The translations under genes and the position numbers were made by a program. From IMG/VR virus record IMGVR_UViG_3300007542_004263, positions 1-28,905 of that record: a stretch of 28,905 nucleotides of DNA. The stretch is one strand, 5' to 3'. Of the stretch, positions 1-28,905 are shown one piece after another (positions within the stretch are counted from its first letter, which is position 1; each line of letters opens with the position of its first letter). The notes under the pieces were generated by a model that ran no database searches, was not told where the DNA came from, and saw only the letters and a list, made by a program, of their open reading frames with translations. Source of the stretch: a virus.

Positions 1-308
1 GGCGTGTGATGGTCGGAACATACCGCGACGCCCCCGACGTTGAGGCAAGGTGGTTCATCGACCCGCCATACCAGGGCAACGCGGGGTCGCACTACCCCGC
101 CGGAAGTTCCGCGATCGACTACGCCGCCTTGGCCGAATGGTGTGCGACGCGCGCTGGCGACGTGACCGTTTGCGAAGGTCCGGCGGCGGACTGGCTACCG
201 TTTGAGCCGTTCGCGACCATCAAAGCCAACGATTCCAAGACAGGCGGCAAGCGCAGTCGCGAGATGGTGTGGCGCAACTTCGATCCGAGACAGGTGGCGT
301 TGCTGTGA
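1..308 (+). CDS. D12-class DNA adenine methylase, C-terminal part (truncated by window edge)
   Basis: The frame is open to the left edge, so the N-terminal AdoMet-binding half lies outside the window. What is visible is the DPPY catalytic motif (encoded at 60-71) in the context WFIDPPYQG, typical of motif IV of D12/Dam-type N6-adenine methyltransferases. A short C-terminal segment follows, ending with an NDSKTGGKRSREMVWR stretch that resembles the end of small phage adenine methylases. By family knowledge the enzyme would methylate adenine in phage DNA, for example to evade host restriction. A GTG and an ATG near the edge are in frame, but starting there would remove the cofactor-binding region, so they are unlikely to be the true start. 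The stop codon overlaps the next ATG as TGATG. Confidence 0.8.
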   Translation, partial: RVMVGTYRDAPDVEARWFIDPPYQGNAGSHYPAGSSAIDYAALAEWCATRAGDVTVCEGPAADWLPFEPFATIKANDSKTGGKRSREMVWRNFDPRQVALL

Positions 309-355
309 TGTACGGAATCAAAGCGATCGGGCTGCGGCCGGTGTGGTACGCATGA
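308..355 (+). CDS. 15-residue coupled mini-ORF (putative)
   Basis: This ORF encodes MYGIKAIGLRPVWYA. Its ATG overlaps the methylase stop as TGATG and its TGA overlaps the start of the RyR-domain gene as ATGA, so it bridges both genes with translational-coupling junctions. No separate Shine-Dalgarno sequence is needed if ribosomes re-initiate. It may be a real micropeptide, a coupling device carrying ribosomes to the next start, or chance. No function can be assigned. Confidence 0.35.
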   Translation: MYGIKAIGLRPVWYA

Positions 356-849
356 ACGCGACGCTTGAAGAAGGGTTCTGCCCCCAAAGACAGGATGAGT
401 CCCATTGTGAATGCTGGTGGGATGATGGGGAGTGTTGCAACTGCGGCTACGGGCCGCACAAGGAGACGAAGATGGGCGGGTCGAAGATCGAGGCGTGTGC
501 GGCTGCCGCCCACCACGTCAACAAAGCGTGGTGTGAGGCACACGGGGACTTCTCGCAGCCCAATTGGGCGGACGCCAGCGACGACATCAAGGCGTCAGCG
601 ATCAACGGTGTTGAGGGTGTGTTGCGCGGCAACACGCCGCAGGACAGTCATCGGTCGTGGCTCGACTTCAAGCGCGCTGACGGGTGGGTCTACGGCAAGG
701 TCAAAGACCTCGACGCCAAGACACACCCGTGTATGGTGCCTTACATCGAGCTGCCGGAAATGCAGAAGGCCAAGGACCTCCATTTCGTCTCGACGGTTCG
801 GGCGGTGGCGCTCGCTCTTGGCCTGCCTTTCAGCGCAATAACCGACTAA
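352..849 (+). CDS. RyR-domain protein with Cys-rich N-terminus
   Basis: The product has 165 residues. Residues about 44-150 match the short RyR (ryanodine receptor-type) domain found in many phage and bacterial proteins: an early helix with AAHHVNKAWC, then SQPNW, SAINGVEGVL, the HRSWLDFKRADGWVYG signature, and HPCMVPYIELP. The RyR fold's role in phages is not established; comparative studies have suggested ligand or nucleotide sensing. Residues 10-36 are unusual, with Cys at 10, 19, 21, 28, 29 and 31 and His at 18 and 36, which could form a small zinc knuckle. ATG 352 is coupled to the preceding mini-ORF but has no clear ribosome site. An in-frame ATG at 472 follows AAGGAG with good spacing and would give the RyR domain alone, so two products are possible. 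Confidence 0.8.
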   Translation: MNATLEEGFCPQRQDESHCECWWDDGECCNCGYGPHKETKMGGSKIEACAAAAHHVNKAWCEAHGDFSQPNWADASDDIKASAINGVEGVLRGNTPQDSHRSWLDFKRADGWVYGKVKDLDAKTHPCMVPYIELPEMQKAKDLHFVSTVRAVALALGLPFSAITD

Positions 850-885
850 ACCACCACCAACAACTTGCGTGTCGGGTGTGCGGGG

Positions 886-925
886 CGACGACGCGGGCGG
901 TATGATAAGCCGTTCCGCGTCGTCG
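886..925. terminator. Hairpin between convergent operons (possible terminator)
   Basis: An 11-bp perfect stem (886-896 with 915-925) encloses an 18-nt loop containing a further CGG/CCG pairing. It lies just after the stop of the rightward RyR gene and before the end of the leftward holin-like gene. There is no T-tract on either strand, so Rho-independent termination is uncertain. Confidence 0.4.
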
Positions 926-929
926 TCCG

Positions 930-954
930 AACCTGTAAGAAAGCCTTACAAGTT
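930..954. terminator. Second hairpin between convergent operons
   Basis: AACCTGTAAG (930-939) pairs with CTTACAAGTT (945-954) around the loop AAAGC, with a single mismatch in ten pairs. It sits 12 nt beyond the end of the leftward holin-like gene. Together with the neighbouring hairpin it probably separates the converging transcripts. No T-run follows on either strand. Confidence 0.4.
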
Positions 955-966
955 GGCGCGTTCAGC

Positions 967-1200
967 CTAATTCGGTTGCGGCGCTACCACATCCTGCTCG
1001 TCATAGACGCGGGCGTTGAGGCGGAACTTGACCCCCAGAGCGCCAAGCCCTGCGGTGATAAGCACAGTCAGTGTGTCCACATCCAGCCCGTAGGCGCTGA
1101 GGTCAACGCCCGCCTTCTTGGCAATGACTGCGCTCAGAGCAACGGCGACGATGGCTGCGATGGTCTTGTTGGTTCGGCTCTTGTAGAGGGTCTTCTTCAT
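967..1200 (-). CDS. Small two-helix membrane protein, holin-like
   Basis: A 77-residue protein with a positively charged N-terminus (KKTLYKSRTNK) and two predicted membrane helices at about 14-29 and 42-57, joined by a short acidic loop, ending in a polar tail. Size, topology (N-in, C-in) and position at the end of the late operon fit a class II-like holin, which would permeabilise the inner membrane at lysis. No family is recognised with certainty. The ATG overlaps the stop of the previous gene as ATGA. No endolysin gene is found beside it. Confidence 0.55.
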   Translation of the reverse strand: MKKTLYKSRTNKTIAAIVAVALSAVIAKKAGVDLSAYGLDVDTLTVLITAGLGALGVKFRLNARVYDEQDVVAPQPN

Positions 1201-1577
1201 TTGTCGACCTTTGGCACGCCATGAACAGGGGTGTGGCCCATCCACTGGCGAAAGTGGTTCCAGAGTTCTGCGCGCCCGTCGCGCCCGTTTTTCTCGACCT
1301 TCTCGACCTTCTCATCGACCTTGTCGACACGGACCTCGAGCTTGTCGTGATTCTCGCGTAGGTGGCGAAGCTCAACGAGTGTCTCGCGCACGACCATCGC
1401 GAGCCGGAACATGCCGATGATGCCGGCGACGACGAGGGTCGCGTTGGCGCCAAGGAGCAGGTTCTCAAGCGTGGAACTGGATGGGTCCGCAGTCGCCGCG
1501 CCGGCGCCGAAAGCGCGCTCCGCGATGAAGGTCGACGACAAGGCGCCGAACATCAGCCAGCGAACACATGCGTTCAT
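1197..1577 (-). CDS. Membrane protein with C-terminal coiled coil (lysis-associated?)
   Basis: 126 residues. Residues 6-25 form a signal-like hydrophobic segment, about 43-66 a second membrane helix (LLLGANATLVVAGIIGMF), and about 68-110 a charged heptad-rich coiled coil with repeated KVDEKVEKVEK. Its position between a lipoprotein gene and a holin-like gene suggests a lysis or spanin role. However, the basic residues after the second helix predict a cytoplasmic coiled coil, which does not fit a simple inner-membrane spanin unless the first segment is not used. The ATG was chosen because it overlaps the previous stop as ATGA; an upstream start would extend into the lipoprotein gene. Confidence 0.55.
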   Translation of the reverse strand: MNACVRWLMFGALSSTFIAERAFGAGAATADPSSSTLENLLLGANATLVVAGIIGMFRLAMVVRETLVELRHLRENHDKLEVRVDKVDEKVEKVEKNGRDGRAELWNHFRQWMGHTPVHGVPKVDK

Positions 1578-1789
1578 CGACAGCCCTCCGTCCATGTTGC
1601 TGGGTCGGGAAGACGTGTCGCGCTGTCACACTCCACGGACTTTCCCCACGGGCATTCGACGGCCTTGTAGTACCGCTCGCCGTCATAGCGGTAATAAGCC
1701 GAGCAGCAGCCGGTCAGGTGGGCAAGAAGCAGAACAGCGACGATGGCGGTGATGGCGCTCAAGATGACGTGTTTTAGGTCACTCCTCAT
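1574..1789 (-). CDS. Small lipoprotein, candidate outer-membrane spanin
   Basis: 71 residues: an N-terminal charged MRSDLKH, a hydrophobic stretch to about residue 25, and then the lipobox LTGC (Cys at 28) for signal peptidase II. The remaining roughly 43 residues would be periplasmic. Location in a late cassette next to a coiled-coil membrane protein and a holin-like protein makes an o-spanin (Rz1-like) role plausible, although the mature part is not markedly proline-rich. A purine-rich ribosome site (GGAGGGGGGCG) precedes ATG 1789, and the start lies 11 nt inside the end of the upstream gene. Confidence 0.6.
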   Translation of the reverse strand: MRSDLKHVILSAITAIVAVLLLAHLTGCCSAYYRYDGERYYKAVECPWGKSVECDSATRLPDPATWTEGCR

Positions 1790-2003
1790 CGCCCCCCTCC
1801 AGAACCACGCCCAACTCGGCAAGCAGGACTTGCGGGTCTTCGCCGTGCGCGAACGCCTCGACGTTCTCCGGTGTTACGTCTCCGACGCAACACCCGACGA
1901 AATATCCACTTGCACCTCTGAACGTGCAACTGGTCGTCGCCTCGTTGGCCTCGCCCTTGTATTGCTTCGTCGTCTTGCGGACGAATACGGTGTAGATCGG
2001 CAT
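1779..2003 (-). CDS. Hypothetical 74-aa protein
   Basis: Not recognised. The product begins MPIYTVFVRKTTKQYKGE and contains three cysteines (residue 26 region and a GCCVGD pair), then an acidic C-terminus ending GGDEE. There is no signal peptide or membrane helix. The TGATG overlap with the LamG-like gene and the short overlap with the lipoprotein gene show it is translated in the same operon. It could be a tail-fibre accessory or chaperone, but that is only positional inference. Confidence 0.6.
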   Translation of the reverse strand: MPIYTVFVRKTTKQYKGEANEATTSCTFRGASGYFVGCCVGDVTPENVEAFAHGEDPQVLLAELGVVLEGGDEE

Positions 2004-2719
2004 CAGAACCACCAGACCTTGCGGTACGCCGCGATGAGCGCCGCCATTTCCATCTGCGTCATGGCGCCAAGGACGACGAAGACCGCTCGGATGTGCTTGC
2101 TGAACTGGAACGCGGCGCCGTTGTTGCGCGCTCCAATCCACGCGCTCGCGGTCGCGAAGGTCAACGTGCCGCTTCCCGTCAACGAGGGCGTCGTGTCGTC
2201 GAACCCGTAGCTCCCGACAGAGGCAATCGTGTCGGGGTTCGTCGTTCTGTCCATCGCGGCGCAGACCACCGCGCGCGGGGACATGACGATGGTCCCTGTT
2301 CGCGAGGTCGGCGTGCCGTTGGTGCCGCACGTCGCCTTGTATTTGCCGGTGTCGACGTAGATTCCCGCGCCGTTGCCGTTGTACGCCTGGACGGTGTGTT
2401 CGAGGGTGAGTTGCTCGGCTGTCGTCGTGTCGCTGAACACGATGAACGATGCCTTGCTCACAGCCCCGAGGCCGAGGGCGCAGAGGTAGGCATCGTCAAC
2501 GCCATCAAACTTGAGCATCCCCTCCTTGGCGTTGAAGCTCGCGCGCTTGGCCGCGCTTGACTGCGTTGGTGCGGTGCCCTGCCTCGCTGGCCACGTCTCG
2601 ACCGTCGCGCCGTCAGCAGCAACAACGTCAGCGGCGTCGCACCACAGCGAGGCGCCATAGGTACGCGACGCGCAGAGGTGCGCGAGGTTGGCCTTGCCCT
2701 TTGCCCGGCGCCCGTTCAT
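2003..2719 (-). CDS. LamG/concanavalin-like tail or fibre protein
   Basis: 238 residues. The pattern LWCDAADV...VETWPARQG...FNAKEGMLKFDGVDDAYL, followed by a beta-rich region with ASFIVFSD and TIVMSPRAVV, is characteristic of phage and bacterial proteins with a concanavalin A-like jelly-roll (LamG-type) domain, which often bind carbohydrate. In a podovirus late operon after the ejection proteins, this is the usual location of a host-recognition fibre or its tip. The true start is taken at ATG 2719, which overlaps the previous stop as ATGA; the open frame further upstream runs through the 132-aa gene and is not used. Confidence 0.65.
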   Translation of the reverse strand: MNGRRAKGKANLAHLCASRTYGASLWCDAADVVAADGATVETWPARQGTAPTQSSAAKRASFNAKEGMLKFDGVDDAYLCALGLGAVSKASFIVFSDTTTAEQLTLEHTVQAYNGNGAGIYVDTGKYKATCGTNGTPTSRTGTIVMSPRAVVCAAMDRTTNPDTIASVGSYGFDDTTPSLTGSGTLTFATASAWIGARNNGAAFQFSKHIRAVFVVLGAMTQMEMAALIAAYRKVWWF

Positions 2720-3114
2720 GCTAGTTCGCTCGCGGTCGCCTCGATGTTCGCCGTGATGTTTGCCGCGCTGACCGTGGCGCTCACGCCGATGTCGAAGCCA
2801 TGGGTGTCGATGAGGATCGCGACGTTCTTCGCGGCGCCAGCGTAGGCAACCGTCCACCCGCCGCCGAGGGCGACGTCGTCAGCGATGAAAACCTCCTGCG
2901 TCTTCGGGTCGCAGTACCAGACGGTCATGACGATGTTGCCGGTTCCCGCTCCGGTGCCCTTGAGCTTGAGCAGGACACGGCGACTTGCGCGGTTCCCGTC
3001 CGTCGCCAAGAACGGCTTGTTTGTCGCACTCGCGTAGGCGGGCGCAGCGAGGGCGGCGGCGTTTGTTGCGACGCGCGGGCCGCCGAGGGGGAGAAGGCTG
3101 GTTGCCTGGGTCAT
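2716..3114 (-). CDS. Hypothetical virion-associated protein, 132 aa
   Basis: Not recognised. The N-terminus is rich in Ala, Leu and Pro, and the rest alternates short hydrophobic strands (RRVLLKLKG, NIVMTVWYCD, KNVAILIDTHG) with turns, ending in repeated Val/Ala/Ile-Thr strands. This suggests a small all-beta protein such as a capsid or fibre accessory. It sits between the giant ejection-type protein and the LamG-like protein, with ATGA overlaps on both sides, so a structural role is likely by context only. Confidence 0.6.
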   Translation of the reverse strand: MTQATSLLPLGGPRVATNAAALAAPAYASATNKPFLATDGNRASRRVLLKLKGTGAGTGNIVMTVWYCDPKTQEVFIADDVALGGGWTVAYAGAAKNVAILIDTHGFDIGVSATVSAANITANIEATASELA

Positions 3115-6100
3115 TGGTTTGCTCCTTCGCCGCGCGCGGCGGCTCTCGATTCTCGCATTGTTTCGGTGATGAAGCCACGCCGTTCTCGCACCATCTCTTT
3201 TAGGACGGTGATCTTCCTGACGATCTCATCGGCTTCCTCTGGACTGACGTCGGGTCTGGAAAGGCGCGCTTGAAGGCGGCGGATCTCCTTGTTGGCGCCG
3301 TTGACCAGCGTGCGCTTCATGGTGCGCTCGACGCGCTGAAAGTCCTTCTTGATCTGCCCCGACTTGATCTCCCGAGCGCCGATGCCGGTCAGCGAGCGGA
3401 CAACCCACAAGAAGGCATCCTCGGGGCGCTGGCCGTCTTCGCCCTGGACGATCTCTCTGGTCGTGGTCTGGCTGTCGGGGTCCATGAGCCCGATGATGAC
3501 GTCCATCGTGTTAATTGTGGTCTTGCCGAGCACGCCTGACGCGAGGTTCGCGCCGATGCGCTTCCAGTTGACGTCCCGATACGGCGATGACAGCGCACCC
3601 GCGATGGCAGGCATGGCGAAGTTGCCGCCCACGCCAACAAGGCGCACCAAGTCAGCGGGTGAGCCCAACTTGCCGGTCGCGTAGCGCCACCACATGCGGC
3701 GCAGGCGCATTGCCTCGCGTTGCTCTGGCGTCAACTCGGCGATGGAGGCGTTGGCAAGCTCGATAGCGGTTTCGGGACCGAAGCCGAGCATGTCAGCGAC
3801 GCCCATTTGGAACTCGGCGAGCAGGGACATTCCCACGAGGGAGGGCTCAAGCGCCACGATGTTGCCCTGCGGGCCGTAGGTTCCCGGCGACGTCTCGGTT
3901 GGCGCGGTGATGAGCGAGAATTGCGGAATGCCGTAGGACATGATCTCCGCAAGCCCCTGCTCCTGCTTCGTGCGGATTCGACCGGGCGCTCGCATGAACG
4001 CCATCGAGACGGCGCGTCGGATGCTGAGGTCCATCGCCTGCTGCGCCTTCAAGCGGAGCAAGTTAGGGTCGTCGGTGATCCACTGTGACGACGGGAAGTA
4101 GTTGACGGCGGCGTGCCCGATGCCGGGCTTGCCAGGCACGTCGATGGCCTTGAACGCCCACCCGAACAACGGCGAGAACAGCGAGAAGACGCCGCTGCCG
4201 CGCTTGATGAAGCCTGGTAGCTGGTTGAAGTCGAAGAAGGTCTTGGCGGGCCACGTCGCGGCGCCCTTGCCGATGAGTTCCGACAGTTCCCGCGATCCGT
4301 CCCCAATGGGCTGCCACGCATTGCCGCGCTTGACCTCAAGGCCAGAAGCCGTTTGCCGGATCGAGGACCAACGGTTGTGACCGACGTTGAGCGACAGGCC
4401 ATAACCGGGAGGGAGCTGGCCGACAACGCCGTGCAGGCCGTCGTACTGGCGAGAGAACGAGGCAGCCTTCGCGTACCCGTCCTGCGCTGCATAGGCCGTC
4501 AGGAAGAAGCGCATCGAATCTTGGTAGAGCTGCGCTCCCTTGCCTTTCGCCGGGTCGCCCTTGCCGAAGTCGCGCATGACGTCGGAAACCCAACTCGACT
4601 CCATGAGGCCGGTGGCAGCGAAGGCGTCCCACTTGGCCTGTTGGTACTTGTTCGCCTCGCCTCGCCGCCAGAGCGCAATCTCGTCGCCGACTGCGAACAT
4701 CTCGCGGAACAACTGGCCCGGCATCGACCCGGTCGCGAACGAGTAGATGGCGTCGTTCGACAGCATGTTCATGAACGAGGTTCCGAGCGACAGCGCGGTA
4801 AGCCCCTTCTTGAAGACGCTCTCGATGGGCGACGTGGTCTTGAGCATGGCGAGTTGGGCGTCAAGCGCCGACGCCATCGCGCGGTGAACCCAAATGCTCT
4901 CAGGTGCGTAGCCGATGGACTGCGACAAGTCGCCGCGCACGGTGGAAAGGAAGTCGGTCAGGTGAGCGAACTTGGGTTCCATCGCCCGCATGAGGCCGCC
5001 AGCGACCAGAGCGGCACCGCCAGCGGTCGCGACGAGCGGGGCGCCGATGATGGCGCCTCCCACCCCGGCAGCGGCGCCAGCGACCATCGCCGCGCCACCA
5101 ATGCCCGACGCCCTCTTGGACCGCTCCATCCGGTTGCGACCGCTGACTGAGGCCCCGGTCGGGTCGATGAACTCCGACAGGCTCTTGAGCCACTCGGACA
5201 CGCCAGCCCCGGTCAGGCGGGCGGCGACAGCTTCGTCGCCCCACGTCGAGATCCCGGTCTTCTGAACCGCCGCTTGAGCGAAGGCGTCGAGGACAGCGTT
5301 GTTCATGACGGTGCCGTCTGCGGTGATGGCTCCAGCTTCGATGAGGCGCTGGCGGATGAGTTCGACGTCGAACGGGACCATCGACGCAGAACGCCCTCCA
5401 GTGGCCCAGTCGATGAACGACGACCCGGCAATCGCCATCGTAGCGTTCTCGCCAACCACAAGCTGCTGAGCGAGCCCAGGAGGTATTTGGCGAGCAAGCT
5501 CTGCGGAAGCGTTGCCCTGCATCATGTGCGCCTGGATGTGGTCTGCCGCCCAGTTGCCGATCGACCGGGCTGTCTCGGCGATGACCTCGCGCCGCTCCTT
5601 GGACGGAAGCGAGTCGAGCCATTCGCTGATGTACGCGGTGAAGCGCACGCCGTTGACTTCTGGCTCCTTCCACAAGTCGGTCTTGATGGACGCTGCAACC
5701 ATATCGCCGATCTTGGCGCTAATGGTGGACTGCAACTCCTTGCTGTCTCTGGCGACGCGCTTGATGAAGGCGCCGACCGCGCGCTTGTTGACCATGTGGA
5801 CGACCGAGTCGCTAAACATCGACATGGCGAACAGGCGCTTGATCCCGTTCTTGTCCATCGGCGAACCGAACGGCGACAAGCTCTCCGACAGCAACGCGAC
5901 CTGGTCGACCCACTCGTCGATCTGCCGCTCGTACCAGCGAAGCGGGATCTTGCGGGATGGCGCTTCAAGGCGCGCGACACCGAGGTTGTCCATGCCCTGA
6001 GCGACGCTCAAAGGGAACTCCTTGGCGTTCTTTGCGACGGCTGACTTGCGCTTCGCAGCGAGGCTTTCGGCCCTGCCGATTGCTTTGACCGCGTCCTCGA

Positions 6101-8870
6101 CCATCCACGATCCCTCAAGCGTCGTGTTGATCATGCCCTCAACCGATGCGGCAATGGCCTCCTGCGCGGTGATACCTTCGTCCACCCGCTCGATGGCCGC
6201 CTCCATCGCTATGGCAGCCTTGCCCTGCCGTCTCGCGTCTCTGGTGGCGCGCTCGGTTTCACGGAGGCTCGCCTCCATCGCCTGGAGTTCCTTGATTCTC
6301 GGTTCAATCTGCTCGATCTCGGCGATGGCGTCGTCGCGCTCCTTCGCGGCACGCATCATGTCTTGGAGCGCGCCCTCCTTTTTCCCTTCCATCCATTCGC
6401 GCGAGCCGCGCTCTCTCTTGGCCGCCTTGATGGCCTCGGCGTGCTCGGCGCGGAGTGTCTGGAGTTCGTCGAGGATTGCCCTGCGGAACTGCGTCGGCGT
6501 GCCACCAAGGGCCTCGGTCACGCCGTCCATCTTCGCGAGTACGCTCTGGCGCTCCCGGTCGAGCAGCATGTATTCCATGACGCCCTCGTCGATCATTTCG
6601 AGGATGGCGTGGTGTCGGTTGACGATGGACCGCTCTCGCTGCGACAGGTCGATCCCGCGTGTCACCTTGTCGCGGATCTCGACCATCCTCTCGTTGCTCT
6701 CGCGGAACGCGCGCATGAGGCCCTTGGCGTTGGTGAAGCGCAGCGGTCGCTCCGTCATCGACTTAGATCGCTTGGACGCGAGGCCGCGATAGGTCGACTC
6801 GAACGAGCCCATGTTGTCGAAGTCGCGAAGCGTCTTCGCCATCGCCTGCTGCTGTCGGTACAGGCCGACCCAGGACTGGTACTCGTTGCTCCACTCGTAG
6901 TTGTCGAGGCTGTCCTTGAGTTGCTCGGCGCGCTCGAGCAACTCAGGCGACATCACATCGCGAACCTCGTTGAGCGTCTTCTCGTAGAGCTTCTGTGCCC
7001 GTGCGACCTTGTTGCTGTTGAGGAATCTGGCGTGCTGGTACTCGTCGAGCGCCTTGTTAAAGGCGGCGAGGGCTTGTGGGCGAGCCGGCGACGATGCCAT
7101 CTCAGCGTCGAACGCTCGGCGCTTGTCACGGTACAGCCGAACCGCTTCAAGCGTGCCGTCTGGCAGGTCGAGCGCCGCGATCTTCGCTTCGAGCACGGCC
7201 CGCTTGGCGGTCAGGCGCTCCTTGCCCTTCGTTGCTTCGGCGAGGTCTTCCTGCCACCGAAGGACACGGCGCAAGGCGGTTTGCTCTTGGCCCTTGAGCG
7301 CCCACCGCATCGTGTTGGCGACCCGCTTTTCCTCCCGAGCGAGGATCGCGAGGCCGGCAGCACGGACGCGGGCATCCTCGTGCTCGGCAACGTAGTTGAT
7401 CCACTTCTTCGTTCCAGCCGGGTCGTTGTGAATGCGACCGTCCCCCGTGGTGACGAACGGGACCACGAGCCGCGACGGCTCTGGAATCTCGGGTCCACCT
7501 TCTTGAAGCGCGGCACCCCGCTCGACCATGGTCGCGATGGCGCTCTTGAAGGCTGCCGCCGACGCGGCTCTGTGCCTTGGGGCTGCCACGAGGGTGGAAA
7601 GCGCGTCAGCCACGTCGGGGCTGTCGACGGCAAGCGGGTCGTTGAACACGCGGTCCATCGACGCATGCAACTCGCCGACCGTCATACCGCGCGACTTCGC
7701 CACCGCTGCCATCGCTTTGCGCGCGGCGGGGACCATCAGGGCGCCAGCGATGCCTGCGGAGGCGGGGGCGCCAAAGAGAAGCGCGGTAGGCTCAAGCACG
7801 AGGCTGCCGACGAATGCGTGGCGAAGCCCCTGGCCGACTTTCGTTGACCAGACCGGGGCATCGAAGTGCGTGGCGGCTCCCGAGGTCTTCGGAAGCGGCA
7901 CCTTGGGGTTCATCTTGTCGACGGCGGTTGCGACCGATGCCGAACTTGCTCCCTCGCCCGCCAACGAGTCGACGGCCTTGCTCGGTCGCCGCCCGCGCTC
8001 CACGCTCCCCGCGCTCGCGGCTGGTGTCAGTTCGGGGTCGACGATGTTTGCGGTGTGCTCAAGAGCGGCAGCGACCTTGCTGTTCTTCGACGTCTTCGCC
8101 GCCGCGCGCATCGTAGAGCCGACGCTCTTTGCGAACGGGATCGCCTCGGCCATGAGCGCGAACGGGTCTGCAATCGCCGTTTCGACGGTCATGCTTGGGT
8201 CGAGCAGCGATGCGTAGTAGCCGACCGGGCCTTGAATCAGCCCCGACCCGACTTCACGCGCCCGCGCAGGGTCGCCTGCCGGGCCGATGCCGAACGGCGC
8301 GGTTGCAAGCGTTGCGATACCACCGAGCACGTTGCTCGCTGAACGCGAGAACCGCTCGCTCAGCGGCAGGTCGAGCATCTCCTTGTTGTACGCCTGCTGG
8401 TCGCCCTTGATGCGGCGACCTCCCTCTTGCAAGAACTCGCCGGCAGCGCGCAGCGGAGCAATGTCCGACTTCGCCGCCGCACCCGCGATTTCCTCGACCT
8501 GCATGCCCTCGGTGAGCGGCGCAACGACCGCGCTGGCCACGCTCGCTGCCCCGTAGGGGATGGCGTAGGCAGCGCCCTCGGCGGCGCCAGTGAGCGCCTC
8601 CTTGGCCCACTCAGCGCGCCCTGCGACGTAGTCGGACACGTCGCTCGTGAACCGCTTGTTGGGGTTCGGGGTCGCGACCTGCGGCTGGTTCTGCGCTTGG
8701 TACTCGGCGAGTTTCTGCAAGACGACCTGTGCGTCTGCGTTCATGACCGAGTCGTCGAACTGCAACGGGTCGTTCGACGGGCCGAGAGTTGACACGAGGT
8801 CTTCTCGGTACTTGTCGAGCAACCCGCGCTTGGCGTAGTCGTCAAGAAGCTGGCGATAGGTCTGCGGCAT
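3111..8870 (-). CDS. Giant internal virion (ejection) protein
   Basis: 1,919 residues, by far the largest product here. Ala/Gly-rich hydrophobic segments lie at about 90-230 and 352-380. A long charged coiled-coil region spans about 497-897 (many Arg/Glu/Lys heptads), a Gly/Ala membrane-active-like segment lies at about 1255-1293, and the C-terminus from about 1843 is again helical and charged. These traits, with the position as third of three proteins after the tail genes, match large podoviral ejection proteins analogous to T7 gp16, which form a conduit across the host envelope. I see no lytic transglycosylase or RNA polymerase motif. The start is ATG 8870, overlapping the previous stop as TAATG; an upstream ATG at 8906 lies inside the preceding gene. 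Confidence 0.75.
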   Translation of the reverse strand: MPQTYRQLLDDYAKRGLLDKYREDLVSTLGPSNDPLQFDDSVMNADAQVVLQKLAEYQAQNQPQVATPNPNKRFTSDVSDYVAGRAEWAKEALTGAAEGAAYAIPYGAASVASAVVAPLTEGMQVEEIAGAAAKSDIAPLRAAGEFLQEGGRRIKGDQQAYNKEMLDLPLSERFSRSASNVLGGIATLATAPFGIGPAGDPARAREVGSGLIQGPVGYYASLLDPSMTVETAIADPFALMAEAIPFAKSVGSTMRAAAKTSKNSKVAAALEHTANIVDPELTPAASAGSVERGRRPSKAVDSLAGEGASSASVATAVDKMNPKVPLPKTSGAATHFDAPVWSTKVGQGLRHAFVGSLVLEPTALLFGAPASAGIAGALMVPAARKAMAAVAKSRGMTVGELHASMDRVFNDPLAVDSPDVADALSTLVAAPRHRAASAAAFKSAIATMVERGAALQEGGPEIPEPSRLVVPFVTTGDGRIHNDPAGTKKWINYVAEHEDARVRAAGLAILAREEKRVANTMRWALKGQEQTALRRVLRWQEDLAEATKGKERLTAKRAVLEAKIAALDLPDGTLEAVRLYRDKRRAFDAEMASSPARPQALAAFNKALDEYQHARFLNSNKVARAQKLYEKTLNEVRDVMSPELLERAEQLKDSLDNYEWSNEYQSWVGLYRQQQAMAKTLRDFDNMGSFESTYRGLASKRSKSMTERPLRFTNAKGLMRAFRESNERMVEIRDKVTRGIDLSQRERSIVNRHHAILEMIDEGVMEYMLLDRERQSVLAKMDGVTEALGGTPTQFRRAILDELQTLRAEHAEAIKAAKRERGSREWMEGKKEGALQDMMRAAKERDDAIAEIEQIEPRIKELQAMEASLRETERATRDARRQGKAAIAMEAAIERVDEGITAQEAIAASVEGMINTTLEGSWMVEDAVKAIGRAESLAAKRKSAVAKNAKEFPLSVAQGMDNLGVARLEAPSRKIPLRWYERQIDEWVDQVALLSESLSPFGSPMDKNGIKRLFAMSMFSDSVVHMVNKRAVGAFIKRVARDSKELQSTISAKIGDMVAASIKTDLWKEPEVNGVRFTAYISEWLDSLPSKERREVIAETARSIGNWAADHIQAHMMQGNASAELARQIPPGLAQQLVVGENATMAIAGSSFIDWATGGRSASMVPFDVELIRQRLIEAGAITADGTVMNNAVLDAFAQAAVQKTGISTWGDEAVAARLTGAGVSEWLKSLSEFIDPTGASVSGRNRMERSKRASGIGGAAMVAGAAAGVGGAIIGAPLVATAGGAALVAGGLMRAMEPKFAHLTDFLSTVRGDLSQSIGYAPESIWVHRAMASALDAQLAMLKTTSPIESVFKKGLTALSLGTSFMNMLSNDAIYSFATGSMPGQLFREMFAVGDEIALWRRGEANKYQQAKWDAFAATGLMESSWVSDVMRDFGKGDPAKGKGAQLYQDSMRFFLTAYAAQDGYAKAASFSRQYDGLHGVVGQLPPGYGLSLNVGHNRWSSIRQTASGLEVKRGNAWQPIGDGSRELSELIGKGAATWPAKTFFDFNQLPGFIKRGSGVFSLFSPLFGWAFKAIDVPGKPGIGHAAVNYFPSSQWITDDPNLLRLKAQQAMDLSIRRAVSMAFMRAPGRIRTKQEQGLAEIMSYGIPQFSLITAPTETSPGTYGPQGNIVALEPSLVGMSLLAEFQMGVADMLGFGPETAIELANASIAELTPEQREAMRLRRMWWRYATGKLGSPADLVRLVGVGGNFAMPAIAGALSSPYRDVNWKRIGANLASGVLGKTTINTMDVIIGLMDPDSQTTTREIVQGEDGQRPEDAFLWVVRSLTGIGAREIKSGQIKKDFQRVERTMKRTLVNGANKEIRRLQARLSRPDVSPEEADEIVRKITVLKEMVRERRGFITETMRESRAAARGEGANQ

Positions 8871-10789
8871 TACTTGCCCTTTGCCGCGTCTTGGTACGCC
8901 TTCCATGCAGCAGGCGACAGCCTCGCGACCATCGCCTTGAGCTGTGCCTCTGCGGTCTTGCGGGTCCGAGCGTCGGTGATGTTGTCGATCTCCGCGCGAA
9001 TCGCCGGCATGGCTCGGGTTGCCTGGCTGCCGTCGATGGCCCCATCGCGTGTGACGAAGCTGCGCGTCATCCTTTGGATGGTCGCGAGGGACTGCTTGTC
9101 CCGCGCCGGGATCTTGTCGGCGTCGCCGCCCTTGGCCGGCAGCCCGAACATCGACCCGACGACGCGCTCGGTCGCCTTGATGGATGCGCTGTCGACCGCC
9201 TTCTTGCGAGCGACGGCGGAGCCCGCCATCGCCTTTGGAGCGACGCGCTTGCCTTCACCCATCGACCGCACGGCATCTTCGAGCGAAGTCGGCGCGTCTG
9301 CCACGTCGAGTCCGGCCTCCTTCGCTTCCTCGGCTGCGACGCCGAGCTGCCCGACGAACTCGACCTCATCCATGAACTGCTTGCGGACCTTGCCGGGAAG
9401 CGTCTGGTTGAGGGTCTTGGCGAGCGCGTAGGATCTGGCGGCATCCGCGAAGTTGCGCGACCGCATCGACTCGCGAAGCCGAATCAACACGCCCTGCATC
9501 TGCTGCTTGAGGGCGCCGTCGAGTTCCATCTTCTCGATCCTGGCGATGGACTCCTGCGAGCGGCGGTACAAGTCCTGCTCGGATAGCTTGAGCTTCTCGT
9601 CGGCAACGCGCTGCTTCTCCGTGTCGACCTTCTCGCGGTGTGCAATCTGGCGCTCGCGTTGTTCGAGTTGCTGCGCGCGGTGCCGCTCGATGGCCTCTGC
9701 TTGGCGCACGCGGAGCGACAGAGACGCCAAGCCTCGCGCATCTGCCGCGAGGTCGCCAATCGCCCGCTGGATGTGAGCGCCGGAAATGCGGTCAACGAAC
9801 CCGGTCGGACGGACGTCGCGAAGCGGGCTGAACGACGCGCCTTTCAGAATCTTCGCCGCCGCGTCCGCATCGCCTGCCGCAAGCGCGGCGCCCATGGCAG
9901 CCTTGGCCTCCGCGAACGTCTCGAATCTCGGCAACTGCTCTGCCTGCTGAACCTGACGACCGTCAGCCGCGAGGGCGGGATTGACCTCGGCAAGCAGGTC
10001 AAGGGCGGCTCGCTGGGAGGCATTGTATTCCTCCGGCGTCGGCACCGGGGGCGCCGTCATTTGCTGTAGCGCAGGCTGCGCTGGCTGCATTGGCTGCGCT
10101 GGCGCAGGAGCCCCGTCAGCGGGCGCTGCGGCCTGTTGTGGCGCCTGCGTACCCTCTGCGGCTTTTCTGGCGTCCAGGGCTCGCTGTGCGCGAGCGCGGG
10201 CCATCTCGCCTTCCTCCGTGGTCGGCTGGATGCGAGCGATGGCGGCATCGACAGGCGCCATCGACGGGCGCTGAACCGGCTCGGGAATCCCCGTCAGTTG
10301 AACGGGCGACTGCGGGAGACCGGGCTGCGGTGGCGGCTGCATGCCTGTGTCAAGTTGGCCGACAGCGGCGCCCGCGCCCTGGAGTTCGGAAAGGAAGGCC
10401 GCAAGAGCAGCGTCCTTGCCTGTTGAGGCTTCTGGAGCGCGACGGCCAACTCGCTCCATCGGAGCAGCGCCCATGCGAGGCGGCGCGTCTGCGGGACCGC
10501 CAGGTTGAGCGCCGTCCGCGAAGGCTTCCATGACCTGATCGGTTTGAGCGTCAGCATACGGGTTGTCGCGGTTGCGCGCTGATGCTTCCGGCTGTTTGGT
10601 ATTGGGGTTCTGTGTGTAGCCAAGCTGTGCAAGGAAGGGCTCCAGTTGCTTGACCAGACCAAGCGTCGCCGACACGTCGCCAAGGACGCCGCGGTAGGTG
10701 TTTTGGTCCTCAACCTTTGGTTGGCGGGGCTGCATAGGTACGCGTGAGGGCGTGATACCTGGCAGGTTGATGATTGCGCGAGCCGCCAT
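8870..10789 (-). CDS. Internal virion protein with Pro/Gln-rich N-half and coiled coil
   Basis: 639 residues. The N-terminal 250 residues are Ala/Pro/Gln-rich and probably disordered, with many PAQP and PPP-type runs. Residues about 353-450 form a strong coiled coil (RAQQLEQRERQIAHREK and onward), followed by a helical C-terminal domain. No enzyme motif is seen. By position, between a 221-aa helical protein and the giant ejection protein, it corresponds to the middle member of the podoviral internal-core trio (T7 gp15 analogue). It starts 10 nt after the previous stop with an AGGGG ribosome site. Confidence 0.65.
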   Translation of the reverse strand: MAARAIINLPGITPSRVPMQPRQPKVEDQNTYRGVLGDVSATLGLVKQLEPFLAQLGYTQNPNTKQPEASARNRDNPYADAQTDQVMEAFADGAQPGGPADAPPRMGAAPMERVGRRAPEASTGKDAALAAFLSELQGAGAAVGQLDTGMQPPPQPGLPQSPVQLTGIPEPVQRPSMAPVDAAIARIQPTTEEGEMARARAQRALDARKAAEGTQAPQQAAAPADGAPAPAQPMQPAQPALQQMTAPPVPTPEEYNASQRAALDLLAEVNPALAADGRQVQQAEQLPRFETFAEAKAAMGAALAAGDADAAAKILKGASFSPLRDVRPTGFVDRISGAHIQRAIGDLAADARGLASLSLRVRQAEAIERHRAQQLEQRERQIAHREKVDTEKQRVADEKLKLSEQDLYRRSQESIARIEKMELDGALKQQMQGVLIRLRESMRSRNFADAARSYALAKTLNQTLPGKVRKQFMDEVEFVGQLGVAAEEAKEAGLDVADAPTSLEDAVRSMGEGKRVAPKAMAGSAVARKKAVDSASIKATERVVGSMFGLPAKGGDADKIPARDKQSLATIQRMTRSFVTRDGAIDGSQATRAMPAIRAEIDNITDARTRKTAEAQLKAMVARLSPAAWKAYQDAAKGK

Positions 10790-10799
10790 TGTGTTGCCC

Positions 10800-11465
10800 C
10801 TACCTTGCGCTGCCGTGCTTCGCCTGCCATTGCTTGTTGCCCATCGCCATGATCGACGCTTGAACGTCTGGCGGGAACGTGGCCGCGTATGCCTTTAGGG
10901 CATCCATGAACCCCTTTGGGTCGTGCTCTGTCAGAAGGTATTTGTTGGCGATGCTTTCGACCTCGGACTCCATCGCCAGTTTGTTTGCGTCCTGCATCTT
11001 CCCCGCGTAGTCCTCACTGAGCATCTGCGAGTTGATCGCGTTCTGCGTCTCGGCGCCGGCGAGGCGGTAGTCCTGCATCAACTGCGCGTTCTGGAGTTGG
11101 CTCTGCGCGCTCTGGAAGGCGAGGTTGGACCGCTGGGCGGCGATGTCGCCCATGAACTGGCCGACTCCCGACGCCATCGCGGCGCTCTGTGCCGATGCTG
11201 CCGACGAGGACATGGCGTTCGACGCTCCACCTCGACCAGCGAGCATCCCCGCAGCGTCGCCGGCCTGCTGTCGGAGCGCGAACAGCCCTTGGTTCTGCTG
11301 CTGCTGCAACTGCGCCGGGGCGTTGGCGTAGAAGCCCTCGACAGCATCGACGCCGCCCTGGATACCGCCAAGGTCCGACGCCTTCGCGGCGATGTCGCGT
11401 AGGCCAGTCTCCCAGTTCTTGAGCGCCTCGGCCTGGCTCTTTCCCTTGTTGACACCGTATGCCAT
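10800..11465 (-). CDS. Internal virion protein, gp14-like by position
   Basis: 221 residues, almost entirely helical. It has a Gln-rich segment (AQLQQQQNQG) and a Ser/Ala/Met-rich middle (SSSAASAQSAAMASG), typical of the smallest podoviral internal core protein, which inserts into the outer envelope on ejection. The start ATG 11465 is preceded by GGAGGTCGCC. The longer open frame upstream overlaps the preceding gene's end and lacks a ribosome site. It is the first of three adjacent genes with this character. Confidence 0.65.
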   Translation of the reverse strand: MAYGVNKGKSQAEALKNWETGLRDIAAKASDLGGIQGGVDAVEGFYANAPAQLQQQQNQGLFALRQQAGDAAGMLAGRGGASNAMSSSAASAQSAAMASGVGQFMGDIAAQRSNLAFQSAQSQLQNAQLMQDYRLAGAETQNAINSQMLSEDYAGKMQDANKLAMESEVESIANKYLLTEHDPKGFMDALKAYAATFPPDVQASIMAMGNKQWQAKHGSAR

Positions 11466-11494
11466 GGCGACCTCCAACCCTGCAAACCCTAAGA

Positions 11495-13225
11495 CTACAT
11501 CCGCCGATTGTCCAGAAGTCCTTGAGCGTGCTTTCTGCCGATGATGAAGACCCACGAGCCGCCCGTGCCCGAGTAGACCTCAAGCGGGTCACCTGCTGCG
11601 CCAGTCGGGGGAGGCGGTGTTGCGTCGAGCAACCCGCCTGGGTCATGGAACATCCACCGGACAACGAGGAACTGCTCGGCGCCACCCGTCTGCGGGGCGC
11701 CTCCGTCGATGTTGGTCCGTGTGAGCGTGCGGAGCCCGCCGCGCCCGACAAAAACCGGCTGCCCCTGGTCGATGGTCGTTCCGGCCTTGGTGACGAAGCC
11801 GTCGCGGCCCGCACCGACAATCGGAACCTGTAGCAACTGGTGCGTGAAGGCGTTGGCCGCTGTCGGCTCTTGGGACATGTCCTGCTCGCGGCGCACGCGA
11901 AGCTCGTCGATGACGAACCCGTTGCGCTGCGCGACCGTGAACGCGGCAAGGGCGACCTGCTCAATCGCCGGGTCGTCACCGCGAACCCCGGTGAACATGC
12001 CGACGCCGATCGACGTGTTGAGCGTTGGGCTTGTCGGGAGCCTTCCCTTCCCTGCCGGATTGCCCGTTCTGCCCTCGGGCAGCGCGATGCTGTTGGCGGC
12101 GAAGACGTGGTGGATGACGAACGGGGCGGTGATGGGTATCCACGCCTCGTCCGTCGTCGGGTCGGTGTGCGGCGCAGCGCCCACCCACGGCATCTTGCCG
12201 GAGTTGACGGCTGCGACGTAGCCGTCGTTGCCGACGTTGTGCCACATCGGGACGGCGATCACGTCGTAGGCCGCATCAGCCTTGTGCTGCTCGACTCCTG
12301 GGCGCGCGCCATCAGGGCGCAGGCTGCCGCGAAGGCGTCGAAGCAGTTGCACATCGAGGGTCTGCGCGTTGGTGTCGACGCCCTTGGAGCCCGAGGCAGC
12401 GATAAGCGAGCCAGTTGTCGCCGGGTCGATGGTCACGGTGCCAGCCTGGTAGCCCATATCGGGCGCATTCTGGAGGTCAAGAGCATCGTCGCGCTGGCCG
12501 AGCGGGGCGAGGAACTTGAGCGAGACGCAGAACGACGGCAAGCAAAGGAACCGCTTGTTGGTGAATGAGCCATTCGCGTCGGGAGCGAGCCCCGGCGCTT
12601 CGATGTGCATCAGGAAGGACTTGTAGGGGTCAACCTGCTTGCTCAAGCCACGCCAGACAGCGGGGTTTGCCCGCGAGATGGTCGACAAGAGTTGCGACGC
12701 CAAAATCTCGCCCGAGAAGATTTCCTGTTCGGGGTCGTACTTGGTGTTGCCGAACGCGCGCATACGCTTCTGCTGGAGCGTGATCTTGAGGTCGAGGTAG
12801 GCAGCCGACTCGTAGGTCACGGTGCCAAAGTTGCCGAGGAAGGGAGTCTCTACCAGCGACGCGCCGAGGCCGCCCTGGTCAAAGCTCAGCGACACCTCGT
12901 CGAGCACGAGGGCCTTGAAGGCGTCGGGCACCGCGCCGTCCTTGCTGAACACGTCGGCAAGGGGAGGCAGCACGAACGGCGTCGCGATGTGCCGCACGCG
13001 CAGTTCGTCGTCGGTCTTCTGCGCGCCGCTGTGCTCGTACAGGTCGAGCCCGCTGATCTTGGGGAACCAGAGGTTCACGCGCACGGGAACGCGGTCGTTC
13101 TCGACGTTGTCGGCGTCGATGGTGACGTTGGTCAGCGCCGTCCCGATGCTCGACATGAGATCGAAGACGTGCTCGACAGCGAGCTTGACGCCGCGCGCAA
13201 GGAAGGGCCGGTCGAACTTCGCCAT
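11495..13225 (-). CDS. Unknown large virion protein, 576 aa
   Basis: I do not recognise a family. The product is mostly beta-rich with many turns, no membrane helix and no obvious catalytic motif. It contains LSFDQGGLGASLVETPFLGNF-type strands and a proline-rich PPPPTG linker near the C-terminus before a final short domain. It sits between the nozzle/beta-helix group and the internal core proteins, with its ATG directly after the upstream stop codon, which suggests a tail or fibre-attachment component. This is contextual inference only. Confidence 0.6.
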   Translation of the reverse strand: MAKFDRPFLARGVKLAVEHVFDLMSSIGTALTNVTIDADNVENDRVPVRVNLWFPKISGLDLYEHSGAQKTDDELRVRHIATPFVLPPLADVFSKDGAVPDAFKALVLDEVSLSFDQGGLGASLVETPFLGNFGTVTYESAAYLDLKITLQQKRMRAFGNTKYDPEQEIFSGEILASQLLSTISRANPAVWRGLSKQVDPYKSFLMHIEAPGLAPDANGSFTNKRFLCLPSFCVSLKFLAPLGQRDDALDLQNAPDMGYQAGTVTIDPATTGSLIAASGSKGVDTNAQTLDVQLLRRLRGSLRPDGARPGVEQHKADAAYDVIAVPMWHNVGNDGYVAAVNSGKMPWVGAAPHTDPTTDEAWIPITAPFVIHHVFAANSIALPEGRTGNPAGKGRLPTSPTLNTSIGVGMFTGVRGDDPAIEQVALAAFTVAQRNGFVIDELRVRREQDMSQEPTAANAFTHQLLQVPIVGAGRDGFVTKAGTTIDQGQPVFVGRGGLRTLTRTNIDGGAPQTGGAEQFLVVRWMFHDPGGLLDATPPPPTGAAGDPLEVYSGTGGSWVFIIGRKHAQGLLDNRRM

Positions 13226-14065
13226 CTATCGCTCCGTCGACTCAAGCACCGTCAGGCACAGGCTGTAAAACTGGCGCCAAACCGTCTCGTCCGCCCACGG
13301 GGTAGCGTAGACGCCCGCGTACTCGGGGAGTACGACGGTGAAGTAGACCCTCGACTTGCTCGGGATGACAACCTCGTGAAACTCGAAGTCAATCATGATC
13401 CCCTGTGGGTAGTCGTTCGCCGATGGCAGCATCGAGCCGACGATGGCGGTCGCCGGGATTGGTGAGACGTTCTGCGCGGACGCGAGGAAGTCGCGCCGGC
13501 AGAGTTCAAGGGCGTCCTGCGATGCGTTCTCGGTGAGGAACGGGTTGGCGACGTGGACGAGTACCTGAATGTCCTTGCACGGGTCGCCCTTCTCGTTGCC
13601 CGGTGGCGGGACGTCCTCGCCGCCATTGGGGAACGTGAAGGTGTTGGGGAACTCGTCGTCGGTCTGGAGGAACGCTGTTGCGCGCTGGATGATGACGGGG
13701 CGCTCAAACCAGAGCGACGTCGTCCATGCGTACTGGTAGCCGGCGAGGGTGCTGCTGTCGAGGTTCAGTCCTTCAACGTCGATGCCCTTGTGGCGCCACC
13801 GCTGCGCCGGGGTCGGCAGCGTCTCGGTGATGGACTGGAACTTCGACGCATCGGTGATAACCCACGGCGGATAGTTCTGGAACCCGAGGTTCGCTTCGCA
13901 TCCCCTGTAGTGCGTGACGTACTTCGTCTCGAACCAGCGAGCCTCGACGTCGTCGTGACGCAGCGCGTTGAACCGCTCGCGCAGATCGGCAAGCGCGTTG
14001 GCGAGCCGATTGCCGTCGATGGTGGCGGCGTTCTGGAACTGCTCCCTGGTGAACCGCCGCAGCAT
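13226..14065 (-). CDS. Unknown virion protein, 279 aa
   Basis: Not recognised. The N-terminal 45 residues are helical (RRFTREQFQNAATIDGNRLA), resembling attachment helices of tail appendages. The rest is beta-rich with aromatic residues and two Pro/Gly-rich loops. Its ATG overlaps the stop of the beta-helix-like gene as TGATG, and its own stop is followed immediately by the next ATG. It probably forms a complex with one or both neighbours in the tail; no enzymatic residues are visible. Confidence 0.6.
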   Translation of the reverse strand: MLRRFTREQFQNAATIDGNRLANALADLRERFNALRHDDVEARWFETKYVTHYRGCEANLGFQNYPPWVITDASKFQSITETLPTPAQRWRHKGIDVEGLNLDSSTLAGYQYAWTTSLWFERPVIIQRATAFLQTDDEFPNTFTFPNGGEDVPPPGNEKGDPCKDIQVLVHVANPFLTENASQDALELCRRDFLASAQNVSPIPATAIVGSMLPSANDYPQGIMIDFEFHEVVIPSKSRVYFTVVLPEYAGVYATPWADETVWRQFYSLCLTVLESTER

Positions 14066-14670
14066 CAGGTCGTCTCCGCAATGGTCGTGACGCTCGTGTG
14101 CGTCTTCCCGGTCAGGTTTGAGCAGCCGATGATGTAGACGTTGCCGACCACGCCAGCGTTCACCACCACATTGAGCGCGGCTGTCGTCAATGGCTCAAAC
14201 ACGCAGCCAATGAAGTGAGCCTTGCCGGTCGCGTCGATGTCAACGAACTTGCCGGGAAGCCTGCCGGTGTGGAGAAACCGGCAGTTGACGAAGACCGCCG
14301 TCGCCCCGGCAGCGACAGAGATGAGCCGGGCTGAGTTGTTGGTGTCGGGGAAGGCGGCGAAGACGATCCCCTCGAACTGGACAAAGCCCGACGACACCTT
14401 GACCGGGCCTTCGACCTGCGCGCCCGGCACCCCGCTGACGCGCCATTGGACGCCTTCGATCTCAAAGCCCGAGTGCTTGCCAGCGAGAAGCAAGACCTCG
14501 GCCCGGTCGTCGTTGGTCCCGATGGCACCACCGGGCTGAACAACCACGCTGCCGAGGCGGTCGATGCTCGTCTCAACAGCGGTCTGCGCCTGCCATGCCT
14601 CGGCGCCTGCGCGGTCTGCCCCCTCGGGAAGCGGCGTCTTAAGCGGGAATCTCGGCGCTCCACGGCTCAT
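14065..14670 (-). CDS. Beta-helix-like tail appendage protein
   Basis: 201 residues. After a short helical leader, successive strands such as HSGFEIEGVQWRVSG, GPVKVSSGFVQFEGIVF, TAVFVNCRFLHTG, KAHFIGCVFEP and NVYIIGCSNLTG follow the pattern of coils in right-handed parallel beta-helices (pectin lyase-like fold) common in phage tailspikes. The short length suggests a small spike or a fibre shaft rather than a full enzymatic spike. ATG 14670 is preferred, as it overlaps the upstream stop (ATGA) and is preceded by GGAGGTG; a GTG at 14679 is an alternative adding three residues. Confidence 0.6.
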   Translation of the reverse strand: MSRGAPRFPLKTPLPEGADRAGAEAWQAQTAVETSIDRLGSVVVQPGGAIGTNDDRAEVLLLAGKHSGFEIEGVQWRVSGVPGAQVEGPVKVSSGFVQFEGIVFAAFPDTNNSARLISVAAGATAVFVNCRFLHTGRLPGKFVDIDATGKAHFIGCVFEPLTTAALNVVVNAGVVGNVYIIGCSNLTGKTHTSVTTIAETT

Positions 14671-17309
14671 CGCCCCCACCTCCGCGTCTTGCCAACGGGA
14701 CGGATGGCGACGTCCATGCCGTCAACGATAACCTTCTGCGCGCGCCCGCGAACGTGCCCGAAGACCATGGTGGCGAAAGTCTGCCCGCGCGCCGACAGCG
14801 AGATTGCCCGCGTGTCGACCTGCTCGTCGTCGATGAGGAAGTTGCCGTCTGCCGGCGTTCCGAGCGAGGACCACGTCGCGACGTTGTTGAACGTCCGCAG
14901 GTTCACGGCAGCGGCAATGCCGAGCATTCGGGAGCGCAGCGACACCTTCTCTGCGACGCCGAGGCCGAGGGCCAGGTCGGCGAGTTGCGTCGTCCACTCA
15001 CGCATGTCGGTCTGGAAGGTGGCGTTGACGAGGCCGTGGACGAACCCTGCTGCCACGTCGACGGGCTCGCCGTTCGACAGCATCCGAAGGAACAGGCCGC
15101 GAATGCGCCCCTGCCCACGGTCGGGAAGTTCGAGCCGGTTGCTCTTGATGGCCCAATCAACCGCCTGCGTGCCGTCGTCGTTCTCGACCGTTGGAAGCGA
15201 GCCTACCCACCCGAACACCGACATGTCGTATTGCTGGGCGGCATCATCGGTCATGGTCGCGCTAACGATGGATGTGGCAAGCGAGGCTGCCGTGCCGACG
15301 TCGCCGACCTTCTCGAAGGGGAGCCACAAGTAAGGCTCCAGGCTTCCCGGCGCCGTGTTCAAGTACGGGTGATGCCCCCAGGTCGCGGCAGCGGTTGCGC
15401 CAACGGCGTTGATGCGGACCTGGTTGGCGCCGTAGACGCGGACCTCGTTGCTGCCCGCGTTGACGACCGTGTACCCGAAGGCGTCGCGAGCGGCCAAACG
15501 CTGCGCCGGGAAGTCGACGTCCACGTCTTGGTTCGGAACGTCGTGATAAACCGGCGACCAGACGGCATCATCGAAGTTGAAGTGCAGCCGGGTGATGGAC
15601 GGCTTCTCGACCTCGGCGTTGATGTAGACCGGGAACAGCCATGTGTCGCGCGTTGCCGTGGTCTTCCCGAGGTCAGACCCGGCAGGAACGAGCGTCGGCT
15701 GCCCGATGACAAAGTAGCCCTTGTCGGTCCCGGTCTTGAGCTTGCTGAAGTAGGCGAGGCCATACCGAGCGTCAGAGCCGGTCCCGTTGTTGCGGTCGAG
15801 CGCGCCGCCGACACCCCACTCGCTGATGACAAACGAGGTTGAGGTCGTCGAGTTCGACGCTTGGTCCCTCAACGCGACGCTGTGGGGTCCAGAGACGAGG
15901 AAGACCGAGTCGTCGACAGCGGCGAAGTAGGGTGACGGCAGGTTCTTGACCGACCGCGCGCCCTCGACGCAGAACGTCTCCGTTGTCCAAACCGACCACG
16001 TCTTGCCTTCCGAGAGGCACATCGCTGCATTCTGGTCAGGCATACCGACAAGAAGCACGTCGAGGAACGGGTCATAGGTCATGTGGACCGTCGAGTCGGC
16101 TGGCCATCGCACGAAGGACTCGATGTCCGTGGTGATGTTGGCTGGCGTTCCGGCGAGCGAGTAGTAGGTCGACAGCGGCATACTGACGCCGCCGTCGAAC
16201 AGCGGCGTGATCGGCTCGGACGCCTCTTGAATGCTCATCCCACCGCCGAAGGCATAGACGCCGTGTTCGTCGGCCCAAAACAACTGCTCCATCCTCCGCG
16301 CCTTGGCGAGTGGGCCGAGGCAGCCGATGGAATCCGAAAGGCGTCGAGCGTCGCCGCCGCCAGCGGTCTGCCCAGCGACGGGGCGGTAGGCCCACGTCTC
16401 GTTGGCAGTGAAGGCGATGACAACGCCTGCTGTCTCGGCCACGGCGACAAGCGGCTCTTGGGTTGGAAGCTCAACCACGTTCGCGGCATCAATGCTCGCT
16501 GGGCGCCCAACGTCCGAGAAGTAGAGGAAGCGGTCGTAGGCGTAGACGATGCGCCCGCCCCAGGTGCAGGCGTCCACCGCGCGCGGGAACTCGCCTTTGC
16601 CGAGGTACGAGCGACCGAAGGCACCGGATGGCTGCGGAGCAAGCTCAAAGATGCGGCAGGATTCGCCGCGCCAGTCGTTCGGCAAGACCATACCAACGCC
16701 GATGCGCTGGTTAGTCGTGTGCGCCATCTGGTCGCGGAAGTCGGCTGGAACGTAGCACCACACCCCGATGTTCGGGTGCCCGAAGAACAGCACGCCGAAG
16801 GCATGGCAAAAGAAGACGTGCTTCTCGTCGTTCGCGCCGACCCACCGCGTCTGCCCTTGGTAGTGGGCGCGCCAGAACGGCATCGGTTGCGACGAGTCGC
16901 CCCGGTCGGCGGTGTGTGAGTAAAGCACCTCCTCCCACCGGGTGTTCGTGGTCTTGTCGTAGACCTCGACGGCGAACAACTTGGTCCTGCCGTCCTGCGT
17001 GAACAACTCCGTTCGGGCGGGCGGCTCGGACGTCTCGAGCATCGGCGCTTCGCAGACCCACACCGACACGACCTGCGTGTGCCCAAAGTCGGTGATGATG
17101 CCGGTGGCACCGATCTGCCGAACAAATGCGAGGCCGCTAGTTGCCGGCTGCGTGTTGGTCGCCGTAAACGACCCGATCTGCCCGAACCCAGGGCGCACCT
17201 GGTGTCCGTTGCGACGGACGAAGGTGTTCTGGAGGAACGCCCCGCGGTCGATGCTGTCGGCACCCCCGGTGGAGGGCAGCACGTCGGTCATTTGGCTGAT
17301 GTTTGCCAT
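14667..17309 (-). CDS. Tail nozzle protein (P22 gp10 / T7 gp12-like)
   Basis: 880 residues, all-beta in character. The N-terminus has the ADSIDRGAFLQNTFVRRNGHQVRPGFG pattern seen at the start of podoviral nozzle proteins (cited in part). Further on, GRIVYAYDRFLYFSDVGRP followed by VVELPTQEPLVAVAETAGVVIAFT and ETWAYRP matches the propeller-like core of that family. It would form the distal tail tube below the adaptor. It follows the adaptor gene immediately (TGA then ATG), which is the conserved order in podoviruses and supports both calls. Confidence 0.75.
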   Translation of the reverse strand: MANISQMTDVLPSTGGADSIDRGAFLQNTFVRRNGHQVRPGFGQIGSFTATNTQPATSGLAFVRQIGATGIITDFGHTQVVSVWVCEAPMLETSEPPARTELFTQDGRTKLFAVEVYDKTTNTRWEEVLYSHTADRGDSSQPMPFWRAHYQGQTRWVGANDEKHVFFCHAFGVLFFGHPNIGVWCYVPADFRDQMAHTTNQRIGVGMVLPNDWRGESCRIFELAPQPSGAFGRSYLGKGEFPRAVDACTWGGRIVYAYDRFLYFSDVGRPASIDAANVVELPTQEPLVAVAETAGVVIAFTANETWAYRPVAGQTAGGGDARRLSDSIGCLGPLAKARRMEQLFWADEHGVYAFGGGMSIQEASEPITPLFDGGVSMPLSTYYSLAGTPANITTDIESFVRWPADSTVHMTYDPFLDVLLVGMPDQNAAMCLSEGKTWSVWTTETFCVEGARSVKNLPSPYFAAVDDSVFLVSGPHSVALRDQASNSTTSTSFVISEWGVGGALDRNNGTGSDARYGLAYFSKLKTGTDKGYFVIGQPTLVPAGSDLGKTTATRDTWLFPVYINAEVEKPSITRLHFNFDDAVWSPVYHDVPNQDVDVDFPAQRLAARDAFGYTVVNAGSNEVRVYGANQVRINAVGATAAATWGHHPYLNTAPGSLEPYLWLPFEKVGDVGTAASLATSIVSATMTDDAAQQYDMSVFGWVGSLPTVENDDGTQAVDWAIKSNRLELPDRGQGRIRGLFLRMLSNGEPVDVAAGFVHGLVNATFQTDMREWTTQLADLALGLGVAEKVSLRSRMLGIAAAVNLRTFNNVATWSSLGTPADGNFLIDDEQVDTRAISLSARGQTFATMVFGHVRGRAQKVIVDGMDVAIRPVGKTRRWGR

Positions 17310-17999
17310 TCAGACCCCGTACACGTCGAGCGGCACGTTCGCGCCGTCCTGCATCCACCCGTTGACCATGAAGGCGCGCAACTTGTCGATGCGGTTGGCG
17401 ACAACCACGTCGTTGACCTGGTGCTGCATCCCGTCGCGGACCTGGTAGTAGTCCCTGATGGCGATCATGGCAATGATATCATGGAACTTGTTGAGGTCGT
17501 CGACGTACTCGTTATCGCCCGACGCCTCTTTGGTCCAGTCGACGTTTTGCTCGGGGATGTACCAGAGCCGCATGTCCGTCGAGAAGACGCGGTCGAACAC
17601 GATCGAGCGGTTGATGATCTGGTAGACGCCATCGGACGGGAAGGTGATGGCCTCAACCGGACGCACGCTGTGAAGGTGTCCCGAGCGAGACAGCAAGCGC
17701 ACCACATCGCCGTTGTCGTCGAGCGTCGCGATGCGGAGCGGTCGTTCCATGCGGACGCCAGCGGCGGCAGACGGCCCGAGAAGCACGGTCGCACCAGAGC
17801 CGATGGGGTAGATCGACGCATTGGTGACGGTGAAGTCGACGCTGATGGCGTAGTAGAACGGATCGACAGCAGCGACCTCCGAGCGGAAGACCTCGTAGGC
17901 GTTCTGGAGCGCAAGTTGTCGCTGCGCTGGCGTGATGAAGGACGTGTCGCTCTCGTCGGCGAACTGCTGAAAGAGGCTGCTGATCTGGTCGACGAACAT
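17310..17999 (-). CDS. Head-to-tail adaptor (T7 gp11 / P22 gp4-like)
   Basis: 229 residues. The N-terminal helix contains ITPAQRQLALQNAYEVFRSEV; a central beta domain includes VEAITFPSDGVYQI and the typical LWYIPE strand; C-terminal helices follow (FHDIIAMIAIRDYYQVRDG). This pattern and length fit the podoviral tail adaptor that binds under the portal. It begins 9 nt after the portal stop with the ribosome site TAGGAGG overlapping the portal stop codon, and precedes the nozzle gene. Confidence 0.7.
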   Translation of the reverse strand: MFVDQISSLFQQFADESDTSFITPAQRQLALQNAYEVFRSEVAAVDPFYYAISVDFTVTNASIYPIGSGATVLLGPSAAAGVRMERPLRIATLDDNGDVVRLLSRSGHLHSVRPVEAITFPSDGVYQIINRSIVFDRVFSTDMRLWYIPEQNVDWTKEASGDNEYVDDLNKFHDIIAMIAIRDYYQVRDGMQHQVNDVVVANRIDKLRAFMVNGWMQDGANVPLDVYGV

Positions 18000-18007
18000 C
18001 TGGCCTC

Positions 18008-20008
18008 CTACGGCGCGCCCTGCACCCGGTTGGACATCGACCCGCTCTTGTCCTGCATGTTGGACTTGTCGCTCTGAACAGGCTTGGCGCCACTTGCGCC
18101 GTCCTGCCTGCGCTGGTCAGGCGCCGCAGGCGCACCAGCGACCGGGCCGGCTCGGTTGCCGGGCTGTGAGCCGGTCGGGGCGGGGCCTTGAAGACCGGCC
18201 TGCATCTGCGCGATCTGCATGTGAGCCGTCCGGTAGACCTCGAAGACGTTGTTGCGGATTTGCAGCGCGTCGATGGCGTTCTGGTCCCCGAGCGTCGCGC
18301 GCTGGTAGAGTTCGGCGGTGCCTTCCTCGTACAGCGGCGAGGTAATGTATTCGCGGAACACGGCCACGATGGCCTCGATGGTCGTTGGGTCTTCGACCCA
18401 CTCGACCTCGTAGCCGCTGATGACCTGGCCGAGCAGCCGCTTGGCCGTCGACAGCGCCTTCATGCGGTCAAGCTCCGCTCGTCGGTCGATCTTCATGCTC
18501 AGGTTTCGCAGGAGAACGTCAGGCGGAAGGGCTCCGAGTTGTGCGAGTTGCATGAGCATGTTGTCGCGACCCTCTTGGTCTGCGACAAACAGTGTTCCCG
18601 CCTCGATGTAGACGTCGGGCTTGTCGATGAGGTCGGCCTTACGGACGATGCGGATCACGTCTCCACCGAAGGTTGGGTCGAACAGCGAAACGCTCCGTTT
18701 GTCGACGCCGTACTCCTTCCACAGCGCGACGGCGGTCTTCGCTGCCGCGCAGAGCGCCTTCTCGACCTCCTCGCGGCACATGGTGAGTTGCTGAATGTCC
18801 TGGTTGATGAGGGTCTGCATCGACACGGCTGCCGAGATTCCCGGCGACCGCTTGCCCATGGTCATGCCGTGCATGCCGGCGACGTCTTCCATCTCGCCCA
18901 TGAGCCGGGCTTGGATATCGAACAGGTGCGCCGGCATCGGCGGGGCCGGAACGCGCTCGGGCTTGCCGCCGAGGGCGTTGTAGACGATGGGCTGCCCTGC
19001 CCGGTTCGACAGGTCGCCGGTGTTGACGTTGGCCTGCATCGGGATGAGCCACATCGGGTTGCTCATCAAGCGAGCGCCGTCGAGCAGGATCGAGCGGAAG
19101 ATGTTGTATTCGACCTGCTGGTAGAGCAGCGGCCAAAGCTGCGAGACGCCATACAGCCTCGCCGGCATGACGGTGAAGCGCATCAAGGCGATCGGCGTCG
19201 CCCCCTCTGGATACTCGCTCTGCTCAATCCACCCGCTGTCCTTCTCGACACCAGGGCAGAAGACGCCACAGCGCCCGTCTCGGAAATAGACGTACCACAG
19301 CTCGATACGCCTGCCATCGAAGGAGTATTCGACGGTGTCGCTTCCGTTCGTGTTCGTTCCAGACGCCTCCGTCTCGAACGCCTTGGCAAACTTGGGCCAT
19401 AGCGATGCAGCCTCCGACCGTGTCACCACGCGCCTGCATGCGGACCACTCTGCGTCCTCGGGGCGGATGGCCTCGGCTTCAAAGAGGATGTCGTAGGCGT
19501 TGACCATCTCGGTGACGGCGCAGCCGTCCTTGACGTAGGTGTGCAGCGCGGCGTTGCCGCACGCCGACAGCCAGCGCGCGCACTCGTTGAGCGTCTCGCT
19601 GATCTTGTTGCGGGAATGCCACTCCTGCACGCAGTACGACACGGCGAGTTGTCGAAGCTCGTCGTCGTAGGCCGGACTGCGCGACACCACGTTGAGGTTC
19701 GGCATCTGCGTCTTGAGCGCGGCGCAGGTCGACTTGTAGATGGGGAGCAGCCGGTTGACGATCTGCCGGAACGACTCGCTGCCGAGCCGGGCCTTCATGT
19801 CGTCGAGCCACCGCTCTCGGGTGTTGCCCTGCTGCCCGTCGAGGAATGCGAGGGACGTGTCCCACTTGCGGACCTCGTTCGCTCGCCAACGTCGGGCGCG
19901 AACGATCTCACCGGCGAACTCCGACGAGAGCGCGCCCTTCTCGGCGAGCCCGTACTCGGTCGGGAGGTCGTTGTCGACGTCGTTCGGTGAGAGGGTCTTG
20001 ACCTTCAT
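18008..20008 (-). CDS. Portal protein
   Basis: 666 residues. The N-terminal region (RWLDDMKARLGSESFRQIVN, then LPIYKSTCAALKTQMPNLNVVSR) and the central part (GNAALHTYVKDG, AYDILFEAEA, then a helical VAGMHGMTMGKRSP and MQTLINQDIQQLTMCREEVE) match podoviral portal proteins, which form the dodecameric DNA entry channel and dock terminase. The C-terminal about 60 residues are Gln/Pro/Gly-rich and disordered. Length is in the usual 500-750 range. It overlaps the glycine-zipper gene as ATGA. It lies downstream of capsid and decoration genes rather than between terminase and scaffold, an unusual order. Confidence 0.8.
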   Translation of the reverse strand: MKVKTLSPNDVDNDLPTEYGLAEKGALSSEFAGEIVRARRWRANEVRKWDTSLAFLDGQQGNTRERWLDDMKARLGSESFRQIVNRLLPIYKSTCAALKTQMPNLNVVSRSPAYDDELRQLAVSYCVQEWHSRNKISETLNECARWLSACGNAALHTYVKDGCAVTEMVNAYDILFEAEAIRPEDAEWSACRRVVTRSEAASLWPKFAKAFETEASGTNTNGSDTVEYSFDGRRIELWYVYFRDGRCGVFCPGVEKDSGWIEQSEYPEGATPIALMRFTVMPARLYGVSQLWPLLYQQVEYNIFRSILLDGARLMSNPMWLIPMQANVNTGDLSNRAGQPIVYNALGGKPERVPAPPMPAHLFDIQARLMGEMEDVAGMHGMTMGKRSPGISAAVSMQTLINQDIQQLTMCREEVEKALCAAAKTAVALWKEYGVDKRSVSLFDPTFGGDVIRIVRKADLIDKPDVYIEAGTLFVADQEGRDNMLMQLAQLGALPPDVLLRNLSMKIDRRAELDRMKALSTAKRLLGQVISGYEVEWVEDPTTIEAIVAVFREYITSPLYEEGTAELYQRATLGDQNAIDALQIRNNVFEVYRTAHMQIAQMQAGLQGPAPTGSQPGNRAGPVAGAPAAPDQRRQDGASGAKPVQSDKSNMQDKSGSMSNRVQGAP

Positions 20009-20298
20009 TTGCCGCCCTCGAACATGGCTTTCTCAGCGAAGTTGCCTGCCGTGCCGCCGATTGCTGAACCGATTTTCGTACCCGCAGGGCCGAAGTAGGT
20101 GCCGGCGACGCCGCCAACAACACCGCCAATCGCCGACCCGATGCCGGTCGTCCGGTAGGCACGCCTCGCAGCGAGAGCGCGGAGCGCGTCCTCGCGCTGC
20201 TCGTCGTTGTTGTTCCCGATCGGTGCGAGGTCGTAGATGCGCTGAACCTGGGGAACCTCGAAGCCGAGCTGCTCTCTCGCTCGCCCGTAGTCGAACAT
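20005..20298 (-). CDS. Small glycine-zipper protein
   Basis: 97 residues. A central region has repeated small-residue spacing (GIGSAIGGVVGGVAGTYFG, then KIGSAIGGTAGNF), which fits a membrane-interacting glycine zipper; the flanks are polar and charged. There is no cleavable signal. Such proteins next to podoviral portals can be minor virion or ejection components, but this is inference. It starts in a TAATG overlap with the preceding gene and ends in an ATGA overlap with the portal gene. Confidence 0.6.
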   Translation of the reverse strand: MFDYGRAREQLGFEVPQVQRIYDLAPIGNNNDEQREDALRALAARRAYRTTGIGSAIGGVVGGVAGTYFGPAGTKIGSAIGGTAGNFAEKAMFEGGK

Positions 20299-20549
20299 TA
20301 CGCCTCCGGCGGGCCTCCAGGCGCGCGGTCGTCGAGCGGGGCGCGCATCGGGGCCATGAAGTCCTCGACGGTCACGCCGCGAGTTCCAGCACCATACCCG
20401 ACCGCAGCCTCGATTTCACTCGGGTCTGCGTTGCGGACGGCAACGCGCGTCCTGAACCTGCCGAGCGCCTGGGCGAGCGACAGCGACGACTCGCTCACAA
20501 GGAGCAGCGCCGCCTCTGGAAGTTCAGCGAGCGCGCGCCGCCACGGCAT
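20298..20549 (-). CDS. Hypothetical 83-aa protein
   Basis: Not recognised. The product is helical in the first half (RRALAELPEAALLLVSESSLS) and Pro/Gly-rich at the C-terminus. No motif is seen. TAATG overlaps on both sides place it firmly in the capsid-portal operon and are the main support for its being real. Confidence 0.55.
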   Translation of the reverse strand: MPWRRALAELPEAALLLVSESSLSLAQALGRFRTRVAVRNADPSEIEAAVGYGAGTRGVTVEDFMAPMRAPLDDRAPGGPPEA

Positions 20550-21178
20550 TACTCACCGTCCTTGTCGTCTGACTCGTCGGCGCTCGCGCTCTTGGCCTCG
20601 CGACGCTCGTGCGCCTGCAAGTCGCCAGCGCGGTAGTCCGACTCAGCACAGAGGTAGGACAACAGCTCAGCCCGCGTCATCGAGTTGGCCTTGTCGGCGA
20701 TGTCGGTCGCGGCAGCCAGTTCGACGAGTTGATACCGCTTCATCTTCCAGATCGCCGTGCGGGACGGGAAGGTCATGATCGGACGCAGCGACGGGGGAAG
20801 CTCGACCTTCGCGGAGAAGGACTGCGCCATCTCCGAGATGCTGTCCCGAAGCGCCTGGACGGTCGCTTCGAGGCTGGCGATGCGCTCGCTCTCAGGCTTG
20901 CTCTTGTCTGCCTGCCCGAGCCAGTCCTCGTCGGTGTGGACGTTGCCGGTGACGCCGATGCGGTTGAGTTCCTGGGCGAGCGACGAGTTAAAGGTGTTGA
21001 AGGTGACGACGTTGCGGTCGGTCATTGCCTTGTTGACCACATGCCCGCCACGGATCTCGATGACGGTGCGACCCGCCCGGTGCTTCGGCACGTTCTCACG
21101 CAGGGGCGCGAGACGCGGGTCGGTGTGGATCTGCGACCCGGTGTAGACGCCATCCTCGACGGGGTAGAACTGCGACAT
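20549..21178 (-). CDS. 209-aa protein with SAP/Rho-N-like C-terminal segment
   Basis: No whole-length family is recognised. Residues about 95-120 form a coiled coil (ERIASLEATVQALRDSISEM). Residues about 145-180 read KMKRYQLVELAAATDI followed by MTRAELLSYLC, the helix-extended-helix pattern of SAP/HeH/Rho N-terminal motifs that bind nucleic acid; the tail is highly charged and acidic. ATG 21178 was chosen because it follows a near-ideal GAGGAGGTGA ribosome site at 21181-21190. An upstream in-frame start would lie inside the tRNA gene. It is possibly a DNA- or portal-associated head protein. Confidence 0.65.
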   Translation of the reverse strand: MSQFYPVEDGVYTGSQIHTDPRLAPLRENVPKHRAGRTVIEIRGGHVVNKAMTDRNVVTFNTFNSSLAQELNRIGVTGNVHTDEDWLGQADKSKPESERIASLEATVQALRDSISEMAQSFSAKVELPPSLRPIMTFPSRTAIWKMKRYQLVELAAATDIADKANSMTRAELLSYLCAESDYRAGDLQAHERREAKSASADESDDKDGE

Positions 21179-21194
21179 GGTCACCTCCTCATGT

Positions 21195-21271
21195 TGGTAG
21201 CGCGGGGTGGATTTGAACCACCGGCCTCTTGGGTATGAACCAAGCGAGCTGCCTGACTGCTCCACCGCGCT
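21195..21271 (-). tRNA. tRNA-Met (CAT anticodon), CCA encoded
   Basis: On the minus strand a full cloverleaf folds: acceptor AGCGCGG/CCGCGCT (7 perfect pairs), D arm GAGC/GCTC, anticodon arm CTTGG/CCAAG with loop TTCATAC (anticodon CAT), variable AGGCC, and T arm GGTGG/CCACC with TTCAAAT. Discriminator A and a genomic CCA follow. A1 pairs with U72 and the anticodon stem lacks three consecutive G:C pairs, so it looks like an elongator Met, or an Ile2 type if C34 is modified, rather than an initiator. It lies within the late operon, 5 nt before the ribosome site of the 209-aa gene. Confidence 0.95.
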
Positions 21272-21305
21272 ATCTGCCCCGTGTCGCCGGGGCCACGCGG
21301 ACCTC

Positions 21306-21890
21306 TTAGGTCAGGCGACGGAGCTTCGTGTAGGCGACGCCAGCGGCCGACTGCGTGCCACCCGCGACGACCGACCAGCGCAGCACATCGCCGTTGGCGA
21401 ACGAGTTGTTCGCCTTGCTGGCGGCCGGGATGCCGGGCAGCGGGTTGATGGCGCCGTCCTGCGCGAGCCCGGTGATGGTCGCGCCGACGACCGCCGCACC
21501 CTTCTTGAGGATGTAGGTGTTGTCCGTGGCGGCGTTGCCCACGTCCTGCTCGACCCACGCGTTGGTGACGGCCCACGTCGTGCCAGCCGGCAGGGCGAGG
21601 GTGATGTCCTCGTCGCCGGTCGCGTTTGCGATCGCGGTCGCGATCAGGACCTCGACCTGCGGCGCGGTGGCGTCGTTGGCGAGCGCCGCGACCTTGGCGC
21701 CGGTGACGCTGCCGGTCGCGAGCTTGCCGGCGACGATACCCGCGTCGTCGGCCAACTTGCCCGTGGGGATGGCCAGGTCCTCGATGCCGTTCGAACCGAA
21801 GTCCGAATCGATCTTCTGGATCACCTGGAGGTTCTTGGTCCCGTCCGTGTCCTCTTTCCAGACATGGATGAACTCGTCGTTCGCAGCCAT
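21306..21890 (-). CDS. Capsid decoration / head-fibre-like protein
   Basis: 194 residues, directly after the major capsid gene. Residues 41-70 contain three degenerate ten-residue repeats (IPTGKLADDA, GIVAGKLATG, SVTGAKVAAL), a periodicity typical of trimeric head-fibre or decoration proteins. The remainder is beta-rich with a C-terminal domain ending TKLRRLT. It has its own AAGGAG ribosome site before ATG 21890. The likely role is to stabilise or decorate the capsid surface, inferred from position and repeats; a tail-fibre origin is less likely here. Confidence 0.6.
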   Translation of the reverse strand: MAANDEFIHVWKEDTDGTKNLQVIQKIDSDFGSNGIEDLAIPTGKLADDAGIVAGKLATGSVTGAKVAALANDATAPQVEVLIATAIANATGDEDITLALPAGTTWAVTNAWVEQDVGNAATDNTYILKKGAAVVGATITGLAQDGAINPLPGIPAASKANNSFANGDVLRWSVVAGGTQSAAGVAYTKLRRLT

Positions 21891-21905
21891 GTTGTTCTCC
21901 TTGTC

Positions 21906-21919
21906 GTCGCCTCAGCGAC
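21906..21919 (-). other. Small hairpin in leader of the decoration gene
   Basis: GTCGC and GCGAC pair around a 4-nt loop, just upstream of the AAGGAG site of the decoration gene. It may modulate translation or mark an RNA processing region; functional support is lacking. Confidence 0.3.
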
Positions 21920-21934
21920 CGTTGTTCAGTCAGA

Positions 21935-21966
21935 GGGCGGCGGCCAGCCCTTGCTGACCGCCGCCC
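21935..21966 (-). terminator. Strong hairpin after the major capsid gene
   Basis: Fourteen pairs (21953-21966 with 21935-21948, one G-U on the transcript) close a 4-nt AAGG loop, 8 nt past the capsid stop. No T-run follows, so it is more likely a partial terminator, RNA 3'-end stabiliser or pause that raises the amount of upstream (capsid) mRNA relative to downstream genes. Confidence 0.55.
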
Positions 21967-21974
21967 CCGAGCGA

Positions 21975-23456
21975 CTAGACGCGGGAGATCCCGCAGATGA
22001 GGCCGTTGCCGCAGTTCGGCGCCTGCGCGACGAGCTGGAAGATGCCGTAGAGCGTCGCGATGGCCGACGCGGTGCCGGCCGGGTCGTCACGCCAGAACGG
22101 GCCATCGGGCTGGCCGTCGTAGCGACGCCAGTCGATCATGACGCCGCCGCTGTCCATCGGGACGAGGATGGTCCAGTCCTCGAGCCGCGTCCACAGGAGC
22201 AGGCCGTCGGGCATGTTCTTGCAGGTGCGGAACATCTCGCCGGCGATCTCCAGCGAGTTGGGCACCATGTCGACGGTGCTCTTGCTCTGGAGGTCGCGCC
22301 GGGCGGTGACGGTCGACGAGATCGAGGTGACGCCATCGACGTAGGCCGCCCGCACGAACGGGTTGCACCACACCGAGGTCGGGAGTTCGCCGCCCTGGAC
22401 CTGGACCTGCGCGAGGAACTTCGCCACCCGCGAGGGCGAGAAGCCCGTGCGGGCGTGCGCGCCGCTGTTCGCCATCGTCACGCCGATCGCGCGGGTGAAG
22501 GGGCGGTCAGCCGAGGAGCGGTCCTTCCCGCCCCAGTCCTGCGCGAACAGTTGGGTGAACGCGCCGGTCATCTCCTTGACGGCGGTGCCGGTCCAGAAGG
22601 CGACCGTGCCGGTGCCCGCGATCGGGACGGACGGGGCCAACTCCACCGCGAGGGCGAAGCCGGGGGCGATGACGCCAGCGGTGAGCCAGTCGGCCGTCGA
22701 GCCGCCGCCCGCGAGGTTGTCGACGAGCGCCAACTCCAGGGTGCCGTTGGCGATGTCGAAGCCCGAGACGTACAGCGCGACGAGGCCGGCGCCGCCGATG
22801 GTGATGCCGTGACCGTCCGCGATGTAGGCGTAGTCGTCGAGGCAGACGAGGTTGATGGGGACGTAGGTCGACACGTCCGCGTGCACGCAGTTCAGGAACG
22901 GCGTGAAGTCACCGTCGTACTCGAGCGTGTTGAAGATGCCGTTGGCGCCGCCGCCACCGGCAGCCGTGACCGCAGGAGCGCCGCCGCCAGCGAAGTTGAC
23001 CCAGGTCGTGGTGTCGACGCGCTCGTTGATGAAGCCGCGCACCTTGTTGCCGAAGATGCTGTCCTTGTCGAGCTTCTCGCGGTTCTCGTCGAGCGCGATC
23101 TTGAGACGGCGGGCGATCGAGAGCTTGAGGCTCTTGTTGCCCTTGTCCATCGAGAGCGACTTCCACGAGACACCGAGTCGGTCGTTGTATTCGACCACGT
23201 CGAACTCGACCGTCTCGCCGTCGATCTTGCGGATGGGCGCGAGCGCGCCGCCCTCGGCGGTGATGTATTCGCCCGTCCCGAACCGCTTGGCGACGTAGGG
23301 GATGGTGAACTTCTCGCCGTTGAGCGTGGTGGACGCGGCCTGGCGCTCGACGCCTTCGAGGAACTCGAAGCCGTAGTTCACCATGTCGCGGAACTTGTCG
23401 TACTGCTTCTCAAGCAAGTTGTTGAGGACGTCTGCGCCTCGGGTCATCTGTGCCAT
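21975..23456 (-). CDS. Major capsid protein (HK97 fold)
   Basis: 493 residues. The N-terminal region resembles major capsid proteins: helix MTRGADVLNNLLEKQYDKFRD, beta strands EKFTIPYVAKRFGTGEYIT (E-loop-like) and DVVEYNDRLGVSWKSLSMDKGN. A middle Gly/Ala-rich, beta-rich region of about 150 residues probably is an inserted domain. The C-terminal P-domain/A-domain part includes FSPSRVAKFLAQVQVQGGELPTSVW in pieces and ends WRRYDGQPDGPFWRDDPAG. It has an AAGGAG ribosome site. It is placed after the scaffold gene, as expected, and its codons are very strongly G/C-ending, consistent with high expression. Confidence 0.8.
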   Translation of the reverse strand: MAQMTRGADVLNNLLEKQYDKFRDMVNYGFEFLEGVERQAASTTLNGEKFTIPYVAKRFGTGEYITAEGGALAPIRKIDGETVEFDVVEYNDRLGVSWKSLSMDKGNKSLKLSIARRLKIALDENREKLDKDSIFGNKVRGFINERVDTTTWVNFAGGGAPAVTAAGGGGANGIFNTLEYDGDFTPFLNCVHADVSTYVPINLVCLDDYAYIADGHGITIGGAGLVALYVSGFDIANGTLELALVDNLAGGGSTADWLTAGVIAPGFALAVELAPSVPIAGTGTVAFWTGTAVKEMTGAFTQLFAQDWGGKDRSSADRPFTRAIGVTMANSGAHARTGFSPSRVAKFLAQVQVQGGELPTSVWCNPFVRAAYVDGVTSISSTVTARRDLQSKSTVDMVPNSLEIAGEMFRTCKNMPDGLLLWTRLEDWTILVPMDSGGVMIDWRRYDGQPDGPFWRDDPAGTASAIATLYGIFQLVAQAPNCGNGLICGISRV

Positions 23457-23484
23457 GATTGGCTCCTTGTCGCGAGCAGTGCTT

Positions 23485-24249
23485 CTACTCGCTCATGATG
23501 TCGTCAAAAACCGACTTGGCGAGCGAGCGAATGTCGACCTTGCGCCGACCCTCCCACTTCGCCTTCTTCTTCTCGGGCTCTGCGCGACCGACAGCGGCTT
23601 TGCCAGCGACGGTGATCGGCTTGCGGGCCGGCTTGGCAGGATCGCCCGTGGGCGCACCCGTCTTTCCGGCTGCCGCAGCCAAGTCGGCCTCCCATTGGGT
23701 GCCAACGTCATCGACGTCGCGCCCTCTGGCGATGGCCCCTGCGATGACCCACTCGGGCAGCGAAGGGTACTTGGCTCGCGTCTCGCTCACGATCGCGTCG
23801 TACTGCCTCTTGGCCTCGCGCTGCTCCAGAAGCTCAAGTCGAGCCTCGGAGGACGACTTCTGGTCGCCCATGTCGTCGTCATCACCATCGTCGTCGTAGG
23901 GATTGCGCTCCGCTTTCGCGTTGCCGCCCTTCGAGAGCCTCTGTGCGGCGCGAAGTTGCTGGGCCAAAGCCTCAGCATCACGCTCCGCCTTCTCGGCCCT
24001 CTCCTCGGCCTCCCTGCGCTTCTTGGCGATGACGCTCAACCGCTTGCGCGCCCATTCTGGACCGGATTTCTCCAGATCCTCGGCAGCCTTGTCGGCGTCT
24101 TCTGGCTCGGGGTCGCTTTCCGCCTCGCGGGCGGCGCCTTCCTCGGCCTCCTGACCTTCATCGGGGGCTTGTTCGGCGTCCTGGTCGTCGTCGTCGTCGA
24201 TCCACTCGTTCACGGCGTCGTTGAACGCCTCCGTTCCACCCTTGCTCAT
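23485..24249 (-). CDS. Capsid scaffolding protein candidate
   Basis: 254 residues, highly charged. It has a very acidic N-terminal part (WIDDDDDQDAEQ), then a long coiled coil about 60-100 (KRREAEERAEKAERDAEALAQ), a second acidic cluster near 117-127, and a basic C-terminus (EPEKKKAKWEGRRKVDIRSL). This is the typical composition of phage scaffolding proteins, whose basic tail binds the capsid protein. It lies immediately before the major capsid gene. Start ATG 24249 has GGAG about 6 nt upstream; an in-frame ATG at 24261 would add four residues. Confidence 0.75.
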   Translation of the reverse strand: MSKGGTEAFNDAVNEWIDDDDDQDAEQAPDEGQEAEEGAAREAESDPEPEDADKAAEDLEKSGPEWARKRLSVIAKKRREAEERAEKAERDAEALAQQLRAAQRLSKGGNAKAERNPYDDDGDDDDMGDQKSSSEARLELLEQREAKRQYDAIVSETRAKYPSLPEWVIAGAIARGRDVDDVGTQWEADLAAAAGKTGAPTGDPAKPARKPITVAGKAAVGRAEPEKKKAKWEGRRKVDIRSLAKSVFDDIMSE

Positions 24250-24306
24250 ACACCTCTCCATCGCCCGGCCCGGCGTCGGTCCTGACTTTCGGCGTCAGAC
24301 GGCCTG

Positions 24307-24324
24307 GGTAGACGTTTGTCTACC
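24307..24324 (-). promoter_or_regulatory. Hairpin A in terL-scaffold gap
   Basis: GGTAGAC pairs with GTCTACC (7 bp) around a loop that reads AAAC on the transcript. It shares the core GACAAACGTC with the neighbouring hairpin while the flanking pairs differ but stay complementary, suggesting that the structure is selected. It lies upstream of the scaffold and capsid genes, so it may bind a protein or be a processing site. Confidence 0.5.
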
Positions 24325-24326
24325 TG

Positions 24327-24356
24327 CTTGACGTTTGTCAAGTGGATATTTGACAA
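24327..24356 (-). promoter_or_regulatory. Hairpin B with alternative pairing in terL-scaffold gap
   Basis: CTTGAC and GTCAAG (24327-24342) pair around an AAAC loop on the transcript, starting near the terL stop. The upstream segment TTGTCAA (transcript sense, 24350-24356) can instead pair with TTGACAA (24335-24341), giving a mutually exclusive 7-bp hairpin with an 8-nt loop. Such exclusive pairings are typical of regulatory RNA switches, but no ligand or protein is known here. Confidence 0.45.
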
Positions 24357-24357
24357 C

Positions 24358-26109
24358 CTACCCCAAGATTCCGAAGTCATCCTTCGGGTTCCACGCCCAC
24401 CTGTCAGCCCGCTCGGTCCTGACGACCCCGAGAGAGCGGTAGGCAGCAGCGTTCTGGCGTTCTTCCTCGGTGTCGTCGTCAAACTCCTGCCCAGGGTCGA
24501 ACGTCTTGTGGTTCCGAATCTCCCACAAGGCGATCTCATCGGGCGTCCTCGGCCTCGACGTGAACTGGCCTCGATGCTGGGACAGGAATTCGGGTTCCAG
24601 ACCGAGCGCCATCAGCGCGAAGGAGAACAACAGGTCGTCGTGGTCCCCGCTGCCGGCTTCTTCCTTGAACCCCTTGTCGGGGTTGTAGCGAAAACCGTTG
24701 ATTTCCCGCTGCAATCGAGGGCACCAAGGGAAGACGTTGGGCTTTGGACCCCCAAAGTGCATCTTCATCTTGCCGATCAGCGTCGGGCGCGTGTTGACGT
24801 TGGTCGAGAAACCGAGCTTGTCGCCGACGCGGACCCCGTAGCGGTCGGTCAGCACCTCTCGCCAGATGTAGGGGTACTCAAGTTCGGCGCACCGCATCAG
24901 GAACGCGAGTCCGTAGGTGTTGCGCTCGCCCAAGATCATCGCCCCGTACCGCTTGGCGATGACGAGAGCCTGCTCGGCAGCCTCGTTGGTGTCGCAGCGG
25001 AAGTACCCGGTCCCGCAAAGCTCCGGCTTTCGAGCGTCACCGCACCCCAAGACCATCGCGGTGTAGTCGCCGGCCTCTGCGCCAGAGGCACAGTCGACCC
25101 CAAGGACGTACTTCTCGCCTGGCTTTGGCCGCTCATGCTCCTTGTTGGGGTTGGTGAGCCAGCCAGTCGACGGTCTTCCGACCGGAAACGACACCTGGAA
25201 GACGCGACCCTCTGACACAGAGAAGGCAAGACCCGGTGTCGCCGGAAACTCGCGGTGAAAACCAATCCAGTCCCACTTCTTCTCACCGAGCTTGAGGAAC
25301 GCCCACATCGCCTGACCGGGCGCCAGCTCGTACTCGCCGATGTACCCCTCGAACTGGCGCCGGTTGTCGGTGTTTTTAAGCCCGGCAACAGCCTCCTCGA
25401 CGTCCCTTGTGGTCGCTCCTTCGATGCTGTAGAGCGGATGGAGCATCCACGAGAAGAATATCTTGGTCCACGGGGTGTCCTCGTCGTACCAGAGCTGGTG
25501 CGTAAGCCCGAGCCCCATCGCCGTCGTCTCGATGACCGCCTTGCCGCCGCTGAACATGGCGTCGAGAGCCGAGTTCATCACCCGTTCGGGCTTGTCATAC
25601 GACGCGAACTCCGAGAAATGACACAGGTCGATGTCGCCACCACGCCACGGTTCACTGTTTGGCGTGCCGATACGCACCGAACCACCCCCGTCGAACCGGA
25701 TACCGTCGTCTAGGGTGTTCTGGACGACCCGGTACTCCATGATGTCGAACGCAGGAGGCATCGCGTTGAGCGGACGACGGACCTTGGTGTGGTAGACCTC
25801 GGCGAGAGCGCCGGGTTCGTGGACCACCAAGGCCACCTTCTTCCCATGGAACTTCGCCATCCACACCCCGAGGGCGCAGATGTCGGTCGAGATCCCGAGC
25901 TTTCTGGACTTGACGATGAGGGTCCGACCCGTCTCGAACAGCGACTTGTTGACCGTCCTCTGCTCGGGACTGAGCTTGAGGTTGCACCGCCCTCCGTCCC
26001 GGTTGTCGATCTGCCACCAGTTCTCGGTGAAGTATTCAAACCCCTGCCGACACCGGTCAATCTCGGCGAGGACAAGCTCGGCAGAGCGCCTGTCAGACAG
26101 CGTTGACAT
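24358..26109 (-). CDS. terL: Terminase large subunit
   Basis: 583 residues. ATPase half: the Walker A variant KSRKLGISTD (67-76), typical of terminases (K-x-R-x-L/Q-G-x-S), a Walker B-like strand IDLCHFSEFA with Glu at 167, and the coupling motif AVIETTAMG (191-199). Nuclease half: VLGVDCASGAEAGDY with Asp 339, ILGERNTYG with Glu 395, and GSGDHDDLLFSFALMALG with Asp 489/491/492, the RNase H-like metal ligands. It packages DNA into proheads through the portal. ATG 26109 overlaps the upstream gene by 17 nt; longer starts would increase that overlap. It is the most confident functional call in the window. Confidence 0.92.
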   Translation of the reverse strand: MSTLSDRRSAELVLAEIDRCRQGFEYFTENWWQIDNRDGGRCNLKLSPEQRTVNKSLFETGRTLIVKSRKLGISTDICALGVWMAKFHGKKVALVVHEPGALAEVYHTKVRRPLNAMPPAFDIMEYRVVQNTLDDGIRFDGGGSVRIGTPNSEPWRGGDIDLCHFSEFASYDKPERVMNSALDAMFSGGKAVIETTAMGLGLTHQLWYDEDTPWTKIFFSWMLHPLYSIEGATTRDVEEAVAGLKNTDNRRQFEGYIGEYELAPGQAMWAFLKLGEKKWDWIGFHREFPATPGLAFSVSEGRVFQVSFPVGRPSTGWLTNPNKEHERPKPGEKYVLGVDCASGAEAGDYTAMVLGCGDARKPELCGTGYFRCDTNEAAEQALVIAKRYGAMILGERNTYGLAFLMRCAELEYPYIWREVLTDRYGVRVGDKLGFSTNVNTRPTLIGKMKMHFGGPKPNVFPWCPRLQREINGFRYNPDKGFKEEAGSGDHDDLLFSFALMALGLEPEFLSQHRGQFTSRPRTPDEIALWEIRNHKTFDPGQEFDDDTEEERQNAAAYRSLGVVRTERADRWAWNPKDDFGILG

Positions 26110-26845
26110 CAGACCCCATCGCCTTGACCAGCGCGTCTCGGCGAGCCTCAGCACGCCGCTTGTGCAGACCAGAACCAGCCGCCTCGATGAGCAACCGCTC
26201 CTTCTTCGGAAGCCTCATGTGGCGAGCGTGACCCTCGAGGTAGATGATCTGGTCGGACTTGACCACCGCATTTGTCAATGATTCCACGAACCGACCCGCG
26301 ATTTCGGCGGCCTGCTCCGATTGCTCGTCGATCTCCCGAGCGTCCCACGCCTGCTGCAAGACCTCCTCGACGCCACGCCACAACCTGGTGAACTTCCGAA
26401 GACGGTTGTACCCCTTGAGCAGCTTCTTGGCGTTGGCAGCCTCCGAGGCGGAACAGAACCCGTCCACCTTCTTCCACAGCATCCCGGCGAGGGTTCCCAT
26501 GGGGCGGATGACACGGACCTCCTTGTCCGCGTCCGCCTCGGCCACCATGCGCGCACGGAGGGCCACAGCACGGACCTGCTCCATGGTGTCGACCGCGTCC
26601 TTGTGCAGAACCATCATCGCAGCACACAGACTCTCTGCGACGACCTCGTCGGGAAGCTCCCAGGGCTCGTCCTGCAATCCACCGAACTCACCGTCGTCGA
26701 CCTGTTCACCAGACAGGATCTTCATCAAGAGCGCGGAGCGCTGCTTCTCTCGCGTCGTCGGGGTCGTTGGGTCCGTCGTCTCCACCATCGTCTCGGACTC
26801 GCTTGACCCTTCCGACTGCTGCTCGTTGTAGTTCACCCCTTCCAT
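26093..26845 (-). CDS. Unknown protein upstream of terL, 250 aa
   Basis: Mostly helical. The first 35 residues are polar and Ser/Thr/Glu-rich (disordered), followed by helical regions including VAESLCAAMMVLHKDAVDTM and a basic helical segment KKLLKGYNRLRKFTRLWRG, and a charged C-terminus. It could be a terminase small subunit or packaging partner because it directly precedes and overlaps terL, but no family is recognised. The start at 26845 is supported by an upstream GTGAGGGAAG and by strong G/C third positions from the first codon. Its first 140 nt overlap the end of the preceding gene in another frame. Confidence 0.65.
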   Translation of the reverse strand: MEGVNYNEQQSEGSSESETMVETTDPTTPTTREKQRSALLMKILSGEQVDDGEFGGLQDEPWELPDEVVAESLCAAMMVLHKDAVDTMEQVRAVALRARMVAEADADKEVRVIRPMGTLAGMLWKKVDGFCSASEAANAKKLLKGYNRLRKFTRLWRGVEEVLQQAWDAREIDEQSEQAAEIAGRFVESLTNAVVKSDQIIYLEGHARHMRLPKKERLLIEAAGSGLHKRRAEARRDALVKAMGSDVNAV

Positions 26846-27446
26846 CTTCCCTCACCCCCTTGGACACGATGGCCGCGTCAATCACCCTCAACTCGTTGTC
26901 CTCGGTCAACTGCCGGGACTTCTGCGCGAGCTTCTTCTCCCGAATGGCAGCCGCCGCAATCTCCAGAACCGTCTCGGTCGTCGTCTTCTCGTTGAGCGAC
27001 CCGTCCACCCGAGCAATGTCCAGAGCCACCGTCGCCGCCATCTTGATCGACTTGGCGTCCTGCGTCTTCGCTCCGATGGACATCAACCCGTTGAAGCACA
27101 TCTCCAACCGGGCCACGGCCAGGGCCTTTCTCTCGTCTCGACTCTGACTGTTCAGAACGTCAGCACGACGCCTCCGAGCCCTCGCCATCTCGCGACGAGC
27201 CTTCTCAATCTGCTGCGAAAACGTCCCCTCAAACCCAGCCCCACGCCGCTTGAGCAACGTCTGCAACTCAACGGGACTCATCCCCAGGGCATCGGCCCAA
27301 TCGAGGAACTGGTCCCCGTCCTTCTCGATCTCTTTGATCTCGTCCTCGGTCATCTCCGACCCAAGACCAAGACCAATCCGGGCGTCGAACACGTCCGAAC
27401 TACGAGCGAGGACCGCGTTGGTCAGACTGTCACCACGCTTGCTCAC
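26706..27446 (-). CDS. First late-operon gene, 246 aa; small terminase candidate
   Basis: The product has an acidic helical N-part with a possible helix-turn-helix (FLDWADALGMSPVELQTLLK, about residues 46-65). A basic coiled coil follows (EKARREMARARRRRADVL, 78-95), then helical segments with SIKMAATVALDIARVDG and an acidic tail. A DNA-binding N-terminus, a helical oligomerisation part and a place two genes before terL fit a small terminase, though no family is certain. GTG 27446 is preferred: TGGAGGTGT lies a few bases upstream; a TTG further up lacks this. The last 46 codons overlap the next gene and have unusual third positions. Confidence 0.6.
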   Translation of the reverse strand: MSKRGDSLTNAVLARSSDVFDARIGLGLGSEMTEDEIKEIEKDGDQFLDWADALGMSPVELQTLLKRRGAGFEGTFSQQIEKARREMARARRRRADVLNSQSRDERKALAVARLEMCFNGLMSIGAKTQDAKSIKMAATVALDIARVDGSLNEKTTTETVLEIAAAAIREKKLAQKSRQLTEDNELRVIDAAIVSKGVREDGRGELQRAAVGRVKRVRDDGGDDGPNDPDDAREAALRALDEDPVW

Positions 27447-27555
27447 AGGGACACCTCCACCATCAAGGTTCGGAGGGACCAAGGCTCCTGTCAAGAAGCA
27501 CCGAGAACAAGCCTAGAATCAAAGGGTTGCAAAAAACCTCAATGATTCCGACCCC

Positions 27556-27608
27556 ATACGAGGCATGGATGCTTCGCATCGTCCACGCTTGCGTGGCATG
27601 CCTCGTAT
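27556..27608. repeat. Inverted repeat forming a perfect three-way junction
   Basis: A 12-bp outer stem (ATACGAGGCATG, 27556-27567, with CATGCCTCGTAT, 27597-27608) encloses two further hairpins back to back: GATGC-TTC-GCATC at 27568-27580 and CCACGC-TT-GCGTGG at 27583-27596. Only two bases (27581-27582) are unpaired between helices. On the minus strand the first inner hairpin contains GCGAAGC, a DNA mini-hairpin known for exceptional stability. It lies about 110 nt upstream of the first late gene. It may be a protein site, origin, packaging signal or structured leader RNA. Confidence 0.75.
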
Positions 27609-27680
27609 CATAACCAGAACCCAAGGTCAACCCCGTTTCTTGCGCGCGTTTTCGGTCTTCGTGTTTCTGGTTCCGGTCAA

Positions 27681-27710
27681 CACCCCAAGCCACCCGAAGG
27701 CTCTGGGGTG
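27681..27710. repeat. Hairpin in control region
   Basis: CACCCCA (27681-27687) pairs with TGGGGTG (27704-27710), and inside it GCC pairs with GGC across a small internal loop. On the plus strand a run of seven T lies at 27734-27740, about 24 nt beyond the stem, too far for a standard intrinsic terminator. Confidence 0.4.
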
Positions 27711-28204
27711 GGGCGTAAGTCGTGGATTTGAGATTTTTTTGTGGCGGGGGTGGGGTCATACTAATACACACCGCCGGAGGCGCGCCTGCGGCAACCCCCC
27801 AGGGTCCAATGTCGTTGTTCGCCGACTTTTTTTCCGGCTCGTGGTCCGGCCGCTCCGTCACGCGCGCCGCCCTGGTCCGCTCCGGGCCGAGCCGCGCCAT
27901 TGCCCCCACGCTTCGCCCCTCGCCCGGCGCCGATGCCTGCGGTGGGGGTCGCGTTTCGCAGGCGCCTTAGCCTCGACGCCTTTGTGGTCGTCGAGGCCGG
28001 CGCCGCTGTCGGGGTCGTCGGGGGCCACGGGTCACCGGCGCCGCTGCCGCCGCTGTCGCCGCTGCCGCCCTGGCGTCGTCGGGGCCACCGGGGCCGGCAA
28101 GGCCTTGGCGCCGTTGTCGCCGTCGTCGGGGCTGCCATCGTCGGCGGCGCCGCTTGTGCCTGCCTGCGCCGTCTGCGCTGGCGCCGGGGCCGGTGCGCCA
28201 TCCT

Positions 28205-28224
28205 CGCGCGCGCGCGTATATATA
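28205..28224. other. (CG)6(TA)4 alternating tract, Z-DNA-prone
   Basis: Twenty bases alternate strictly pyrimidine-purine: six CG steps followed by four TA steps. The CG part is the best known Z-DNA-forming sequence and the TA part melts easily. A second alternating run of 12 lies at 28365-28376. The location between divergent transcription units suggests a superhelical-stress sensor or an opening site, but this is inference. Confidence 0.6.
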
Positions 28225-28452
28225 GGGTCACCAGTCGGGGCGGCCCGGCTTGCGCGGGCGCTGGTGGCGGGGCGATTTGGGGGCGGCTGACCCCTCCCCG
28301 CTTCCCACCCTACCCGCCATTGACATCTCCGGCCTCACCTCTCGCCCTACGGCCTCGCCAGCCTCACGCGCGCGCGAGAGCTTCCATGCCCGACAAAAAA
28401 GCCTGCGCTGTCGCCACCCTATAACTTTCTTCGTCTGACTTGCACAAATCTA

Positions 28453-28480
28453 TTGACACTCCATGTGGGAGGTGTACCTT
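28453..28480 (+). promoter_or_regulatory. Candidate promoter for rightward genes
   Basis: A perfect -35 box TTGACA at 28453-28458 is followed, after 16 bp, by TACCTT (28475-28480), a weak -10 with three matches to the consensus. It lies about 40 bp upstream of the start of the first rightward gene. The weak -10 leaves open that an activator or a phage-specific factor is needed. Confidence 0.4.
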
Positions 28481-28521
28481 GTGGATGTGGCGCTACTGCA
28501 CGGCGCCAGGAGGTGAAAGAC

Positions 28522-28767
28522 ATGCAACGGGTAAGCCACGCGTGGCGTTTCGAGACAAAAGACCAGCGGATCGCGCGGGGTCGGCGTAATGCTGCGCGGG
28601 TGCTTGATTTCGCCGTCAACAAGTTCGGCTGGGTCAAGACGTGCCGACGCGGGGATCGCGTCTACCTCCGCAGCCCGAACGGTGCTCGGGGATACGTCGA
28701 CCTGAACTGCGGCGAGATCAGCGCGCGTCTCTGGTTCGTCATGCATGAGGCGCTTCGCGACGCCTAA
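28522..28767 (+). CDS. Small basic hypothetical protein, 81 aa (probably early)
   Basis: Not recognised. The N-terminal half is strongly basic and helical (RIARGRRNAARVLDFAVNKF), followed by a small beta-rich segment (DRVYLRSPNGARGYVDLNCG) and a C-terminal helix. The size and charge would suit a small nucleic-acid- or host-protein-binding early protein, but no function can be assigned. Start ATG 28522 is preceded by a consensus ribosome site AGGAGGTGA at 28508-28516, the strongest in the window. It is followed by a hairpin and then a further rightward gene. Confidence 0.75.
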   Translation: MQRVSHAWRFETKDQRIARGRRNAARVLDFAVNKFGWVKTCRRGDRVYLRSPNGARGYVDLNCGEISARLWFVMHEALRDA

Positions 28768-28770
28768 CAT

Positions 28771-28807
28771 GGAAGGGCGGCGCCGCAGGTGTCGGCGTCG
28801 CCCTTCC
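28771..28807 (+). terminator. Hairpin after the first rightward gene
   Basis: A 15-bp stem (28771-28785 with 28793-28807, one G-U pair) encloses a 7-nt loop, beginning 4 nt after the stop codon. Only a short T/C-rich sequence follows, so it may act as a partial terminator or as an RNA stabiliser between this gene and the next. Confidence 0.5.
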
Positions 28808-28842
28808 TTCAACCAGCGCCCTGCAAGGCGCTCGAGGTGAAG

Positions 28843-28905
28843 ATGCGATTCTCGAAGTCCACGCGCGACCTGTTCGCCCTCGCGCATCTCGTCGATGTCG
28901 ACGAC
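28843..28905 (+). CDS. Start of a further rightward gene (truncated by window edge)
   Basis: ATG 28843 follows GAGGTGA and opens a frame of 21 codons, MRFSKSTRDLFALAHLVDVD and onward, to the window end. An in-frame GTG at 28837 is an alternative. Too little is visible to assign a function. Confidence 0.5.
   Translation, partial: MRFSKSTRDLFALAHLVDVDD

Follow-up and report, generated by a model that had tools for sequence, protein, structure and literature searches.

A single-copy, perfectly paired three-way junction in the control region of an orphan podovirus

Introduction

What purpose could be served by a mismatch-free three-way junction in the non-coding DNA of a phage, when it can be folded from either strand? 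The question is raised by 53 bases at positions 27556-27608 of a linear viral record of 28.9 kb, the whole of which was analysed and is referred to below as the window. By its sequence, the record is a fragment of a tailed phage, a podovirus that appears to be an orphan at present. The initial annotation described a 12-bp outer stem enclosing two hairpins, with two unpaired bases in the junction, over 53 nt, and sequence and fold agree on this description.

Fold and rarity of the junction

The junction consists of 12, 5 and 5 pairs, and all 22 are Watson-Crick, with no G-U pair, bulge or mismatch (Table 1). For this reason both strands fold equally well, with nearly equal DNA fold energies (-20.2 and -19.5 kcal/mol). 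The minimum-energy fold of the DNA is exactly the three-way junction (-20.4 kcal/mol, z -5.2), and none of 200 shuffled sequences folded as well. The minimum-energy fold of the plus-strand RNA is the same junction (-29.6 kcal/mol, z -4.1, with one of 200 shuffles as good), and the fold of the minus-strand RNA contains it (-34.6 kcal/mol, z -4.3).

Table 1. Positions in the window of the parts of the junction and of neighbouring genes and signals
Feature	Position	Strand	Sequence or signal	Basis or remark
Outer 12-bp stem, left arm	27556..27567	+	ATACGAGGCATG	sequence and fold
Hairpin A	27568..27580		+ GATGC-TTC-GCATC; - GATGC-GAA-GCATC	includes the GCGAAGC mini-hairpin (-)
Unpaired junction bases	27581..27582		GT on +, AC on -	
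Hairpin B	27583..27596	+	CCACG-CTTG-CGTGG	as DNA, a sixth pair (C-G) around a TT loop is possible
Outer 12-bp stem, right arm	27597..27608	+	CATGCCTCGTAT	sequence and fold
Portal protein (relative of P22-like portals)	18008-20008			database match
Terminase large subunit	24358-26154	-		database match
Minus operon, first gene (246-aa product)	26706..27446	-	GTG start after GGAGG	
Small plus gene	28522-28767	+	start after AGGAGG	
Candidate promoter of the minus operon	27466..27494	-	TTGACA-17-GAACCT	consensus match only; weak second hexamer
Candidate divergent promoter, small plus gene	28453..28480	+	TTGACA-16-TACCTT	consensus match only; weak second hexamer
60-bp stretch with the joint highest A+T content in the window	27488..27547		42% G+C	adjoins the element

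A scan of the whole window found this one perfect three-way junction, and of 1,600 first-order Markov randomisations of the 28.9-kb sequence, one held a structure of at least 22 pairs. Other viral DNA, about 1.26 Mb in all, contained a single structure with an equal pair total (in L072); it is A+T-rich and has four unpaired junction bases. The junction is real and a chance origin is unlikely, the more so because a chance structure would also have to fall within about 1 kb of non-coding DNA. Dispersed repeats of the REP type do not account for it, as no further copy of the element was found in the 28.9-kb fragment, and the T run that would directly follow the G+C-rich hairpin of an intrinsic terminator is absent after the stem on both strands. 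Among the Rfam 15 covariance models, the only match in the window was to a tRNA, and nothing relevant was found at the element even at a relaxed E-value. The element is thus a real, tidy, single-copy curiosity that belongs to none of the families tested.

Genomic context

All large structural reading frames of the window lie on the minus strand, in a packaging and structural operon that extends for about 20 kb or more. It opens with a gene that, judging by its position, is probably the small terminase and whose 246-aa product had no database match; the element lies 110 bp upstream of the start of this gene. A tRNA-Met (CAT) gene is located at 21195-21271 (minus strand), within the structural gene cluster. 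The 28.9-kb fragment shows neither a replication gene nor an end of the genome.

The term "divergent control region", applied to this locus in the initial annotation, is a fair one, since about 1 kb with no credible gene separates the start of the minus operon (27446) from that of the small plus gene (28522), which is followed just past its end by a strong hairpin (28771-28807). The reading frames in between do not have the codon-position composition of this phage's genes. One of these, a minus-strand frame of 148 aa (27463-27909), runs across the element and is uninterrupted in a sister contig as well. It was rejected as a gene on three grounds: its codon-position G+C of 0.61/0.54/0.64, against for example 0.59/0.45/0.82 in genes of this phage, shows neither their strong third-position excess nor their low second position; the start signal of the first gene is found immediately beyond its end; and at its upstream end the two contigs differ by a 1-base insertion or deletion.

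Among 60-bp stretches of the window, A+T content is highest in 27488-27547 and 28420-28479. Both contain or touch a TTGACA (minus strand, 27494; plus strand, 28453), and these are the best promoter candidates in the region; neither was listed by a standard promoter scan at a stricter threshold. Relative to the minus-strand TTGACA, the element is placed 61 bp upstream. Other inverted repeats are found nearby, namely AACCAGAA (27612-27619) with TTCTGGTT (27665-27672) and GAATCA (27516-27521) with TGATTC (27543-27548).

The third most A+T-rich spot of the window is intergenic, between the large terminase gene and the next gene (24307-24380, minus strand). It holds adjacent palindromes with a common core, CTTGACAAACGTCAAG and GGTAGACAAACGTCTACC, at a spacing of 21 bp; upstream of them, GGGGTAGGTTGTC could be an alternative pairing partner for the second palindrome. 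The arrangement suggests a pair of operators or an RNA with alternative folds, and tandem palindromes of this size are not rare in shuffled sequences.

A cluster of operators?

The nesting of the repeats could merely resemble a folded structure if the element were a cluster of protein-binding dyads, the operators of a phage regulator. Consistent with this, a promoter candidate is preceded by three dyads, the centres of the outer 12-mers are 41 bp apart, and a second pair of palindromes, with GACAAACGTC cores 21 bp apart, occurs in the A+T-rich intergenic DNA at 24307-24342. However, the three dyads differ from each other in sequence, they abut with only two spare bases, and they do not recur at other promoter candidates beyond chance (up to 3 mismatches), which makes operators an improbable explanation.

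Relatives of the phage

Searches of viral contigs with four proteins (terminase, portal, coat and putative small terminase) identified two close relatives, L003 (14.3 kb, 99.73% identity) and L004 (8.7 kb, 99.90%). Only L003 spans the element, and not one base of it is changed, so that the pairs show neither compensating nor disruptive substitutions. Because L003 differs from the window by only 0.27% over the whole 14 kb, this identity says little about selection. The non-coding DNA at 27447-27863 differs from the sister contig at one of about 417 bases, and the next 103 bases contain 12 differences. From 27864-27966 onwards, the DNA is very G+C-rich, repeat-laden and non-coding, and the sister contig diverges abruptly, with these 12 differences and a 1-base insertion or deletion in about 100 bases and then no alignment. 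L003 and L004 belong to different assemblies of metagenomes, and each of them ends precisely at position 13694 of the window, within the gene at 13226-14065; this is perhaps a strain-variable branch point, or the two are assemblies of the same reads.

Beyond these contigs, a large-terminase profile reached 80 loci, the next best with about 27% identity, and no comparable junction was found beside the terminase in the loci examined at that identity and below. Further profile and motif searches added only terminase relatives of about 27% identity or unrelated matches. Records of isolated phages gave distant matches to the terminase and portal only, and none to the coat protein, an 880-aa protein or the small terminase. 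A search of other genomes with a structure-based model, which had been proposed as a check, found no match in 30 distant viral records, the covariance model being built from one sequence and hence a weak test, close to a sequence search, that detects near copies only. The pattern of the outer stem occurred in 60 stretches of viral contigs, and L003 alone gave the junction on folding. A search of the literature on GCGAAGC hairpins of phages and on such junctions found nothing relevant.

A copy of a bacterial repeat?

Perfect inverted repeats can also arise from small mobile or repeat elements or by template switching, in which case the element would be a remnant, copy or by-product with no function for the phage. 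In 84,980 bacterial and archaeal genomes, a search for the innermost ten bases of both outer arms, correctly spaced, found 8 places, mostly in unrelated families of hairpin repeats. Three of these places are in one Acidobacteria MAG and one in a second, where they belong to a dispersed plain-hairpin repeat (ACACGAGGCATGAAGG...), and two Bacteroidetes places are tandem palindromes of another kind; none of the 8 has a two-armed fold. The dispersed repeats of the first Acidobacteria MAG, with a related copy in the second, have the same ACGAGGCATG ends as the element, which argues for a mobile origin. However, ACGAGGCATG is the searched pattern itself, and the repeats compared (L152-L158, Acidobacteria and Bacteroidetes) are plain long or tandem hairpins in bacterial chromosomes, with other interiors and little in common with the element beyond the searched 10-mer; we take the ten shared bases to be an effect of the search pattern. 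The element is also single-copy in the window, and a wider search of 199 Acidobacteria genomes found no copy and only one weak match of 22 bases. A functionless remnant or by-product is therefore distinctly improbable. In the Acidobacteria MAGs, the dispersed family of hairpin repeats (ACACGAGGCATGAAGGRCTGAAGG...) is represented at L152-L154, L158 and L160-L165, with five copies found in one genome.

A promoter of the N4 type?

The GCGAAGC mini-hairpin, which the initial annotation had placed on the minus strand of one arm, is present in hairpin A. This heptamer occurs 15 times in the window, and only the copy in hairpin A has a stem of more than 3 pairs, the stems of the other 14 having 2-3 pairs. 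The motif had suggested a likeness to the promoters of the N4 virion RNA polymerase, which are DNA hairpins of 5-7 bp with a 3-base, purine-centred (GNA) loop, separated from the start site by a run of A (PMC4496689). The minus strand of hairpin A has such a form, a 5-bp stem closed on a GAA loop of the GNA type, and the element shares with the early promoter hairpins of N4 (Schitoviridae; PMC4496689) a small GNA-loop DNA hairpin, a G+C-rich heptamer and a place in a phage control region. In contrast, the hairpin lies inside a larger junction, it is followed directly by CATGCCTCG instead of a run of A, and, where N4 promoters occur as several copies of one consensus, it is single in the window. 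The pair of motifs of T7-type polymerases is absent from the 28.9-kb window, which is an incomplete genome, and the virion protein of 1,931 aa matches no polymerase family, in line with the earlier remark that no virion RNA polymerase is seen in this fragment. The likeness is thus limited to the GNA mini-hairpin, and an N4-type promoter hairpin is extremely improbable.

An element of the late leader RNA?

The element could also act as RNA in the 5′ leader of the long minus operon, about 110 nt before the first gene, in transcripts starting upstream of 27608; there the junction would protect the 5′ end, be cut by RNase III or modify RNA polymerase in cis. The strong fold of the minus-strand RNA, the position of the element ahead of a long operon (about 20 kb or more) and the further inverted repeats in the same stretch are consistent with such a role. 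The two-hairpin put RNAs of phage HK022 modify RNA polymerase in cis, and the element resembles these antiterminators in having, close to a phage promoter, two hairpins with hardly any bases between them, with the difference that it is enclosed by a 12-bp stem and lies apparently upstream, not downstream, of the promoter. This position weakens a role in the late leader: the best promoter candidate is located between the element and the gene, and if the promoter at 27494 is right, its RNA would not contain the element. No convincing minus-strand promoter was found upstream of the element, which moreover has neither an Rfam match nor G-U pairs. A leader element with one of these functions is therefore possible but rather doubtful.

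A proposed structural element of the DNA

The best explanation, which is advanced tentatively, is that the junction is a structural element of the DNA itself, located in the control region that precedes the packaging genes. RNA helix sets of this size often hold G-U pairs, and the exclusive use of Watson-Crick pairs, with both strands equal, mildly favours a role at the DNA level over one in an RNA leader. The location of the element upstream of a promoter candidate and beside an A+T-rich stretch points the same way. Separation of the strands, during replication or entry of the genome, or strong negative supercoiling could let each strand fold into a 12-bp stem bearing two very stable small hairpins; spontaneous extrusion of a cruciform would be slow, because the inner palindromes are short. 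The likeliest use of such a structure would be as a shape recognised by a DNA-binding protein of the phage or the host, which would start replication or packaging, or act on the neighbouring promoter. Formation of the junction inside the cell, its recognition by a protein and its part in one of these processes are inferred; of the DNA-level uses put forward in the initial annotation, which also named a resolvase site, an origin or a packaging site is possible.

T-shaped hairpins are known from the ends of the adeno-associated virus genome, and they resemble the element in that an outer stem surrounds two small hairpins and nearly all bases are paired. The element differs in being internal and 53 bases long, in the genome of a double-stranded DNA phage with no known Rep protein. 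That the phage encodes a T-shaped DNA structure which is read by its shape as an origin or packaging start, in a podovirus lineage with no sequenced close kin, is a slim prospect. Should the element work as a folded DNA signal, it would provide a compact example, easy to test, of DNA shape being used by a phage with a double-stranded DNA genome, as it is by N4 for its promoters.
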